DNA from: an uncultured Pelagibacteraceae bacterium | Lineage (GTDB): Bacteria > Pseudomonadota > Alphaproteobacteria > Pelagibacterales > Pelagibacteraceae | Direction: 5' to 3' | DNA: 64,000 nt | Assembly (NCBI GenBank): GCA_902561585.1 | Contig: CACEQK010000001.1 | Location: forward strand, 1-64,000 | Shown: piece after piece, positions 1 to 64,000 of the stretch | How the letters are laid out: every line of letters starts with the position of its first letter | How positions within the stretch are numbered: position 1 is the first letter of the stretch | The notes under the pieces: model-generated | What the model was told of the DNA's origin: nothing | What the model saw: only the letters and a program-made list of their open reading frames with translations | The model's database searches: none | Position numbers and translations under genes: made by a program

Positions 1-698
1 AAATACAAACAGATAAAATGATTGAAGATAAATTAGGATCTTCAAATTTAATGACAAAAATTATCGCTTGGCTAACAGGAACTATAATTGGTCCAATAAT
101 AAGTTTTTTTAAAAAGAATGGCTTTAATATTGCAATAGCAATTTTGGGTTTTGTTTTTCTTTTCAAAATAGGAGAAGCATTCTTAGGGAGAATGTCAGTA
201 ATTTTCTATAAAGAAATAGGGTTCACAAAAACAGATATAGCACTTTACTCTAAAGGTTTGGGTTGGGTAACAACTGTAATTTTCACACTTTTAGGAGGAC
301 TATTTGCAATTCGTTCAGGTGTTATTAAAGCAATGTTCGTATCTGGGATATTAATGGCATCAACAAATCTTCTATTTTCTTTATTAGCTTGGTCAGGAAA
401 ATCTGAAATATTATTTGCTATTGCAGTTATATTTGATGATATGGCAGCGGCTTTTGCAACAGTTGCTTTTGTTGCTTTTATCTCAATGTTAGTTGATAGA
501 ACTTACACAGCAACACAATATGCGCTCCTAGCTTCAATTGGTACAGCTGGAAGAACAACTTTAGCTGCAAGTTCTGGGGCCTTAGTAGATTGGCTAAATG
601 GTGACTGGGGGATATTTTTTATCATCACAGCTGTAATGGTAGTGCCTTCTCTAATATTTCTCTATTTTATTAAAGATAAACTAAAATTAAATGACTAA
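1..698 (+). CDS. ampG: AmpG-family muropeptide MFS permease (5' truncated by window)
   Basis: This is the C-terminal half of an AmpG-like major facilitator permease, which imports anhydro-muropeptides into the cytoplasm for peptidoglycan recycling. The reading frame is open from base 3 with no stop before the first ATG at 18, and AmpG proteins are usually above 400 residues, so the gene almost certainly begins before the window. Visible are about six hydrophobic segments and the AmpG-like motif YTATQYALLASIG followed by GRTTLAASSGALVDW. The last 8 bases overlap the next gene, an NlpC/P60 hydrolase, which fits a cell-wall recycling unit. The family is recognised from motif pattern only; a related MFS subfamily is possible. 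Confidence 0.8.
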   Translation, partial: IQTDKMIEDKLGSSNLMTKIIAWLTGTIIGPIISFFKKNGFNIAIAILGFVFLFKIGEAFLGRMSVIFYKEIGFTKTDIALYSKGLGWVTTVIFTLLGGLFAIRSGVIKAMFVSGILMASTNLLFSLLAWSGKSEILFAIAVIFDDMAAAFATVAFVAFISMLVDRTYTATQYALLASIGTAGRTTLAASSGALVDWLNGDWGIFFIITAVMVVPSLIFLYFIKDKLKLND

Positions 699-1431
699 AT
701 ATTTTACAAATAATTTATCTGTAATAAATCTTTATAAAAAACCCTCAAAAAAATCTGAAGTTGTAACTCAAATGATTTTTGGTGAGTCATTTTCAATATC
801 AAAAAAAACTAAAAATTGGTTAAGAGTTAAGATAAAAGAGGATGATTACAAAGGATTTATTCAAAATAAAAAATTTTCTAAATTTTTAAAACCAACTCAC
901 AAAATTCATGTTTTAAAAGCTAAAGTCTACAAATTTCCTAATAAAAAAAAGAAGTTAGATGAGTTATCTTTTGGATCAAAGATTAAAGTTACTGAAAATA
1001 AAGGAAAATTTTTAAAATTTTCAAAAGGTTGGATAAGTAAAAATGAAGTTAAAAAAAATTCATTTAAAGAAAAAAATCCTTTTAGAAAAATTACTATGTT
1101 TAAAAATATTAAGTATAAATGGGGTGGTAAGTCGTTTAAGGGTATAGATTGCTCAGCCTTAATACAAGTATTTTTAAATTTTAATAATAAGTTTTGTCCT
1201 AGAGATGCGAAAGATCAAGTAAGATATTTTAAAAAAAAAATAAGAGTTTCGAATATTAAAAAAAATGACGTTATTTATTGGAAAGGTCATGTAGCCTTAG
1301 CTCTTACAAACAAAAAGCTTATTCATGCTTATGGGCCAATGAAAAAAACAGTTATCATGGGTATAAACCAGACTATTAAAAGAATTGAGAGAACTGCAAA
1401 TTTAAAAGTAATAAAGATTGTTAGGCTCTAA
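691..1431 (+). CDS. SH3-domain NlpC/P60 peptidoglycan endopeptidase
   Basis: This is a predicted cysteine peptidase that cleaves peptide stems of peptidoglycan. Residues about 5-115 look like two bacterial SH3-type modules (NLYKKPSKKSEVV, then VLKAKVYKFPNKK), and the C-terminal half is an NlpC/P60 domain. The catalytic cysteine is Cys154 in GIDCSALIQ, followed by His in KGHVALAL and a third polar position near HAYG. The ATG overlaps the AmpG stop by 8 bases, indicating coupling. No clear signal peptide is visible, so export is unproven. The protein is unusually lysine-rich, as expected in this low-GC genome. Confidence 0.85.
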   Translation: MTKYFTNNLSVINLYKKPSKKSEVVTQMIFGESFSISKKTKNWLRVKIKEDDYKGFIQNKKFSKFLKPTHKIHVLKAKVYKFPNKKKKLDELSFGSKIKVTENKGKFLKFSKGWISKNEVKKNSFKEKNPFRKITMFKNIKYKWGGKSFKGIDCSALIQVFLNFNNKFCPRDAKDQVRYFKKKIRVSNIKKNDVIYWKGHVALALTNKKLIHAYGPMKKTVIMGINQTIKRIERTANLKVIKIVRL

Positions 1432-1438
1432 ATGCAAA

Positions 1439-1464
1439 GGCAGCTTCAGTCTCCCTCCGCTGCC
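1439..1464. terminator. Possible hairpin between convergent genes
   Basis: A six-base perfect inverted repeat, GGCAGC and GCTGCC, encloses a 14-base loop in the gap between the NlpC gene (plus) and the autotransporter (minus). It is the most GC-rich stretch locally. There is no good T-tract on either side, so it is not a canonical intrinsic terminator. Confidence 0.3.
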
Positions 1465-1556
1465 CTTACAAATAATTTAACTGATTCGTAAAATTTAATT
1501 AAGACTCTTTTAAGTTGTATGTGGATATTTTAACTTACTATGATAATCAATCTTAA

Positions 1557-3293
1557 TTAAAAGTTAAGTTTGAATCCCAGATTTCCAATTAAGCTTTTAA
1601 CATCCTGATTAGTATTTTTTGCAGAGACTCCAGAAGTAAATTTTCCATTATCTGTAATCTTTTTTTCGAAACCTAAATTAGCAACTAATGAAATCTCTCT
1701 TGTAAGAGCATTATCTTGTTTGTACGTTGCACTTGTGCCATTTATTGAATAAACTTGAGATTTATCTCCTACCGAATTTCTAAAATCTAACAACCAACCT
1801 AAATTTAAACTATTATTATCGTTATTTATAAGATTGTATTTATCTGAAAAAAATACAGATAAATTTCCCACTTTTCTATTTCTCCAAGAATAATATTTGC
1901 TCTCATTATAGCTCGGGGTAATTGAAAAACTTCCAGTTAAACCAATATTTGGCACAAGCTTAGGATTGGTTTTAGTAACGCCAGAATGTATTTCAAAAGT
2001 TTGGTAATTACTGTCAATATTTAATTTACCTGATGAAGTTGTGTTTGTTAAAATTGTTCTCTCACCCTCCTTTAAAGTAATTCCACCTAAAATGAAAGAG
2101 TCTAAGTTAAATAGATATTTATTGCTTGGAAGATACAGTCCAGCGGAAACATTTTGATACGTAATTTTGTGATCTGCTTCAAAATCTTGAACTCCAGCTT
2201 CAAAAGCAAGAATGAAATCTGAATTTTCAAAAGGCGAAATTAAATTAACTCCTACATTAAATAAATCGTACTCTAAAGCCAAATTAGTAGTGTGTTCTTT
2301 TCTATTTAAAAAAGAGGTGTAAGTTTCTCCCCAGCCATTTCCATCATATAAATTTTCTGAGTCTTTGTATCTGTTTATAAATTGTCGTATGTTTAGTGAT
2401 TTATAACTTAAAAGTTCATCTAACGTTTCACTTCCTCCTTGTCCTACTGATCCTGCTGATCCTTTTACTACTTGGTTGCCATCAAGATCTTCTAATGTGA
2501 ATGAACCCTCGGTTTCATAAAAATAAGATTGACCAGCTCCATGATTAATTTTTAATGTACTTCCAGTTCTTAAAAGAGCATCTAATTTTCCAACTACTAT
2601 ACCTTTGTCTTTTAAAGTAATGGTAGAATTGTTTCCGTACAATTTGATAGCATCGTTTCCAACATCATTTTTTATTGTTCCACTATTGGTAACAGAAGAA
2701 CTTGCGCCAACTCTTATGGTTGCGTTACTGCTGTCAGAATTTGTCATAATACCACTTGAGTTATTTGTTACTGTAGCTGTAGTATTAGAGTCAGCTGCAA
2801 AAATTGCAGAACCTTGGTCTGTTGCTTCAATTGTTCCAGAGTTGGTAATTGTCAATCCTGTAGTGCTATTGCTAGTGGATTTACTAATTCTAATTGTATT
2901 TCTAGTTGCAGAAATCTGACCACCAGAATTATTTGTTATGCTTGCATCAGTTGTTCCTTTAACATCTATTGCCACTATTCCACTTGAGCTGATTGTGCCA
3001 GAATTTGAAATTGTTAAATCAGAAGTATCGTCTGCAAAAATACTAACTGTATTTGATGTTATTATGGAACCAGAGTTAACAGTAACACTTACAGTGTCTC
3101 CGGTAATGTTTGCAGGTTTAGTTGCGCCAGTATTTAAAGTTGAATTATTTGTAACTGTTAAAAATTCATCGTTCCCATCAATATTTTGCTGACTATTAGT
3201 TGTAGCGCCATCATTTAGAGTTGCGCTGTCAGCTAAGACAACTTGGGATAAGGATAAAAAACTAAAAAAAAGTAAAATTAGCTTCAAATACAT
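1557..3293 (-). CDS. Small autotransporter with beta-helix passenger
   Basis: This is a predicted type V secreted surface protein. Residues 1-21 form a Sec signal peptide (MYLKLILLFFSFLSLSQVVLA). Residues about 25-290 are a Ser/Thr/Asn/Gly-rich passenger with repeated NSGTI-like units typical of a right-handed beta-helix. The remaining roughly 280 residues have the alternating pattern of a 12-strand autotransporter barrel and end in a C-terminal Phe (GFKLNF), as outer-membrane barrels do. The length of 578 is small for the class. It lies 65 bases downstream of tRNA-Ser on the same strand. The function of the passenger is unknown; adhesion is only a guess. Confidence 0.85.
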   Translation of the reverse strand: MYLKLILLFFSFLSLSQVVLADSATLNDGATTNSQQNIDGNDEFLTVTNNSTLNTGATKPANITGDTVSVTVNSGSIITSNTVSIFADDTSDLTISNSGTISSSGIVAIDVKGTTDASITNNSGGQISATRNTIRISKSTSNSTTGLTITNSGTIEATDQGSAIFAADSNTTATVTNNSSGIMTNSDSSNATIRVGASSSVTNSGTIKNDVGNDAIKLYGNNSTITLKDKGIVVGKLDALLRTGSTLKINHGAGQSYFYETEGSFTLEDLDGNQVVKGSAGSVGQGGSETLDELLSYKSLNIRQFINRYKDSENLYDGNGWGETYTSFLNRKEHTTNLALEYDLFNVGVNLISPFENSDFILAFEAGVQDFEADHKITYQNVSAGLYLPSNKYLFNLDSFILGGITLKEGERTILTNTTSSGKLNIDSNYQTFEIHSGVTKTNPKLVPNIGLTGSFSITPSYNESKYYSWRNRKVGNLSVFFSDKYNLINNDNNSLNLGWLLDFRNSVGDKSQVYSINGTSATYKQDNALTREISLVANLGFEKKITDNGKFTSGVSAKNTNQDVKSLIGNLGFKLNF

Positions 3294-3358
3294 TTTGTGT
3301 AATTTATTTAAGATAGAATTAATATCAATTTTAAAAAAGCTAATAAAATCCTGGATAA

Positions 3359-3448
3359 TGGCGGAGAGAGAGGGATTCGAACCCTCGAAACGGTTTCCCG
3401 TTTACACGCTTTCCAAGCGTGCGCCTTCAACCACTCGGCCACCTCTCC
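3359..3448 (-). tRNA. tRNA-Ser (anticodon GGA)
   Basis: The minus strand folds as a class II tRNA. The acceptor GGAGAGG pairs with TCTCTCC (one G-U pair), the anticodon stem-loop is GCTTGGAAAGC with anticodon GGA, there is a long variable arm (ACGGGAAACCGT), and the T arm is GAGGGTTCGAATCCCTC. The discriminator is G and the CCA is encoded. Its first base is also the last base of the TAG stop of the upstream glycosyltransferase, so the two are probably co-transcribed and separated by RNase P. Confidence 0.97.
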
Positions 3449-4470
3449 TAATCAAAATCATCGATTTGTTTGATGAATTTATCTATGAACTCTTTATTTG
3501 TTGGTAACTTATTTTTCTTCATGTCTTTTTGAATTTTTTTATAATTTTTTTTAATATTATTTAAAGTTCCTAGAAAACTTAAAAAATTTCTTTTTGTAAC
3601 AAAAATCCCTTTTTTGTCTCCTATCACATGTTTAATTTCATCAAAGATAACAACCGGCCTTCTTCTAGCTAAAGCTTCTAGCAAAACCATTGGGTGACCC
3701 TCTGTAAATGAAGGCAAAATAAAGATATTATGATCATCATAATATTTTATTAATTTAGTTTTGTTGCTTTGAGTGGGAAGAATTTTAATGTTACTTTGAT
3801 TTATATTATTGGAACTTCCCTTTTCTGCACCAATAATTGTCAAAGAGATATCTCTTTTATTTCTAATCAACTCAGACAGAGCAAAAATTCCTTTTTCAAC
3901 TCTTAATCTTCCAACATACAAAAGTTTAAAATTTCTTATTTCTATATTCGTGGGTTGTCTTAACCAAACAGAGTCTAATTGAGATGGGTTTAAAAGTTTT
4001 CCCTTTTTTCCGCGAAGAATGTAATCTCTGCAACTTATTAAATTTGAAATCGCTCCGGTAATACTAAACATAAAATGATAGATTAGAGGTCCAATTCTTC
4101 CAAGAATTGCTTTGTATTCACCATAACCATCACTTCTCAAATAAACTATAGGTTTTCGGCCTAGAATTTTAAGGAATATAGAAATTAAAAAAGTATAAGG
4201 AGAAATAGAAATTATCAAAAATTTAGAGTCTAAATTTTGTGAGGCACCTCTTACTTCTGATAAATAAGAAAATATATTGCTAAATACTTTTACTCTTTTT
4301 AACTTTATTTCATGAGCCCTTTTTTTTATTGATTTTCTGCCTAGTAAATTTACCTCAAATTTTTTATTTAAACCTTCTGGTGTCGATTTTAAATCTAGAT
4401 TATCACAATAAAATTTATTATCTTCTATAGAAATATTTTCGTTAGAGAAAATAAATAATTTTTTTTTCAT
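3448..4470 (-). CDS. GT4-like glycosyltransferase
   Basis: This is a predicted retaining glycosyltransferase of the GT-B fold, probably acting in cell-surface polysaccharide or LPS synthesis at the cytoplasmic face. The C-terminal donor-binding half shows [11 protein letters not shown] and the EX7E-type segment [20 protein letters not shown]. Its length of 340 is slightly short for the family. The start ATG overlaps the lepA stop by one base (TAATG). The stop codon TAG ends on the first nucleotide of tRNA-Ser. Donor and acceptor cannot be deduced. A second GT4 gene lies at the other end of the same gene cluster. Confidence 0.85.
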
Positions 4471-6278
4471 TATGCGTCTTTATTTATTTTTAAAACTCCA
4501 ATGAAAGCCTCTTGAGGTATCTCAACTTTACCAAACTGTTTTGATCTTGCTTTACCTCTTTTTTGTTTTTCTAAAAGTTTTCTTTTTCGGTCAGTAGCAC
4601 CGCCACCATGTATTTTTGTTAAAACATCTTTTTTAAATCCTTTAATAGACTCTCTAGCTACAATCTTGCCTCCAATAGCTGCTTGAACTGGGATCATGAA
4701 GTTATGTCTTGGTATTAAATCTTTTAATTTTTCACAAACTTGTCTTCCAGTAGACTGAGCAAAATCTTTATGGATTATCATAGCTAATGCATCAACAGGT
4801 TCTGAATTTACGAGGATACCAAGTTTAACCAGATTGCCTTCCCTATAACCAGAAATTTCATAGTCGAAACTTGCATATCCACTTGAGATAGATTTTAATT
4901 TATCATTAAAATCAAATACAACTTCATTTAGTGGCAGGTCATACGATAAAACTGCTCTTTTGCCTGAGTAGCTTAAATTTGTTTGAATTCCTCTTTTATC
5001 CTGACAAATTTTTATAATTGATCCTAAATATTCATCTGGAGTAATAATTGTTGACCTAATCCATGGTTCCTCTATTTTTTTAATTTGAGATGGGTCCGGC
5101 ATGTTCGATGGATTTTGTAAATCTAAAACTTCGCCTTTAGTTTTGTGAACTTTGTATATTACTCCTGGAGTTGTTGTGATTAAATTAACGTCAAACTCTC
5201 TTTCTAGCCTTTCGGTAATAATTTCTAAGTGGAGTAGACCTAAAAATCCACACCTAAAACCTAATCCTAGTGCACTAGATGACTCTGGCTCATAAGAAAA
5301 ACTTGCGTCATTAAGTTTTAATTTTGCTAAACCGTCTTTTAGTTTTTGATATTCAGAACTATCGACTGGGAATAGTCCGCAAAATACAACGGGTTTACTT
5401 GGTTTAAAGCCTGGGAGTGGTTTATCAATAGGTGCATTAGCATCACAGATAGTGTCTCCAACTTTTGTTTCCGATAGAGATTTAATTCCTGTAATAATGA
5501 ATCCTATCTCACCAGAACTTAACTCCTCTATGTCATTTGGTTTAGGAGTAAATACTCCTACTTTTTCAACTACATATTCTTGATCATTAGACATTAATTT
5601 TACTTTCATGTTTTTTTTTAATTTACCATTGATGACTCTGACCAGAATTACTACGCCGAGATAGCTGTCATACCAGCTATCCACTAATAAACATTTTAAT
5701 TTTTCATCAATATCCCCATTTGGAGCAGGCAATTTGTTGATAATTGTTTCTAATATTTCATTTATTCCTTCTCCAGTTTTTCCAGAACAAGAAATAGCAT
5801 TCGTTGTCTCAATTCCAACAACGTCCTCGATTTCGGTTTTTGTTTTTTCGATATCTGAAGCAGGTAAATCTATTTTATTTAAAATCGGTATTACCTCATG
5901 ATTAATTTCTAAAGCTTGATAAACATTAGCAAGGGTTTGAGCCTCTACTCCTTGAGTGCTATCAACAATTAAAAGGGACCCTTCACATGCTGACAAAGAT
6001 CGGCTTACCTCATAGCCAAAATCTACATGACCAGGAGTATCGATAATATTTAATATATAATCTTTACCATCTTTTGCTTTGTAATTGAGTTTTACAGTTT
6101 GTGCTTTAATTGTAATTCCTCTTTCTCTTTCGATATCCATTGAGTCGAGAACTTGTTGTTTCATCTCACGATCGGTGAGCCCTCCACATTTATGAATAAT
6201 TCGATCAGCTATTGTTGATTTACCATGATCAATATGCGCAATTATAGAAAAATTACGTATTCTTTTTATATCTGGCAT
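4470..6278 (-). CDS. lepA: Elongation factor 4 (LepA)
   Basis: This is the ribosome-associated translational GTPase EF4, implicated in back-translocation and initiation. G motifs are AHIDHGKST (G1), the switch-adjacent [15 protein letters not shown] (G3) and NKIDLP (G4). The C-terminal LepA-specific domain contains [17 protein letters not shown] and ends with [16 protein letters not shown]. At 602 residues it has the normal full length. It overlaps pheT and the downstream glycosyltransferase by one base each, so it is part of the thrS-pheT transcription string. Confidence 0.98.
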
Positions 6279-8680
6279 TAGGACCTAATTGTAGCACCAG
6301 TTTTTTTACTTACTGTGTCAATAATTTTTTTACTTATATCTTCTAAATCATTTTCTGATAAAGTTTTATCGATAGCCTGTAAAGTAACATTTATCGCGAC
6401 TGACTTCTTATCTTTTGGAATATTTTCTCCCTCAAAAACATCAAAAGTAGATACTTTTTGAATTAAATTTTCATCTACTTCTCTAATAATTTTCTCTAGA
6501 GCTCCAATTTTAAAAATTTTATCTACCACGAAAGCAAAATCTCTTTCTGATTTCTGGTAATCTGAAGCTTGAAAGCTTTTTTTGCTTTGTCTCAATTTTT
6601 TCTTTGGTTCAGGTATATTTTTTAAAAATATTTCAAATCCAAAGACATTTTTTTCTTTACAATCTAAGTTCTTAATAATTGCAGGATGTATTTCTCCAAA
6701 ATATGCTAGATGAGGTCCTTTTTCTGATTTTAATGTTATCGATCCCGATCTACCTGGATGATAACTGTGCTTTGTGTTATCACTTACAAAAAGATTTTTT
6801 TCTTCTATTCCAAGTTCGACCAAAGTTTTAATAGCATCACTTTTAATATCGAAAACATCTACATTTCTTTCCTTGTCTAGCCAGCTCTTTCTATTTATTT
6901 TCCCAGATTTCAAACCACCAACAACAATCTGTTGTTCACCTGGATTTTTTCCAAAAAATACTGGGCCAATTTCAAATAAAGATAAGTCTTCATAGCCTCT
7001 ATCTTGATTCTTTTTTAAATATATCGCTAAATTAGAGAGAATTGATCGTCTTAAAACATCAAGATCAGAGGAAATAGGATTGTATATTGGAATTTCTTTT
7101 TCACCTTTAGAGAATTGTTTATCAATCTTTGAGTCAGAAAAAGACCAAGTAACTATTTCCATATAGCCTTTGGATGCTAAAGATCTCTGTGATAAATGGA
7201 ATAGTTTTTGCTTAAAGTTAAGAGTATCTTGATTTCTATTTTTACTTGGCTCAATTAATTTTATATTATTAAATCCTTTGATCCGGATTAGCTCCTCGAT
7301 CAAATCCTCATCCAAACTCACATCTGGCCTCCAGCTTGGTACTTCTATTTTTAAAGCTTTTTGACTTTTTTTACATTTGAAACCTAGAGAGGATAAAATT
7401 TTATCAATCTCTTTAGCGGTGATCGAAATCCCAATTAGTTTTTCGAATTTTTCCACTTGAAAGTTAATTATCTTATTTTTTTTTTTCGTCTTTCCAATAA
7501 TTTGAAACTTACTTGCTTCCCCTCCACAAATTTTTAAAATTAGTTCAGTAGCAAGTTCTAGCCCTTCTTTTATCGAGTTAGGATCAATTCCTCTTTCAAA
7601 TCTATACTTAGCGTCTGTATTTATATTAAGGACTCTAGCTGTTTTTCTTATTGAAGATGGGCTAAAATAAGCGGCTTCTAAAAGTATATTTTTCGTATCT
7701 AATTCGGTAGAGGTAGATGTTCCTCCAATAATTCCACCTAGCCCAAGAACGCCAGATTTATCAGAGATGACACACATGTCTTTTTTTAATTTATATTTTT
7801 TATTATCTAACGCCTCGAACATCTCACCTTCTTTGGCATTTCTAACTATAATTTCTTTGTTAATTTTATCTGCATCATAGGCATGTAATGGTCTATTAAG
7901 GTCAAACATTACATAGTTAGTTATATCAACTACAGCGGAGATAGGTTTTAGACCTAGTGCAATTAATTTATTTTTAAGCCATTCAGGACTTTCTTTATTA
8001 GTAATGTTTTTTATGTAACAACTTCCGAAGATGTCACATCCTTGATGCTTTTCTTTTGTAATGGATGTTTTAATTTCGTGTTTTATATTTTGTTTAATTT
8101 TCTTTCTATTTATGTTTATTAATTTTCCAACTCCTGCAGATGAAAGATCTCTTGCAATTCCTCTAACGCCTAAACAATCAGCACGATTAGGGGTTATAGA
8201 AATATCTATAGCTTTTTGTGAGTTACTTTTAAAATAGCTTTTTCCTATCTCTCTCTCTTTATTATTAAGTTCGATAATTCCCTCACTTTCCTCAGATAAA
8301 TTAAGTTCACTTTCGGAGCAAAGCATTCCTTTGGATTCAACGCCTCTTATTTTAGCTACCTTTAGTTCAAAATTAGTTTTAGGAATTATAGCTCCAGGAG
8401 GAGCATAGATTGTGATAAGACCTTCTCTGGCATTTGGAGCTCCACATACAACTTTTAAAATCTCTTTCCCACCGATAGTAACGTCACAAACTTTTAACTT
8501 ATCAGCATTAGGATGTTTTTCTGCTTTTAAAACTTTAGCAATTTTAAACTTACCCATCTCTCCAGAGTTTTCCTTTATACCTTCGACTTCAAGTCCGATA
8601 TTTGTAAGACGATCAATGATCTCATTTTCTTTAGCTGATGTTTTAAGATGTTCTTTAAGCCAAGGAATTGTTATAATCAT
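6278..8680 (-). CDS. pheT: Phenylalanine-tRNA ligase beta subunit
   Basis: This is the beta chain of the (alpha-beta)2 phenylalanyl-tRNA synthetase, carrying tRNA binding and editing. Domain order follows the bacterial family. The N-terminal EMAP/OB tRNA-binding region is around residues 40-145 ([12 protein letters not shown]). The B3/B4 editing region follows ([19 protein letters not shown]), then B5 and the catalytic-like core. The C-terminal anticodon-binding ferredoxin-like domain includes [10 protein letters not shown]. At 800 residues it is full length. It overlaps pheS by four bases (ATGA), implying translational coupling and balanced subunit production. Confidence 0.98.
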
Positions 8681-9744
8681 TTGCTCAATCCTCTGTAATT
8701 AGTTGGAACATCTAATGGGTCAAATCCAAAATGACTCAACCATCTATAATCTGCCTCAAAGAAAGCTCTTAGATCATTGATTCCATATTTTAACATTGCT
8801 AAACGATCAATTCCTATTCCGAATGCAAATCCTTGATATTTTTTTGAATCTATTTTTACATTTTTTAAAACATTAGGATGAACCATTCCACATCCTAAAA
8901 CTTCTAACCACTTATCCCCTTCACCAATAACAATTTTTCCTTTTTCGATTTTGTATCCGATATCTACTTCCGCTGATGGTTCGGTAAAAGGAAAATGACT
9001 AGGTCTAAATCTCATTTTTACATTTTTAACTTCAAAAAATTCTTTTATAAAATAATCTAGGCAACCTTTAAGGTGTCCCATTGTGACGCCTTTATCTATA
9101 TGTAAGCCTTCAAGCTGATGAAACATTGGAGCATGAGTTTGATCACTATCACATCTATAAGTTCTTCCTGGCACTATTATTTTAAAAGGTGGTTTGCTTG
9201 ATAACATTGTTCTAATTTGAACTGGTGAAGTATGCGTTCTTAACAACAATTTTTTATTTTCATCTAAATAAAAAGTATCATGCATATCTCTAGCAGGATG
9301 TTCTTCAGGTGTATTTAATGCTGTAAAATTATTATATTCTGTCTCAATGTCAGGTCCTTCAGCAACTGAAAAACCTATTTCTGAAAAGATAGATGATATT
9401 TCATCTATAACTTGTGAAACTGGATGAATTTTTCCTTGGCGTTCAGGTCTAATTGGCAAAGTAACATCAACTTTTTCATTTTTAAGTTTTTCATTTATTT
9501 CATTTGTTTCAATCTCTATATTTTTTTGCTCTAATTGATGTGTTAGATCGTCTTTAATCTTATTCAAATTTGAAGCAAATTCTTTTCTTTTTTCTGGATC
9601 TAAAGATCCTAGAGATTTAAACTGAAGGGTAATTTGACCATTTTTTCCAAAAAATTCTGTTTTAATATTTTGAAGATCGTCTTTTGTTTTAACGGTATCT
9701 ATTTTTGCATTAAATACAGAACTTATTTTATCTAAATCACTCAT
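8677..9744 (-). CDS. pheS: Phenylalanine-tRNA ligase alpha subunit
   Basis: This is the catalytic alpha chain of PheRS. An N-terminal coiled-coil arm (residues about 1-90) is followed by a class II aminoacyl-tRNA synthetase core with motif 2-like [20 protein letters not shown] and motif 3-like [18 protein letters not shown]. It has 355 residues, typical for bacteria. Order rplT-pheS-pheT matches the classic bacterial arrangement. No Phe-rich leader peptide or attenuator is obvious in the short 48-base gap before it. Confidence 0.98.
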
Positions 9745-9792
9745 TAGGTTATTGATTTTTTATATTAAGTTGAGATTAAATCAAAGACCCTT

Positions 9793-10149
9793 TTAATCTA
9801 GGGAGGATTGAACCTTTTTCACCACTGATTTGAAGACTTCAGGATTATTGTAAGCAAGCTCTGCTAGAACTTTTCTATCTAGTTTAATTTTTGATTTCGC
9901 CAAACCATTGATAAATTTTGCATAAGTTAAACCTTCGACTCTTACTCCAGCGTTAATTCTCTGGATCCATAAAGATCTGAATTCCCTTTTTTTAGCTTTT
10001 CTGTCTCTATAAGCATATTGCATAGCTTTTTCCATTGCTTGGCGAGCTATACGAATAGTGTTTTTTCTTCTGCCTCTTTGACCTTTAACTGCTTTAAGAA
10101 CTTTATTGTGTTTTGCTCTACTAACTACGCCTCGTTTTGTTCTAGCCAT
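9793..10149 (-). CDS. rplT: 50S ribosomal protein bL20
   Basis: bL20 binds 23S rRNA early in large-subunit assembly. The sequence is typical: [19 protein letters not shown] at the N terminus, [20 protein letters not shown] in the middle and [18 protein letters not shown] near the end, total 118 residues. It starts one base after the rpmI stop, so the pair is translated from one message. In enterobacteria L20 represses this operon through an upstream pseudoknot; I could not identify such a structure here. Confidence 0.98.
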
Positions 10150-10150
10150 A

Positions 10151-10357
10151 TTATCCTCTTAAATTATATGGCATATACGATTTGACTATTTTCGAGTCTT
10201 GCTTAGTCATAATAGTAGTGCCTCTTTGTTTTCTAATTTGTGAATTTGTTCGCTTAATCATACCGTGTCTTTTACCAGCTTGCGGCATTTTTATTTTTCC
10301 TGAAGCAGTAAATCTAAATCTTTTTTTAGCTGAGCTTTTTGTTTTGAGTTTTGGCAT
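10151..10357 (-). CDS. rpmI: 50S ribosomal protein bL35
   Basis: bL35 is a small basic large-subunit protein. The start [23 protein letters not shown] and the [19 protein letters not shown] segment are diagnostic, and the length of 68 is normal. It lies between infC and rplT in the standard order. The 59-base gap from infC holds a possible minus-strand promoter (TTGTAA, 17 bases, TATAAG), which would allow separate expression of rpmI-rplT; this is only a motif match. Confidence 0.97.
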
Positions 10358-10416
10358 AAATATTTCGGTCTTATATATCTATAAATAAATCTTTACAAGG
10401 TACAAATATTGTTGAT

Positions 10417-10959
10417 TTACAGTGGTTGAATAATCATCACCATTTGACGGCCTTCAAATTTTGGCTTGCTTTCAACCTTAGCAACATCTTTGGTTTCCCC
10501 TATTATCTTATCCATCAATTCTTTACCAAGGTCAGTGTGTTGCATTTCCCTGCCTTTAAATTTAACGGTAAATTTTACTTTATTTCCTTTTGTAATAAAT
10601 TTCTTAGCATTTTTTATTTTAAAATTATAATCATGTGTCTCTGTTCCAGGTCTTAATTTAATTTCTTTCAAGGATACTATTTTTTGTTTTTTCTTTGCTT
10701 GATTAGCTTTCTTTTGTTGATCATATTTATATTTACCCATATCCATTATCTTACATACAGGTGGATTTGCATTTGGGGAGATCTCTATTAAATCTAAACT
10801 TTCTTGTTTTGCCAGTTCAATTGCTTTTTTTAAAGGCATTGCGCCTAAATTTCCTCCATCACTTCCAATAACTTGCACATCTAAAGCCCTAATTTTTTCA
10901 TTAGCTCTAGGACCTTTAGGTTTACTTCTTTGGAAATAGTTCGGTTTAAAGTTTGACAC
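10417..10959 (-). CDS. infC: Translation initiation factor IF-3
   Basis: IF-3 binds the 30S subunit and checks start-codon pairing. The N domain contains VQVIGSDGGNLGAMPLKKAIELA and ISPNANPPVCKIMDMGKYKY. The C domain contains IKLRPGTETHDYNFKIKNAKKF and ends VMIIQPL. At 180 residues it is full length. The start is GTG, lying directly after the thrS stop (TAAGTG on the minus strand). E. coli infC uses AUU for autoregulation; here a non-AUG start is kept but of a different kind, so similar autocontrol is possible but unproven. Confidence 0.97.
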   Translation of the reverse strand: MSNFKPNYFQRSKPKGPRANEKIRALDVQVIGSDGGNLGAMPLKKAIELAKQESLDLIEISPNANPPVCKIMDMGKYKYDQQKKANQAKKKQKIVSLKEIKLRPGTETHDYNFKIKNAKKFITKGNKVKFTVKFKGREMQHTDLGKELMDKIIGETKDVAKVESKPKFEGRQMVMIIQPL

Positions 10960-12879
10960 TTAGTTTAAAGGTAACTTATTTAAGGCAAGCATATTTTTTA
11001 TTAAATCGTTTCTTTTCATGACTTCTTGTTTATCAGAACCTAATTTTCTAACTGTAACTGTATTTTCTGCTACTTCTTTTTTACCACACACTAATATAAA
11101 TGGAACTTTTGCAAGAGAATGCTCTCTAACTTTATAATTTATTTTCTCATTTCTTAAATCCATTTCACATTTTATACCTTCTTTAAATAAATCTTTAAAT
11201 AACTTTTTTACGTAATCATTGTTCTCTTCAGCTATAGAACACACAACAGCTTGTGCTGGTGATAGCCAAAAAGGTAATTTGCCAGCATAATTTTCAATTA
11301 AGATGCCGATAAATCTTTCTAAGGAACCAAACAATGCCCTGTGTAACATAACAGGAACTTTTTTATTACCATCCTTAGCAACATAAGATGCGCCTAATCT
11401 ATTCGGTAAATTTAAATCTACTTGTAAAGTTCCACATTGCCAATCTCTACCGATAGCATCTCTCAAAACAAATTCAATTTTAGGTCCGTAAAAGGCCCCT
11501 TCACCTTTATTTATTGTGTACTCAAGTTTAGATTGCTTAATAGCAGAAAGAAGTGCTGCCTCAGATTTATCCCAAACACTATCATCACCCACACGTTTTT
11601 CAGGTCTATCAGAATATTTTAATATTACATTTTCAAAACCTAAATCTTTATAAATTTCTAAAATTAAATTTGTGACCAATAACGACTCTTGTGTTATTTG
11701 ATCTTCAGTACAAAATATGTGAGCATCATCTTGGGTAAAAGCTCGAACTCTCAATAATCCGTGTAAAGCACCAGATGGCTCATATCTATGAACTTTTCCA
11801 AATTCAGATAATTTCAATGGTAAGTCCCTATAGCTTTTTAAACCTTGATTAAAAACTTGGACACAACCTGGACAGTTCATAGGTTTTACAGCAAAAATTT
11901 TTTCATCTGGAGTTTCAGATGTAAACATATGTTCTCCAAATTTATCCCAGTGACCAGATTTTTCCCATAATGTTTTATCAAGCAATTCTGGCGTATTAAT
12001 TTCTTTATACCCAGCAAGTCTTTGTTTGGTTCTCATGTACTCGACTAATCTCTGAAATAATAACCAGCCTTTTTCATGCCAAAAAACCGAACCAGGACTT
12101 TCTTCTCTAAAATGGAAAAGGTCCATCTCTTTTCCTAATTTTCTATGATCTCTTTTTTCTGCTTCTTCTAATCTGTGTAAATAATCATCAAGTTCTTTTT
12201 TTGAAGCCCAACAAGTTCCATAAATTCTTTGAAGCATTTCATTTTTTGAGTCACCTCTCCAATAAGCTCCTGATACTTTTGTTAATTTAAATGCTTTTCC
12301 TATTTTTCCAGATGAGGCCAAATGAGGTCCTCTGCACAAATCATGCCAAGTATCTCCATGATGATATACAGACAGTTCTTCATTTTCTGGAATACTTTCT
12401 ATAATTTCAGCTTTGTACTTTTCTCCAATTTTTTTAAAATGATTTATAGCCTCATTTCTTTTCCAAACCTCTCTTTTAGTTTTTACATCCCTATCAATAA
12501 TTTCGGACATTTTTTTTTCAATCTTTTTTAAATCATCATTTGTGAAAGGTTCTTTTCTAGCAAAGTCATAATAAAAACCATTCTCGATAACGGGACCTAT
12601 TGTTACCTGGGTACTTGGAAACAATTCTTGAACAGCCATGGCCATTATATGTGCAGCATCATGTCTTATTACCTCTAAACCCTCTTTATCTTTCGGAGTG
12701 ATAATTCTTACCTTTGCATCTTTAGTAATATTGTGACTTAAATCTTTTAAGCTACCATCTACTTCCATTATTAAAGCAGCTTTTTCTAACGACTTACTGA
12801 TTTTCTTAATTAAATCAATACCTGTAATAGAATTTTCAAATTCTATCTTTTTTCCGTCTAGTAATTGAATTTGTGGCAT
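10960..12879 (-). CDS. thrS: Threonine-tRNA ligase
   Basis: This class II synthetase charges tRNA-Thr. Domain order is an N-terminal TGS domain (residues 1-60), an editing domain with HDAAHIMAMAVQELFP, a catalytic core with FAVKPMNCPGCVQVF and RYEPSGALHGLLRVRAFTQDDAHIF, and a C-terminal anticodon-binding domain. Its 639 residues are the normal size. It shares one base with the upstream glycosyltransferase stop (TAATG) and abuts infC, so it is central to the minus-strand translation operon. Confidence 0.98.
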   Translation of the reverse strand: MPQIQLLDGKKIEFENSITGIDLIKKISKSLEKAALIMEVDGSLKDLSHNITKDAKVRIITPKDKEGLEVIRHDAAHIMAMAVQELFPSTQVTIGPVIENGFYYDFARKEPFTNDDLKKIEKKMSEIIDRDVKTKREVWKRNEAINHFKKIGEKYKAEIIESIPENEELSVYHHGDTWHDLCRGPHLASSGKIGKAFKLTKVSGAYWRGDSKNEMLQRIYGTCWASKKELDDYLHRLEEAEKRDHRKLGKEMDLFHFREESPGSVFWHEKGWLLFQRLVEYMRTKQRLAGYKEINTPELLDKTLWEKSGHWDKFGEHMFTSETPDEKIFAVKPMNCPGCVQVFNQGLKSYRDLPLKLSEFGKVHRYEPSGALHGLLRVRAFTQDDAHIFCTEDQITQESLLVTNLILEIYKDLGFENVILKYSDRPEKRVGDDSVWDKSEAALLSAIKQSKLEYTINKGEGAFYGPKIEFVLRDAIGRDWQCGTLQVDLNLPNRLGASYVAKDGNKKVPVMLHRALFGSLERFIGILIENYAGKLPFWLSPAQAVVCSIAEENNDYVKKLFKDLFKEGIKCEMDLRNEKINYKVREHSLAKVPFILVCGKKEVAENTVTVRKLGSDKQEVMKRNDLIKNMLALNKLPLN

Positions 12880-14036
12880 TAATTTTTAATTAATCTTTTA
12901 TACTCTTTTAAATTAGACTGGCACATTGTTTCAACATCAAATTTTTTTGTAACATTTTTTCTGCCTTCATTACCTATAAATTTTAAATCATCCACTGATA
13001 ATTGAATAACAGTATTTAAAATTTTAGCAAGTTCTCTTGGATCATTGTGCTTATACAAAAAGCCAGTTTTTTTATTAATTATTGTTTCTTTTGATCCTCC
13101 TATATTGCTTGCAACAATAGGTTTTCCCATTGATTGAGCTTCTACTGAAACTCTACCGAAAGCTTCTGGTTCAATTGAGGCTGATACAACGACATCTGCT
13201 AATGAGTATGCTAATGGCATCTCTTTACAGTGTTGAATAAATTTTATTTTCTTGCTCAGTCGGTATCTTTGAACAAGATTAATTAGTTTTTTAGAATAAA
13301 CTTTCCTTCCCTGATCTGATCCAAGTATTACTGCTTGAAAATTTGTTATATTGTAATCCTCAATTAAAATATTTAATGACTCAATAAATTTTTCTTGCCC
13401 TTTCCAATATGTCAGTCTTCCTGGTAAAAGAATCGTAAATTTATTAGAGGATAAACCCCATTCTTGTTTTAGTTTTTCTTGTTTAAGAATTGATATATTT
13501 TTTGGATTAAAATAATCTACATTTATGCCTCTAAAAATTACTCTAAGTTTTTTTTCTTTGCTTAAATACTCGCTATAGTTTTCATTAATATGACTAAATA
13601 TAAAATTAGATCCTGCTATAGTTAATTTTGCCCTTAACATTATGCTATTGTAAAATTTTTTTAAATTACTTTTAAAATTATAAGTCCCATGAAATGTTGT
13701 AACAAATGCCCTTCTTGTTATTAGAGAAGCAAAGTAGCATGACCAAGCTGGAGCACGGCTTCTCGCATGGATAATATTAATTTTAAATAAAAAAATATAA
13801 ATAACTAAAATTAAAGTATTAAATAAAATCAAAATAGGATTTTTTGAATGAACAGGTAATCTTATTAATCTCACTTTGTCCTTTTTGATGAATTTGATTA
13901 GTTCTCCGCCAGAGGTAGCTAAGAATGAACCGCAATCATTTTCTGATAAAAAATGAGCAATGTCATAGCAACCTGTTTCAGCTCCTCCATAACCAAGCTT
14001 CGGAATAACTTGAAGAACATTTAATTTAGTAGTCAT
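12879..14036 (-). CDS. GT4-family glycosyltransferase
   Basis: This is a predicted GT-B retaining glycosyltransferase in envelope glycan synthesis. The N terminus MTTKLNVLQVIPKLGYGGAETG has the classical glycine-rich acceptor-domain motif with GGAE. The C-terminal half shows LLPGRLTYWKGQEKFIE and the donor-binding PEAFGRVSVEAQSMGKPIVASNIGG. The length of 385 fits the family. It is the first gene of the minus-strand cluster leading into thrS, so its expression is tied to translation genes. Substrates cannot be inferred. The gene to its right, an alpha/beta hydrolase, diverges from it. Confidence 0.9.
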   Translation of the reverse strand: MTTKLNVLQVIPKLGYGGAETGCYDIAHFLSENDCGSFLATSGGELIKFIKKDKVRLIRLPVHSKNPILILFNTLILVIYIFLFKINIIHARSRAPAWSCYFASLITRRAFVTTFHGTYNFKSNLKKFYNSIMLRAKLTIAGSNFIFSHINENYSEYLSKEKKLRVIFRGINVDYFNPKNISILKQEKLKQEWGLSSNKFTILLPGRLTYWKGQEKFIESLNILIEDYNITNFQAVILGSDQGRKVYSKKLINLVQRYRLSKKIKFIQHCKEMPLAYSLADVVVSASIEPEAFGRVSVEAQSMGKPIVASNIGGSKETIINKKTGFLYKHNDPRELAKILNTVIQLSVDDLKFIGNEGRKNVTKKFDVETMCQSNLKEYKRLIKN

Positions 14037-14072
14037 GTTAATTGTTATATAATAGCACTTAAATATTTTTAT

Positions 14073-14828
14073 ATGAAAAAATTCAAAAATTTAAAATTAT
14101 CAAAGTCAAAAAAACTAAGATTTATTGATAATTACTTTAAAAAAAAACTTTATATTGTTTTTTTACACGGATTCATGTCTGATATTGAGGGAAAAAAACC
14201 TCAAACTCTTCTTCGTTTTGCAAAAAAAAATAAGTTAGGTTTTTTGGCGCTTGAATATTCAGGTCATGGAAAATCGTCTGGTAAGTTTACTGATGGCAAC
14301 ATCAGTAAATGGACGCATGACGCAAGAACCATAATTAAAAAAAAAGTTAAAAAAAATAATTTTATTTTAGTTGGTTCAAGTATGGGGTCATGGATCAGCC
14401 TTAATCTTTTTAAATACTTCAAAAAACAAATTGTAGGTTTTATTGGAATAGGCTCTGCGCCTGAATTTTTAACGAGATTAATGTGGAATAAATTTAATAA
14501 TAAAATCAAATCTGAGTTAGCTACTAAAGGTAAAACACTAATTAAAAGTGGTGAATATGAATATCCAATTACTTATCAATTAATAAAAGATGGAAGAAAA
14601 AATAAAATTTTAAATAAAAAAATTAACTCTAAAATTCAAGTTACAATGATACACGGGAAAAAAGATGAAGTTGTCCCTGTAAAATTCTCAAGATATGTTT
14701 TGTCAATTTTCAGCAAAGCTGAAAAAAAATTAATAGTAGTTAAAAATGGAGATCATAGCTTATCTAATACAAAACAATTAAGAATAATTACAAAATCATT
14801 AAATAAAATCATTAACAATATTATCTAA
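14073..14828 (+). CDS. Alpha/beta hydrolase
   Basis: This is a cytosolic-looking serine hydrolase of the alpha/beta fold; the substrate is unknown. Visible elements are FLHGFMSDIEGKK (oxyanion-loop HG motif), the nucleophile elbow GSSMGSW, the acidic residue in MIHGKKDEVVP and the catalytic His in NGDHSLS. At 251 residues it resembles YqiA/serine aminopeptidase S33-type hydrolases. Its last 30 bases overlap, tail to tail, the end of the SDR gene on the minus strand, an example of genome compaction. It may be an esterase or peptidase; I cannot choose. Confidence 0.8.
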   Translation: MKKFKNLKLSKSKKLRFIDNYFKKKLYIVFLHGFMSDIEGKKPQTLLRFAKKNKLGFLALEYSGHGKSSGKFTDGNISKWTHDARTIIKKKVKKNNFILVGSSMGSWISLNLFKYFKKQIVGFIGIGSAPEFLTRLMWNKFNNKIKSELATKGKTLIKSGEYEYPITYQLIKDGRKNKILNKKINSKIQVTMIHGKKDEVVPVKFSRYVLSIFSKAEKKLIVVKNGDHSLSNTKQLRIITKSLNKIINNII

Positions 14829-15674
14829 ACCTTCTTTGTAGCTAGGATAAATAAACTGATAATTTAAAAATTCTTTTATTTTTTTGTTATCAACTTTTTT
14901 TGACTCTTTATAAAAATCTTTTAACATTCCGTCTTCTAAATCATCCATTTTTAAAGAATAAGGTTTCTTCATTTTTAGTAATAATGCGCCATATACTGCT
15001 ACTTCTTCTTGGGATGCAGGCTGATCATCAGAAATATTAAAAATTTCATTTGTTTTAAATTTTTTCATCGAGGTAAATAAAATATTAGCAATATCTTCAA
15101 CATGAACTCTTGAAAAAAAATGTTTCTCTTTTTTTATAATTTTGGCTTGACCGGTTTTAAGTCTTTTTAAAATATTATTTTGTTTTGAATAAATTCCAGA
15201 TAGTCTAAAAATTTGTAAAGGTAAATTATGCTCTTTTGAAAATATTTGCCAATCATTTTCTGCTTTTAGTCTATTTTTGCCATTCAAGGTTAAAGGCTTT
15301 GTTTCGCTTCTTTCGTCGACCCACTCACCATTATGATCTCCATACACACTTGTAGCAGACAAATAGGTTATCCATTTCACGTTTACGTTTTTTAGTGATT
15401 CATTAAAATTCTTAATTACAATATCTTCACCAGAAATGGGAGGAATAGAAACCAAAATATAATCTGCTTCTTTTATTTTTAAAATAATTTCTTCATCAAA
15501 ATTGTTATTTTCAAACGCGTAAGAAATAAAATTTATTCCTTCAAAAACCTCTTTGTGAGTTTCTTGTCTTGAAGTTACACTCAAATCTAAAGTCAGGTTT
15601 TGATTGATTATTTTTTTTATAAAATGTTTTGCTACTTGGCCAAATCCAAAGCAAAAAACTTTTACAGGGTTCAT
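14799..15674 (-). CDS. NAD(P)-dependent SDR/epimerase-like protein
   Basis: This is an extended SDR-type Rossmann protein similar to YeeZ-like nucleoside-diphosphate-sugar epimerases. The N terminus FCFGFGQVAKHFI carries the dinucleotide-binding glycine motif. A YLSATSVYGDHNGEWVDE segment resembles the SDR active-site region, followed by IFRLSGIYS. It starts directly after the gltB stop (TAA then ATG), so it is the last gene of the gltD-gltB transcript. The canonical YxxxK is not obvious: the segment after SVYG reads NGKNRLKAEN. The substrate is therefore uncertain and could be a sugar or a flavin/dinucleotide intermediate. Confidence 0.75.
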   Translation of the reverse strand: MNPVKVFCFGFGQVAKHFIKKIINQNLTLDLSVTSRQETHKEVFEGINFISYAFENNNFDEEIILKIKEADYILVSIPPISGEDIVIKNFNESLKNVNVKWITYLSATSVYGDHNGEWVDERSETKPLTLNGKNRLKAENDWQIFSKEHNLPLQIFRLSGIYSKQNNILKRLKTGQAKIIKKEKHFFSRVHVEDIANILFTSMKKFKTNEIFNISDDQPASQEEVAVYGALLLKMKKPYSLKMDDLEDGMLKDFYKESKKVDNKKIKEFLNYQFIYPSYKEGLDNIVNDFI

Positions 15675-18600
15675 TTAGCTTGCTTTCTTGATACTTGTTT
15701 TTAAGCTAATAGGATTTTTTAATTTGTCTAACATCTCGATAGGGCAAATTTGTTTAAAATTTTTAAGTTCTTCTTTAAAATTATCTAAGATTTTTTTTCC
15801 TATGTTTGAATTTGTTTCTTTCACAAACGTATTTAAACTATCTTTTAAAAAAGACTTCCAATAATCTGTTTCAATTTCTTGCCAAATTATTGAAGCAGGA
15901 TTAGCAAAATTTTCAAAATTATTTTTTTTGTCATAAACAAAAGCCATTCCCCCGGTCATACCTGCTCCAAAATTATCACCTACTTCTCCTAATATTATGG
16001 CTGTTCCTCCAGTCATATATTCACATCCATGAGCTCCACATCCTTCAACTACTGAAAAGCTTCCAGAGTTTCTAACTGCAAATCTTTCTCCAGCTTGTCC
16101 TGATGCAAATAAATTTCCAGACGTTGCCCCATAGAGAACTGTGTTTCCAATGATTGTATTTTCATTAGAAACTATTGAGCTCTTTGAAGAAGGATAAACA
16201 ACAATAGTGCCTCCGGACAGTCCTTTCCCAACATAATCATTACAATCACCCTCAACTGTAAGTTTAATACCCTTAGTTAAAAAAGCTCCAAGTGATTGTC
16301 CCGCAGATCCTGCTAGTTTTATATGAACTGTATTTTCTTCTAATTTATTGTTGCCAAATTTTTTATATATATGATGAGATAATCTTGTTCCCACAGATCT
16401 TGATGTATTTTCAATCTCATACTTAAATTCATTAACTGAATTAACTTTAATTTTATCTTTTATTTCAGACCAAATCTTTTCATCTAAAGTGTCGGGTACT
16501 GCATTTATATGTTTATCCTTGCAATATCTAAGATTTTCACCTGGATCTGCTTGAACTAATAAAGGGTTCAAGTCTAAATCATCTAAATTTGATGCACCTT
16601 TATTTACTTGAGTTAATAAATCTGTTCTTCCAATAATTTCATTGATTGACTTAAATCCAAGAGAGGCAAGGATTTCTCTTACTTCAGTTGCAGCAAATTT
16701 AAATAAATTTACAACTTTTTCTGGCGTGCCTGTAAATTTTTTACGTAAAGCTTCATCTTGACTACAAACTCCAACTGGACATGTATTTGAATGACATTGT
16801 CTTACCATAATACATCCCATTGCAACTAAAGAAGATGTTCCCATCCCATACTCTTCAGCTCCCATCATTGCAGCCATTACAATATCTCTTCCTGTTTTTA
16901 GTCCTCCATCAGTTCTTAGGGTAACGTTATGTCTTAAATTATTTAAGGTTAGAATTTGATTAGCCTCTGTTAAACCCATCTCCCAAGGTATACCTGCATA
17001 TTTAATACTAGTTTGAGGACTAGCGCCAGTTCCACCTGAATGACCTGAAATTAAAATGATATCAGCTTTTGCCTTAGCGACTCCTGCTGCAATTGTTCCT
17101 ATTCCTGTTGATGCAACTAATTTAACTCCAACTCTTGCACCAGGATTAATTTGTTTTAAATCGTAGATTAACTGTGCCAAATCTTCTATCGAGTAAATAT
17201 CGTGGTGCGGTGGAGGAGATATTAAAGTAACTCCTGGCGTCGAATGTCTTAGTCTTGCTATTTCCTCTGTAACTTTAAAACCTGGAAGCTGCCCTCCTTC
17301 ACCTGGCTTTGCTCCTTGAGCAATTTTAATTTCTATTTCGTTTGCGTTATTTAAATAATCAACTGTTACTCCGAATCTTGCGGATGCAATTTGTTTTACT
17401 CTTGAATTCGCACTGTCTCCGTTAGATAAAATTTTAAACCTTTTAGCATCTTCTCCGCCCTCTCCACTGCAGGATGCTCCTTTAATTCTATTCATTCCTA
17501 CTGCTAAAGTTTCATGAGCCTCTGCTGATAATGCTCCATGGGACATACTTCCACTGCCAAATCTTTTTAAAATCTCTTCGATTGGCTCTACTTCGTCAAT
17601 ACTAATAGGATTTCTCTTTTTTTTAAATTCTAGTAGATCTCTTATATTAATAGGAGGCAAGTTGTGAATTCCCGCTGAATATTTTTTATATAATTCATAA
17701 GAACCGCTACCTACAGCGCTTTGCAGCAAATGGATTAGTTTACCTTGGTACTGATGATCTTCGCCACTTTTTCTAAATCTATATAAGCCGCCGATAGGTA
17801 AGGTAAAAACATTTTTAGCATTAAATTTTTCATAAAGTTCTTTAATTTTTTTTTCAATTCCAATAATTCCAATGCCTGAAATTCTTGAAGACATACCGGG
17901 AAAGTAATCTGATACTATTGCTCTACTTAAACCCACTGCTTCAAAATTACATCCGCCCCTATAAGAACTAATTACTGATATCCCCATCTTTGACATAATC
18001 TTTAAAAGTCCAGCGTCAATTGATTTTTTAAATTTACTTACACATGTTTCAAAATCTGCTTTACCAAACAATTTTTTTTCGAATCTTTGATAAATGCTAT
18101 CTATTGCTAAATATGGATTTACAGTTGTTGCGCCAACTCCTATTAAAATAGCAAACGAGTGTGTATCCATTGCATCGGCACATTCAACATTCAAAGAACA
18201 ATAACCCCTTAAGCCATGTTTTACCAAGTGAGAGTGGACTGCTCCTACGGTCAAAATGCTCGGTATGCTTGCTTTTTTACTTGATATACTTTTATCAGAT
18301 AAAACTAAACAAGTGCTTCCCTGCCTAACGGCCATTTCTGCTTCTTCTCTAATCGACTCAATTCTCTCTTTTAAAGATTTTTCAATATCAAAAGTGCACT
18401 CGATAACTTTTACTTTTTTTATGAAAAATTTTTTAAATTTTTTAAATTGTGAATTAGTAAGCACCGGACTATCTAAAACATAAATATTTTCCTCTGTAAG
18501 GTTATCAAAATCTAAAATATTACCTAAGTTTCCAAATCTAGTTTTTAAGCTCATAACTTTATTTTCTCTTAATGAGTCTATTGGTGGATTAGTTACTTGA

Positions 18601-20171
18601 CTAAAGTTTTGTCTAAAATAATGTGAGACAGGTCTAAAATGACTTGATAAAACTGCAACGGGAGTATCATCGCCCATTGAGCCTGATGCTTCTTTTCCCT
18701 CCTCAGCCATTGGATGAAGTATAAGCTCCAAATCCTCAATACTTAATCCAGACAAGTACTGACGTTTTCTTAATTCTTCACTTAAAAAATTTGGTTTTTC
18801 ATTTTCGGATGAAATTTTTTTCTCTAGATCGATTATTTGTTTATTATATTTTTTATAATCTTTAGCTAAAAGATCTTTTATTTCTTTATCTTTGAACAAT
18901 TTTCCTTTTTTTAAATCTATAGCTATTATTTGACCTGGACCAAGTTTTCCTTTTTCAATAATTTTATCCTCTGGAATTTTAATCATACCAGTTTCTGATC
19001 CTGCAAAAAATAAATCGTCAGAGGTTATCGAGTATCTAAGAGGTCTCAATCCATTTCTATCTGATGAAGCTAAAACCCACTTAGCGTCTGTTGCACAAAT
19101 AGCAGCCGGCCCATCCCAAGGTTCTATCGTACTGTTAAGGAAATTAAATAAGTCTTGGTGATTTTTTGGAACTGTTTTACTTCTCTTTGACCAGGAGTCT
19201 GGGATCATCATCAATTTAATTAATGGCGCTAGCTTTCCAGAGTGAGTTAAAAGTTCAAACACATTATCAAGTGCACCGGAGTCAGAAGAACTTCTAATAA
19301 CTGGTTTTAAATTTTTTACATCTTTAAAAAGTGGGCTTGACATATCTTGTTCATGAATTTTCATCCAATTTATATTTCCTTTAACTGTATTAATTTCACC
19401 GTTATGTGCTAGGGTCCTAAAAGGTTGAGCTAAATCCCAGCTTGGAAAAGTATTGGTAGAGTATCTTTGGTGAAAAATTGCAAATCTTGAAGTTAGTTTT
19501 TCATCATTAAGATCTAAATAAAACTCAGATAACATTTCAGCTAAAAACATGCCTTTATAAACAATAGACCTTGAGCTGAATGAACAGATATAAAAGTCCT
19601 TAATTTGTTTGTCTCTAGCAACTTTTTCAATTTTTTTTCTTGTCTCAAACAAATCTCTTTCGAGATCGTTGGTTTGTAATGTTTCATTTTTTTTAAACAT
19701 TACTTGAGCTATTTCTGGACGATTTTGATCAGCTGTTTTGCCTAATACGTTTGGGTTAATTGGCACTTGTCTCCACCCATATATATAATAATTTTCATCT
19801 AAAAGAGCTGACTCGATAATTTCTCTACATTTTTCTTGTTCAGAATAATCTGTTCTTGGAAGAAAAACCATTCCAACACAAATTCTTTTACTTTCATCAA
19901 GAGTGTGTCCAGTTGCTGATATTTTTTCTTTAAAAAAATCAGGCGCAATTTCTATTTGAATTCCTGCACCATCACCAGATTTTCCATCTGCGTCTACAGC
20001 TCCTCTGTGCCAAATAGCTTTAAGTGCCTCAATCCCGTATTCAACAATTTTTCTAGATTTTTTTCCATTTGTAGATGCAATCAATCCAACGCCGCATGCA
20101 TCGTGTTCCATATCTGGAGAGTAATTAAAACTTTTCTCTAAAATTTTTTTATTTTTTTTATAATTTTTCAT
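15675..20171 (-). CDS. gltB: Glutamate synthase large subunit
   Basis: GltB converts glutamine and 2-oxoglutarate to two glutamates using electrons from GltD. The class II amidotransferase domain begins at Cys26 (HDACGVGLIAS) after a 25-residue segment that should be removed as a propeptide. A central domain, the FMN-binding synthase domain (GHSGGTGASP, GVKLVASTGIGTIAAG), the cysteine cluster QCHSNTCPVGVC for the 3Fe-4S centre and the C-terminal glutamine-rich beta-helix GXGXG domain follow. At 1498 residues it is full length. It starts five bases after gltD, which precedes it on the minus strand. Confidence 0.98.
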   Translation of the reverse strand: MKNYKKNKKILEKSFNYSPDMEHDACGVGLIASTNGKKSRKIVEYGIEALKAIWHRGAVDADGKSGDGAGIQIEIAPDFFKEKISATGHTLDESKRICVGMVFLPRTDYSEQEKCREIIESALLDENYYIYGWRQVPINPNVLGKTADQNRPEIAQVMFKKNETLQTNDLERDLFETRKKIEKVARDKQIKDFYICSFSSRSIVYKGMFLAEMLSEFYLDLNDEKLTSRFAIFHQRYSTNTFPSWDLAQPFRTLAHNGEINTVKGNINWMKIHEQDMSSPLFKDVKNLKPVIRSSSDSGALDNVFELLTHSGKLAPLIKLMMIPDSWSKRSKTVPKNHQDLFNFLNSTIEPWDGPAAICATDAKWVLASSDRNGLRPLRYSITSDDLFFAGSETGMIKIPEDKIIEKGKLGPGQIIAIDLKKGKLFKDKEIKDLLAKDYKKYNKQIIDLEKKISSENEKPNFLSEELRKRQYLSGLSIEDLELILHPMAEEGKEASGSMGDDTPVAVLSSHFRPVSHYFRQNFSQVTNPPIDSLRENKVMSLKTRFGNLGNILDFDNLTEENIYVLDSPVLTNSQFKKFKKFFIKKVKVIECTFDIEKSLKERIESIREEAEMAVRQGSTCLVLSDKSISSKKASIPSILTVGAVHSHLVKHGLRGYCSLNVECADAMDTHSFAILIGVGATTVNPYLAIDSIYQRFEKKLFGKADFETCVSKFKKSIDAGLLKIMSKMGISVISSYRGGCNFEAVGLSRAIVSDYFPGMSSRISGIGIIGIEKKIKELYEKFNAKNVFTLPIGGLYRFRKSGEDHQYQGKLIHLLQSAVGSGSYELYKKYSAGIHNLPPINIRDLLEFKKKRNPISIDEVEPIEEILKRFGSGSMSHGALSAEAHETLAVGMNRIKGASCSGEGGEDAKRFKILSNGDSANSRVKQIASARFGVTVDYLNNANEIEIKIAQGAKPGEGGQLPGFKVTEEIARLRHSTPGVTLISPPPHHDIYSIEDLAQLIYDLKQINPGARVGVKLVASTGIGTIAAGVAKAKADIILISGHSGGTGASPQTSIKYAGIPWEMGLTEANQILTLNNLRHNVTLRTDGGLKTGRDIVMAAMMGAEEYGMGTSSLVAMGCIMVRQCHSNTCPVGVCSQDEALRKKFTGTPEKVVNLFKFAATEVREILASLGFKSINEIIGRTDLLTQVNKGASNLDDLDLNPLLVQADPGENLRYCKDKHINAVPDTLDEKIWSEIKDKIKVNSVNEFKYEIENTSRSVGTRLSHHIYKKFGNNKLEENTVHIKLAGSAGQSLGAFLTKGIKLTVEGDCNDYVGKGLSGGTIVVYPSSKSSIVSNENTIIGNTVLYGATSGNLFASGQAGERFAVRNSGSFSVVEGCGAHGCEYMTGGTAIILGEVGDNFGAGMTGGMAFVYDKKNNFENFANPASIIWQEIETDYWKSFLKDSLNTFVKETNSNIGKKILDNFKEELKNFKQICPIEMLDKLKNPISLKTSIKKAS

Positions 20172-20176
20172 TATAA

Positions 20177-21622
20177 TTACGCCGCGACTACTGTTTTGTT
20201 TTTATTTTCTTTTACTTTTAAATATTTTTCAATTTGTGTGGCAGCATCACGACCGTCTCTGATCGCCCATACTACAAGCGAAGCTCCTCTAACAATATCA
20301 CCTGCAGCAAATACTCCATCCAAATTTGTTTGCATAGATTTCAAATCAATTTTTAAAGTACCCCATTGTGATACAACTAATTCTTTAGCGTTAAACAACA
20401 GAGGTAGATTTTCAGGGTCGAATCCTAAAGATTTAATCACAAGATCTGCTGGGATTTTATATTCTGATCCTTTATCAACTTCAGGTCTTCTCCTACCTGA
20501 TGAGTCTGGTTCACCCAATTTCATTTTATTTACCTCAACTGCTTCAACTTTATTTATCCCAATAAAACTTTTTGGACTTGTTAACCAAACAAATTCTACC
20601 CCTTCTTCAATCGCATTTCCTACTTCTCTTGCTGATCCAGGCATATTTTCTCGGTCTCGCCTGTATAAGCATTTTACTGATTTAGCTTTTTGTCTAATTG
20701 ATGTTCTCACACAATCCATTGCTGTATCACCTCCGCCAATTACAACAACGTTTTTTCCTTCTGCATTCAAAGTACCATCATCAAATAATTTTACTTTGTC
20801 GCCCAAACCTTTTCTATTAGATGCAGTTAAAAAGTCCATTGCTGGAAAAATATTTTGAAGATTATGACCAGGTATATCAATTTCTCTTGCTTTATAAACT
20901 CCAGTTGAAATTAAAATTGCATCGTGTTTTTCTTTAAGTTCATATAAAGTTTTATCTTTTCCAACCTCAAAATTTTGAACAAATTTAATGCCCGTTTCTT
21001 TAAGTAACTTTGTTCTTCTTTCAACAACAAATTTTTCTAATTTAAAGTTTGGTATACCATAAATTAAAAGACCACCTGGTCTATCGTATCTATCATAAAT
21101 TGTTACTTGATAGCCTGATTTTCTAAGTTCTTCAGCACAAGCCATTCCTGCAGGACCAGCACCTATTATTCCAACTGATTGTTTTAATTCTCCTTTAACT
21201 TTAAAAGGTTTAACCCAACCTTTATCCCATGCCGTATCTGTTATATATTTTTCAATTGAGCCTATTGTTACTGTACCGTGGCCTGATTGTTCGATAACAC
21301 AATTTCCCTCACATAGCCTATCTTGAGGACAAATTCTTCCACATACCTCTGGCATATTATTTGTGCTTTGAGATACTTCATAGGCTTCTTTAAGGCGACC
21401 CTCTGCAGTTAGCTTCAACCAATCTGGGATGTTATTACTTAGGGGGCAATGAATTTGACAAAAAGGAACTCCGCATTGAGAACACCTGCTTGATTGTTCT
21501 GTTGCTTTAGCGGTTATGTATTCATTATAGATTTCTTTAAAATCACCTTTTCTTTTAGAAGTACTTCTTTTTTGAGGTGTTTCTTGCTCAAGATCAACAA
21601 ATTTAAGCATTTTTTTAGTCAT
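20177..21622 (-). CDS. gltD: Glutamate synthase small subunit
   Basis: GltD oxidises NADPH and passes electrons through FAD and 4Fe-4S centres to GltB. N-terminal cysteines RCSQCGVPFCQIHCP and CGRICPQDRLCEGNC form the iron-sulfur region. The FAD site is GIIGAGPAGMACAEELR (residues about 150-166) and the NADPH site VVIGGGDTAMDCVR. At 481 residues it is typical of bacterial NADPH-GOGAT beta subunits. It is the first gene of gltD-gltB-SDR. A 17-base palindrome lies in the 164-base divergent gap to uppP and may control one or both directions. Confidence 0.97.
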   Translation of the reverse strand: MTKKMLKFVDLEQETPQKRSTSKRKGDFKEIYNEYITAKATEQSSRCSQCGVPFCQIHCPLSNNIPDWLKLTAEGRLKEAYEVSQSTNNMPEVCGRICPQDRLCEGNCVIEQSGHGTVTIGSIEKYITDTAWDKGWVKPFKVKGELKQSVGIIGAGPAGMACAEELRKSGYQVTIYDRYDRPGGLLIYGIPNFKLEKFVVERRTKLLKETGIKFVQNFEVGKDKTLYELKEKHDAILISTGVYKAREIDIPGHNLQNIFPAMDFLTASNRKGLGDKVKLFDDGTLNAEGKNVVVIGGGDTAMDCVRTSIRQKAKSVKCLYRRDRENMPGSAREVGNAIEEGVEFVWLTSPKSFIGINKVEAVEVNKMKLGEPDSSGRRRPEVDKGSEYKIPADLVIKSLGFDPENLPLLFNAKELVVSQWGTLKIDLKSMQTNLDGVFAAGDIVRGASLVVWAIRDGRDAATQIEKYLKVKENKNKTVVAA

Positions 21623-21722
21623 GAGAGGTTAATTAAGCTAATAATTTTGTGAATGATAGCATTTAAAGGTCAATATTAATTACTTATATGTTAAAAACCC
21701 TAACAAAACTAACCTCATTTGT

Positions 21723-21739
21723 TGCATACCTGATATGCA
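21723..21739. promoter_or_regulatory. Palindromic operator candidate between gltD and uppP
   Basis: TGCATA-CCTGA-TATGCA is a perfect six-base inverted repeat with a five-base spacer, located in the divergent intergenic region. Its size and symmetry fit a dimeric regulator such as a GntR- or Lrp-type protein. It overlaps a weak plus-strand -35-like TTGCAT. No regulator is identified. Confidence 0.35.
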
Positions 21740-21786
21740 GTCGATATTGCCAATAAAAAAACAACCTTTAATTTTAATTAATTAAT

Positions 21787-22545
21787 GTGATTGAAATTTT
21801 TATCTTATCATTAATTCAGGGTGTGACAGAATTTTTACCAGTGAGTTCCTCATCTCATCTAATCATAATTTCAGAATATCTTAATTTTCAAGATAAAGGT
21901 CTTTCCATAGATGTTAGTTTACACATAGGTTCATTCATTGCTGTGTTGTTTTATTTTAGAAAAGAAATTGTGAGTTTTTTAAATAATAAAATTCTTTTTT
22001 TTAAAGTATTAATCTCTTCTTTACCTGTAATGATAGCAGGATATTATCTGGTCGAGACAAATCTAATCGAAAAACTTAGAAATATTAAAATTATAGCTTT
22101 TACAACTATATCATTTGGTATTTTACTATTCATAAGTGACAAATCAAAATTAGAGAATAAAATAAACAAAAACTTCAATTACAAGTCAGCATTTTTTATT
22201 GGATTTTTTCAGATCTTATCCTTAGTGCCTGGTGTAAGTAGATCCGGCATAGCTATCACTGCGGCTAGGTTTTTAAACTTTAAAAGAGTTGATGCTGGTA
22301 AAATTTCATTTTTACTTTCAATACCAATTTTAGGTGCAGTTTCAATTTTTGGAATTAAAAATTTAGTTTTTTCAGATAATTTAAGTTTTACTTATTTGAA
22401 TTTATTATCAATTGTTATTTCTTTTTTCTTTTCATTAATAACAATTAAATTTTTCTTAAGGTATATAGGAAAATTTAATTTAAATGTTTTTGTTTTTTAT
22501 AGAATTTTTCTAGGCTTATTAATTTTAATTTTAGCTTACTCATAA
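21787..22545 (+). CDS. uppP: Undecaprenyl-diphosphate phosphatase
   Basis: UppP (BacA) dephosphorylates undecaprenyl pyrophosphate at the membrane, regenerating the lipid carrier for peptidoglycan and O-antigen. Diagnostic motifs are SLIQGVTEFLPVSSSSHLI near the N terminus and VPGVSRSGIAI in the second half, with about eight hydrophobic segments. At 252 residues it is near normal length. The start is GTG; an overlapping ATG one frame away leads straight into TGA. The lipid carrier links it functionally to the O-antigen ligase/polymerase downstream. Confidence 0.96.
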   Translation: MIEIFILSLIQGVTEFLPVSSSSHLIIISEYLNFQDKGLSIDVSLHIGSFIAVLFYFRKEIVSFLNNKILFFKVLISSLPVMIAGYYLVETNLIEKLRNIKIIAFTTISFGILLFISDKSKLENKINKNFNYKSAFFIGFFQILSLVPGVSRSGIAITAARFLNFKRVDAGKISFLLSIPILGAVSIFGIKNLVFSDNLSFTYLNLLSIVISFFFSLITIKFFLRYIGKFNLNVFVFYRIFLGLLILILAYS

Positions 22546-22676
22546 AACAAAAGTTAAAGATAAGAGTAAAACCAAAACTATGATAAAAAATAAAATCACT
22601 GATTTCTGCAAAGACAAATTAGATAATAATTTCATAAGTACACTTTATAATCATTTTTTAAAATTTCAATTGAATT

Positions 22677-22753
22677 TGGTGCGCCTGCTAGGATTTGAAC
22701 CCAGAACCTCCTGGTCCGTAGCCAAGCGCTCTATCCAGTTGAGCTACAGGCGC
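22677..22753 (-). tRNA. tRNA-Arg (anticodon ACG)
   Basis: The minus strand gives acceptor GCGCCTG pairing with CAGGCGC, D arm GCTCAACTGGATAGAGC, anticodon stem-loop CTTGGCTACGGACCAGG with anticodon ACG, and T arm CTGGGTTCAAATCCTAG. The discriminator is A and the CCA is encoded. A34 would be edited to inosine by TadA. It stands alone on the minus strand between two plus-strand genes. The ORF called over it is an artefact. Confidence 0.97.
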
Positions 22754-22815
22754 TTAAGTTTTTGTTTAATAATATTTAATATTAATGTCTTATTGTATAT
22801 AAATTTAAAACACTT

Positions 22816-24135
22816 ATGTTAAATAAATTAATATATAACAATAATCATTTACTCTCTAATTTATTAATATCTTTTTTTCCAATCAGCTTTATTTTAGGCA
22901 ATTTAGCTATCAATTTAAATATAATTTTAATTATTTTACTTTCTTTACTAATATTTTTTGACAAAAAAGAAGGATTAAACATTAATTTAATATTTTTTGA
23001 TAAAATAATAGTTATATTTTTTTTCTATATTATTTTTCTTGCAATAATTAAATACATTCAATTACCTGAAGGTGATCAAAGGTCTCAACTAATAATAAAA
23101 TCTTTTTCATACTTAAGATATTTATTTTTTTACTTTGCACTAAGATTTTTACTTAAAAATTATTTTAATTTAAAATTATTCTTTTTAACTTGTTCGGCAT
23201 GTGTAATTTTTGTATCTTTAGATATAATTTTTCAATATAGTTTTAATAAAGATATATTCGGTTTTGAAGCTGTTCCGAGAAGAATGTCTGGTCCATTTGG
23301 TAATGAATTAATTGCGGGTAGTTTTTTGAGCCGTTTTTCTCTTTTTGTATTTTTTTTATTTTTAAATTTTCAGAATTTTAAAGGAATGCAATTAAAAATT
23401 AAGATACCGCTTTTTTTTATTTTTTCTTTTATAATCAGTATTGGATTAGTACTTGCTGGCAACAGGATCCCTTTTCTAATTTTTATTGTAATGATATTTT
23501 TGTGCTTTACGCTTGCTAAAAACTTTAGACCTTATTTTTTTTCATTATTATTAATAATTTTATTCTCTATAGCTTCTTTTATGCATTATGATGATGGAAT
23601 TAGAAAACACTATGCAGCTTTTCAAACCAAAATTATAAGTTTATTACAACCCTTTTCAGAAGATAAAAAAATTGAACAAAAAGATTTTCAAAATCTAACT
23701 ACCGCTGAAAAAAAATATACTATTCATTATGATGGAGATATTTTTTTTACACCTAGCGTGCACGCAAAAGAATTCATATCAGGTTTTAAAACATGGAATG
23801 AAAATAAAATTTTAGGAGGTGGCCTTAAGTCATTCAGGTTTAATTGCCCTAAAATTTATGTTAACTGTAACAACCATCCTCATAATTATTATTTAGAAGT
23901 TTTGTCAGATCTTGGAATAGTAGGTTTTTTTATCATTATTACCCTCTTAACTTATCTATTTTATAAGACTTTTTTTTCCAAAAAAATTGTTATAATTCCT
24001 TTTTCTATAATCTTATTTGGTGAAGTATTCCCTCTAAAAACAACTGGCAGTTTTTTTTCAACATCTAACTCTGCATTTATTTTTCTATTTATTTCTTTAA
24101 TAATAAGTATGTTGAACAGAAAGAATTTGAAATAA
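22816..24135 (+). CDS. O-antigen ligase/polymerase (Wzy/WaaL-like) membrane protein
   Basis: This is a polytopic inner-membrane protein with about 11-12 hydrophobic segments and one large periplasmic loop (residues about 265-345), the layout of the Wzy_C/O-antigen ligase superfamily. Supporting motifs are GNRIPFLIFI before the loop and HPHNYYLEVLSDLGIVGF at its end. The HNxxLE-like segment is typical for these enzymes, which transfer or polymerise undecaprenyl-linked glycans. It follows uppP with tRNA-Arg intervening on the other strand. Whether it is a ligase or a polymerase cannot be decided. Confidence 0.85.
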   Translation: MLNKLIYNNNHLLSNLLISFFPISFILGNLAINLNIILIILLSLLIFFDKKEGLNINLIFFDKIIVIFFFYIIFLAIIKYIQLPEGDQRSQLIIKSFSYLRYLFFYFALRFLLKNYFNLKLFFLTCSACVIFVSLDIIFQYSFNKDIFGFEAVPRRMSGPFGNELIAGSFLSRFSLFVFFLFLNFQNFKGMQLKIKIPLFFIFSFIISIGLVLAGNRIPFLIFIVMIFLCFTLAKNFRPYFFSLLLIILFSIASFMHYDDGIRKHYAAFQTKIISLLQPFSEDKKIEQKDFQNLTTAEKKYTIHYDGDIFFTPSVHAKEFISGFKTWNENKILGGGLKSFRFNCPKIYVNCNNHPHNYYLEVLSDLGIVGFFIIITLLTYLFYKTFFSKKIVIIPFSIILFGEVFPLKTTGSFFSTSNSAFIFLFISLIISMLNRKNLK

Positions 24136-24160
24136 CTCTTTAAATATATATCCTTTTGAG

Positions 24161-25339
24161 ATGACAACAAAAAATATTGTAATTACTTCTGCAAAAAGAA
24201 CAGCGGTGGGATCTCTGGGTAAAACTTTAAAAAACATTCATAGTTCTGACCTCGGCGCTGCAGTAATTAAAAATCTCCTTAATTTTTCAAATTTTAACGG
24301 TGATGATGTTGATGAAGTTATCATGGGTCAAGTCTTGACTGGTAACACTGGTCAGAACCCTGCAAGACAAGCTTCCATAAAATCTGGGATACCAAAAGAA
24401 AAACCTGCTTATGTTGTAAATCAAGTTTGCGGTTCAGGTATAAGATCTATTGCTTCAGGTTTTCAAAGTATAAAGTCAGGAGAATCGAAAATTGTTATTG
24501 CAGGTGGACAAGAAAATATGTCACTTGCTCCACATGCTATACATCTAAGAGATGGCAAAAAATTAGGTGACACTGAAATAATTGATACCATGATTAAAGA
24601 TGGCCTCTGGGACGCTTTTCATGGATATCATATGGGCCTAACTGCAGAAAATGTTGCAGAAAAATTTCAAATAACTAGAGATGAACAAGATAAATTTGCT
24701 TTGAAGTCCCAGGAAAAAGCTTTAGAGGCTCAAAAAAGTAATAAATTTTATGATGAAATTATAAATTTCAAGATAAAATCAAAAAAAAATGAAATGGACT
24801 TCTGTAAGGATGAACATCCAAGAGAGGGTATTAATCTTGATGCTCTTTCGAGGTTAAAACCAGTATTTAAAAAAAATGGTACTGTAACTGCTGGCAATGC
24901 ATCAGGTATAAATGATGGAGCAGCTGCTGTAACATTAATGAATGATGAAGAAGCCGAAAAAAGAAAAATAAAAAAATTAGTTACAATAAAATCGTGGGCT
25001 AGCTGCGGTGTAGACCCAGCTTTAATGGGAACTGGTCCAATTCCTTCATCAAAAAAAGCTTTAGAGTTAGCAGGATGGAACATTAAAGACGTAGATTTGT
25101 TTGAAATTAATGAGGCTTTTGCTGCACAAAGTCTAGCTGTAATAAAAACGCTTTCTATTCCAGAAGAAAAGGTAAACGTAAATGGCGGCGCTATTGCTTT
25201 AGGTCATCCTATTGGTGCGTCAGGAACTCGAATATTAGTCACTCTTATACATGAAATGATCAAGCGTAATGCAAAAAAAGGATTAGCTACCCTTTGTATC
25301 GGTGGTGGTATGGGTATTGCAATGTGTATTGAAAGATAA
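24161..25339 (+). CDS. Acetyl-CoA C-acetyltransferase (thiolase)
   Basis: This thiolase II enzyme condenses or cleaves acetoacetyl-CoA. The nucleophilic Cys90 sits in NQVCGSGIRS, the second-site His in NEAFAAQSL and GGAIALGHPIGASGTR, and the base Cys in LCIGGGMG. At 392 residues it is the usual size of AtoB/PhaA. It is followed nine bases later by an HDAC-like gene, and an acetoacetyl-CoA synthetase faces it, suggesting acetoacetate or storage-type C4 metabolism. The direction in vivo, biosynthetic or degradative, is unknown. Confidence 0.95.
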   Translation: MTTKNIVITSAKRTAVGSLGKTLKNIHSSDLGAAVIKNLLNFSNFNGDDVDEVIMGQVLTGNTGQNPARQASIKSGIPKEKPAYVVNQVCGSGIRSIASGFQSIKSGESKIVIAGGQENMSLAPHAIHLRDGKKLGDTEIIDTMIKDGLWDAFHGYHMGLTAENVAEKFQITRDEQDKFALKSQEKALEAQKSNKFYDEIINFKIKSKKNEMDFCKDEHPREGINLDALSRLKPVFKKNGTVTAGNASGINDGAAAVTLMNDEEAEKRKIKKLVTIKSWASCGVDPALMGTGPIPSSKKALELAGWNIKDVDLFEINEAFAAQSLAVIKTLSIPEEKVNVNGGAIALGHPIGASGTRILVTLIHEMIKRNAKKGLATLCIGGGMGIAMCIER

Positions 25340-25348
25340 ATTTTTTCA

Positions 25349-26242
25349 ATGGAACTTCCTGTTGTAAATCATCCTGATTACGTTGCTAAAATTAACGATG
25401 ATAACAAATTTCCTATACAAAAGTTCAGCGCTCTAGCTGACCATTTAATCAAAAAAGGTGTTGTAAAAAAATTTTATATTCCGAAAGAATGTTCTACAGA
25501 GACAATGAGAACATCTCATTCACTGGAATATATAAATCATATTAGAAATAAGTCTTTAGATATAAAGCTTCAGAAAAAAATTGGCTTTCCAATTAATGAC
25601 AGTGTTGTGAGAAGATCATTTATTGCAACTGGCGGAACTGTTCTTGCAAGTAAGCTTGCTTTAGATTCAAAGCTTGCATGCAATACAGCAGGTGGTAGCC
25701 ATCATGCAACTTTTGAATTTGGAGCTGGATATTGTGTTTTTAATGATACTGCTGTTGCAGCTAATTATTTGAAAAATAAAGGATATGCCAAAAAAATCCT
25801 AATATTAGATTTAGATGTTCATCAAGGTAATGGAAATTCAGAGATATTCAAAAATGACAAAAATGTTCTTACATTTAGTATGCATTGTGCATCAAATTAT
25901 CCTGCTAAGAAATCAAAGAGTGATATTGATATTGAACTTAAAGATCAGATGGAAGATGAAGAATACTTAAATATTCTTCATAAAAATTTAAAAGATCTTA
26001 ACAAAAATAAATATGATTTCGTATTTTACATAGCAGGAGTGGATATTCATTTTGAGGATCGTTTAGGCAAACTTAAAATTACTGATGAAGGAATTAATAA
26101 AAGAGACCAAATAGTAATTGAAAATTTTTACTCAAAAAACACTCCTTTGTGTGGTGTTTTAGGTGGTGGTTATAATAAAAGTTTTGAAAAACTAATTGAA
26201 CTTCATTCAATGTTACACAAGAATTGTGCAAAGATTATTTAA
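25349..26242 (+). CDS. Histone-deacetylase-family hydrolase
   Basis: This zinc-dependent deacetylase/amidohydrolase belongs to the HDAC/AcuC/acetylpolyamine amidohydrolase superfamily. Key elements are GGSHHATFEFGAGYCVFND (tandem His and neighbouring residues), LDLDVHQGNG (zinc ligands Asp and His, and charge relay) and AGVDIHFEDRLG with the third zinc Asp. At 297 residues it is compact. It follows the thiolase closely. Bacterial relatives act on acetylated small molecules or on acetylated acyl-CoA synthetases (AcuC); the facing acetoacetyl-CoA synthetase makes the latter attractive, but this is inference. Confidence 0.88.
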   Translation: MELPVVNHPDYVAKINDDNKFPIQKFSALADHLIKKGVVKKFYIPKECSTETMRTSHSLEYINHIRNKSLDIKLQKKIGFPINDSVVRRSFIATGGTVLASKLALDSKLACNTAGGSHHATFEFGAGYCVFNDTAVAANYLKNKGYAKKILILDLDVHQGNGNSEIFKNDKNVLTFSMHCASNYPAKKSKSDIDIELKDQMEDEEYLNILHKNLKDLNKNKYDFVFYIAGVDIHFEDRLGKLKITDEGINKRDQIVIENFYSKNTPLCGVLGGGYNKSFEKLIELHSMLHKNCAKII

Positions 26243-26243
26243 A

Positions 26244-26288
26244 CTCAGTCCCAACTACCTAATCAGGAGTTCCAGGGGTTGGGACTAA
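26244..26288. terminator. Strong stem-loop between convergent genes
   Basis: AGTCCCAAC and GTTGGGACT form a perfect nine-base stem, extendable by two pairs past one mismatch (CTC/AAG side), around a 22-base loop that itself contains CCT-AATC-AGG. It sits between the convergent HDAC-like and acetoacetyl-CoA synthetase genes. There is no immediate T-tract on either strand, so it may act as an mRNA 3'-end barrier rather than a canonical terminator. Confidence 0.45.
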
Positions 26289-26343
26289 GCTTAACAAAAA
26301 ATAACTTTAACATTCAAGAAATTTAATATAAGAAAATGACGCG

Positions 26344-28275
26344 CTACGATTTTAGCTGTGACAAATTTTCAAAAAATTTTAAACTCTCTGGATTAGCGAT
26401 TGCCTCTTTATTATTAATATTTTCCCCATGAATTACTTTTCTAACTGCTAGTTCGACTATTTTACCACTTTTTGTCCTAGGAATTTCTGGTACTTTAATA
26501 ATTATCGAAGGAACATGTTTTGGTGAGCAGTTATTTCTTATTCTTGATTTAATTGATTTTATCTTTTCATCATCCAACTCTTCATTGTTTTTTGTAGTAA
26601 CAAATAAGACAATCCTTACGTCATCATTATAATCTTGACCAACAACTAGCCCTTCAGTTATGAAATCAATGTCTTCAACCTGTTGGTAAATTTCTGATGT
26701 TCCTATTCTTACGCCTCCAGGATTTAAAGTAGCATCAGATCTTCCTCTCATAATAAAACCATTATTTATAGTTCTCTCGATGAAATCACCATGATGCCAA
26801 ATATTCTCAAATCTATTGAAATAAGCCTTATGATATTTTTGGCCTTCATCATCACCCCAAAACTTTACAGGCATTGATGGAAAAGGTTTTTTAACTACTA
26901 GCTCCCCCTTTTCTCCATCTCTCACACTTTTTCCGTCATCGGTAAAAACATCCACGTCAATACCTAAGCTCTGGCCTTGAATTTCTCCCATGTATACATT
27001 CGAGTAAAGGTTTCCTAAAACTAAACAACCAACTAAATCTGTTCCACCAGCAATAGATGCGAGATGAACATCTTTTTTTATATTGTCGTATACATACTTG
27101 AAACTTTCCTCAGCTAAAGGAGAGCCTGTTGAGGTTATTATTTTTATTGAGCTTAGATCTAAGTTTTTACTATTATATTTTTCATTCTTTAAATGATCGA
27201 TATATTTAGCGCTTACTCCAAAAAGATTAATTTTCTTTTTTTGACAATACTCTAAAAGAACATCTATTTTTGGATAAACAGGTGCCCCATCGAATAAAAA
27301 TATAGACGAACCTGTTGCTAACCCTCCAACTAACCAATTCCACATCATCCAGCCAGTTGTAGTATAGTAAAATAATTTTTCATCATCTCTGACATCGCAA
27401 TGAAGCATGAATTCTTTATTATGCTCAATTAAAACATTTCCTGCTCCATGTGTTATACATTTAGGTTTTCCAGTAGTACCACTTGAATAAAGAATGTAGA
27501 TAGGGTGATTAAATTCAAATCTTTCAAAAGTTTCATCCATTTTTGCTTTTTCTAAAACTCGATCAAAGTTTATGTAATTTTGAAGATCCATCTCCTCTTT
27601 TTTATTATACGCAAACACTAAAGTTTTTTTAATTGATGGAATTTGTTTTAAAATATTGTCAATTTTATCAAGAATATTTATTTTTTTACCGTTATAAAAA
27701 TAGTGATCACTAGTAATTAAAATACTAGGTTCAATTTGTTTGAATCTATCTACAACACCCTGCGTTCCAAAATCTGGAGAACATGATGACCAAATAATTC
27801 CATTTTTTGCGCAAGCTAAGAAACTTATTATAGACTCTATTTTATTCGGTACATAAGCTGCAATACGGTCTCCTTTTTTTAAACCTATAGATTTTAAGTA
27901 GTTAGAAAATTTACAAACTTTATTGTAAAGTTGCTCCCAAGAAATCTCTTCTTCAAACCCTTTCTCAGATAAAAAACTTATTGCAAGTTCTGGTGTTTTT
28001 TTTTTTAAGATATTTTCTGCATAATTTAATTTAGAGTCTGAAAAAAATTTAGTTTTATTAAAAATTTTATTATAATTAATTGTTTCTTTACCTTTGTCTC
28101 CTATAATCTTCGAGTAATCCCAGAATTTTGACCAAAATTCTTTGGGGTGATCAATGGACCATTTCCACAAATTTTTAAAATTATAGTTAGATTTAAAATT
28201 TATAAATTTTGAAAAATTTTCAAGAAGAGATTCTTCTTTTCTTTTATCAGAAGGTTTCCACAAAAATTTTTTCAT
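26344..28275 (-). CDS. aacS: Acetoacetyl-CoA synthetase
   Basis: This ANL-superfamily ligase activates acetoacetate with ATP and CoA. The N-terminal ACAS_N region (LWKWSIDHPKEFWSKFWDY) is typical of acetoacetate and acetate ligases. The P-loop-like ILYSSGTTGKPKCITHGAG lies near residue 260, the adenylate motif is GWMMWNWLVGG, and the late catalytic Lys is in PRTKSGKIVELAVRK. At 643 residues it is full length. WWNWLVGGLA-type sequence and length favour acetoacetate over acetate. It converges on the thiolase-HDAC pair. An 19-base palindrome lies directly upstream of its ATG. Confidence 0.88.
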   Translation of the reverse strand: MKKFLWKPSDKRKEESLLENFSKFINFKSNYNFKNLWKWSIDHPKEFWSKFWDYSKIIGDKGKETINYNKIFNKTKFFSDSKLNYAENILKKKTPELAISFLSEKGFEEEISWEQLYNKVCKFSNYLKSIGLKKGDRIAAYVPNKIESIISFLACAKNGIIWSSCSPDFGTQGVVDRFKQIEPSILITSDHYFYNGKKINILDKIDNILKQIPSIKKTLVFAYNKKEEMDLQNYINFDRVLEKAKMDETFERFEFNHPIYILYSSGTTGKPKCITHGAGNVLIEHNKEFMLHCDVRDDEKLFYYTTTGWMMWNWLVGGLATGSSIFLFDGAPVYPKIDVLLEYCQKKKINLFGVSAKYIDHLKNEKYNSKNLDLSSIKIITSTGSPLAEESFKYVYDNIKKDVHLASIAGGTDLVGCLVLGNLYSNVYMGEIQGQSLGIDVDVFTDDGKSVRDGEKGELVVKKPFPSMPVKFWGDDEGQKYHKAYFNRFENIWHHGDFIERTINNGFIMRGRSDATLNPGGVRIGTSEIYQQVEDIDFITEGLVVGQDYNDDVRIVLFVTTKNNEELDDEKIKSIKSRIRNNCSPKHVPSIIIKVPEIPRTKSGKIVELAVRKVIHGENINNKEAIANPESLKFFENLSQLKS

Positions 28276-28294
28276 AAAAGCTAACTTAGCTTTT
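28276..28294. promoter_or_regulatory. Hairpin abutting the acetoacetyl-CoA synthetase start codon
   Basis: AAAAGCTAA-C-TTAGCTTTT is a perfect nine-base inverted repeat. On the minus strand it ends exactly where the synthetase ATG begins, so the mRNA leader could fold there. On the plus strand it is followed by ATTTTTTTA and resembles an intrinsic terminator, which could stop antisense transcription. The role is undecided. The remaining 28295-28544 gap holds only the PDH promoter candidate. Confidence 0.4.
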
Positions 28295-28455
28295 ATTTTT
28301 TTATCTTAATAGATATTTTTTTAGAATAATTTTCTGAACTAAAACTGCCCTATTAGTTTTAATCTCTCTTTTTTTAAATAAAAAATTTATTAACCAACGC
28401 ATGGCACATATGAATAAAATTAATTGACAGAAAAAAGCAGAAAATGTGACAAAAA

Positions 28456-28485
28456 TTGATCTTATCTGACCATTTGCGCTATTCT
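28456..28485 (+). promoter_or_regulatory. Candidate promoter for the PDH operon
   Basis: TTGATC, 18 bases, TATTCT lie about 60 bases upstream of the aceE-like ATG. A second -35-like TTGACA at 28424 has no good partner. This is a motif match only. Confidence 0.35.
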
Positions 28486-28544
28486 TTAATGTTTATTAAT
28501 TATTTATTTTTTAATATGTTGCTCCCAGTTTATAATAGCTAATT

Positions 28545-31500
28545 ATGGCTCAAAATATTTCAGTTCCAGATATAGGTGATTTTAAAGACGTTGAAGTAAT
28601 AGAAGTTTTAGTCAAACCTGGAGACCAAATAAAAAAGAATGACCCCATCGTTACAATCGAGAGCGATAAGTCAAGCGTAGAAATACCCTCTCCTGCTGCT
28701 GGAGAAATAAAAGATTTAAAAGTAAAAATTGGGGATAAAGTTTCAGAGGGAAGTGTATTAGCAACAATAGAAAATGGCCAGGCGGCCTCGGCTCCGAAAG
28801 AAAAAAAAATAGTTAAAGAAGTTCAATCCCAAGAGAAACCAAAAACTAATGGTGAAGTAAATCAGGTAAGACAAGTTAAGAAAATCTTTGCTGAACCAGC
28901 TTCAAAAGATGATATTGATCCTGTTGAAACAAATGAATGGATAGACTCTCTTAATTCAGTTATAGAAAATGATGGTTCTTCAAGAGCAAGTTACTTATTG
29001 AATAAAGTTATCGATCAAGCTTATAAATCTGGCCTTGTACTTCCGGATACTAGAACAACTCCTTACATTAATACTATTCCACCAGAGGCTGAGATTAAAT
29101 CCCCCGGTGATCAAAATATTGAAAAAAAAATCCGTGCATATGTGAGGTGGAACGCAGCTGCTATGGTCGTAAAGGCAAACAAAAAAAGTCCTGAACTGGG
29201 TGGTCACATCGGTACTTTTGCATCTGCAGCTACACTGTATGATGTAGGAATGAATCATTTTTGGAGAGCAAAGAACAATAAATTTGGTGGAGATTTAATT
29301 TATTTTCAAGGACACTCGGCGCCAGGAATGTACGCGAGAGCTTTCTTAGAAGGAAGACTTACATCAAAACAACTAGATAGTTTTAGACAAGAAGTGAATG
29401 AAGGAGGGTTATCCTCATATCCTCACCCTTGGTTGATGCCGAAGTTCTGGCAGTTTCCAACTGTATCTATGGGCCTTGGACCTATCATGGCTATCTATCA
29501 AGCTAGATTTTTAAAATACTTAATCAATAGAGGATTAATTAAAGATGAGGGAAGAAAAATTTGGGTATTTCTTGGTGATGGTGAAATGGATGAGCCGGAG
29601 TCACTGGGCGCAATTGGTTTAGCTGCTCGTGAAAAATTAGATAATTTGATTTTTGTTGTAAATTGTAATTTGCAAAGACTGGACGGACCTGTTCGAGGAA
29701 ATAGTAAAATTATTCAGGAACTAGAGGGAAGCTTTAGAGGTTCGGGTTGGAATGTAATAAAAGTTATTTGGGGATCATACTGGGACCAATTACTGGCTAA
29801 AGATAAAACAGGTCTTCTTATTAAGAGGATGAACGAATGTGTAGACGGAGAATACCAAGCATTTAAAGCTAAAGGTGGATCTTATGTAAGAGAAAAATTT
29901 TTTGGAAAATATCCTGAACTTACTGAGCTTGTTTCCTCTTTAACCGATAAAGATATTTGGAGATTGAATAGAGGAGGTCATGATCCTCACAAAGTTTATG
30001 CAGCTTACGCAGCAGCAATGCAGCATACTGGATCACCTACGGTTATCTTAGCAAAAACTATCAAAGGATATGGAATGGGTAAAACAGGTGAAAGTGTTAA
30101 CACAACCCATCAACAAAAAAAATTAGATGAAGAGGATCTACTTTACTATAGAGATAGATTTAATGTGCCTCTTACAGATAAACAAGTAAAAGACATAGAG
30201 TATTACAAACCAAGTGAGAGTTCTGAGGAAATTAAATATTTAAAAGATAAGAGAATAAAACTAGGAGGTTTTATTCCAGAACGATCAACTTTTGCCAAAC
30301 AAATTAAAGCTCCACCGAAAGACATCTTTGATCAATTCATGAAATCAACCGGGGAAAAAGAGATGTCCACGACAATGGCTTTAGTGAGAATGATGACTGC
30401 ACTCCTTAGAGATAAAAATGTTGCACCAAGGTTAGTGCCAATCATCCCTGATGAAGCGAGAACCTTTGGAATGGAGGGATTCTTTCAAAAAATTGGTATT
30501 TATGCTCATGAAGGACAAAAATATGAGCCGGTTGATTCTGAACAACTTAGTTCATATAGAGAGGATAAAAGTGGTCAAGTTTTAGAGGAAGGTATCAATG
30601 AGTCTGGAGCAATGTCATCTTGGATTGCAGCTGGAACCGCTTACACTAATCACGATATCGAGATGATACCTGTTTATATTTTCTATTCTATGTTCGGATT
30701 TCAAAGAGTTGGAGATCTAGCATGGGCAGCTGGTGACTCTCAAGCTAGAGGATTTTTAATTGGAGCAACAGCTGGTAGAACCACATTAGCTGGAGAAGGA
30801 TTACAACACCAAGACGGGCACAGCCAATTATTGGCATCAAATATTCCAAACTGCGTTAGTTATGATCCAACATTTGCTTACGAGATGGCAACTATATTTA
30901 GAGAAGGCTTAAAAAGAATGCATGAAAAGAAAGAGAATGTCTTCTACTACATCACCGCAATGAACGAAAATTACTCTCATCCAGAAAAACCTAAGGATTG
31001 TGATGAAGGAATTCTAAAAGGTATGTACTTATTTAAAGAGGGAAAAAATAAAGGAAAAACTAAAGTTCAATTATTAGGTTCAGGAACTATTTTAAGAGAA
31101 ATTATAGCCGCTTCTAAGATCCTATCAAAAGAATATAATATAGACGCTGACATTTGGAGTGTGACGAGTTTCAATGAGTTAAGGAGAGATGGAATGGAAA
31201 CCGAGAGATTAAATCTTCTTAACCCAGATAAAAAAGCGAAAAAATCTTATGTTCAGAAATGTTTATTAAAAAGAGATGGACCAGTTATAGCAGCTTCAGA
31301 TTATACAAGAGCATTCACAGATCAGATTAGACCTTACACAGACAAAAAGTTTTACTCATTCGGAACAGACGGTTACGGAAGAAGCGATACTAGAAAAAAT
31401 CTTAGAAAATTTTTTGAAGTAGATAAAGAGCATATAGTAGCCTTTACCTTAAGCGCATTAGCAAAAGAACAACTTGTGGGTTCTAAAGAAGCAGAAAAAG

Positions 31501-31553
31501 CAATTAAAAAATATAAGATAGACAAAGAGAAAGATTTTCCAGGGAATTTATAA
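28545..31553 (+). CDS. aceE: Pyruvate dehydrogenase E1 (AceE type) with fused N-terminal lipoyl domain
   Basis: This is the thiamine-diphosphate E1 of the pyruvate dehydrogenase complex, homodimeric AceE class. Residues about 1-78 are a biotinyl/lipoyl domain with the lipoylation Lys in TIESDKSSVEIPS. A charged Ala/Pro/Lys linker runs to about residue 130. The AceE core then follows, with GHSAPGMYARAFLEGR, the ThDP motif VFLGDGEMDEPES and the transketolase-like pyrimidine and C-terminal domains. At 1002 residues it is about a hundred longer than E. coli AceE, which lacks the lipoyl domain. It is followed two bases later by E2. No E3 gene is nearby. Confidence 0.95.
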   Translation: MAQNISVPDIGDFKDVEVIEVLVKPGDQIKKNDPIVTIESDKSSVEIPSPAAGEIKDLKVKIGDKVSEGSVLATIENGQAASAPKEKKIVKEVQSQEKPKTNGEVNQVRQVKKIFAEPASKDDIDPVETNEWIDSLNSVIENDGSSRASYLLNKVIDQAYKSGLVLPDTRTTPYINTIPPEAEIKSPGDQNIEKKIRAYVRWNAAAMVVKANKKSPELGGHIGTFASAATLYDVGMNHFWRAKNNKFGGDLIYFQGHSAPGMYARAFLEGRLTSKQLDSFRQEVNEGGLSSYPHPWLMPKFWQFPTVSMGLGPIMAIYQARFLKYLINRGLIKDEGRKIWVFLGDGEMDEPESLGAIGLAAREKLDNLIFVVNCNLQRLDGPVRGNSKIIQELEGSFRGSGWNVIKVIWGSYWDQLLAKDKTGLLIKRMNECVDGEYQAFKAKGGSYVREKFFGKYPELTELVSSLTDKDIWRLNRGGHDPHKVYAAYAAAMQHTGSPTVILAKTIKGYGMGKTGESVNTTHQQKKLDEEDLLYYRDRFNVPLTDKQVKDIEYYKPSESSEEIKYLKDKRIKLGGFIPERSTFAKQIKAPPKDIFDQFMKSTGEKEMSTTMALVRMMTALLRDKNVAPRLVPIIPDEARTFGMEGFFQKIGIYAHEGQKYEPVDSEQLSSYREDKSGQVLEEGINESGAMSSWIAAGTAYTNHDIEMIPVYIFYSMFGFQRVGDLAWAAGDSQARGFLIGATAGRTTLAGEGLQHQDGHSQLLASNIPNCVSYDPTFAYEMATIFREGLKRMHEKKENVFYYITAMNENYSHPEKPKDCDEGILKGMYLFKEGKNKGKTKVQLLGSGTILREIIAASKILSKEYNIDADIWSVTSFNELRRDGMETERLNLLNPDKKAKKSYVQKCLLKRDGPVIAASDYTRAFTDQIRPYTDKKFYSFGTDGYGRSDTRKNLRKFFEVDKEHIVAFTLSALAKEQLVGSKEAEKAIKKYKIDKEKDFPGNL

Positions 31554-31554
31554 A

Positions 31555-32817
31555 ATGACAATTCAAAAAATTTTAGTTCCAGATATGGGTGACTTTAAAA
31601 ATGTAGAAGTCATCGAAGTTCTTGTTAAAAATGGTCAAGTTATTAAAAAAAATGATTCTTTAATAACTTTAGAAAGCGACAAATCAAGTGTTGAGGTGCC
31701 ATCAACTCACGAAGGCAAGATAGAAAAAATTAATGTTTCTGTAGGTGATAAAATTAACAAAGGAGATTTAATTCTTACTTTAGAGTCAAAGCAGGAAACA
31801 AATGAGCCAGTAAAAGAAAAATCTAAAAAAGAACCAGTAAAACAAAAAATACAAGATGAAGAAGTCCAGGTACAAAAGCAACAACCTGCACCTAGTGTTC
31901 CTGCTTCAGGAAAAAGTTCTGCAAGTCCAAAAATAAGAAAATTTGCAAGAGAGCTTGGAGCCGATATTTCTAAAATTTCTGGCACACAACGAGCTGGAAG
32001 AGTGTCAGAAGAAGATGTAAAAAATTTTATAAGATCTCAAGTGACAGTTTCTCAAGGTGAGGTGCAAAAAAAAGAAGTTACAAAATATGTAGAAGAATAT
32101 TCTCACGAGGAATTTGGAAAAATAGCAATACAAGATCTACCGCGTATTAAAAAACTTTCGGGACCACATTTAGTCAGATCGTGGACAGAAATTCCACATG
32201 TTACTCAACACGATGAAATAGATATTACTGACATGGAGCAGTTTAGAAATTCTTTATACGATTATTATACTGGTGAAAAAATAAAAGTAACTCCTCTTGC
32301 TTTTATTGCAAAAGCCTTAGTGAGTGCTCTAAAAGAATTTCCAAATTTTAATGCATCATTAAACCCTGAGAGTAATAAAATTATTTATAAAAAATATTTT
32401 CATATCGGTTTTGCCGTTGACACTCCCCATGGTCTAATGGTTCCTAAATTAAGAAACGTTGATCAAATGAGTATTCAAAAAATTGGAGAAGAGCTTAAAA
32501 ATATAAGTCAACTTTGTAGGGACCTGAAGATCGATAAAAAAGAATTTTTTGGTGGATCGATGACTATCTCGAGTTTAGGAGGTATTGGTGGAACTCATTT
32601 TACTCCTATCATTAATCCGCCAGAGGTAGCAATTTTAGGAGTTGGAAGAACTTTCGATCGACTTGTTAAAGAAAAAAATCAAATAGTTTCTAAAAAGATA
32701 CTTCCCATATCACTATCTTATGATCACAGATTAATAGATGGAGCAGAAGGTGCTAGATTTTGTGTTTATCTTGGAAAATGTCTTGGAAAAGATTTTGCCT
32801 TTAAGCTTGCTGTTTAG
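31555..32817 (+). CDS. aceF: Pyruvate dehydrogenase E2 (dihydrolipoamide acetyltransferase)
   Basis: E2 forms the core of the PDH complex and transfers acetyl groups to CoA. Residues about 1-78 are a single lipoyl domain with LESDKSSVEVPS. A flexible Glu/Lys/Pro/Gln linker leads to a peripheral-subunit-binding domain near residues 122-160 (SPKIRKFARELGADISKI). The catalytic domain ends with the HxxxD motif in SYDHRLIDG near residue 391. The length of 420 is shorter than E. coli AceF, which has three lipoyl domains. Its lipoyl domain is very similar to that fused to the E1 next door. Confidence 0.96.
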   Translation: MTIQKILVPDMGDFKNVEVIEVLVKNGQVIKKNDSLITLESDKSSVEVPSTHEGKIEKINVSVGDKINKGDLILTLESKQETNEPVKEKSKKEPVKQKIQDEEVQVQKQQPAPSVPASGKSSASPKIRKFARELGADISKISGTQRAGRVSEEDVKNFIRSQVTVSQGEVQKKEVTKYVEEYSHEEFGKIAIQDLPRIKKLSGPHLVRSWTEIPHVTQHDEIDITDMEQFRNSLYDYYTGEKIKVTPLAFIAKALVSALKEFPNFNASLNPESNKIIYKKYFHIGFAVDTPHGLMVPKLRNVDQMSIQKIGEELKNISQLCRDLKIDKKEFFGGSMTISSLGGIGGTHFTPIINPPEVAILGVGRTFDRLVKEKNQIVSKKILPISLSYDHRLIDGAEGARFCVYLGKCLGKDFAFKLAV

Positions 32818-32841
32818 ATCTTCTTAAACTATTAACCCCTG

Positions 32842-33744
32842 ATGGATAAAAAATCGTTCTCACTGATTTGCGCTATTGTTACGTCTGTTCTTTGGGGCTC
32901 AGCTTTTGTGGCGCAAGACATGGGTATGGATTTTATTGGACCTCATACTTTTAATGTAGGAAGATTTTTAATAGGATTTTTAACTTTAGTTCCTTTCTTT
33001 TTTATTTTTGAATTTAAAAATATAAATTTCAAACAACTTGATAAAAGAGAAATAGCTTTTTTTTTATTTTACTTAGGATTTGTTTTAGCCATAGGCCAAG
33101 AACTACAACAGATTTCTTTAATCTATACTGATGTAGCAAACACTGGTGTTTTTACAGTCTTCTATGTTTTAGTCGTTCCAGTAATTTCTTACTTTATATT
33201 TTCAAAAAAAATGCACTGGTCTATTTGGCCGTCGGTTTTTATCTGTATTCTTGGTGGCTTACTTTTAAGTGAGCTTAATAATTATTCGGTAAGATTGGGT
33301 GATACTTTAGGTATCTTAAGTGCCTTTTGTTGGGGAGTTCATATTTTGCTTATTAGAAAAACGGTTGAAATGTTTAACTTTCCTATAACTATAGCAATGT
33401 CTCAATGTTTTGTGGCATGCTTAGTTTTGATTGGTCCAATGTTTTATTTTGAAGACCCAACGTTTAGTAATTTTTTAAAAGACTCATACGAAGTTTTATA
33501 TGTGGGAATTCTATCAAGTGGCCTTGCTTTTTTATTACAAACATACAGTTTACAAAATATATCTCCGGCTCCTGCTGCAATAGTTTTCTCGTTGGAAGGT
33601 GTTTTCGCAGCAATTTTGGCATGGTTAATATTAGACCAATTCTTAAATGAAATTAAAGTTTTAGGAATATTTTTAATATTGGCTGCTGTAATTTTCTCAC
33701 AACTAATGCCAATATATGATAAGAAAAATTATGGACGAAACTAA
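32842..33744 (+). CDS. DMT-superfamily (EamA) transporter
   Basis: This is an inner-membrane exporter or permease with ten predicted helices in two EamA repeats. The N-terminal motif VLWGSAFVAQDMGMDFIGPHTF and the second-half VFSLEGVFAAILAWLILDQ are typical of the drug/metabolite transporter family. At 300 residues it has standard length. It lies 24 bases after aceF and overlaps the following thioesterase. The substrate (amino acid, amine or other metabolite) cannot be read from sequence. Confidence 0.9.
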   Translation: MDKKSFSLICAIVTSVLWGSAFVAQDMGMDFIGPHTFNVGRFLIGFLTLVPFFFIFEFKNINFKQLDKREIAFFLFYLGFVLAIGQELQQISLIYTDVANTGVFTVFYVLVVPVISYFIFSKKMHWSIWPSVFICILGGLLLSELNNYSVRLGDTLGILSAFCWGVHILLIRKTVEMFNFPITIAMSQCFVACLVLIGPMFYFEDPTFSNFLKDSYEVLYVGILSSGLAFLLQTYSLQNISPAPAAIVFSLEGVFAAILAWLILDQFLNEIKVLGIFLILAAVIFSQLMPIYDKKNYGRN

Positions 33745-34108
33745 CAAAGGTTATATGAAGCATTTAGGTGGTCTGGAATTAAAACAGATCAGCGAAACAC
33801 AATACGAATTTATTGTTGAAGTAAAAGAAATGCACTTAAACACTGGGAAAATTGCTCATGGTGGTTTCCTTGCTTCTATTGCAGACACGGGAATGGGCAC
33901 AGCTGCTCATAGAGTTGCGGGAGATAAAAGATGTGTAACAATAAATTTAGATATGAAATTTATTTCTACAGGGTTGTTAGGTGATAAATTAAAAGGAAAA
34001 GTAAAGATTTTAAAAAAAACAAATACTCTTATCTTTATCTCTTGTGAAATTTCAAATTCTAGCGACATAGTTGCCTTTGCAAGTGGTACTTGGAAAATAC
34101 TAAAATAG
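33731..34108 (+). CDS. PaaI-family hotdog thioesterase
   Basis: This is an acyl-CoA thioesterase of the hotdog fold, PaaI/YiiD-like. The signature is LNTGKIAHGGFLASIADTGMG, where HGG and the downstream acidic residue form the active site, followed by TINLDMKFISTG and LIFISCEI. The tracker starts at the ATG at 33716; I prefer the ATG at 33731 (MDETNKGYMKHLGG), giving 125 residues and a 14-base overlap with the transporter. Neither start has a clear Shine-Dalgarno site. The substrate is unknown. Confidence 0.85.
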   Translation: MDETNKGYMKHLGGLELKQISETQYEFIVEVKEMHLNTGKIAHGGFLASIADTGMGTAAHRVAGDKRCVTINLDMKFISTGLLGDKLKGKVKILKKTNTLIFISCEISNSSDIVAFASGTWKILK

Positions 34109-34114
34109 TTAATA

Positions 34115-35584
34115 ATGCATACAAAATCTGTTTTAGTTTCTGCTCTACTCTCTCTTTTTATATTTAATAACGCATCAGCAAATTTTTTTAAAAACATAAC
34201 TAACTTAATTGACGGAAATTATGAAAGCCTTAGATACGGAATATCAGTTGCTGATGTAGACAATAATGGAACATATGAATTTATAGTTGCGGGTTTTGGA
34301 AGTGAAAATTTAGCTCTTTCGTATAAAGATAATAAATTAAAAAATATTATTGATGATGAAAAATTTACTGATAAAAAAAGTTTTACTATTGGAGTTGCGG
34401 CGTGCGATATTGACTCTGATGGGTATGAAGAAATTTATTTTCTTAACACAGACACATATAGTGGTGAAAAAAGATATTCTGATAGATTAATAGATCTAAA
34501 AAACAAAAAATTTTTTGATATTTTCGAACAGAAGAAAAATCAATCAGATTTAAACTTTACAGCTGGTCGTTCGGTAGTCTGTGTAGACAGAAAAGGAAAT
34601 GGAAAATTTGGGATTTATGTTGCTAATTATGGTGGCCCTACAAGATTCTATGAAAAATTTGAAGGAAGAATTGCTGATAAAGCATCAGAGTTTGGGTTGG
34701 ACAAAATAACTGGAGGACGAGCAGTTGTTGCAGGCCACATTCTATCCAGCAATATTGATATTTTCGCTGCAAACGAAAGAGGAGTTAATTTTTTGTATAA
34801 AAATGTAGATGGTACTTTCTATGATGTTGCCTCAAGGTACGAGGTTTTAGACCCCTATGAAAATGGAAGAGGAACAACCTTAAGTGATGTCTTGTACAGA
34901 GGACAATTGGATATAGTGAGTGGTAATTGGGACGGGGAACATCGAATTTTTGTAAAAAAAAAAAATACATTTAAAGACATTGCTGAAGGTGAATTTAAGA
35001 TGCCATCCAAAATAAGAACAGTAATATCTGCAGATTTTGATAATGACGGTTACGATGAAATTTTTTTAAATAATATTGGAGAGCCAAATAAATTATTTAA
35101 GATTAAAGAAAACGGGGAGCTAAAAGAAATTGATTTAGCAATTAATTCTGAACCTAATGGACTTGGTACTGGCGCAGCTGTGGCAGATATCGATAAAGAT
35201 GGTATTTTAGAATTATTAATCTCACATGGAGAAACAGGGAATCAAATACTTACTCTTTATAAAGCTGATATCAAAAAAAGCAAAAATTTTTTAAGAATAA
35301 AACCTTTGAATAAAAATGGAGCACCAGCAAGAGGTGCAACAGTAACGCTTACTTCTAATTTACGAAAGCACTCTAAAACAATCGATGCAGGATCAGGATA
35401 TTTATGTCAAATGGAGCCTGTTGCTCACTATGGAATACGGGATGGTGAAAAGGATTTCAAAGTTTCGGTAAAGTGGACAAATGGAAAAATTAATAATTAT
35501 AAAATTCCTAAGATTGGAAAAACTTATATTTTTCAAGAGAGTAAAATGTCTGTAAATTCTAATGCAAGTATAACTATAAGATAG
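34115..35584 (+). CDS. Secreted FG-GAP/VCBS-repeat protein with ASPIC/UnbV domain
   Basis: A signal peptide (MHTKSVLVSALLSLFIFNNASA) precedes a beta-propeller-like region with repeated calcium-binding-type loops: DVDNNGTYEFI, DIDSDGYEEI, DFDNDGYDEI and DIDKDGILELL. The C-terminal roughly 90 residues match the ASPIC/UnbV domain (KNGAPARGATVTL, GSGYLCQMEP, VKWTNGKINNYKI). This is the CRTAC1-like architecture found in many marine bacteria. At 489 residues it is complete. The location is periplasmic or extracellular. No enzymatic role is known for the family, so the function is open. It ends four bases from a convergent Cys-rich secreted protein. Confidence 0.88.
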   Translation: MHTKSVLVSALLSLFIFNNASANFFKNITNLIDGNYESLRYGISVADVDNNGTYEFIVAGFGSENLALSYKDNKLKNIIDDEKFTDKKSFTIGVAACDIDSDGYEEIYFLNTDTYSGEKRYSDRLIDLKNKKFFDIFEQKKNQSDLNFTAGRSVVCVDRKGNGKFGIYVANYGGPTRFYEKFEGRIADKASEFGLDKITGGRAVVAGHILSSNIDIFAANERGVNFLYKNVDGTFYDVASRYEVLDPYENGRGTTLSDVLYRGQLDIVSGNWDGEHRIFVKKKNTFKDIAEGEFKMPSKIRTVISADFDNDGYDEIFLNNIGEPNKLFKIKENGELKEIDLAINSEPNGLGTGAAVADIDKDGILELLISHGETGNQILTLYKADIKKSKNFLRIKPLNKNGAPARGATVTLTSNLRKHSKTIDAGSGYLCQMEPVAHYGIRDGEKDFKVSVKWTNGKINNYKIPKIGKTYIFQESKMSVNSNASITIR

Positions 35585-35588
35585 TTGC

Positions 35589-36287
35589 CTATCTTGCCAT
35601 TTTAATAAATATATCGCCCATGCCAATATTCATTTGTTCTAAAGGAATATCATTTTTGAAAGCACAAAATTTCCCTGTAATTTCATTAGACTCTATTTTT
35701 TTAATGTCTGCTTTTTGACATTTTTTTGCTTTGTATAAAATTCCTATTACTAATTTACTATCAACTACATGAACCTCTTCTTTATTTAATTTTTGACCAT
35801 TGCAGAAATAATTTCTATTTACTTCCTTTGGAAAATCTTTTTTTGTACATGGATTATCTATTAAAAGAACATCAAGCGATCTTGGGCCATCTTTAAATTT
35901 ATGTTTGATTTTTTTAACTTTTGTATAATTCATTAGATCACAAGAGCAAGGCCAACAACATCTATAAAGTTCTCCACAAATATTTTTTTGTGTTCTTAAC
36001 TCTTTAACAAAAACATAGTCAGGTTTTTCGCCTGGGTTTATTAGTGAGCCTGACACAGGGCAATAAAGTTTGTTATATTCTTTAAATTCCTCATAAGTAA
36101 AATTTTGGTCTAGTAAGTATTTGAAAAATCTTGGACCTGCAGCATTCCTATTGCTATCTGGAAATATTTTAGACCAGTTTTTAACAAGGTTTTCATAGTA
36201 AAACTTTTTTTGTTGAAAATTTACTTCAGCATTAGCTGATAAGAAGAGGGTTAATGTTAAAAATAATACTTTTAAAGAAAATTTCAT
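35589..36287 (-). CDS. Unrecognised Cys-rich secreted protein
   Basis: I do not recognise this family. It has 232 residues with a clear signal peptide (MKFSLKVLFLTLTLFLSANA) and therefore is probably periplasmic. The mature part contains ten cysteines, including the dense cluster CCWPCSCD around residue 118, plus YCPVSG, NPCTKK, YFCNG and FCAF. This suggests disulfide bonds or metal/haem-independent metal binding. The segment SLDVLLIDNPC and a strand-rich C terminus are otherwise ordinary. It converges with the FG-GAP protein. A DsbB and a TlpA-like thioredoxin elsewhere in the window could service such disulfides. Confidence 0.7.
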   Translation of the reverse strand: MKFSLKVLFLTLTLFLSANAEVNFQQKKFYYENLVKNWSKIFPDSNRNAAGPRFFKYLLDQNFTYEEFKEYNKLYCPVSGSLINPGEKPDYVFVKELRTQKNICGELYRCCWPCSCDLMNYTKVKKIKHKFKDGPRSLDVLLIDNPCTKKDFPKEVNRNYFCNGQKLNKEEVHVVDSKLVIGILYKAKKCQKADIKKIESNEITGKFCAFKNDIPLEQMNIGMGDIFIKMAR

Positions 36288-36343
36288 GCATTAAGCTAAT
36301 TCATTTTCAAGTTAGTTTCACTGCGGTTTTCTTGCTTAGCTGA

Positions 36344-36493
36344 TTAATTTTTTCTTCTAATCTTTTTTATTCCACAATCTTTGCATTTTACCGTTTCAGT
36401 TGAACCACCTGGTCCGAAACTATAGTTAATATCTACTTTTTCGTATCTGTGAATACCTACTTTACAAAACAATAAATACAACCACTTAATCAT
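36344..36493 (-). CDS. Small zinc-ribbon-like protein, 49 aa
   Basis: This gene is not on the ORF track. The minus strand reads MIKWLYLLFCKVGIHRYEK and ends with VKCKDCGIKKIRRKN and a TAA. A Cys-x4-His pair (CKVGIH) and a CxxC pair (CKDC) could bind one zinc, reminiscent of small DUF1660-like proteins. The N terminus is hydrophobic and the C terminus basic. It diverges from an 18-residue micropeptide gene 45 bases away. There is no obvious Shine-Dalgarno site. The balanced C/H/C/C spacing makes a real gene likely, but the function is unknown. Confidence 0.6.
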   Translation of the reverse strand: MIKWLYLLFCKVGIHRYEKVDINYSFGPGGSTETVKCKDCGIKKIRRKN

Positions 36494-36523
36494 AATTAAA
36501 ACAAAAATAAATTTTAATATTAT

Positions 36524-36532
36524 TAAGGAGGT
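36524..36532 (+). promoter_or_regulatory. Nine-base perfect Shine-Dalgarno site
   Basis: TAAGGAGGT is fully complementary to the canonical 16S rRNA tail and stands six to seven bases before the micropeptide ATG. Most genes in this window have weak or no Shine-Dalgarno sites, so this one stands out and fixes the start. Confidence 0.8.
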
Positions 36533-36538
36533 AATTTT

Positions 36539-36595
36539 ATGTCAGGATGGGAAATACTCTTAGTTGTTGCGATTTTATACGCAATTGTTAATTAG
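36539..36595 (+). CDS. 18-residue single-helix membrane micropeptide
   Basis: This gene is not on the ORF track. The frame reads MSGWEILLVVAILYAIVN then TAG. Residues 5-17 form an uninterrupted hydrophobic helix, preceded by a short N terminus containing Trp and Glu. The ribosome binding site is optimal (TAAGGAGGT) at proper spacing. It lies in a 339-base space between the Cys-rich protein and the TRAP permease, divergent to the zinc-ribbon-like gene. No family is recognised. Real translation is an inference from the site strength; the peptide resembles membrane micropeptides that modulate larger membrane complexes. Confidence 0.6.
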   Translation: MSGWEILLVVAILYAIVN

Positions 36596-36626
36596 TAAAT
36601 TAAATTATTAAATATTTATAAAAGAC

Positions 36627-38969
36627 TTATTCTGATAAGGATTTCTTTTTTCCAAATTTAAAATTTATATAACCGAATAAAATTAATAATATTAATGCAA
36701 AGGGGTAAACTATAGCTTTATTTGGTCTTTCTGGATTTTCAATTTTAAAATTACTAATGATATCACCCATTTGAATACCTGATTTTTTTGCCTCCCCTTT
36801 CCAATTTAATTTATCTACAGTGAGTAGATCATTCTGATCTACTAATGTCACTCCATATTCTTCTAAATTATAATCATTTTCAAATTTTCCTTTATCAATT
36901 ACGAATAATTTATATCTTTCTCCATATTCGGTCACTCGAGTAACCTTAATGTGAACTTCTTTTGAGGGATCGAAAGACAAATTTTGAATACTTTCTACTG
37001 AAAGTTTTTGTTCATTAAATTTCGGATAAAATTTACCTAATACAAAGTCTGGGGCTAAAAAAGATAAAGATATAATTAAGAAAGCTATAGTTTCATACCA
37101 TTTTAGTTTATTTATGAACCATTGTTGTGTGGCTGATGTAAAAACTAAAATACCAATTAGAGAAGTTACTATTACTAATAAAGCTTGCCAGATACTATCA
37201 ACACCAATTAATAAAAGCTCATGATTAAATAAAAAAACTATAGGTAAAATTCCTGTTCTTAAACTATACCAAATAGCTTGGAGTCCCGTTCTTAAAGGAT
37301 CTCCACCAGAAATTGCTGCTGCTGCATAAGACGCTAAACCAACAGGAGGAGTTACATCGGCCATCAATCCAAAATAAAATACAAATAAGTGAACAGCTAT
37401 TAACGGGAAAATAAAGCCCGAAGCATTTCCAACATCAACTAAAACTGTAGCCATTAGTGAAGCCACTACTACATAGTTAGCAGTTGTGGGTAGACCCATT
37501 CCTAGAAGCAAACAAAGAATAATAGTTAACAAAATTAATATAATTACATTATCTCTTGCTATTGTCTCGATGACTATAATTAAATTAGTACTTAATCCTG
37601 TTGAACCAACTGCACCTACTATTATACCTGCAGTAGCAATCGCAATTCCAACTCCCACCATGTTAATTGCTCCTTTTTGGAGCCCAACAATTGTTTGGTT
37701 CCACCATTCGATTAAGCCAGTTTTATAATTAGAGTTTTTAATTATACGATTTATCAAATTCACTAAGATCAAAGAAATGGTTGCGTAAAAAATTGAAAAA
37801 CCTGCTGTGTACCTCATGTAAACAAGTAAAAAAATTAGAACAAAAATTGGAATTAGAAAATGTAACCCAGATAAAAAAGTTCTCTTAAGATGTGGAACGT
37901 CTGCATCATCCATTCCTTTTAGCCCTAGTTTAAGAGCTTCTAGATGAGATATATAAAATAAAGCAATGTATGAAATGATAGCTGGTAAAAAAGCATGTTT
38001 AACAACTTCAAAATAAGTAACACCAATAAAACTTGCCATAACGAAAGCTGCAGCTCCCATAACTGGTGGCATGATTTGACCATTAACAGATGAAGAAACT
38101 TCAATGGCTCCTGCTTTTTCTTGAGAAAATCCAGTTTTTTTCATTATAGGAATTGTAAAAGTTCCGGTTGTAACAGTATTTGCAATTGAAGAACCTGATA
38201 TCATTCCTGTCATTCCTGATCCTAGAATTGCTGCTTTAGCTGGCCCTCCACGCATCTTGCCTACCATTGCGAAAGCTAAATCTAAAAAATATTTTCCTCC
38301 ACCTGCAGTTTCTAATAATGCTCCAAAAAGAACGAATAAAAATATAAAATCAACAGAAACACCTATAGGTATTCCAAAAATAGCTTCTTGATCAAACCAT
38401 TGGAAACCAACTAGTCTTTTAACAGATAGACCCCCATGAGAAATAATATCTGGAGCATATTTACCAAAATAAGAAAATAAAAGAAAACAGATTGCAATTA
38501 TTACCAGTGGTAATCCGATAGCTCTTCTTGTGGCCTCTAAAAGTATTAAAATACCTGTTGCCCCAATAATAAGCTCTACAGGAACTTTAAGTCCGAATAT
38601 CTCTTTAACTAAAAGTATCCCGCCCCTATTAACAAGATCATCATAAAAAAAATATATATAAAGACAACAGAATGCAGCGACAATACTTATTAGAATATCA
38701 AAAACTGATATTTTCTTTCCTCGTACAACAGGAAAGATTAAAAATGTAAGTGTGAGTGCGAAACCTAAATGTATTGCTCTAGCAGGTAAACCTTTGAACA
38801 TTCCAAAGTTAAACCAAAAAGGAAAAGGCGAAGCATACCAAAGTTGAAATAATGTCCAAATAATTGCTATTCCAAAAACTATTTTTAAATGGATGCCTGA
38901 TAAATTTCTAGTAGGAGAAATATCTTCTTGAATTTTGTCTTTAATCTTACTTTGAATAGTTTGATTCAT
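36627..38969 (-). CDS. TRAP transporter fused permease (4TM-12TM, TAXI type)
   Basis: This is the membrane component of a TAXI-type TRAP secondary transporter, with small (DctQ-like) and large (DctM-like) parts fused. Many hydrophobic segments are visible. Typical motifs are GGKYFLDLAFAMVGKMRGGPAKAAILGSGMTGMISGSSIANTV and MGLPTTANYVVVASLMA, then VTPPVGLASYAAAAISGGDP. The C-terminal part (SVESIQNLSFDPSKE...GDIISNFKIENPERPNKA) is a soluble DUF3394-like region closed by a final helix. At 780 residues it is complete. It lies downstream of the binding-protein gene with a terminator between them. The substrate is a small organic acid or amino acid, unknown. Confidence 0.95.
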   Translation of the reverse strand: MNQTIQSKIKDKIQEDISPTRNLSGIHLKIVFGIAIIWTLFQLWYASPFPFWFNFGMFKGLPARAIHLGFALTLTFLIFPVVRGKKISVFDILISIVAAFCCLYIYFFYDDLVNRGGILLVKEIFGLKVPVELIIGATGILILLEATRRAIGLPLVIIAICFLLFSYFGKYAPDIISHGGLSVKRLVGFQWFDQEAIFGIPIGVSVDFIFLFVLFGALLETAGGGKYFLDLAFAMVGKMRGGPAKAAILGSGMTGMISGSSIANTVTTGTFTIPIMKKTGFSQEKAGAIEVSSSVNGQIMPPVMGAAAFVMASFIGVTYFEVVKHAFLPAIISYIALFYISHLEALKLGLKGMDDADVPHLKRTFLSGLHFLIPIFVLIFLLVYMRYTAGFSIFYATISLILVNLINRIIKNSNYKTGLIEWWNQTIVGLQKGAINMVGVGIAIATAGIIVGAVGSTGLSTNLIIVIETIARDNVIILILLTIILCLLLGMGLPTTANYVVVASLMATVLVDVGNASGFIFPLIAVHLFVFYFGLMADVTPPVGLASYAAAAISGGDPLRTGLQAIWYSLRTGILPIVFLFNHELLLIGVDSIWQALLVIVTSLIGILVFTSATQQWFINKLKWYETIAFLIISLSFLAPDFVLGKFYPKFNEQKLSVESIQNLSFDPSKEVHIKVTRVTEYGERYKLFVIDKGKFENDYNLEEYGVTLVDQNDLLTVDKLNWKGEAKKSGIQMGDIISNFKIENPERPNKAIVYPFALILLILFGYINFKFGKKKSLSE

Positions 38970-39000
38970 CTTTTTTTAAGATACATTATTCTAAAAAAAA

Positions 39001-39028
39001 AGGCCCAAGAAATATTGGGCCTTTTTTA
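39001..39028 (-). terminator. Intrinsic terminator between TAXI binding protein and TRAP permease
   Basis: AGGCCCAA and TTGGGCCT pair perfectly around a six-base loop (GAAATA), flanked by T6 on the right and A8 on the left. It therefore works as a bidirectional intrinsic terminator. On the minus strand it falls after the binding-protein gene and before the permease, so partial termination would give more binding protein than permease. Confidence 0.85.
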
Positions 39029-39047
39029 ATTAGACTAAAAAGTTGAA

Positions 39048-40052
39048 TTACATTAATCCAGCTTCTTTGTAATACTTAATTGCACCTGGATGTAATGGAG
39101 CCGATAAACCATCAGCTATCATATTTTTCTTTTCCAGAGGTCCAAAAGCTGGGTGCTGAGCTCTGAAATCATCAAAGTTTTCCATTACCGCTTTTGTTAC
39201 TAAGTATACAAGTTCTTCAGAAACATCAGCGCTTGTAACAACTGTAGCTTTTACACCAAACGTTGTCGCATCTTTTTTCTGATTAGAATAAGTTCCTTTT
39301 GGAATTACAGCTTTTGCATAATAGTCAGCTCCATCAATTAAGCCTTGAACTGGCGCACCAGTTAAGTTGATTGGGCTAGCTTTTGCTTTACAAGTAGCTG
39401 CTTGCTCCATAGCGCCATTAGGAAATCCAACTGAATATCCGAATGCATCTATTTTGCCATCGCAAAGAGCTTTTACTTGTTCAGAAGAAGTAAGCTCAGT
39501 AGTTGCTTTGAACATACTCATGTCTGCTCCCATAGCTTTCATTAATTCTTCCATAGTTCCTCTTTGACCAGAACCAGGGTTACCAATGTTTACTGTTTTT
39601 CCTTTTAGGCCCTTGAAATTTTTAATTCCAGATTTTTTACTTGCCCAAATTTGGAAAGGTTCATTGTGAACAGAAAATACAGCTCTTAAATTACTAAACT
39701 GTTTTCCTTCCCATTTGCTTGAACCATTGTAAGCATGATACTGCCAGTCCGACTGAGCAACACCAAATTGAAACTCGCCATCTTTGATTTGTCCAATATT
39801 GTAGTTAGAACCACCTGTTGAAGGCGCAGTACATCTATAAGCTTTTGCTGTACCTTTTTTTCTACCGTGATCAGCGCTTATTGCTGACTTGTGTAACATT
39901 TTACATATAGCGTTACCTGTTTGGAAATATACTCCTGTTGGTCCGCCTGTTCCTATTGTAAAGAACTCTGCTGATTTTGCTATTGAAGTGAATGGGCTTG
40001 AAAAAGCTATCATTACTAGAACAGCTGAAATCATAGATATTATTTTTTTCAT
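39048..40052 (-). CDS. TAXI-family TRAP solute-binding protein
   Basis: This is the periplasmic substrate-binding protein of the TAXI-TRAP system. A signal peptide (MKKIISMISAVLVMIAFSS...KSA) precedes the TAXI core with FFTIGTGGPTGVYFQTGNAICKM, the signature for the family, and later LKGKTVNIGNPGSGQRGTMEELM. The length of 334 fits. The Shine-Dalgarno site is a clear GGGAG five to six bases before the ATG. The ligand is unknown; known TAXI proteins bind glutamate-like or other small acids. It is followed by a terminator and then the fused permease. Confidence 0.95.
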   Translation of the reverse strand: MKKIISMISAVLVMIAFSSPFTSIAKSAEFFTIGTGGPTGVYFQTGNAICKMLHKSAISADHGRKKGTAKAYRCTAPSTGGSNYNIGQIKDGEFQFGVAQSDWQYHAYNGSSKWEGKQFSNLRAVFSVHNEPFQIWASKKSGIKNFKGLKGKTVNIGNPGSGQRGTMEELMKAMGADMSMFKATTELTSSEQVKALCDGKIDAFGYSVGFPNGAMEQAATCKAKASPINLTGAPVQGLIDGADYYAKAVIPKGTYSNQKKDATTFGVKATVVTSADVSEELVYLVTKAVMENFDDFRAQHPAFGPLEKKNMIADGLSAPLHPGAIKYYKEAGLM

Positions 40053-40078
40053 GTGTTCTCCCTTTTGTTTATTATCGA

Positions 40079-40107
40079 ATTTAACTACGTTATTGTATCG
40101 AGGTCAA
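40079..40107 (-). promoter_or_regulatory. Candidate promoter of the TAXI-TRAP operon
   Basis: On the minus strand TTGACC, 17 bases, TTAAAT lies about 30 bases upstream of the TAXI start. It sits in the 63-base gap after the aminotransferase stop. Motif match only. Confidence 0.4.
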
Positions 40108-40115
40108 AGAGAATC

Positions 40116-41354
40116 TTATAAATTTTTAACCCAATTTGATAATTTTAAAACGCCTTCAACCACATTTGGTGCATACTTTCTAATCATCTCATTATCTATC
40201 ATCTTGCAATTTGATACATTTTTAAAAAATTCTACTCCGTCGAAATCGGTATAACTTAATCTCGTTAACATTTTTTTTGGCTTAAAACCAAAATCTGAAC
40301 CTGGTAACATCGCTACTCCTGTCTCATTTAAAATTGCATTACATAGTTTTGAAGATGTTTTATATTTTTTATTTTTAAATTCTGGCATTAAATAAAAAGC
40401 ACCTTGTGGAGGAGTGATTAAAACCTTATTTGATTTCAAATTATTGTAAACGTAGTTTCCAACAGCATTTAATATCGCTCTAACTTTTAGCTTATATTGA
40501 TCATGCTCGTGAGCGTATGCTTCAACAGATGCATATTGTGTTGGAGTGTTTACAGTAGAATAAGATTCGCTTGCAAGTGATTTTAAACTCTTTAAAAATT
40601 CAGTTAATTTTTTTGGAACAGCTAGAAAACCTAATCTCCAACCTCCTGCACCACACCATTTACTTAATCCACCTGTTATAAAAGTTAATTCAGGATAAAA
40701 TTTTGAAATTGAACTATAATCGTTAGTAAAAGTTAGGTCAGTATAAATTTCATCAGACAGAATCATGATTTTATATTTTTTTGCTACTTTAGCTAACTCT
40801 TCTAAATTTTTACAAACTGCTCCTGATGGATTGTTTGGCGAATTAAGAATTAAGATTAAATTTTTATTTTTTCCAACTGACTTGATTTTTTTTTCAAGTT
40901 CTTTTCCAGTAGGAAACCAATTATTTTCTCTTGTAGTCTCTAACCAGTGGACTTTATTTGAACCTATTTCTGCTTGTGGCTCATAAGAAACCCAACCAGG
41001 TGCAGGAATTATAATTTCCCCATTAAAAGCAATATGTATTAATAACATTGCTTCTTTCGAACCAGGTGTGATTAATATATTTTCTTTTGGGTAATCATTT
41101 CCTGTTCTTTTTGCTAAATAATTTGAAATATTCTCTCTTAGTTCAGGTAATCCTTGAATAGGTAAGTATTCTTTTCTATGAGCGTTTTTTTTTAAAGCCT
41201 CTACAATTTTTTCTGGAACTGGAAATGGAGATTGTCCAAAGCCGAATTGATATACTTTTTTTCCATTAGATATTAGTTCTTTGGACTTTTCATTAATTAC
41301 AAGTGTAGATGATTCTTTGAGTTTTAGAATTTTCTTTTTTACTTTAGATGACAT
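40116..41354 (-). CDS. PLP-dependent class I/II aminotransferase
   Basis: This is a fold-type I aminotransferase. Visible features are YLPIQGLPELRENISNYL near the N terminus, SPNNPSGAVCKNLEEL, the Asp/Tyr cofactor contact ILSDEIYTDL, and the Schiff-base Lys in TGGLSKWCGAGGWRLGF, with R late in the chain (TRLSYTDFDG) for the carboxylate. At 412 residues it is normal. It resembles aspartate/aromatic or methionine-type aminotransferases; the substrate cannot be assigned. It precedes the TAXI-TRAP genes on the same strand with a 63-base gap, and could process an imported amino acid, as inference. Confidence 0.9.
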   Translation of the reverse strand: MSSKVKKKILKLKESSTLVINEKSKELISNGKKVYQFGFGQSPFPVPEKIVEALKKNAHRKEYLPIQGLPELRENISNYLAKRTGNDYPKENILITPGSKEAMLLIHIAFNGEIIIPAPGWVSYEPQAEIGSNKVHWLETTRENNWFPTGKELEKKIKSVGKNKNLILILNSPNNPSGAVCKNLEELAKVAKKYKIMILSDEIYTDLTFTNDYSSISKFYPELTFITGGLSKWCGAGGWRLGFLAVPKKLTEFLKSLKSLASESYSTVNTPTQYASVEAYAHEHDQYKLKVRAILNAVGNYVYNNLKSNKVLITPPQGAFYLMPEFKNKKYKTSSKLCNAILNETGVAMLPGSDFGFKPKKMLTRLSYTDFDGVEFFKNVSNCKMIDNEMIRKYAPNVVEGVLKLSNWVKNL

Positions 41355-41422
41355 TTTTACTTTTAATTACCTATACGGGGACTGCCTATTACAAGTCAAA
41401 TCAATTGTGAAAATTAGAACAT

Positions 41423-41451
41423 TTGACAAAATGATTCGGTCATGTTTTAAT
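41423..41451 (+). promoter_or_regulatory. Sigma70-type promoter upstream of the SUV3-like helicase
   Basis: TTGACA, 17-base spacer, TTTAAT: a perfect -35 and five of six -10 bases at ideal spacing, about 60 bases before the helicase ATG. It probably drives helicase-TerB-fdxA-carD. Confidence 0.6.
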
Positions 41452-41510
41452 CTTATTTTGTTCTCAACATTGGTCTACATATAGTATAAATAAAATTTTC
41501 TAACACAAAA

Positions 41511-43976
41511 ATGAATAATCAGTCTCAAAGAATACTTGCTTTACTAGGGCCTACAAATACAGGCAAAACTCATATTGCGATAGAAAAAATGCTTGAATTT
41601 GAGTCAGGAATCTTTGGCCTGCCCTTGAGACTTTTAGCAAGAGAAGTTTATGACAAATGCGTAAACAAAGTAGGATTAGAAAAAGTTGCTCTAATAACAG
41701 GTGAGGAAAAAATAATACCAAGCACTGCAAATTATTTCATTTGTACCGTTGAGTCTATGCCAAAAAACAAAGAAGTTGATTTTATAGCAATAGATGAAAT
41801 TCAAATGTGTGCTGATAGAGAACGTGGCCATATTTTTACTGAGAGAATGCTAGAGTCTAGAGGAACAAAATTGACAATGTTCTTAGGTTCACAAGTAATG
41901 GCAAATATAATTGATGAGCTAGTTGAAGGTGTGGAATTTGAAAATAAGGAAAGGTTTTCAAAATTAAGCTACTCGGGAATTAAAAAGATATCTCGTTTGG
42001 ATCGTAAAGTTGCAATCATAGCTTTTTCAATTGAGGAAGTTTATGCAATTGCAGAATTAGTAAGAAGACAAAAAGGGGGAGCTGCAGTGATTATGGGCTC
42101 TTTGAGCCCAAAAACTAGAAACTCACAAGTAGGATTGTATCAATCTGGAGACGTAGATTACTTAATTGCAACAGATGCAATTGGTATGGGTTTAAATATG
42201 GATATAAACGAGATCTATTTCTCTAATTTAAAAAAATTTGATGGCAAAAAAACTAGACGACTCAATCTAATTGAAATGTCTCAAATTGCTGGCCGTGCAG
42301 GAAGATACAAAAATGATGGTGGGTTTGGCACAACAGGTGACTGTGAGACTTTGAATTCGGATGAAATAGAAAAAATAGAAAAACACCAATTACCAGATAC
42401 GAAATCAATTTATTGGAGAAACTCAAGCCTTAATTTTAGTAACCCAGAAAAGCTTATTGCTTCGCTTGAACTTAGGCCCAATAAAAAAAATCTAATAAGG
42501 ACAAACGATTCACTCGATGAAAGTGTACTAAGATTTTTTCTTAAAAAAGGAGCAAACAATATAATTTATCACAAAAATCTAGAACTTCTTTGGGAATGTT
42601 GTCAGATACCTGATTTTGAAAAAAAAGCTTACGGTCAACATATTAATATTATTGATAAAGTGTTCCAATTTCTTTCTACAAGAAAAAAAAGAATACCAAG
42701 TATTTTTATGAGAGATCAACTGAAAGGTCTTGAAAAAGATCATGGGAATGTAGATTTATTATCTCACAGACTATCAAATGTAAGAACCTGGTCATATGTT
42801 GCCAATAAAAAAAATTGGGTAGAAAATTCAGATTATTGGATTCAGCTTACAAAAAGTATCGAAGATAAACTTTCAGATAAATTGCATGATGAGCTAACTA
42901 AAAGTTTTATTGATAAAAAAATTAGTATTCTCTCACGTAGTCTTAAACAAGATTTAGTCCTGAATACTGAGATCAATGAAGATAATAAAATCTATATAGA
43001 TGGACAGCTAATTGGTGAATTAAAAGGATTAAAATTTTTAATAGAGGTAACATCAAAAACTTTGGATACAGATATAAAATCAATTAAAAAAGCGGCAAGA
43101 AAAGGTATTGAAAAAGAATTAATAAAAAGAGTTGAAAATATTTTAGGTAATTCAGAATTATTAGTTAATAATGAAAATAAAATAATATGGAAAAATAATC
43201 CAATTGCTCGATTAAAAAAGGGTAGTAACTATTTAAATCCAGAGTTTGATATAATTGCTGACGACTCTTTAAACGAGGCATCTAAAATAAAACTAACTAA
43301 TTTTTTAGCAAAATGGTTAAAGAATTATACAAACGACATTTTGGGAGACTTAATTAAACTTACTAAACATAAAATTAATAACCAATATCTAAGAGGTTTA
43401 GTATTTCAGCTTTATGAGAAAAATGGAGTAGTTAAACGGAATGAAGTTGATAAAATTGTAAAGTTAATTCCAGCTGAAGAAAGAAAAAAATTATGGGGAA
43501 TGGGAATTAAAATAGGAAGATATCATATTTACTTACCTAAAATGTTAAAACCAAAAGCAGTAGAATTTAGAATAAGTTTATGGAATTTATTTCACAATTT
43601 ATCTGGTAAAAATTCTATTCCTAAATCAGGATTAAATTTTTTGGTCGATGCAAAATTAGAAAAAAACTTTTTATTGCTTTGTGGTTTTGAAAAATTTAGA
43701 GATTTTTTTATTAGAATTGATATTTTAGAGAAGTTATTTATTAAAATAATAGACAGTACAAAAGATAAGAAGTTTAAAATAGACGCAAGCATGATGAATT
43801 TATTGGGCTGTTCAAAAGAAAATTTCTTTAAATTAATGAATTATATGAATTATAAAAAGGATAAAGAGGAAGATACATACATTTTTAAAGGTGAAAAGAA
43901 GAAAAAAAAGAAATTATTTACATTTGACAATAAAGAGAATCCATTTAATAAACTTCGTATTTTAAATATTAAATAA
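41511..43976 (+). CDS. SUV3-like DExH RNA helicase
   Basis: This superfamily 2 helicase resembles mitochondrial SUV3, part of RNA degradation. Motif I is GPTNTGKTH, followed by GLPLRLLAREVYDK; motif II is AIDEIQMCADRERG. Later helicase-C motifs are GSLSPKTRNSQ, ATDAIGMGLNMDI and QIAGRAGRYKNDGGFG. The C-terminal 400 residues are a Lys-rich alphaproteobacterial extension of unclear role. At 821 residues it is complete. It is the first of four tightly spaced plus-strand genes ending with a CarD-like regulator. RNA targets are unknown; the likeness to SUV3 fits alphaproteobacterial ancestry of mitochondria. Confidence 0.92.
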   Translation: MNNQSQRILALLGPTNTGKTHIAIEKMLEFESGIFGLPLRLLAREVYDKCVNKVGLEKVALITGEEKIIPSTANYFICTVESMPKNKEVDFIAIDEIQMCADRERGHIFTERMLESRGTKLTMFLGSQVMANIIDELVEGVEFENKERFSKLSYSGIKKISRLDRKVAIIAFSIEEVYAIAELVRRQKGGAAVIMGSLSPKTRNSQVGLYQSGDVDYLIATDAIGMGLNMDINEIYFSNLKKFDGKKTRRLNLIEMSQIAGRAGRYKNDGGFGTTGDCETLNSDEIEKIEKHQLPDTKSIYWRNSSLNFSNPEKLIASLELRPNKKNLIRTNDSLDESVLRFFLKKGANNIIYHKNLELLWECCQIPDFEKKAYGQHINIIDKVFQFLSTRKKRIPSIFMRDQLKGLEKDHGNVDLLSHRLSNVRTWSYVANKKNWVENSDYWIQLTKSIEDKLSDKLHDELTKSFIDKKISILSRSLKQDLVLNTEINEDNKIYIDGQLIGELKGLKFLIEVTSKTLDTDIKSIKKAARKGIEKELIKRVENILGNSELLVNNENKIIWKNNPIARLKKGSNYLNPEFDIIADDSLNEASKIKLTNFLAKWLKNYTNDILGDLIKLTKHKINNQYLRGLVFQLYEKNGVVKRNEVDKIVKLIPAEERKKLWGMGIKIGRYHIYLPKMLKPKAVEFRISLWNLFHNLSGKNSIPKSGLNFLVDAKLEKNFLLLCGFEKFRDFFIRIDILEKLFIKIIDSTKDKKFKIDASMMNLLGCSKENFFKLMNYMNYKKDKEEDTYIFKGEKKKKKKLFTFDNKENPFNKLRILNIK

Positions 43977-43979
43977 ATC

Positions 43980-44366
43980 ATGGTTAAGCTTGATAAGGAA
44001 AGTGTAATTGGTATATCAGCATTATTAGTGCATGCTGCTAATATTGATGAGAATTATTCAGACCATGAAAAGGAGCTTGTTAAAGAATTTATAAAATCTT
44101 ATCTTAAAGATGAAAATTCAGATGAAATTTTAAAGAAAGCTGAAGAAATTGAAAAAAACTCAAATCAATTACTTAATTACACAAATATTATAAAACAAAA
44201 TTCATTAGAGATAAAAAAGGATATTATTGAACATCTTTGGAAAGTATTAATATCTGATAATACTGTCGATCAATATGAATCTAATTTAATGAGACGGATT
44301 TGTGGACTCATATATTTTTCAGATAAAGAATGTGCTGAAATTAAACTCAAGTTACAAAATTCATAA
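43980..44366 (+). CDS. TerB-like small helical protein
   Basis: This 128-residue all-alpha protein resembles the TerB/DUF533-type family (tellurite-resistance TerB fold). It shows [23 protein letters not shown] with acidic residues that in TerB bind metal, and the repeat-like [20 protein letters not shown] in the second half. It starts three bases after the helicase and overlaps fdxA by one base. Its biochemical function is unknown. The assignment rests on the pattern of paired acidic helices and is moderately secure. Confidence 0.7.
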
Positions 44367-44707
44367 TGACATATATTGTAAAAGATGAATGTATAAAATG
44401 TAAGCTGACCGACTGTGTTGAGGTTTGTCCAGTAGACTGTTTTTATGAAGGTGAAAACATGCTGGTGATCAATCCAGATGAGTGTATTGACTGTGGAGTT
44501 TGCGAACCAGAATGTCCAATAGATGCTATAAAGGCTGATACTGATGAAAGCGTCAAAGGAATGGAAAAATGGTTATTGCTTAATAAAAAGTTTTCTGCAT
44601 TATGGCCTAATATTTCAAAAAAAAAAGAACCAATGGCCGAACATGAAAAATTTAGAGAGATTAAAAATAAATACGATAAGCATTTCTCTGAAAAACCTGG
44701 AAAATAA
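44366..44707 (+). CDS. fdxA: 7Fe-type ferredoxin FdxA
   Basis: This is a small electron carrier of the FdxA family, common in Alphaproteobacteria. The first cluster region is [18 protein letters not shown] and the second [17 protein letters not shown]. The spacing suggests one 3Fe-4S and one 4Fe-4S centre. The C-terminal tail, 50 residues after the clusters, is typical for FdxA. At 113 residues it is complete. It overlaps the TerB-like gene (TAATG) and is followed five bases later by a CarD-like regulator, an arrangement seen in other Alphaproteobacteria. Confidence 0.95.
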
Positions 44708-44712
44708 AAAAT

Positions 44713-45384
44713 ATGCCTAAAAAGAAAAAAGTAAAGAAAACAAAAAAAACAAAAAAAGTAAAAAAAGTAAAAACTAGAAATTCTGTTAAATCTGTAGCCA
44801 AACCAATAGAGAAAAAAAACAATATTCCTGGACAAGATGAAAAACCAGAGATTAAAAAAATTAAAAAACAACCTACAGAAAAACGTATTTATAATTTAAA
44901 AGATTTTGTTGTGTATCCGAAGCATGGTGTGGGTAAAATCACAGCTATTGAAAAAGCTAAAATTGGAGAAATTGATATTCAATTTTATAAAATATTAGTT
45001 GAAAAAGAAAAATTAACTTTAACTGTTCCTATAAACCAACAGTCAAAGTTAAGACCGATATCCTCTATCAATCAAATCAATAAATGTATTTCTATTTTAA
45101 AGACAAAACCAAAAATAAAAAGGACTATGTGGAGTAGACGTGCTCAAGAGTATGACCAAAAAATCAACTCGGGTAAAATTTATGAGTTAGCTGAAGTGGT
45201 AAAAGATCTAAATAAGAACACAGATATTATAGCTGATCAGTCTTACTCTGAGAGGCAATTATTTGAAAAAGCTTACGATAGGCTTAAATCTGAGTTTGAG
45301 GCAGTTCTAAAAACAAGTCCTGAGGAAGTTCAAAAGAAAATGGATAAAGCTCTAGGTAGAACAAATATTTTAGAGAGTGCATAA
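44713..45384 (+). CDS. CarD/CdnL-type transcription regulator with Lys-rich N-terminal tail
   Basis: This is a CarD_CdnL_TRCF-family protein that binds RNA polymerase beta and stabilises open promoter complexes. The RNAP-interacting domain is at residues about 58-118 (YNLKDFVVYPKHGVGKITAIE, then TVPINQQSKLRPI), followed by a helical DNA-binding domain with MWSRRAQEYDQKINSG and SYSERQLFEKAYDRL. Residues 1-25 form an unusual poly-lysine tail (MPKKKKVKKTKKTKKVKK). At 223 residues it is longer than typical CarD because of this tail. The gene ends at a strong terminator shared with a convergent Lys/Arg-rich peptide gene. Confidence 0.92.
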   Translation: MPKKKKVKKTKKTKKVKKVKTRNSVKSVAKPIEKKNNIPGQDEKPEIKKIKKQPTEKRIYNLKDFVVYPKHGVGKITAIEKAKIGEIDIQFYKILVEKEKLTLTVPINQQSKLRPISSINQINKCISILKTKPKIKRTMWSRRAQEYDQKINSGKIYELAEVVKDLNKNTDIIADQSYSERQLFEKAYDRLKSEFEAVLKTSPEEVQKKMDKALGRTNILESA

Positions 45385-45388
45385 TAAA

Positions 45389-45422
45389 AAACGCCCTCTT
45401 TAAAAAAATAAAAAGGGCGTTT
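45389..45422. terminator. Bidirectional intrinsic terminator after carD-like gene
   Basis: AAACGCCCT and AGGGCGTTT pair perfectly around a 16-base A/T loop. The stem lies between the convergent CarD-like gene and the 24-residue basic peptide gene. The A/T arms give short T runs on both strands. Confidence 0.75.
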
Positions 45423-45436
45423 AGTTAAAGAGAAAA

Positions 45437-45511
45437 CTATCTTTTTCTTCTTCTTTTTTTAGCTTTTTTCTTTTTAGTTTTCTTTTTAGCTTTTTTTCTT
45501 CTTTTAGCCAT
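45437..45511 (-). CDS. 24-residue Lys/Arg-rich peptide
   Basis: This gene is not on the ORF track. The minus-strand frame begins MAKRRKKAKKKTKKKK and ends KRRRKR then TAG. Nineteen of 24 residues are Lys or Arg, and the others are Met, Ala and Thr. A good Shine-Dalgarno GGGAG lies five bases before the ATG, and a strong terminator follows, so it has the outline of a real monocistronic gene. It could be a nucleic-acid-binding histone-tail-like or ribosome-associated peptide. Alternative: a chance run in purine-rich DNA, though the RBS and terminator argue otherwise. Confidence 0.6.
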   Translation of the reverse strand: MAKRRKKAKKKTKKKKAKKRRRKR

Positions 45512-45720
45512 CTTTTCTCCCTTGTTTTAAAACAAATCTTAATGATTCGTTTGTTATTTAAACATTAATTAATAAAAGATTCATGTCAAACATAAATTAT
45601 TTTATAAAATTGATTCAAAATTAATTTTTTTTATATTAATTTTTAATTTTTTAAATATTTTAAAAAAGTTAGCAATATCAATGTTTTTTTAAGCAATTTA
45701 TTTTAATTTTTTTTATAAAA

Positions 45721-47397
45721 TTAATAAAGACTTTCTAATTGATGTTTATATTTTTTAATTATTTCTTTTCTTTTTAACTTTAAAGTTGGTGTTAACATTC
45801 CGTTTTCAATTGTAAATTCTTCGTTAATTAAAACAAATTTTTTAACTTTTTCTATTAAAGTTAAACTATTATTAATATTTTCAATTATAAGTTTAATTTT
45901 ATCTTTATTAGTTTCTTTTTCTGTAACTATTAGAGCAACTAAATAGTTTTTCTTATCTCCGTAAACAAAAGATTGTTTAATAAATTCGTTTAAACATAAA
46001 ATATTTTCAATTTTACTTGGTGAAATATTATCTCCACCTAAATTAACAATAATATCTTTTTTTCTATCAGTTATTTTTAAATAATTATTTTGATCAAGTT
46101 CACCAATATCACCTGTATGTAGCCACCCATCTTTTATTACTCTTTCAGTTTCCTCTTTAAGATTCCAGTAACCCAACATCACATTTTCACCCTTTATTAA
46201 AATTTCACCATCCTCTGCTATTCTTACTTTATTGGTTCTAAATGGAGGTCCCACTGTTTCAACTTTTACTAAATCCGGTAAATTACAGCTTACTACTGGC
46301 GATGCCTCAGTAAGACCGTAACCTTGTAATGTAGGGAGTCCTATAGCATTTAAAAATTCACCGATATTTTGATCTAAGGCTCCCCCACCAGAAACAAAGG
46401 CTTGAAGGTTTCCACCAAATTGATTTCTTATTTTTTTTCGAATTAATTTTTCACATAAAAAATTAATGATTTTTTCTCCTAAAGTTAATTCTTCTCTTTT
46501 AAGTATTTTTTTTCCAAGATATAAAGTTTGATCAATCAATTTTCTTTTGAGTCCTTTTTGTTTTTCAAAATTCATATTTATTTTTGTAAAGAGGTTTTGA
46601 TAAAATCTTGGAACAGCTGTCATAATAGTTGGTTTTGCAACTCCCATATTAGAAATTAATTTTTCTAAACTTTCAGCATAAAAAACTTTAGCGCCTACAA
46701 TGATTTGTATAAATTGTACTGTATGTTCGTAAGAATGTGATAAAGGTAACCAAGTTAAAAATGTAGGATCCTTTTTTTTTGTTAATGTTTCAAGTAATTC
46801 GACTGCCCCTTCACAATTAGATAATATACCACCATGACTTAAAATTACTCCTTTAGGATTGCCTGATGTGCCTGATGTATAAATTATACAAGCTGGCATA
46901 TTCCGTTTTAAATCTTTATTAACTATTTTTTCATTTACTTTTTCATTTAATAATTCTTTAATTAATAAACTGTCAGCGTCTATTTCTTCAAAAGATATTA
47001 TTTTTTTAACATCGCTATTAATAAATTTTTTAATTTTATTGAATTGATCCTGATTTGATACAAATATCAATGAGGGCTTACAATCATTTAAAATATATTC
47101 ATAATCGTTTGCTGAATAAGTTGTAAAAATAGGTACTGAAATTCCTCCTGCATTCATAATAGCAATATCGGTCATTAACCAATATGGTCTATTCTCAGAA
47201 AGTATTAAACATCTGTCACCCTTTTTTATTAACGATTTAATTTTTACGGTTAGTTTATAAATTCTTTGAGTTATATCTTCCCAATTATAAGTTCGTTTAT
47301 CTGGTTTTAACCATTTTAAAAATGGTCTTTTGCCATCAACCTCTTCTCTTTTATTAAAGTAAAGTTCAACTAAACTATTTATTTGATTAATCTGCAT
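45721..47397 (-). CDS. AMP-forming long-chain acyl-CoA synthetase-like protein
   Basis: This ANL-superfamily ligase probably activates a fatty acid. The P-loop ACIIYTSGTSGNPKGVILSHGG, the adenylate-site GYGLTEASPV and the hinge motif GWLHTGDIGELDQNNYLKITDRKKD are all present. At 558 residues it is a little shorter than FadD15-type enzymes, which it resembles. It follows an SGNH-hydrolase-like gene by five bases. The preceding 209 bases to the right-hand peptide gene are very AT-rich and show nothing else. The exact fatty acid is unknown. Confidence 0.9.
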   Translation of the reverse strand: MQINQINSLVELYFNKREEVDGKRPFLKWLKPDKRTYNWEDITQRIYKLTVKIKSLIKKGDRCLILSENRPYWLMTDIAIMNAGGISVPIFTTYSANDYEYILNDCKPSLIFVSNQDQFNKIKKFINSDVKKIISFEEIDADSLLIKELLNEKVNEKIVNKDLKRNMPACIIYTSGTSGNPKGVILSHGGILSNCEGAVELLETLTKKKDPTFLTWLPLSHSYEHTVQFIQIIVGAKVFYAESLEKLISNMGVAKPTIMTAVPRFYQNLFTKINMNFEKQKGLKRKLIDQTLYLGKKILKREELTLGEKIINFLCEKLIRKKIRNQFGGNLQAFVSGGGALDQNIGEFLNAIGLPTLQGYGLTEASPVVSCNLPDLVKVETVGPPFRTNKVRIAEDGEILIKGENVMLGYWNLKEETERVIKDGWLHTGDIGELDQNNYLKITDRKKDIIVNLGGDNISPSKIENILCLNEFIKQSFVYGDKKNYLVALIVTEKETNKDKIKLIIENINNSLTLIEKVKKFVLINEEFTIENGMLTPTLKLKRKEIIKKYKHQLESLY

Positions 47398-47402
47398 TTA
47401 GA

Positions 47403-48590
47403 CTAATTACCATATTGTTTCAAATTTTCGTAAATATGGTTAGATACTTTTTTATAGCCATTTTCATTGTAATGGCCCCACATTTTAAAAGGAAATAACT
47501 CTAATGGATCTTTCTGTTTTAAAAATACACCTTTGTGTATATCGATAAAATTAATATTCAATTCTTCTACTATTTGTTTAATTTGATTATAGTTTGAATT
47601 CAAAACTTTATTATTATACCTCTCAAACTGAGGTAAATAAACAAAATGTAGTGTTGAATTATTAGTTTCTACATATTTTTTTGCATTTTTAATAATATTC
47701 TTAAATTCTTTAACTGGTAACTCTTTATTTTTATGCCTGATAGTCTGCAAACTAAAGATTTTTTTAGTTTCGTTAAGTCTAATAAATTTTAATAATTTAT
47801 TTTTCAATTTAGCATTTCTAGTAGCTTGGTCGATGATTCTATCTTCAAGTTCTATGGATTTAAAAATGATTTCATTATTAAGTAAATCAATAATTTTTTG
47901 TTTTTTTTTTAAATTTTGACTAAAATTTATATCAGAGAAGTATTTTAGTAAAATTTCATTATTAAGCTCAGATTCTAAATCATTCAGGTCATTTCCCTCA
48001 AAATATAACCATAGAACGTTTTTAGTGTTTTTAGGCATATATTCTTTTAAAGTTGCTAGCATTGAAAGCGGGCCATTAGCTTTATAACCTAAATTTATGA
48101 CGTTTTCGTTTGAAAGAATTCTCAATTGAGATGCGATATCTTTAGGTCGATTTACACAGGCGCCATGTGCGAAGGAGTCTCCTAATATGATATATTTTAC
48201 GTTATCACTTTCCCATTGATCATTAGGATTATTAAATCCAAACCGGTCACTTAAATAAATTGAAAAATATCCGTTTTCATTACAATCAATTGTTTGATAG
48301 TTAGAAGTGCCAGATAAAAAATGTATATTTTTATTGGGATCGTTAAATTTTATTGGAGCTACTGTAACTGTAAATTTTTTATTATCAGCGCTTAAATCTT
48401 TAAAAAACTGATACTTAGAACGTGTCTCGTAATTTTGATTACTATTTTTCTCAAAATTTTCCTTTATTTTAACTTTATTAATTTCTGGTAAATTCAAATT
48501 TAGAGTTAAATAACTTTCAAATAGATATAAAGAAAGCAAGATGCTTGAAAGTGATATTGCAATATAAGTTTTATAATTTTTCACAATCAT
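47403..48590 (-). CDS. Membrane-anchored SGNH/GDSL-like hydrolase
   Basis: One N-terminal transmembrane segment (residues about 8-28) is followed by an extracytoplasmic SGNH-type domain. Block I is YIILGDSFAHGACV with the putative nucleophilic Ser; a Gly-Asn pair occurs at YFEGNDLNDLE; the late block MWGHYNENGYKKVSNHI supplies His. Together these suggest an esterase or O-acyl transferase acting on envelope glycans, like AlgX/OatA-type modules. At 395 residues it is complete. The ATG is only one base after the encoded CCA of tRNA-Leu, so it has no conventional leader. Confidence 0.8.
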   Translation of the reverse strand: MIVKNYKTYIAISLSSILLSLYLFESYLTLNLNLPEINKVKIKENFEKNSNQNYETRSKYQFFKDLSADNKKFTVTVAPIKFNDPNKNIHFLSGTSNYQTIDCNENGYFSIYLSDRFGFNNPNDQWESDNVKYIILGDSFAHGACVNRPKDIASQLRILSNENVINLGYKANGPLSMLATLKEYMPKNTKNVLWLYFEGNDLNDLESELNNEILLKYFSDINFSQNLKKKQKIIDLLNNEIIFKSIELEDRIIDQATRNAKLKNKLLKFIRLNETKKIFSLQTIRHKNKELPVKEFKNIIKNAKKYVETNNSTLHFVYLPQFERYNNKVLNSNYNQIKQIVEELNINFIDIHKGVFLKQKDPLELFPFKMWGHYNENGYKKVSNHIYENLKQYGN

Positions 48591-48591
48591 T

Positions 48592-48678
48592 TGGTGGGCG
48601 AAGAGAGACTCGAACTCTCAAGGTATTGCTACCACCGGATTTTGAGTCCGGCGCGTCTACCAGTTCCACCATTCGCCC
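48592..48678 (-). tRNA. tRNA-Leu (anticodon CAA)
   Basis: The minus strand folds as a class II tRNA. Acceptor GGGCGAA pairs with TTCGCCC, the anticodon stem-loop is CCGGACTCAAAATCCGG with anticodon CAA, a variable arm (TGGTAGCAATACC) and T arm GAGAGTTCGAGTCTCTC follow, the discriminator is A and CCA is encoded. It lies 14 bases after the BASS transporter stop and one base before the SGNH gene ATG, all on the same strand. Confidence 0.97.
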
Positions 48679-48692
48679 ATTTTTGAAATAAT

Positions 48693-49538
48693 TTAATTTA
48701 TTTTTCTCACTATGAGAACAAAAATAATTGAAGTCAAAAACATAATTAGTGCATATGCAGCTGTTGGCACCATATACACAATATCATCCCATAATTGTGT
48801 GGCTACAAAAACAGCCAGGGTTCCATTTTGTAAGCCGCATTCTAGTGAAATACATTTTCTTTGCTCTAATCCCGAAGCTAAAAATTTTGCTATATAGTAA
48901 CCAATGAAAATCATCGTTATATTTAAGATAAAAGCTACTAGACCTGCTCTTGTAATAAAGCTTACTATTCTGTCCCACTCTTCTACCCAAATAGAGATAA
49001 AGACGACTAGAAATAATATTACCGACAATCTCTGAATTAACAAAGTCTTAGATATAATAAAATCTGTCATTAAACTTCTTACGATCATGCCAAAAATAAC
49101 AGGTACTGTTACTACAAAAAACATTTTAGCTGCAATATTGATCATTGATATTTCTTTAGTTATTTCAAAACCAAGAAAACTTGCTGAATTATAGACGATT
49201 AAAGGAACTGTTATCACAGAAATTAAACTCACAACTGCTGTTAAGGTTACAGATAAAGCAACGTCACCATTCGCAAATTTAGTTAGTATATTTGAAGTAA
49301 CTCCACCAGGAGCTGCTGCAATTATCATTACACCAAGAGCGATTTCTGGTGGCATTGAAATAATATGAATTAAGATAAAAGCGATAATCGGAAGTATTAC
49401 AACTTGACCTAAAAATCCTATTATAAAATCTCTAGGGATTGTAATTACTCTTTTGAAATCTGTTAAAGTAAGACCAAGGCCCAAACCGAACATTATTATG
49501 GCTAGACACACCGGGGCTATTGTTTTTGCTATTTCCAT
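48693..49538 (-). CDS. Bile acid:sodium symporter (BASS) family transporter
   Basis: This inner-membrane protein has about nine to ten hydrophobic helices and belongs to the BASS/SBF family. Typical segments are MFGLGLGLTLTDFKRV, the crossover-helix region AAAPGGVTSNILTKFANGDVALSVTLTAV, and ECGLQNGTLAVFVATQL in the second half. At 281 residues it is standard. Marine relatives transport organic acids such as pyruvate or sulfonates with sodium; the substrate is unknown here. It lies four bases after a winged-helix protein gene and is likely co-transcribed and perhaps regulated by it. Confidence 0.9.
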   Translation of the reverse strand: MEIAKTIAPVCLAIIMFGLGLGLTLTDFKRVITIPRDFIIGFLGQVVILPIIAFILIHIISMPPEIALGVMIIAAAPGGVTSNILTKFANGDVALSVTLTAVVSLISVITVPLIVYNSASFLGFEITKEISMINIAAKMFFVVTVPVIFGMIVRSLMTDFIISKTLLIQRLSVILFLVVFISIWVEEWDRIVSFITRAGLVAFILNITMIFIGYYIAKFLASGLEQRKCISLECGLQNGTLAVFVATQLWDDIVYMVPTAAYALIMFLTSIIFVLIVRKIN

Positions 49539-49542
49539 AATT

Positions 49543-50568
49543 TTAATTTATTTTTAGTTTTGAGTGTTTCATCAAATTATACATGGTTGTTGCATAATTT
49601 GAAAAGGATTTTTGATGTATAAGATAATTTTCTTCTAACCCTTTAAGATGTACTGATTGACTGCCCATCGAATATTCTAGGTTTTTATTTCTATTAATCA
49701 ATTTTTTCTTTTCCATTGTTTTAAGCTTTCTAATTACTGTAGCTCTAGGAATGGCTGAAATATCAGATATCGACGATGCGTTAATACCTCTTTTCGCTTT
49801 ATGTTTTAACAAATGAAGAAAAAAATCCCTAAAATTACCTGGAGTATCAATAACCTGCTTTTGGGTATTTTCTATTAACTCTCTCATTTGAACTATTGCA
49901 ATTGAACCCCATACATTCCACGACTCTAAATCACCAAAAAAAGTTCTATGACGGACTAAATAAGGTATTTGAAATCTAAAGAAATATTCCCAGCTTACAG
50001 TAAAATGATCATGTATAAACTTTACTATTGTTTCTTGGTTAATTTTATCTCCAAACCATTTTTGTGATGACAGAAAATCTGAAAATTTTGCCAAACACGC
50101 TGCGATTAAACCTATCGATGTTACAGGTTTTTGTATCGCAATTTTTGATACATTTAAAAATATAGATTTACCGTCTCTATAAATTATGCCTTGGTTCTGT
50201 AAAAAGTTAACTTTTCTTCTTATTGTTTCTTTTGGAATGTTTAAATCTTTTGATATTTCAATTAAATTTATTTTATCTATTGATAGCTTCTCTTGATTAT
50301 AAAAACTTTCAAAAGACATGTAGTGAAATCGATCAGATAAATTAAGAAAAACTTTATTAATTAAATATAATAACACAAGGTATGTATCAAAATCCTTAAA
50401 TATTCCGTATGCTTGATTTACCCAAGTTTGTTGGAATTTAATGAAGTGTTTTAAAACTTCGTTATTATTTTTTTGAAAGATATCAAAAACTAAAGAACTA
50501 TCTATAGATTGTTCTAAATTGTCAGGCTTTGTAAATTGAGCAATTTTTATATCTACAGGTTTGCTCAT
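49543..50568 (-). CDS. Unrecognised protein with two winged-helix domains
   Basis: I do not recognise the family. Two helix-turn-helix regions are visible. One at about residues 100-140 contains NLIEISKDLNIPKETIRRKVNFLQNQGII with a following wing (YRDGKSIFL). A second at about residues 268-305 contains SSISDISAIPRATVIRKLKTMEKKKLI. They resemble MarR/MarR-like domains, and the duplicate suggests a single-chain pseudo-dimer. The intervening helical region is rich in aromatic residues. With 341 residues and a location four bases upstream of a BASS transporter, a regulator of that transporter is likely but unproven. Confidence 0.65.
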   Translation of the reverse strand: MSKPVDIKIAQFTKPDNLEQSIDSSLVFDIFQKNNNEVLKHFIKFQQTWVNQAYGIFKDFDTYLVLLYLINKVFLNLSDRFHYMSFESFYNQEKLSIDKINLIEISKDLNIPKETIRRKVNFLQNQGIIYRDGKSIFLNVSKIAIQKPVTSIGLIAACLAKFSDFLSSQKWFGDKINQETIVKFIHDHFTVSWEYFFRFQIPYLVRHRTFFGDLESWNVWGSIAIVQMRELIENTQKQVIDTPGNFRDFFLHLLKHKAKRGINASSISDISAIPRATVIRKLKTMEKKKLINRNKNLEYSMGSQSVHLKGLEENYLIHQKSFSNYATTMYNLMKHSKLKIN

Positions 50569-50574
50569 TGAAAA

Positions 50575-50760
50575 TTATTTTTTCCAAGTAACGCTTTGAT
50601 TAATAAGAATAGCCATTAAAATCCAAATGATAAAGGTATCACCTGGAGAAAACCCGTAGTCCGCACCAAACATTCCCGCAACTATTACGATAGCGTAGAT
50701 AACAACTGTCGATAAAATTAAACTTGCGAGGTATCTAAGAATTGTGCATTTTAAATTCAT
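50575..50760 (-). CDS. Small two-helix membrane protein, 61 aa
   Basis: This small protein has hydrophobic helices at residues about 8-30 (YLASLILSTVVIYAIVIVAG) and about 41-56 (TFIIWILMAILI) and a charged C terminus. No family is recognised. It is followed six bases later by the winged-helix gene and may be part of that unit. Its ATG shares two bases with the divergent ATG of the DedA/YqaA-like gene, so its promoter must lie inside the neighbouring coding sequence or one start is misplaced. Confidence 0.6.
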   Translation of the reverse strand: MNLKCTILRYLASLILSTVVIYAIVIVAGMFGADYGFSPGDTFIIWILMAILINQSVTWKK

Positions 50761-51358
50761 GTTAAAAAAATTATACGATAGATGTGTTGAGCTTGCTAGA
50801 CATAAATTTTCTAAGCCTTTATTAGGTTTCGTCGCTTTTATTGAGAGCTTTTTCTTTCCAGTTCCGCCAGATTTGATGATCGTGCCAATGGTTGTTGCAA
50901 AACGAGACGATTATTTAAAAATTTTTTTAATTGCTACAACTGGATCTGTGCTTGGAGGATTGTTTGGATATATGCTTGGAGTTTTTTTCTTAGATGCCTC
51001 AATGGTGATTATCGAGTTTTATGGGTATGAGGAAAAAGTTTTTGAGATGCAAGATAAGATGTCAACAAAAGGTGGTTTCTTAGCTTGGCTTGGAATTATG
51101 TTTTTAGCTGGTTTTACCCCTCTTCCTTTTAAAGTCTTTACAATAACAAGTGGGGTTATTGCTTATAATCTTCCTGTATTCTTTTTTATTTGTTTATTTA
51201 CTAGGGGGCTAAGATTTTTCCTTGTTTCTTACTTTACTTATTTATTTGGGAAAAAGTTTGGTGATTTCATAGAGAAAAGAGGTGCGCTTTGGTTTACTTT
51301 AACCGGTATTTTTATTGTAGTTTTAGCTGTTGCTCTGTATATGATTTTCGTCAAATGA
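50759..51358 (+). CDS. YqaA-like VTT (DedA/SNARE-associated) membrane protein
   Basis: This is a membrane protein of the VTT/DedA superfamily, YqaA branch, thought to take part in lipid flipping or membrane homeostasis. It contains LLGFVAFIESFFFPVPPDLMIVPMV with the family's E-(x)-FP-P motif, GGLFGYMLG, and LAGFTPLPFKVFTITSGV. The ORF track begins at a GTG (50744); I prefer the ATG at 50759 (MLKKLYDRCVELA), giving 199 residues. It overlaps dsbB by four bases (ATGA). Confidence 0.88.
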   Translation: MLKKLYDRCVELARHKFSKPLLGFVAFIESFFFPVPPDLMIVPMVVAKRDDYLKIFLIATTGSVLGGLFGYMLGVFFLDASMVIIEFYGYEEKVFEMQDKMSTKGGFLAWLGIMFLAGFTPLPFKVFTITSGVIAYNLPVFFFICLFTRGLRFFLVSYFTYLFGKKFGDFIEKRGALWFTLTGIFIVVLAVALYMIFVK

Positions 51359-51837
51359 TGAATAATAATAAATTTATCTTAAATAGTATTTTAGTTTTTA
51401 GTTTTCTATCTTTAGCCATTGCCTATTTCATTCAATATAAACTGGGACACAAACCTTGTAATTTATGTTTAGTTGAAAGAATTCCTTATATTTCAGCTTT
51501 AATTCTAATTTCATTAATATTTATATTAAATAAATTTCAAAAAGTTATTTCCGGCATATTATTGTTACTTTTTATTTTTGGTGCAGTAGTTTCTTTTTAT
51601 CATGTTGGAATTGAACAAGGTTTTTTTAGTGAGTCGTTAGTGTGTGATTTAGGTGCATCTTCTGAAAATCTATCTTCAAAAGAGCTTTTAAAACAGCTTG
51701 AAAATAAAACAGCTGTAAGCTGTAAAGATGTAACTTTTAGGTTTTTTGGGCTTTCTCTTGCTACAATTAATACAATTATTTCAATTCTTTTAAGTTGTAT
51801 TATGATTAAAGTTATTAAAAATTATGGAAAAAACTAA
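51355..51837 (+). CDS. dsbB: Disulfide bond formation protein DsbB
   Basis: DsbB is the inner-membrane quinone reductase that reoxidises DsbA. It has four predicted helices, the first periplasmic pair Cys35-Cys38 (KPCNLCLVERIPY) and a second pair in the second periplasmic loop (SLVCDLGASS and VSCKDVT). The track start at 51289 lies inside the upstream gene; the ATG at 51355 (MMNNNKFILN) overlaps the upstream TGA and gives 160 residues, normal for the family. It is coupled with the upstream YqaA-like gene and overlaps coq7 by 14 bases. Confidence 0.93.
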   Translation: MMNNNKFILNSILVFSFLSLAIAYFIQYKLGHKPCNLCLVERIPYISALILISLIFILNKFQKVISGILLLLFIFGAVVSFYHVGIEQGFFSESLVCDLGASSENLSSKELLKQLENKTAVSCKDVTFRFFGLSLATINTIISILLSCIMIKVIKNYGKN

Positions 51838-52357
51838 TAAGAAATATTTAGAAGAAATTATCCGAGTAGATCACGCGGGTGAGCGCGGCGCTATCAAAAT
51901 ATATGAGGGTCAACTTTTGGCTTTAAAAACTTTTAAACAAGATGAATATTTAAAAAGAAAAATTGAAGAGATGAAAGAACATGAAAAAGAACATTATGAA
52001 TATTTTAATGGTGAAATTCAGAAAAGAAATATTAAACCTACAAAACTTTTACCTTTATGGGATATCTTAGGAGTAACACTTGGTTTTGGTACTGCGATGC
52101 TTGGTGAAAAAGCGGCCATGCTGTGCACTGCGTCTGTAGAAGAAGTAATTGATGATCATTATAAAAATCAAACTTACAAACTTGGTGATGATGAGAAAGA
52201 GTTAAAAGAAAAGATAATGAAATTTCGTCAAGATGAATTAGATCACAAAGACATTGCTTATGAACATGGAGCAACAAAAAAAGGTTTGTTTGGGGTTTTA
52301 GATAAAGTAATTAAGACTTCTTCAAGAATAGCGATTACAATTTCAGAAAAAATTTAA
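51824..52357 (+). CDS. coq7: Demethoxyubiquinone hydroxylase Coq7
   Basis: This di-iron monooxygenase performs the late hydroxylation in ubiquinone biosynthesis. Ligand motifs are IRVDHAGERGAIKIYEGQ (first Glu), EHEKEHYEYF (ExxH), ASVEEVIDDHY (Glu) and DELDHKDIAYEHGA (ExxH). At 177 residues it has the compact Coq7 length. It overlaps dsbB, which uses quinone as an electron acceptor, making co-expression logical. It ends directly against the stop of the convergent HNH gene. Confidence 0.96.
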   Translation: MEKTNKKYLEEIIRVDHAGERGAIKIYEGQLLALKTFKQDEYLKRKIEEMKEHEKEHYEYFNGEIQKRNIKPTKLLPLWDILGVTLGFGTAMLGEKAAMLCTASVEEVIDDHYKNQTYKLGDDEKELKEKIMKFRQDELDHKDIAYEHGATKKGLFGVLDKVIKTSSRIAITISEKI

Positions 52358-52927
52358 TTAAGGTTCTAGCTCGATATCCCAGTATAGATAATCCATCCAA
52401 CTTTCGTGTAAAAAATTTGGAGGAAAGTTTCTTCCATTTCTATGTAAATCTTCTACAGTGGGTGCATATGGTTTGTTAGCTAAATTAAGATCACAGTCTT
52501 TATAAAGCTTTCCACCTTTTTTAACGTTACAACTAGAACAAGCTGTAACAACATTATTCCAATCAGTTAATCCACCTTTTGATTTTGGTAATAAATGATC
52601 AAACGTTAAATCTTTTTTATCTCCACAGTACTGACAAGTGAATTTATCTCTCAAAAAAACATTAAACCTTGTAAAGTTCGGATTTTTTGAAGGCTGTATA
52701 AAATTTTTAAGTGCAATTACACTTGGCAAGTTCATTTCAAATGAAGGGCTTCTAATTTTTCTTTTGTAGTTAGAAACAATACTTACTCTGTCTAAAAAAA
52801 CTGATTTGACTGCATCCTGCCAGCACCAAATTGAAAGCGGGTAATAACTTAGCGGTCTGAAGTCAGCGTTCAATACTAACGCTGGACATTTTTCAAGAGG
52901 AACTTTATCGACAGCAGAAATAATCAT
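52358..52927 (-). CDS. HNH endonuclease-domain protein
   Basis: This protein has a C-terminal HNH nuclease domain with two zinc-knuckle pairs. The segment CQYCGDKKDLTFDHLLPKSKGG carries the first CxxC and the H of HNH, and WNNVVTACSSCNVKKG the N and second CxxC. The N-terminal 80 residues contain LNADFRPLSYYPLSIWCWQDAVK, typical of a widespread housekeeping HNH family in Alphaproteobacteria and marine bacteria. The length of 189 is usual. There are no mobile-element neighbours, so it is probably not a homing enzyme. A near-perfect palindrome lies upstream. Confidence 0.9.
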   Translation of the reverse strand: MIISAVDKVPLEKCPALVLNADFRPLSYYPLSIWCWQDAVKSVFLDRVSIVSNYKRKIRSPSFEMNLPSVIALKNFIQPSKNPNFTRFNVFLRDKFTCQYCGDKKDLTFDHLLPKSKGGLTDWNNVVTACSSCNVKKGGKLYKDCDLNLANKPYAPTVEDLHRNGRNFPPNFLHESWMDYLYWDIELEP

Positions 52928-52940
52928 ATCTTGAAGCTAA

Positions 52941-52960
52941 CTGATACAAATATTTATATC
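52941..52960. promoter_or_regulatory. Near-perfect 20-base palindrome upstream of HNH gene
   Basis: TGATACAAATATTTATATCA reads the same on both strands except for one mismatched pair. It lies 14-33 bases before the HNH start, where a promoter or operator is expected. It is AT-rich, so chance symmetry is possible. Confidence 0.25.
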
Positions 52961-52988
52961 AAGTTATAATTGTGTAACACTAAAAAAA

Positions 52989-53645
52989 TTAAGAATTAAA
53001 TTGTTTTTTTATAAATTGTAGGCCCAAACTTGACCCTTCGGTTGGTATACGATGTTCACAGTTTTTAAAAATTTGTGTTTCAATTTCGTATTTATTTTTA
53101 TTAAAAAAATCTTTAGCCTCTAATAATGAGTCGATAGAGACAACTTGATCAATATCCCCATGCATTAATATTATTTCTGGTCTAGAATTAATATTTTTAG
53201 ACAAGTGATCAGTATCAATAATTCTACCTGAATAACCAATGATAGAATTTACTGCATCTTTTCTTTTTAAGCCTGTCTGTAAAGTAATCATACAACCTTG
53301 GCTAAATCCTCCAATGATAATTTGATTAGCTTGTATATTATTTTTTGTTTTTACCTCATCGATAAGTTTATTTAATTTATTCTCTGCGACCAACGATTTA
53401 GCTAAAACTTGCTCTGGTGTTTGATCCATTAGATCGAACCATTGAAAACCAGAGGGGCTTGCCGCACATTTCTCAGGAGCATCAGGACAAATAAATATTG
53501 TATCAGGCAAATGAGCTCGCCAATAATTTGCAAGGATTGAGATATCATTCCCATCTCCTCCATATCCGTGGCAAAGTATTACAGCGTTTTTGGGTTTATT
53601 TTTAGAAAGAGGTTCTAAAACAATTGTATTTAATGAATAGGTCAT
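52989..53645 (-). CDS. Phospholipase/carboxylesterase-family alpha/beta hydrolase
   Basis: This 218-residue serine esterase belongs to the acyl-protein thioesterase/carboxylesterase family. It shows LCHGYGGDGNDIS (oxyanion region), the nucleophile elbow GGFSQGCMITL, the acid MHGDIDQVV and the final His in CEHRIPTEG. It has no signal peptide, so it is cytosolic. It stands upstream of the HNH gene on the minus strand and diverges from a HIG1-like gene. The substrate may be a lysophospholipid or a short ester. Confidence 0.92.
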   Translation of the reverse strand: MTYSLNTIVLEPLSKNKPKNAVILCHGYGGDGNDISILANYWRAHLPDTIFICPDAPEKCAASPSGFQWFDLMDQTPEQVLAKSLVAENKLNKLIDEVKTKNNIQANQIIIGGFSQGCMITLQTGLKRKDAVNSIIGYSGRIIDTDHLSKNINSRPEIILMHGDIDQVVSIDSLLEAKDFFNKNKYEIETQIFKNCEHRIPTEGSSLGLQFIKKQFNS

Positions 53646-53661
53646 GATAGTAGAATATTAA

Positions 53662-53862
53662 ATGTCTGAATTTTTTTTTAACTTTATTGGTTTCACTTTA
53701 TTAGGTGCTGTAGCCGTTGTTTTAATAATGGGTATATATACTTTATTTAAGGGTGGAAGTACTAGTAAAAAATATTCTAATAAATTAATGCAATTACGTG
53801 TCTTACTTCAATTTATTGCAATTATAGTTTTGGTTCTTTTGGCTTATTTTTTTAAAAATTAA
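53662..53862 (+). CDS. HIG1-like twin-transmembrane small protein
   Basis: This 66-residue protein has two hydrophobic helices (residues about 8-28 and 45-64) linked by a basic loop with FKGGSTSKKYSNKLMQLRVLLQ. The NKLM-x-LRV-x-LQ pattern matches the HIG_1_N/twin-transmembrane family of Alphaproteobacteria, related to mitochondrial factors that associate with respiratory supercomplexes. It ends in a four-base tail-to-tail overlap with the TlpA-like gene. The role in this organism is inferred by family only. Confidence 0.85.
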   Translation: MSEFFFNFIGFTLLGAVAVVLIMGIYTLFKGGSTSKKYSNKLMQLRVLLQFIAIIVLVLLAYFFKN

Positions 53863-54386
53863 ATATATTTTTTAATTAAATTAATAAAATCCTCACTTAC
53901 AAAATCCACTTCACCGATGACCCTGCCAAATTCATCACCGTTTTTATCGATCAAAATGCTTGTTGGCAGTCCTCGCATTTTGAACTGTTTTACTAATTTA
54001 AAGTCTGGATCATAATATGTATCTAAACTCACTACGTTGATACTTCTAAAAAAATCTCTTACTTTAAGTTTGTTCGGTTTTTCCGTGTTGATTGCGTAAA
54101 TTTTAACTTGTGGGTACTGATTAGTTAGTTTTTCAAGCGATGGCATTTCTCTTTTACAAGGAGCACACCAAGTCGCCCAGAAATTCAAGATCATGATGTT
54201 GCCTTTTTTATTAGTTAAATCGACATCATTAAGATTTGAATCTTTAAATTTTAATTCTTTAATTTGAGTCGGTTTTTCATGAATTACTATATTTTTTGAA
54301 AAATCTTCTGCCCCATAAAGATTATGGCTAAGCAAATATAGAAGGATTATGTGAATATAGATTTTAAAAGATTTACTAATTTTCAT
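53859..54386 (-). CDS. TlpA-family thioredoxin-like protein
   Basis: This is a periplasmic thiol-disulfide oxidoreductase of the TlpA/ResA group. An N-terminal hydrophobic segment (residues about 8-24, IHIILLYLLSHNLYG) acts as a signal or anchor. The redox site is FWATWCAPCKREMPSLEKL, and a cis-Pro occurs in MRGLPTSILIDKNG. At 175 residues it is typical. It may assist cytochrome c maturation or reduce protein disulfides. It diverges from argH. Confidence 0.92.
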   Translation of the reverse strand: MKISKSFKIYIHIILLYLLSHNLYGAEDFSKNIVIHEKPTQIKELKFKDSNLNDVDLTNKKGNIMILNFWATWCAPCKREMPSLEKLTNQYPQVKIYAINTEKPNKLKVRDFFRSINVVSLDTYYDPDFKLVKQFKMRGLPTSILIDKNGDEFGRVIGEVDFVSEDFINLIKKYI

Positions 54387-54416
54387 ATTAATTTAAATTA
54401 GAAATAGCACAGTAAA

Positions 54417-55802
54417 ATGAAAAATAAAAACAAAACTGTTTGGTCAAATAGATTTAAAAGTAAAACGTCTCAATCTTTTCAAAAGATAGGGTCTTCAATT
54501 CATATTGATAAAAGACTTTATGAACAAGACATAGCTGCGTCTATTGTGCATACTCAAATGTTATCAAAACAAAAGATCATTAAAAGTGAGGATGCAAACA
54601 AAATTATCAATGGTCTTAAAAAAATTAAGACACAAATAGATAAAGGTAATTTTGAATTTAAAGAAAAATTTGAGGATATTCATTTAAATATTGAAAAAGC
54701 ACTATTTGATATCATAGGTCCTTCAGCTGGATATATGCACACTGCTAGATCAAGAAATGATCAAGTAGTTACTGATTTTAAATTATGGATCAAAGATGCC
54801 TCTAAAGAAATTTTAAAAGACATCTCTTTAGTTATGAAAAATTTGCTTAAAAAAGCGGAAAAAAATACAGACACAGTGATGCCTGGATTAACTCATTTAA
54901 AAAACGCACAACCAATTTCATTTGCGCATTATCTTTTATCTTATTTTGAAATGTTAAAGAGAGATAAAAAAAGATTTGAAAATAACCTAAACCTTTTGGA
55001 TGAATGTCCTCTTGGATCAGCTGCGCTTTCTGGAACCTCGTATAAGATCGATAGAACTTATACTGCAAAAAAACTTGGGTTTAAAAAACCAACTGATAAC
55101 TCTATCGACTCTGTATCTGATAGAGATTTTGCAATAGATTTTTTATACGCTTCTGCTGTTTGTGCAATGCATCTTTCAAGATTAGCAGAAGATTTTATTA
55201 TTTATAATTCTGATGCTTTTAAACTAATTTCTTTTAAAGATAGTATGCTTACTGGTTCTTCAATAATGCCTCAAAAGAAGAATCCTGATCCGGCAGAGCT
55301 CATTAGAGGGAAAGTTGGAATAAATTATGGAAAGCTGAATGCAATTTTAACAATTATGAAAGGTCTTCCTATGTCTTATTTTAAAGATATGCAGGAAGAT
55401 AAAGAATTAGTTTTCAGTGGGTTTGATACTTTAAAAAATACTCTAACCATGAGCGCTGAATTAATTAATTCGGTTAATCCTAATAAATCAAACATGCTTT
55501 TCATGGCTAACCAAGGCCATACGACGGCTACTGATTTTGCTGATTATCTTGTAAAGAATAAAAATATATCGTTTAGAGAGTCATATGCCATTTCAGCAAA
55601 ACTTGTAAATTTTGCTGAAAAAAATAAAAAATTATTGTCTGAGTTGAGCCTGAAAGAAGTTAAAAAATTTTATAAAGATTTGGATAAAAGTGTTTTAAAA
55701 GTATTAGATGTTAAAAATTCAATGAATATGAAAAAATCTCATGGAGGAACATCTGTAATTAATGTTAAATCAATGATAAAAAAATATAAAAAGGAAATTT
55801 AA
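54417..55802 (+). CDS. argH: Argininosuccinate lyase
   Basis: ArgH cleaves argininosuccinate to arginine and fumarate, the last step of arginine synthesis. Family signatures are YMHTARSRNDQVVTDFKLW, the GLTHLKNAQPISFAHYLLSY segment with catalytic His, and the flexible loop GSSIMPQKKNPDPAELIRG at about residues 281-299. At 461 residues it is complete. It is followed with a one-base overlap by a small lipoprotein gene and then lysA, a conserved proteobacterial order. Confidence 0.98.
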   Translation: MKNKNKTVWSNRFKSKTSQSFQKIGSSIHIDKRLYEQDIAASIVHTQMLSKQKIIKSEDANKIINGLKKIKTQIDKGNFEFKEKFEDIHLNIEKALFDIIGPSAGYMHTARSRNDQVVTDFKLWIKDASKEILKDISLVMKNLLKKAEKNTDTVMPGLTHLKNAQPISFAHYLLSYFEMLKRDKKRFENNLNLLDECPLGSAALSGTSYKIDRTYTAKKLGFKKPTDNSIDSVSDRDFAIDFLYASAVCAMHLSRLAEDFIIYNSDAFKLISFKDSMLTGSSIMPQKKNPDPAELIRGKVGINYGKLNAILTIMKGLPMSYFKDMQEDKELVFSGFDTLKNTLTMSAELINSVNPNKSNMLFMANQGHTTATDFADYLVKNKNISFRESYAISAKLVNFAEKNKKLLSELSLKEVKKFYKDLDKSVLKVLDVKNSMNMKKSHGGTSVINVKSMIKKYKKEI

Positions 55803-55912
55803 TGAAAATTATTGCTACTTTTTTCTTAGTAATATTTGTCCTATCAAGTTGCGGAAAAAAATCTGAACCTAAATATCAAGGTAAAATTAATCAGATAAAT
55901 ATAATTTCATAA
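55802..55912 (+). CDS. lptM: Small LptM/YifL-like lipoprotein, 36 aa
   Basis: This gene is not on the ORF track. It begins MKIIATFFLVIFVLSSCGKKS: a short signal peptide and the lipobox LSSC with lipidation Cys17, then a short polar tail. A minimal lipoprotein of this type between argH and lysA is typical of the LptM (YifL) family, which in E. coli helps assembly of the LPS translocon LptDE. The ATG overlaps the argH stop (TAATG) and lysA follows four bases later. The LptM role here is by family and position. Confidence 0.8.
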   Translation: MKIIATFFLVIFVLSSCGKKSEPKYQGKINQINIIS

Positions 55913-55916
55913 TCAA

Positions 55917-57146
55917 ATGCAAAACTTTAGATATGTTGGTAAAAATTTATTTATTGAAAAGTTATCAATTAAAAATTTCTTAAAAAAACAAAAGACACCT
56001 TTTTACATTTATTCAGAAAATCAAATAGTTACTAATTTTCTTAAATTTAAAAATACATTTAAAAAAACTAATCCTTTGATTTGCTTTGCAGCAAAATCTA
56101 ATAGTAATTTAAATATACTAAGGGTACTTGGAAAATTAGGTGCTGGAGCTGATGTAGTATCAGGCGGTGAATTATTGAAAGCTCTTAAAGCAGGTATAAA
56201 GGCAAAAAAAATTGTTTTCTCTGGAGTAGGAAAAACTGAAGAAGAATTGAAAATAGCTATCAATAAAAATATTTTATTAATCAACTGTGAGTCTGAAAGT
56301 GAGGCCAAATTAGTTAACAGTTTGGCTAAAAAATTAAGAAAAAAAGTTTCAATAGGATTTAGATTAAATCCTAATATTGATGCAAAAACACACAAAAATA
56401 TATCAACTGGTAAAGCTGAAAATAAATTTGGATTATCAATTAAGAGCTTTAAAATTTTTCTTAAAAAAATTAATTCTCTAAAAAATATCAATCTTGATGC
56501 ACTTAGTGTTCATATTGGAAGTCAGATCTTAAATGATGCGCCTTTCAAAAAAACTTTAAATGTGATGAGTAAATTGATCAAAGAATTGAGACTTAATTTA
56601 AAATATGTAGATTTAGGGGGTGGATTTGGCATAAATTATACAAATAAAGAAAAGCCAATTAATCTAAATAAATACTCCAAACTTGTAGAAAATTTTTCAA
56701 AAAAATTAAATTGTAAAATAATTTTTGAACCAGGTAGATCAATAATAGGAAATACTGGTCTTTTAATAAGCAAAGTACAATTCATAAAAAAAGGAGCTAA
56801 TAAAAACTTTATTATATTAGACGCTGGTATGAATGATTTTATGCGCCCTGCTTTGTATGATGCATTTCACCAAATTATTCCTGTATCTAAAAACTCGGCA
56901 AAGACGAAAGGTAAAATAGAGTTTGTAGGACCGATTTGTGAAAGTACTTGTAAATTTGGAATATACAAAAATTATCAGAGAATAAATGAAAACGACTTTA
57001 TAGCTATTACTAATGTAGGAGCCTACGGTTCATCATTATCCTCTAACTATAATACTAGACCATTAATTGCTGAAATTTTAATCAATAAAAATAAATTAAG
57101 ATATATTAGAAAGAAACAAAATTTACTAAAATTGATTAGTTCTTAA
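55917..57146 (+). CDS. lysA: Diaminopimelate decarboxylase
   Basis: This PLP enzyme makes lysine from meso-diaminopimelate. It is an alanine-racemase-like TIM barrel with the PLP Lys60 in CFAAKSNSN, followed by GADVVSGGELLKALKAG, VHIGSQI, the phosphate-binding VDLGGGFGINY and the C-terminal GPICESTCKFG with the active-site Cys, and AYGSSLSSNYN. At 409 residues it is complete. It sits between the small lipoprotein and plsC, sharing one base with the latter. Confidence 0.97.
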   Translation: MQNFRYVGKNLFIEKLSIKNFLKKQKTPFYIYSENQIVTNFLKFKNTFKKTNPLICFAAKSNSNLNILRVLGKLGAGADVVSGGELLKALKAGIKAKKIVFSGVGKTEEELKIAINKNILLINCESESEAKLVNSLAKKLRKKVSIGFRLNPNIDAKTHKNISTGKAENKFGLSIKSFKIFLKKINSLKNINLDALSVHIGSQILNDAPFKKTLNVMSKLIKELRLNLKYVDLGGGFGINYTNKEKPINLNKYSKLVENFSKKLNCKIIFEPGRSIIGNTGLLISKVQFIKKGANKNFIILDAGMNDFMRPALYDAFHQIIPVSKNSAKTKGKIEFVGPICESTCKFGIYKNYQRINENDFIAITNVGAYGSSLSSNYNTRPLIAEILINKNKLRYIRKKQNLLKLISS

Positions 57147-57859
57147 TGCAATTTTTAAAATCTTTAATCTTTAATATTTTTTTATTTGCTGGGCTCATAA
57201 CAATTTTTATCCTAGCTATACCAACATTAGGTCTACCTAGTAAATTCACAATATTTTTTGGTAGAGTGTCAGCTAAGTACATAGTTTTTCTAATAAAAAT
57301 TATTCTTCATTCAAAAGTAATATTTCATGGCGTTGAAAATTTAAAAAAGGTAGATAATTTTTTTGTTGCTTCAGCCCATCAATCAATGTTCGAGACATTT
57401 GCATTACAAATACCTTTGGATGGCCCTATCTTTATTTTAAAAAAAGAACTATTAAATATTCCGCTATTTGGTTGGTATTTAAGAAAAATAGGATCAATCG
57501 CAATAGTTAGGCAAACAACTACAAAAGAAAATTTAAACTTTTTTGATAAAATTAAAGAAACAATAGATAAAAGTAAAAGACCTTTACTTATATTTCCTCA
57601 GGGGACTAGAATAAAACTTGATGAACGGCCGCCATTTAAAAAGGGGGCCGGTAGAATTTATAAAACCTTAAATTTACCCTGCATACCTGTGGCTTTAAAC
57701 ACTGGAAAAGTTTGGCCAAAAAATAGTTTTATGAAATATACAGGTGATATACATATTTCATTTTTAGAACCCATCATGCCTGGTAAAGAAAGCGATGAAT
57801 TTCTCAAAGAAATAGAAGATAAAATTTATACTGAGATAAAAAAATTAGAGATTAGATAG
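57146..57859 (+). CDS. plsC: 1-acylglycerol-3-phosphate O-acyltransferase
   Basis: This membrane-associated acyltransferase converts lysophosphatidic acid to phosphatidic acid. One N-terminal helix (residues about 5-30) precedes the catalytic AHQSMFET, where the usual HX4D is HX4E, a substitution I associate with alphaproteobacterial members. Other blocks are LKKELLNIPLFGWYLRKIGSIAI and LIFPQGTRIK. At 237 residues it is typical. The gene ends in a 15-base tail-to-tail overlap with the tartrate dehydrogenase-like gene. Confidence 0.93.
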   Translation: MQFLKSLIFNIFLFAGLITIFILAIPTLGLPSKFTIFFGRVSAKYIVFLIKIILHSKVIFHGVENLKKVDNFFVASAHQSMFETFALQIPLDGPIFILKKELLNIPLFGWYLRKIGSIAIVRQTTTKENLNFFDKIKETIDKSKRPLLIFPQGTRIKLDERPPFKKGAGRIYKTLNLPCIPVALNTGKVWPKNSFMKYTGDIHISFLEPIMPGKESDEFLKEIEDKIYTEIKKLEIR

Positions 57860-58909
57860 TATTGAATTAGAACATTTAATGGTATCAGCGTTCCCGCCTA
57901 AATCTTTAGTTCTGTTATTTTTTTCACTTAAAGATTTTTCAATAGCTTGAACGATTGAATTGGAAGCTTGTTTTTCTCCTAAATAATCTAACATCATTGC
58001 ACCGGACCAAATTTGACCTACAGGGTTTGCAATTCCTTTACCAGCAATATCAGGGGCTGAACCATGCACTGGCTCAAATAGAGATGGAAATTTATTTTCT
58101 GGATTAATATTCCCAGATGGAGCAATTCCAATAGTTCCAGTGCAAGCAGGTCCTAAATCAGAAAGGATATCTCCGAATAAATTAGATGCAACTACTACAT
58201 CAAACCATTCGGGGTTAAGTACAAATCTAGCTACCAAAATATCTATATGAAACTGATCTGTTTCAATATCTGGATAATTTTTCTTCATCTGATTAAAACG
58301 CTCATCCCAAAATGGCATCGTAATTGAAATTCCATTTGATTTTGTTGCATTGGTTAATTTTTTTCTTTTTCTTTGTTTAGCTAGCTCAAAAGCAAATTTT
58401 TGAACTCTATCTATTCCGTGTGCAGACATTATTGTCTCTTGAACGGCTATTTCTCTTTCGGTATTTTTAAACATTCTTCCACCAACTGAAGAATACTCAC
58501 CCTCGGTATTTTCTCTGACAATCAACATGTCGATATCACCTGGTTTTTTGTTCGCTAAAGGTGGATTAATACCAGGAAATAATTTTACAGGTCTAAGATT
58601 AATATATTGATCAAACTCTCTTCTAAACTGAAGCAGTGAACCCCATAAAGAAATATGGTCAGGGACTTGGTCCGGCATACCAACTGCTCCAAAAAATATA
58701 GCATCATGTTTTCCTAATTTTTCTTTCCAGTCATCTGGGAGCATTTTCCCGTGTTTTTCGTAATAATCACAGGAGGCAAAATCATATTCTGTAAAATTTA
58801 TTTTAAATTGATGCTTTTCTGCAGCATCTTTTAAAACTTTTAAACCTTCAGGAACAACTTCTTTTCCTATTCCGTCGCCCGGTATTGATGCTATGTTATA
58901 TTCTTTCAT
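57845..58909 (-). CDS. Tartrate/D-malate dehydrogenase-like beta-decarboxylating dehydrogenase
   Basis: This is an NAD-dependent enzyme of the isocitrate/isopropylmalate family. It shows ASIPGDGIGKEVVPEG, LLQFRREFDQYINLRPVKL, VRENTEGEYSSVGGRMF (NTEGEY), the metal-binding NLFGDILSDLGP and FEPVHGSAPDIAGKGIANP. AVGMPDQVPDHISLWG is typical of tartrate dehydrogenase/D-malate dehydrogenase (TtuC/DmlA) rather than LeuB. At 354 residues it is complete. It is the last gene after hisC and tyrA-like on the minus strand. The substrate could be D-malate, tartrate or a related hydroxyacid. Confidence 0.88.
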   Translation of the reverse strand: MKEYNIASIPGDGIGKEVVPEGLKVLKDAAEKHQFKINFTEYDFASCDYYEKHGKMLPDDWKEKLGKHDAIFFGAVGMPDQVPDHISLWGSLLQFRREFDQYINLRPVKLFPGINPPLANKKPGDIDMLIVRENTEGEYSSVGGRMFKNTEREIAVQETIMSAHGIDRVQKFAFELAKQRKRKKLTNATKSNGISITMPFWDERFNQMKKNYPDIETDQFHIDILVARFVLNPEWFDVVVASNLFGDILSDLGPACTGTIGIAPSGNINPENKFPSLFEPVHGSAPDIAGKGIANPVGQIWSGAMMLDYLGEKQASNSIVQAIEKSLSEKNNRTKDLGGNADTIKCSNSILSNL

Positions 58910-58912
58910 TAA

Positions 58913-59809
58913 TTAATTCCTGCCAAATCCAGGTTTATCCGTATCTTGTCCAGCTTCAATAATCTCTTTTCTCACTTTTTTTGTCGATGAGAATATTTCT
59001 AGAAGTTTTTTACTGTCCTTATTTTTAATAGCGTTTTTAATTTCCTCTAGATTTTTAGAGTAATTATCTAATACTTTTAAAATATTTTCACTATTATCAA
59101 TAAAAATATCTTTCCACATTAATGGGTCTGATGCAGCTATTCTTGTAAAATCTCTTAACCCACCAGCGCTGTATTGAATAACGTCATTTTTAAATTTGTC
59201 TTCATTATTAATTGCTGTTTTGACAATACTGTAAGCTACTGCATGTGGTAAATGACTTGTAAGTGATAAAATATAATCATGATCTTCAAATGACATTAGT
59301 TTTACTTTACTTCCAAGACTAGACCAAAACTTTTCTAGTTCATTAATTTTGTCTTTATTAACTTTTTTATCTGCAGATAAAATACACCATCTATTGTTAA
59401 ATAAACTTGAAAAACCAGCTTCTGGTCCACTGTACTCAGTTCCTGCTATAGGATGTGAAGCAATCCAATTAACATTTTTAAGATTTAAGTTGCTAATAAT
59501 TTTATTTACTTCTTTTTTAGCAGAGCCTGTATCAGTTAAAATCACATTTTCTTTCAAATTAGAATGAATAGAAAGAAGTATTTCTTTGTAACTACTTAGT
59601 GGAGAAGAAATAATTACTAGATCAGAGTCTCTAACTACATCTGAGATATTATTATTTATTTCAACTGAAAAGTTCTTTTTTAAATATTCAGTTACTTTTG
59701 AAGACTTATCATAAACACTTATTTTAGATGCTAATTTTTTTTCGTTTACAGATCTTAAGATTGAAGAACCGATTAAACCACAACCAATTATACTAATCTT
59801 ACTAAACAT
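58913..59809 (-). CDS. tyrA: Prephenate/arogenate dehydrogenase
   Basis: This is an oxidative decarboxylase in tyrosine biosynthesis. The N-terminal Rossmann motif is IIGCGLIGSSILRSV, followed by VILTDTGSAKKEV, NWIASHPIAGTEYSGPEAG (catalytic His) and LTSHLPHAVAYSIV. At 298 residues it is the compact TyrC-like cyclohexadienyl/arogenate dehydrogenase type without chorismate mutase or ACT domain. It overlaps hisC by eight bases; a HisC-TyrA pair suggests the aminotransferase also serves aromatic amino acids. Confidence 0.92.
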   Translation of the reverse strand: MFSKISIIGCGLIGSSILRSVNEKKLASKISVYDKSSKVTEYLKKNFSVEINNNISDVVRDSDLVIISSPLSSYKEILLSIHSNLKENVILTDTGSAKKEVNKIISNLNLKNVNWIASHPIAGTEYSGPEAGFSSLFNNRWCILSADKKVNKDKINELEKFWSSLGSKVKLMSFEDHDYILSLTSHLPHAVAYSIVKTAINNEDKFKNDVIQYSAGGLRDFTRIAASDPLMWKDIFIDNSENILKVLDNYSKNLEEIKNAIKNKDSKKLLEIFSSTKKVRKEIIEAGQDTDKPGFGRN

Positions 59810-60884
59810 TTAATATTTTTTTTATTTTAGAAATTAATTTTCTATTTTCTTCACTTTTTCCAATTGTTATCCTAAGTGAATTCTTAATACCATAAACATC
59901 CATTTTACGAACTAAAATTCCTACTTTAGCTAATAATTTAAAAACTCTTGATGAATTAATTTTTACTTTATCAAAATTAACTAATAAAAAATTGCTATAG
60001 CTTCTATTAGTTTCAATTTTCATTTTTCTAAATTCATTAAACATTTTTTTATTCCAATTATTGACGTGTTTAATTTCTTTATTTAACCAAGCACTATCTT
60101 TTACTGCGGCAGATGCGGCAAACAAAGCTGCTTTGTTTACATTAAAAGGTGGCTTAATTTTATTTAACGTATCAATAATTTCTTTTGATCCATACCCCCA
60201 CCCCACTCTCAATCCTGCTAGGCCATAAATTTTTGAAAATGTTCTTGTCATTACCACATTTTTAAAGTTAGAAAATAATTTTAACGCTGAAGAATAATTT
60301 TTTTGTTTTACATATTCAAAATAAGCATCATCAACTACTAACAAAATATTGCTTCGTAGTTTTTTTCGTAAAAACAGCAAATCTTTTTTTGTAACATAGG
60401 TCCCGGTTGGATTATTAGGATTAGCTAAAAATACAACTTTTGTCTTGTTAGTTACTTTTTTTAAAATATCTTTTACTGAAACTGTAAAGTTATTTTCTTT
60501 TGAATAAATAACTTTTGCTCCATTCATTTTGCTATAAATTCTATAAATAATAAAACTATACTTAGGCACAATTACCTCATCACCTTTTTTTAGGTATGCT
60601 TTACAGATTAATTCAAAAATTTGATCTGAACCTGATCCCAAAACAATTCTATTTTTATCTAGTTTAAATTTTTTTGATAAAGTTTCTCTTAAGAAAGTAC
60701 CATTGGTATCGGGATATCTTGCAAAACTTTTTGATACTTTTATATATTCTTTTTTTGCTTTTGGGCTAGGTCCAAGTGCAGATTCATTAGCTGATAATTT
60801 TATCTTTGCTAGTCTATTTTTAAATACGCTCATTCCTGCCACGTATTTTTCAGCTATTATGTTATTTGGTTTAGGTAATCTCAT
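59802..60884 (-). CDS. hisC: Histidinol-phosphate/aromatic aminotransferase
   Basis: This fold-type I PLP aminotransferase belongs to the HisC family. Motifs are LSANESALGPSP, GSGSDQIFELICKAYL, LANPNNPTGTYVTK, VVDDAYFEYV and the Schiff-base Lys in TRTFSKIYGLAGLRVGWG. At 360 residues it is standard. It heads the minus-strand set hisC-tyrA-dehydrogenase and starts 92 bases from the divergent SAM-II riboswitch. In Alphaproteobacteria such enzymes often accept both imidazole-acetol phosphate and aromatic keto acids; which one applies here is uncertain. Confidence 0.93.
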   Translation of the reverse strand: MRLPKPNNIIAEKYVAGMSVFKNRLAKIKLSANESALGPSPKAKKEYIKVSKSFARYPDTNGTFLRETLSKKFKLDKNRIVLGSGSDQIFELICKAYLKKGDEVIVPKYSFIIYRIYSKMNGAKVIYSKENNFTVSVKDILKKVTNKTKVVFLANPNNPTGTYVTKKDLLFLRKKLRSNILLVVDDAYFEYVKQKNYSSALKLFSNFKNVVMTRTFSKIYGLAGLRVGWGYGSKEIIDTLNKIKPPFNVNKAALFAASAAVKDSAWLNKEIKHVNNWNKKMFNEFRKMKIETNRSYSNFLLVNFDKVKINSSRVFKLLAKVGILVRKMDVYGIKNSLRITIGKSEENRKLISKIKKILNV

Positions 60885-60943
60885 TTATTAATGTAATATC
60901 CAAATTGTTAGAGTTTTTCTAGAAGTCTTTATCTTATATAAAA

Positions 60944-60972
60944 TTGACAAGTTTGTGATGATCTAGTAAATA
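60944..60972 (+). promoter_or_regulatory. Candidate promoter of metX-metW
   Basis: A perfect -35 TTGACA is followed after 17 bases by a weak -10 TAAATA. The predicted start would fall within a few bases of the SAM-II aptamer's first stem, which makes the placement plausible. Confidence 0.45.
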
Positions 60973-60976
60973 GATA

Positions 60977-61029
60977 TCGCGCTGATTTAACCATATTGCA
61001 AGCGCATAATAAATTTAGCTAAAAAGGGA
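60977..61029 (+). ncRNA. SAM-II riboswitch
   Basis: The sequence TCGCGCTGATTTAACC...TTGCAAGCGC...TAGCTAAAAAGGGA matches the SAM-II aptamer known from metX/metA leaders in Alphaproteobacteria and from Sargasso Sea DNA. P1 is GCGCT (60979-60983) with AGCGC (61001-61005). The loop can form the H-type pseudoknot with the 3' strand GCTAAAAAGG, which encloses S-adenosylmethionine. It lies directly before an intrinsic terminator and metX. The same 3' strand can pair with the terminator's ascending arm and loop. Confidence 0.95.
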
Positions 61030-61032
61030 GAT

Positions 61033-61058
61033 GCCCAGTTTAGCTGGGCTTTTTTTTT
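61033..61058 (+). terminator. Riboswitch-controlled intrinsic terminator
   Basis: GCCCAG-TTTAG-CTGGGC followed by T9 is a textbook intrinsic terminator only three bases from the SAM-II aptamer and two bases before the metX ATG. AGCTAAA in the aptamer (61017-61023) is complementary to TTTAGCT (61039-61045) in this hairpin, giving a competing antiterminator. Confidence 0.9.
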
Positions 61059-61060
61059 GG

Positions 61061-62200
61061 ATGAATAGAAAAATTGAAGATATAAATAAAATTATAGTAA
61101 AAAAACCACTCAAACTTGATTGTGGTAAAACAATAAATAATTTTCCACTAGCCTATGAGACTTACGGAAAATTAAACGCAAATAAAGATAACGCTATTCT
61201 TGTATTTCATGCTTTGACAGGAGATCAATTTGTAACTGGTACGAACCCTATTACAAATAAAGAGGGTTGGTGGGTCACTGCTGTTGGTCCTGGCAAAGCT
61301 ATTGATACCGATAAATATTTTGTGATTTGCGCAAATGTAATTGGTGGATGTATGGGTTCTCTTGGACCAAAAGATACAAATCCTGAAAACAACCAACCAT
61401 ACGGTTTAGATTTTCCAGTTATCACCATTAAAGATATGGTGAGAGCTCAAGAGTCTTTACTAGAGCACCTTGGTGTAAAAAAACTTTTATGTGCAACTGG
61501 CGGATCTATGGGTGGAATGCAGTTATTGCAGTTTTGTGCAACATTTCCTGATAAAGCTTTTTCGGCTATTCCGATAGCTTGTAGTTCAAGTCATAGTGCT
61601 CAGAATATTGCACTAAACGAGCTAGCACGACAAGCGATTATGGCTGACCCTGTGTGGAATAATGGAAAATATGTCTCAAAAGATGTGCAACCAAAAAATG
61701 GCTTAGCAGTTGCAAGAATGGTTGGGCATATAAGTTATTTGTCTGAAAAAGGTATGCAGGAAAAATTTGGAAGAAAATTACAAGAAAAAGCTGATTATGA
61801 ATTTAGTTTTAATGCAGATTTTCAGGTAGAGAGTTATTTAAGACACCAAGGTTATGCTTTTGTAGAAAGATTTGATGCGAATTCAATTCTTTATATAACT
61901 AGAGCAATGGATTATTTTGATCTTTCTAAGCAATATAAAGATGGGTTAGTTGAAGCTTTTAAAAATCAAAATACAAAATTTCTAGTAATATCATTTTCCT
62001 CTGACTGGCTTTATACAACAAAAGAAAATAAGGATATAGTAATTGCATTAAATGCATCTGGCGCTGATGTTTCCTACTCAGAAATAGTAACAGATAAGGG
62101 ACACGACGCCTTCTTATTAAACGAACCAGAATTTTTAAAAACTCTTAAGGGTTTTATAGACTCAATGTACGAAAAGTTTAAAAATGAAAAAAGAATTTAA
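61061..62200 (+). CDS. metX: Homoserine O-acetyltransferase
   Basis: MetX acylates homoserine with acetyl-CoA (or succinyl-CoA) at the start of methionine synthesis. This alpha/beta hydrolase-fold enzyme shows FHALTGDQFVTG, GSLGPKDTNP, the nucleophile elbow GGSMGGMQLLQ near residue 149, SSDWLYT and the terminal KGHDAFLL with catalytic His. The ORF track begins at 61031, inside the terminator hairpin and without space for a ribosome site. I choose the ATG at 61061 (MNRKIEDINK), giving 379 residues. It overlaps metW by 17 bases. Control is by the SAM-II element upstream. Confidence 0.95.
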   Translation: MNRKIEDINKIIVKKPLKLDCGKTINNFPLAYETYGKLNANKDNAILVFHALTGDQFVTGTNPITNKEGWWVTAVGPGKAIDTDKYFVICANVIGGCMGSLGPKDTNPENNQPYGLDFPVITIKDMVRAQESLLEHLGVKKLLCATGGSMGGMQLLQFCATFPDKAFSAIPIACSSSHSAQNIALNELARQAIMADPVWNNGKYVSKDVQPKNGLAVARMVGHISYLSEKGMQEKFGRKLQEKADYEFSFNADFQVESYLRHQGYAFVERFDANSILYITRAMDYFDLSKQYKDGLVEAFKNQNTKFLVISFSSDWLYTTKENKDIVIALNASGADVSYSEIVTDKGHDAFLLNEPEFLKTLKGFIDSMYEKFKNEKRI

Positions 62201-62777
62201 AGTAATAGCTGAATTGTTGCCTAACAACACGAGAGTATTGGATGTTGGTTGTGGAGATGGATTTCTAATGAATTTCCTTAGAGAAGAAAAAAATATAGAG
62301 GTACGCGGATTGGAACTTAATCAAGAAAATGTGCAACTGTGCATACGTAAAGGATTGCCAGTCATACAAGGAAACGCTGAAACTGAACTTCATCAATTTC
62401 CCAATCAATCTTTTGACTATGTTGTGCTAAGTCAAACATTACAAGCTTTTTATAACCCAGAGAAAGTTTTAAAAAATCTTTTGAGAATAGGTAAAGCAGT
62501 GATTGTCTCAATTCCAAATTTTGGATATTGGAAAGTAAGAATGAAGCTTTTATTTTTTGGAGAAATGCCAGTTACAAAAACATTACCAAATACTTGGTAC
62601 AACACTCCTAACTTACATATGTGCACTATTAAAGATCTATTTAAGTTTTGTGATGAAAAAAATATAAATATCAAACAAGTAGTTGGTGTTAATGAAGATA
62701 AAACTTCATTAATAAAAAAAAGTAATTTAGAAATAAAAAATCTCTTTTCAAAATTAGGGATTTTTTTAATAGGGTAA
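62184..62777 (+). CDS. metW: Methionine biosynthesis protein MetW
   Basis: MetW is a class I SAM-dependent methyltransferase-like protein that is almost always next to metX and is needed for full homoserine acyltransferase activity in several proteobacteria. The SAM-binding motif is RVLDVGCGDGFLMNFL (residues about 18-33), followed by GLELNQENV, FDYVVLSQTLQAFYNPE and SIPNFGYWKVR, the MetW signature. At 197 residues it is complete. It overlaps metX and abuts gloB directly, so all three are probably under the SAM-II switch. Confidence 0.96.
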   Translation: MKKEFKVIAELLPNNTRVLDVGCGDGFLMNFLREEKNIEVRGLELNQENVQLCIRKGLPVIQGNAETELHQFPNQSFDYVVLSQTLQAFYNPEKVLKNLLRIGKAVIVSIPNFGYWKVRMKLLFFGEMPVTKTLPNTWYNTPNLHMCTIKDLFKFCDEKNINIKQVVGVNEDKTSLIKKSNLEIKNLFSKLGIFLIG

Positions 62778-63536
62778 ATGATAGTAGAGATTATTCCATG
62801 CTTAAGTGACAATTACAGTTATTTAATTCATGAAAAAGAAACAGACACTGTTTCAATAGTAGATCCTTCTGAATTTAAAGCCTGTAATAAAATAATTAAT
62901 AAATATAAAAAGTTAAATTTTATATTAAATACTCATCATCATGCTGATCATGTTGGGGCTAACCTTGAACTTAAAAAAAAATATAACTCAAAAATTTTAG
63001 GCTCAAATTCAGATAAAAATCGTATTCCAGGAATAGATATATTGCTTGAAGAAAATCAAAAGCACAAAATAGGAAATCTAGAATTTAAAGTAATTTTTAT
63101 TCCAGGTCACACAAATGGTCATATAGCTTTTTTCTTTAAAAAGGAAAAAATTGCTTTTACTGGAGATACATTATTTTCTTTAGGATGTGGTAGAGTATTT
63201 GAAGGCACTCATAAAGAAATGTTTAATTCTTTAAATAAAATAAAAAAGCTTCCTTCTGATACTAAAATCTATTGTGGACATGAGTACACTTACTCAAATT
63301 TAAATTTCTGTTTAAAGCATGATCCAAAAAATACTTATTTAAAAGATAAAAAAATTGACATCGAAAGAAAGCTAAACTCTAACCAGCCAACTATTCCGTC
63401 TACTATAGCTGACGAAATTAAAACGAATATTTTCCTAAGGTGTGATGTCCCTGAAATAAAGCAAGGCCTAGGCTTAAAAGATTCATCCGATGTTGAAGTT
63501 TTTTCAAAATTAAGAGATTTAAAGGACTCTTTTTAG
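62778..63536 (+). CDS. gloB: Hydroxyacylglutathione hydrolase (glyoxalase II)
   Basis: GloB hydrolyses S-lactoylglutathione, completing methylglyoxal detoxification. This metallo-beta-lactamase-fold protein has the binuclear metal motif THHHADHVGANLEL (residues about 52-65), GHTNGHIAFFF, FTGDTLFSLGCGRVFEG and CGHEYTYSN, with the C-terminal glyoxalase II domain. At 252 residues it is normal. Its ATG directly follows the metW stop, so it may share SAM-II regulation, which would be functionally odd. Confidence 0.95.
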   Translation: MIVEIIPCLSDNYSYLIHEKETDTVSIVDPSEFKACNKIINKYKKLNFILNTHHHADHVGANLELKKKYNSKILGSNSDKNRIPGIDILLEENQKHKIGNLEFKVIFIPGHTNGHIAFFFKKEKIAFTGDTLFSLGCGRVFEGTHKEMFNSLNKIKKLPSDTKIYCGHEYTYSNLNFCLKHDPKNTYLKDKKIDIERKLNSNQPTIPSTIADEIKTNIFLRCDVPEIKQGLGLKDSSDVEVFSKLRDLKDSF

Positions 63537-63547
63537 CTTCAATAATC

Positions 63548-63575
63548 TTGACTTGCTAGCACTGATGGCTATATT
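63548..63575 (+). promoter_or_regulatory. Sigma70-type promoter of rplU
   Basis: TTGACT, 16 bases, TATATT lies about 27 bases before the rplU ATG, in a 65-base gap after gloB. Both boxes match the consensus at five of six bases and the distance fits a strong ribosomal-protein promoter. Confidence 0.6.
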
Positions 63576-63601
63576 GCGTGGAAATTAAAAAAAGAGATTT
63601 T

Positions 63602-64000
63602 ATGTCATTTGCTATAATTGAAACCGGTGGAAAACAATACAAAGTAACTGCGAGTAAAATATTAGAAATAGAAAAACTTAATGCTAAAGTTGGTGAAACA
63701 ATTAAATTTGATAATGTTTTACTTTTAAACGACGACAAAAGCACTGAGGTTGGAAGTCCTAAAGTTGAAGGTGCTACAGTGGAAGCTAAACTTTTAGACA
63801 ATATTAAAGATAGAACTATATTAATTTTTCATAAAAGAAGAAGAAAACACTCAAGAAAAAAGAATGGACATAGGCAACGTCATTCTAAAATACAAATAAC
63901 AAAAATTTTAGCAAAAGGTGGAAAAGTTATAGATGAAGCCAAAATTGTTGACAAAAAGAAACCTGTTAAAGAAGATAAAAAGGTTATAAAAAAGGAAGCA
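63602..64000 (+). CDS. rplU: 50S ribosomal protein bL21 (3' end beyond window)
   Basis: The frame begins MSFAIIETGGKQYKV, diagnostic for bL21, and continues with LEIEKLNAKVGETIKFDNV, the basic IFHKRRRKHSRKKNGHRQ and ITKIL. It is open to the last base of the window (133 codons), so it is missing from the ORF track. The core ends near residue 103; the rest is a Lys/Val/Asp-rich C-terminal extension (KKKPVKEDKKVIKK) seen in some Alphaproteobacteria. rpmA would be expected next. It has its own promoter. Confidence 0.96.
   Translation, partial: MSFAIIETGGKQYKVTASKILEIEKLNAKVGETIKFDNVLLLNDDKSTEVGSPKVEGATVEAKLLDNIKDRTILIFHKRRRKHSRKKNGHRQRHSKIQITKILAKGGKVIDEAKIVDKKKPVKEDKKVIKKEA

Follow-up and report, generated by a model that had tools for sequence, protein, structure and literature searches.

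Comparative evidence for a conserved gene encoding an 18-residue hydrophobic micropeptide at several chromosomal sites in the Pelagibacteraceae

Comparison of related genomes shows that positions 36539 to 36595 on the forward strand of the window, the whole stretch of 64,000 nucleotides analyzed here, are truly coding and specify a hydrophobic peptide of 18 residues. The same comparative approach establishes that the gene is accessory and occupies more than one chromosomal site. The initial annotation had proposed a real gene in the gap flanked by a TRAP permease and a zinc-ribbon gene; the results extend that proposal by indicating that the gene belongs to a Pelagibacteraceae-wide family whose members occupy at least three kinds of site, this neighborhood among them.

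Sequence, setting and conservation of the gene

The gene is preceded by a nine-base Shine-Dalgarno (SD) sequence read from the letters, TAAGGAGGT (36524 to 36532, forward strand), with a spacer of 6 nt before the ATG at 36539. The 57-nt frame encodes MSGWEILLVVAILYAIVN in 18 codons and ends with TAG at 36595, all as initially annotated. It is housed in an intergenic region of 133 nt (36494 to 36626) between two genes on the reverse strand. The divergent neighbor is the zinc-ribbon-like gene of 49 residues (36344 to 36493), a conserved landmark of the site, and the convergent neighbor is a fused TRAP permease of 780 residues (36627 to 38969). Where the junction is empty of the micropeptide, the two genes appear to form an operon, with the permease upstream. 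The gap contained no longer open reading frame and returned no Rfam match, consistent with the earlier statement that it is otherwise unexplained.

The strength of the SD is exceptional within the window. Among the window genes 100 residues or longer, 53 in all, the longest stretch of anti-SD complementarity before a start was five bases, in one gene, compared with nine for the micropeptide frame; starts were taken as the first ATG in this count and some sites may have been missed. The earlier claim that most genes have a weak SD or none is borne out by these numbers. The exact nine-base motif with an ATG occurs once in the window against an expectation of 0.11 from shuffling, and is for that reason suggestive rather than decisive. 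Across the genome of origin, a pattern search for GGAGGT-N(2-8)-ATG returned 11 sites, some of which precede proteorhodopsin-like and GcvH-like genes; all whole-genome SD statistics are pattern searches of this kind. No 16S tail was found by pattern search in this genome, which is 72% complete, and the anti-SD sequence was thus assumed.

A DNA search of 197 family genomes recovered this locus from a number of relatives, with both the SD and the peptide retained. Loci were next anchored on the zinc-ribbon start codon, so that their choice was independent of the peptide. The related Pelagibacteraceae junctions exist in two states, either empty with 4-10 nt (20 loci) or filled with approximately 135 nt, and one more junction of 1,201 nt contains other DNA. 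All filled junctions that were read contain an SD-led hydrophobic micropeptide, intact in approximately 49 of 50; one copy (G284, L297) has an in-frame stop, and another (L300) has a weakened SD. Nearly all occupied loci have GGAGG or GGGGG at the SD position. The micropeptide is the apparent reason that the 133-nt intergenic gap exists. A tandem duplication was also observed at the zinc-ribbon site of one genome (L015/L101, G106:C22), where a decayed copy reading MSG-stop accompanies an intact divergent sibling, MTMLVFVVMAYAIMNS.

The pattern of substitution at these loci is that of a protein under purifying selection. The pN/pS of 33 distinct 18-codon open reading frames chosen by position was approximately 0.36 (codon bootstrap 0.25-0.47), and 0.45 (0.34-0.59) when the first six codons were left out, and is not the neutral pattern that the initial annotation had named as evidence against a gene. 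Divergence was 0.13 at second codon positions, 0.37 at third positions and 0.5-0.6 in the flanks, third positions diverging about like the flanks. Substitutions have reached saturation in the 3' flank and over most of the 5' leader, whereas the SD and peptide are kept, a result supporting the proposal of a real gene. Position-matched variants such as MEILAVVILLVLVM, MSMLVFVVITYVIINS and MIGEAIVIIAILAIIFN keep the size and hydrophobicity and have lost the MSGxE motif; such departures are a minority of the approximately 50 in the position-anchored set.

Family members and alternative chromosomal sites

An 18-position protein profile found members in 77 of 397 family genomes at E ≤5e-4, in exactly one place per genome, with a clear gap before the first chance matches near E 0.004; the window copy scored 8.7e-11 in its own genome. 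The 77 genomes fall in genera g1, g2, g6 and g13. A g3 genome contains two weaker tandem copies, MGALEVIAVVAVLYWFMNK, and one g4 genome with a member was added by an order-level sample. The family consensus is MSG[W/L/F]EIL-x-VV-x-[IV]-x-Y-A-[IL]-x-N, mostly 17-21 residues long, and Lys and Arg are absent from most members. In the set of 46 MSG peptides Ile6 and Val9 are nearly fixed and Tyr14 is usual, with hydrophobicity looser elsewhere; since the set was gathered by an MSGxE start, the conservation of Ser2, Gly3 and Glu5 is partly built in.

A scan of approximately 85,000 bacterial and archaeal species for the SD followed by a degenerate MSGWEI pattern returned 91 stretches, among which all 18-20-residue frames starting with MSGWE were in Pelagibacteraceae or Pelagibacterales records. 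Short MTGWE-type frames from other phyla differ from the SAR11 family in the remaining sequence, and the longer frames that begin MSGWEIF encode other proteins. As far as searched, the family appears restricted to the Pelagibacteraceae. The 20-residue member MSGWEILAVVAVIYYLANNM matched no Pfam or NCBIfam entry up to E 10, a weak test for so short a protein, which set aside KdpF (Potass_KdpF) and other curated families. No relatives were found in IMG/VR by pattern or profile, or in 50,697 phage records, the short query limiting sensitivity, and a phage origin was likewise set aside. Searches of the literature on SAR11 micropeptides or small open reading frames did not turn up the gene.

At approximately 10 loci a second or further SD-led hydrophobic micropeptide is present in tandem, for example MSIFAVAIIIYIFAAG, MAIIIIGIIVLYTATT and MGADILLISMGALIVLTWIWNNA. 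One locus (L283, G038:C5) contains four SD-led micropeptides within approximately 550 bp, among them MWVPILALGALVWYFQNQ and two identical copies of MEWAVVALVVWYVWSQQ. A second micropeptide family, MHWILLGIAIGIVFYLGDKYIF, of 22 residues (27 in the genome of origin) was encountered in 102 of 197 family genomes of several genera, including L350 (G000:C2:8751-8810, reverse strand), L265-L282 and others. In g2 it is the convergent neighbor of the micropeptide past tRNA-Ser, and in g1 it is often located in the ssrA region.

Three classes of site were seen. Class A is the zinc-ribbon neighborhood of the window, also occupied in g6 (L289) and g13 (L277). Class B is a variable stretch past ssrA, where the tmRNA 3' end recurs (GGGGTTAGGGGCACCTAGCAACAGAACGCCCC or a variant of it) within approximately 30 nt after the frame. 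In three loci (L075, L076 and L268) another copy lies close before the frame, and promoter, SD, frame and repeat form a unit of approximately 130 bp. The tmRNA 3'-end repeat is present in 135 of 169 genomes of the genus, mostly in 1-7 copies and one orientation, and control matches numbered zero. Same-orientation clusters of these copies past ssrA (e.g., G208:C1 and G202:C1) suggest repeated site-specific integration. Class C copies come right after tRNA-Ser(GGA) or lie a few kb farther on, with intervening DNA.

In the window the tRNA-Ser(GGA) gene (3359 to 3448, reverse strand), the alternative home in other genomes, is without the micropeptide. It is followed directly by a 578-residue open reading frame (1557 to 3293, reverse strand) that is repeat-rich and autotransporter-like and may belong to an island at a recombination site. 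The tmRNA gene of the same genome, on contig C2, is followed by a 373-residue open reading frame and no micropeptide. Among g1 genomes, a class B or C copy was also present in none of 53 with a class A copy versus 16 of 116 others (Fisher one-sided p 0.0017, ignoring kinship), which suggests that the sites are mutually exclusive, with one used per genome. A pair from different genera (L288 and L074) shares 85% identity over 89 nt. The genomes are mostly single-cell assemblies of about 50-98% completeness, so absence from any single genome is weak evidence.

No conserved neighbor is common to the three sites. The gene is elsewhere in many genomes and many TRAP/zinc-ribbon junctions are empty, which weakens the case for a functional link with the TRAP permease. 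The tmRNA 3'-end repeat was also inspected in nine viral contigs; in eight it resembles the terminus of a tmRNA gene belonging to the phage, and the micropeptide is absent. Viral contigs with T4-like genes (L341-L343 and L345-L349) apparently encode a tmRNA of their own, with that 3' sequence at its end.

Candidate promoters differ between the classes. Of 14 class B copies, 12 have TATAAT at -28 to -30 relative to the ATG, against 0.9 expected, and the element is likewise enriched among class C and other copies, with 13 of 25 against 1.9 expected. No such enrichment was seen at that position in class A, where a possible -10 element, CATAAT, is instead found at -48 (36491 to 36496 of the window, forward strand). 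The conservation of CATAAT is not independent evidence since it overlaps the zinc-ribbon start codon.

The ssrA copies resemble the cassettes and islands of tRNA and tmRNA sites in that the gene lies beside or between tmRNA 3'-end copies, the unit being approximately 130 bp where both copies are close. They differ from known cassettes of this type in that no recombinase was identified, the cargo is a single micropeptide, and a tRNA-free site is also used. One tentative reading, which we regard as a serious possibility, is that SAR11 harbors unannotated SD-driven membrane micropeptides of 14-23 residues on very small cassettes that move between fixed sites and diversify in tandem arrays, with one family member per genome. 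The fixed sites would be ssrA, tRNA-Ser and TRAP/zinc-ribbon, and the role possibly phage exclusion or membrane tuning.

Proposed role and competing explanations

Small inner-membrane regulators and subunits such as AcrZ, CydX, KdpF and MgtS have about 26-50 residues. The micropeptide resembles these proteins in its predicted single short helix, its own SD, its omission by gene finders and its purifying selection, and differs in having 18 residues and a neighbor that varies where they have a fixed partner. We favor, at even confidence or somewhat less, a role in which the helix associates with a larger membrane protein and modulates or assists it, as AcrZ, CydX and KdpF do. MSGWEILLVVAILYAIVN has a GRAVY of 1.81, a 12-residue core with mean hydrophobicity of 3.3 and little amphipathicity, as expected for a peptide that would insert in the inner membrane as one short helix. 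It is probably well translated, since the SD is near-perfect and is unpaired in the predicted minimum-energy fold of the window mRNA, for which transcript ends were assumed. Strong retention of Ile6, Val9, Tyr14 and the MSGxE start points to action through a specific contact, in which Gly3, Glu5, Ile6, Val9 and Tyr14 may form the face for helix-helix interaction with the larger protein. The partner need not be the adjacent TRAP permease, given that the gene is elsewhere in many genomes. The micropeptide would be carried on interchangeable cassettes, and any complex must function without it since its presence is patchy and empty sites are frequent. Against an accessory helix, 18 residues are short for spanning the membrane, and the variants lacking MSGxE would fit a less specific membrane action.

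The main rival, which we consider the strongest and nevertheless unlikely, is a type I toxin of the Ibs, Fst/Ldr or TisB kind that depolarizes the inner membrane when its antisense RNA is lost. Such toxins have been discovered through their size, hydrophobicity and tandem duplication, and IbsC, of 19 residues, can be reduced to 15 with 10 hydrophobic residues sufficing (PMC8309996). The micropeptide is within the range of this class (below approximately 60 residues, strongly hydrophobic, one helix), nearly equals IbsC in length, and shares with Ibs/Sib a unit of approximately 140 nt and repeated or tandem intergenic copies; tandem siblings occur at the approximately 10 loci described above, and mobile-looking islands carry the gene. 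Sib antitoxins span the whole open reading frame and ribosome binding site (PMC4147584), and in the window a read-through transcript from TRAP permease to zinc-ribbon gene could serve as antisense. However, none of the site classes had an excess of antisense -10 boxes within 100 nt of 3' flank, in contrast to the conserved antisense RNA signal of Ibs/Sib, and the opposite-strand neighbor varies between sites and is often missing at ssrA. Many type I toxins have a sequestered ribosome binding site, a common though not universal form of repression by mRNA structure that is not seen for the open, near-perfect SD of the micropeptide. The N-terminus is the best conserved end of the micropeptide and is mostly dispensable in IbsC. 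The usual single place per genome and the lack of Lys and Arg in most members also argue against a toxin.

Less probable still, and doubtful in our estimation, is an island-borne peptide for phage exclusion or competition, produced constitutively in the membrane to block phage entry and located in tRNA/tmRNA recombination hot spots. Two of the three sites are classic integration sites, the ssrA copies adjoin tmRNA 3'-end repeats inside hypervariable islands, presence is patchy, and siblings diversify in tandem arrays. The zinc-ribbon site, however, is not an island, searches of phage and viral sequences did not recover the gene, and inspection short of a systematic search identified no defense gene or integrase beside it.

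That the conserved element is instead a small regulatory RNA or leader, with the open reading frame incidental, is very improbable and already largely refuted. At two site classes the short transcript would have a promoter of its own, and the ssrA copies are followed by a hairpin-forming tmRNA 3'-end repeat, both of which would suit an RNA, but substitutions track the codon frame. Folding of the region was no better than that of shuffles (z -0.5 to -1.2), which together with the lack of an Rfam match argues against a structured RNA, and a leader peptide or attenuator is ruled out since the element leads no downstream gene, the next gene on that side being convergent. A random SD-like string with a short open frame in an AT-rich gap, despite the 0.11 such motifs expected per window, is a negligible prospect and is ruled out by conservation at approximately 50 related junctions and two further sites in several genera, evidence that is independent of the motif.

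Implications for SAR11

SAR11 are the most abundant bacteria in the ocean, with genomes held to be streamlined and almost free of gaps. Purifying selection in several genera nonetheless acts on this gene of 57 nt, which is too small for any annotation threshold. For use with Ribo-seq, RNA-seq and peptidomics data, the analysis provides its exact loci, a profile and empty junctions as controls. The results suggest that SAR11 gene counts may miss a layer of membrane micropeptides.

Follow-up and report, generated by a model that had tools for sequence, protein, structure and literature searches.

A putative transcriptional SAM-II riboswitch in the metX leader of SAR11 bacteria

In a stretch of 64,000 nucleotides from an uncultured Pelagibacteraceae bacterium (contig CACEQK010000001.1, positions 1 to 64,000; hereafter the window), the leader of metX carries a SAM-II aptamer, and an intrinsic terminator lies between the aptamer and the gene. 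Judging from comparison with related leaders, it is very likely that this SAM-II riboswitch is an OFF switch on the transcription of metX and metW. The sequences of the elements, the mutual exclusivity of their structures, their conservation and the group-specific match between aptamer strand and terminator arm were observed directly in this analysis. The features are listed in Table 1.

Table 1. Features of the metX leader and of the genes behind it in the window
Feature	Position	Strand	Basis
TTGACA, -35-like promoter element	60944..60949	+	invariant, 74/74 distinct metX leaders
TAGTA, core of -10-like element	60964..60968	+	invariant in 74/74 leaders, amid variable sequence
SAM-II aptamer	60977..61028	+	48/52 letters as in crystallised SAM-II RNA; RF00521 25.5 bits
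P1 5' strand GCGCT	60979..60983	+	pairs with 61001-61005 in fold
P2 pseudoknot 5' strand CCATATTGC	60991..60999	+	position against crystallised RNA
P1 3' strand AGCGC	61001..61005	+	pairs with 60979-60983 in fold
Antiterminator outer 5' strand AGCTAAA	61017..61023	+	complementary to TTTAGCT 61039-61045
P2 pseudoknot 3' strand GCTAAAAAGG, also antiterminator 5' strand	61018..61027	+	position against crystallised RNA
AAAAAGGGAG, Shine-Dalgarno-like stretch abutting AUG1	61021..61030	+	sequence
Antiterminator inner strand GGG	61026..61028	+	pairs with CCC 61034-61036
AUG1, in frame with metX	61031..61033	+	AUG at site in 45/74 leaders
Intrinsic terminator GCCCAG-TTTAG-CTGGGC-T9	61033..61058	+	terminator scan; 31/31 leaders found with aptamer-only pattern
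Antiterminator inner strand CCC, also terminator 5' arm	61034..61036	+	pairs with GGG 61026-61028
Antiterminator outer 3' strand TTTAGCT	61039..61045	+	terminator loop and start of its 3' arm
metX, homoserine O-acetyltransferase, from AUG2	61061..62200	+	NF001209.0, 511.8 bits, cut-off 331
metW	62184..62777	+	TIGR02081.1, 234.7 bits; overlaps metX end

The SAM-II aptamer

On the evidence of its sequence, the element before metX is a SAM-II aptamer, as the initial annotation had proposed. Compared with the crystallised "Sargasso Sea metX" RNA, whose sequence is printed in PMC8494917, it has mismatches only at positions 17, 30, 32 and 39 of 52. In addition, the P1 stem and the conserved core (GATTT..., TTGCA and GCTAAA) have the order and spacing seen in SAM-II. 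RF00521 (SAM_alpha, that is, SAM-II) matched 60969-61043 over the full model (1-79) with E = 4.8e-4 in a 236-base search. The P2 pairing scheme, which we take to be that of 2QWY, was assigned to 60991-60999 and 61018-61027. Both P2 strands stand at the expected positions in the alignment to the crystallised RNA, the folding tools having no pseudoknot model. Given the near identity with that RNA, the copy in the window would be expected to bind SAM.

At the Rfam gathering score, no riboswitch match was found in the window, the RF00521 cut-off being 36 bits. The leader that holds the exact crystallised RNA (L009) scored 34.1 bits, which is also below 36. Across the family, 149/197 genomes (for example those of L009 and L010) matched RF00521 at E <= 0.05, and 0/197 reached the gathering score. 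Since even the exact crystallised RNA stays below 36 bits, the Rfam threshold fails for SAR11; and because it fails across the family, the score of 25.5 bits is no argument against SAM-II membership. The other weak Rfam matches (E > 0.2) were taken as chance.

Genes and promoter

The genes metX and metW lie directly 3' of the aptamer, which is the context of methionine or SAM genes expected of SAM-II, and they presumably form one operon. The gene to the left of the leader (59802-60884) is on the opposite strand to metX. Thus, the terminator serves no upstream gene, and the end of an upstream gene or operon was ruled out as an explanation for it.

The positions of the TTGACA and TAGTA elements suggest that transcription starts close to P1. 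A start near P1 was likewise described for SAM-II by Corbino et al. (PMC1273637). A strict promoter scan did not pick up TTGACA at 60944-60949.

Terminator and antiterminator

The terminator scan of 60850-61200 (351 bases) gave one site, and shuffled sequences gave 0.1 (sd 0.4). All of the strings on which the initial annotation had built its model, namely AGCTAAA, TTTAGCT, GGG, CCC and the terminator, were recovered at their positions, and the ten-pair antiterminator that it had drawn from them proved to be the minimum-energy fold of 61017-61049. This fold has -11.7 kcal/mol and makes up 64% of the ensemble, with z = -1.75 only against shuffles, 12/200 of which fold as well. The terminator has -10.8 kcal/mol, so the advantage of the antiterminator is small (-0.9), as computed without the pseudoknot and without a moving polymerase. 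The antiterminator exceeded the terminator in stability, at least by a little, in 55/74 metX leaders, 31/31 tandem-type leaders and 52/53 other leaders, and simple folding does not favour it in 19/74 metX leaders.

The antiterminator overlaps with the P2 strand, which ends at 61027, and with the terminator, which begins at 61033. This strand overlap, together with the comparative data, supports the earlier proposal that the antiterminator would exclude both the pseudoknot and the terminator, with OFF logic. Furthermore, the match of the terminator arm to the aptamer strand beats that of composition-shuffled arms (mean z -3.5, 26 distinct metX pairs). Among the seven terminator-like hairpins of the 64 kb window, which were the only background used, the metX terminator ranked first in complementarity to the aptamer strand.

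The weak fold z-score, the small energy difference and the leaders in which the antiterminator is not favoured could also speak for an uncontrolled attenuator, in which a terminator that is always on, and is not under the control of the aptamer, reduces metX expression or yields a small RNA. Sinorhizobium meliloti metA would be a precedent, as no SAM-II-driven antiterminator is predictable there (PMC9373788). However, the terminator loop is conserved, the match to the aptamer strand is group-specific, and the same complementarity is found behind tandem-type SAM-II leaders despite a different stem. We therefore regard an uncontrolled attenuator as improbable.

Proposed mechanism

The preferred reading, an OFF switch on transcription, would involve two competing RNA states, one with the pseudoknot and the terminator (OFF) and the other with the antiterminator (ON). 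When SAM is scarce, the free P2 3' strand AGCUAAA..GGG would pair with CCC and UUUAGCU to form the antiterminator, RNA polymerase would read through, and MetX would be translated from AUG 61061. With abundant SAM, GCUAAAAAGG would be locked into the P2 pseudoknot, GCCCAG-UUUAG-CUGGGC would fold, and transcription would end in the U9 tract. We infer this direction of switching, and termination in the cell, from the elements described here. The GGG/CCC pairs would nucleate first, and AGCUAAA/UUUAGCU would zip up as it emerges. The metX antiterminator takes the terminator loop and part of the 3' arm, and from the 5' arm CCC only. Because the loop and 3' arm are captured with so little of the 5' arm, the time window would be short and the timing must be tight.

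Conservation across metX leaders

The aptamer-only pattern matched 69/169 genomes of the genus, and all 31 distinct leaders found with it have the terminator. Looser aptamer patterns were used because a strict one failed to detect many relatives, and the counts of leaders cover both strands. The terminator pattern occurred once per genome in 45/61 genus genomes. For the comparison of positions, we used 74 distinct metX-type leaders, a set chosen for having a GCCCAG-TTTAG-CTGGGC-type terminator. Averaged over positions, the commonest letter in this set had a share of 100% in the -35 region, 93% in the aptamer, 74% in the linker, 98% in the terminator 5' arm, 97% in the loop, 99.5% in the 3' arm and 80% at the start of metX.

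The GCTAAA of the P2 3' strand was invariant in 74/74 leaders, and the antiterminator core pairs (61018-61021 / 61041-61044) were formed in 74/74. The outer antiterminator pairs and some GGG/CCC pairs were lost in part of the leaders, with 82-97% kept; the three GGG/CCC pairs were kept in 82, 100 and 89% of them. No two-sided compensatory change in AGCTAAA/TTTAGCT was found among the 74 metX leaders. Both strands hardly vary in them, and the classical covariation test is thus silent, not positive. GCTAAA is also the ligand-binding strand of SAM-II, so it cannot vary. For a terminator, a U tract behind a stem is all that is required. A loop that stays constant, and a stem without even compensated changes, would fit a second duty of the terminator. 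The covariation of AGCTAAA/TTTAGCT that the initial annotation had looked to is therefore absent within the near-invariant metX leaders, and matching is seen only between riboswitch groups.

Matching between aptamer strands and terminators

Three flanks follow GCTAAA on the 3' side: the metX leaders have AAGGG, the tandem-type leaders GCG, and most of the remaining alphaproteobacteria GGTCGG. The terminators of the three groups are GCCCAGTTTAGCTGGGC, CCACCGCTTTAGCYGGTGG and CCCTGACC...GGTCGGGG, respectively. For the metX aptamer strands, the duplex energy was -10.1 with their own arms, compared with -8.0 with tandem-type arms and -5.9 with arms of the other alphaproteobacteria. For the tandem-type aptamer strands it was -12.9 with their own arms, compared with -7.3 and -4.5 with the arms of the other groups. 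In 52 other alphaproteobacterial leaders, the native pairs were better than random re-pairings, 39/10000 of which reached them, relatedness being uncontrolled. Of the sequence evidence for a putative wiring of the terminator to the aptamer, this group-level matching is the strongest. Moreover, when the same simple criterion was applied to a class-wide sample, 53/82 distinct SAM-II leaders had a terminator, and this shows the putative wiring of aptamer to terminator to be general for SAM-II.

Ribosome site and start codon

AAAAAGGGAG adjoins the ATG at 61031 with zero spacer. This ATG and the ATG at 61061 are in the same frame; AUG1 is missing in 29/74 leaders, whereas AUG2, beyond the hairpin, is invariant in 74/74. 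AUG1 is probably not the real metX start. The Shine-Dalgarno-like stretch in P2 is therefore not at working distance from the conserved start, as it should be in a translational SAM-II. The initial annotation was right that this ribosome site is badly placed, as it abuts AUG1 and has the hairpin between it and AUG2. In the window (61050-61063), AUG2 follows U9GG without a Shine-Dalgarno sequence of its own, and the same is seen in most of the 74 leaders.

These positions bear on two translational explanations. The first is a translational switch only, in which initiation is blocked because P2, closed by SAM, covers the AAAAAGGGAG ribosome site, the hairpin being secondary. The purine-rich stretch does lie inside P2, and a review (PMC10907184) illustrates ribosome-site occlusion with the metX SAM-II RNA (2QWY). 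However, the missing spacer at AUG1, the loss of AUG1 in so many leaders as against the invariant AUG2 behind the hairpin, and the conserved terminator in between all argue against it, and we regard it as highly improbable.

The second is a dual switch, in which SAM controls termination and the same strand, reaching across the folded hairpin, acts as a distant Shine-Dalgarno sequence for AUG2. The elements of S. meliloti metA stand in the same order, and this leader uses AUG2 and needs the distant Shine-Dalgarno sequence (PMC9373788), and AUG2 of metX, following U9GG, has no other. By this parallel, a second, translational layer in the metX leader is possible. Nevertheless, P2 already holds the GG constant, and its conservation is thus no sign of a ribosome role; relatives with reduced Gs exist; and the metX leaders of another genus are without the Shine-Dalgarno-like stretch. 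The dual switch thus seems rather unlikely to us, though less so than the purely translational one.

Other SAM-II layouts in relatives

The metX leaders of another genus (g4; for example L037, L021 and L116) have a SAM-II aptamer without a terminator hairpin. In these leaders, GCTAAA-nnnG is followed directly by T6-9 and then by CTCACAATTC or a close variant, which is complementary to the TGAATTGCGAG of the aptamer itself, and CAATTC occurs in 36/36 of them. In the computed fold, the ligand-free RNA is one long hairpin that takes in the aptamer and the U tract. By its predicted structure, this is a different SAM-II platform.

In addition, nine low-scoring RF00521 matches (L063, L066, L068, L086, L090, L091, L125, L127 and L146) have a different layout, AGTCCTGATTTAGA...TACTTGCTGGGACTTTAAACA(C/A)AACGCTAAAGGAGGCAAATG, in which GCTAAAGGAGG immediately precedes an ATG. 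They resemble translational elements, of the SAM-V type or another, in front of a different gene.

Comparison with known SAM-II systems

Putative terminators behind many SAM-II elements were reported by Corbino et al. in 2005 (PMC1273637), and SAM-II with an intrinsic terminator platform in alphaproteobacteria was described by Barrick and Breaker in 2007. The termination mechanism is thus not new. A paper on SAR11 (PMC5069961) listed the SAM-II elements of bhmT and metX as transcriptional, without showing how, and a 2022 study (PMC9373788) stated that no earlier work had addressed how SAM-II affects gene expression. With these early reports and the 53 terminator-bearing leaders counted above, the initial annotation's view of SAM-II as mainly translational does not hold. 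Its description of the metX leader as a transcriptional exception within a translational class also has to be given up, as a terminator is common behind SAM-II. Very probably, the metX leader is ordinary for its class and another SAM-II attenuator.

The alphaproteobacterial SAM-II elements with a terminator (RF00521) resemble the metX leader in the aptamer, the gene family, the terminator between P2 and the gene, and the OFF logic, and their P2 3' strand likewise doubles as the antiterminator strand. The pairing differs: SAR11 metX uses GCUAAA/UUUAGC and GGG/CCC with the loop as partner, whereas the other alphaproteobacteria use GGUCGG/CCGACC with the terminator 5' arm. Unlike theirs, the linker of the SAR11 metX leaders is just 5 bases.

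The tandem SAM-II/SAM-V arrangement of the 'Candidatus Pelagibacter ubique' type (bhmT) has SAM-II followed by an intrinsic terminator, like metX (PMC9481103). A further likeness to the metX leader is its loop GCUUUAGC, which is complementary to GCUAAAGC. However, the terminator stem is different, and no second SAM aptamer was found in the metX leader. In tandem-type leaders (for example L002, L026 and L046), the terminator CCACCGCTTTAGCYGGTGG-T9 contains GCTTTAGC; this is perfectly complementary to the aptamer's GCTAAAGC, and the pairing gives a 9-pair antiterminator. These leaders also have a second conserved block 3' of the SAM-II terminator, which, following the literature, is probably SAM-V.

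The SAM-II leader of S. meliloti metA has a Shine-Dalgarno sequence in P2, AUG1, a terminator and an in-frame AUG2 in the same order as here, and there AUG2 is used and the Shine-Dalgarno sequence acts at a distance (PMC9373788). The difference is that no SAM-II-driven antiterminator is predictable for metA, whereas in SAR11 metX one is present and conserved.

The crystallised metX RNA

Two genomes (AG-914-J05 and AG-918-M15) contain the identical crystallised 52-mer and, immediately behind it, the same terminator. The literature treats 2QWY, which is like the aptamer of the window in 48/52 letters, as a case of ribosome-site occlusion: it is the example of that mechanism in PMC10907184, and PMC9373788 states that the crystallised metX RNA 'probably regulates translation'. 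In the openly accessible literature, we found no mention of the terminator behind the 2QWY RNA, which may have been noted before. In our opinion, the 2QWY metX RNA is probably a transcription attenuator in its native setting, its 'Shine-Dalgarno' strand being the antiterminator strand and the adjoining start codon being unused.

Thus, the leader of the best-studied SAM-II RNA, which is treated as the model for direct ribosome-site occlusion, is of the same type as the metX leader of the window. If termination is the true mechanism, the competing antiterminator and the brief time window during transcription ought to be taken into account in studies of the ligand-free state, and the example of ribosome-site occlusion given in reviews would need correction.
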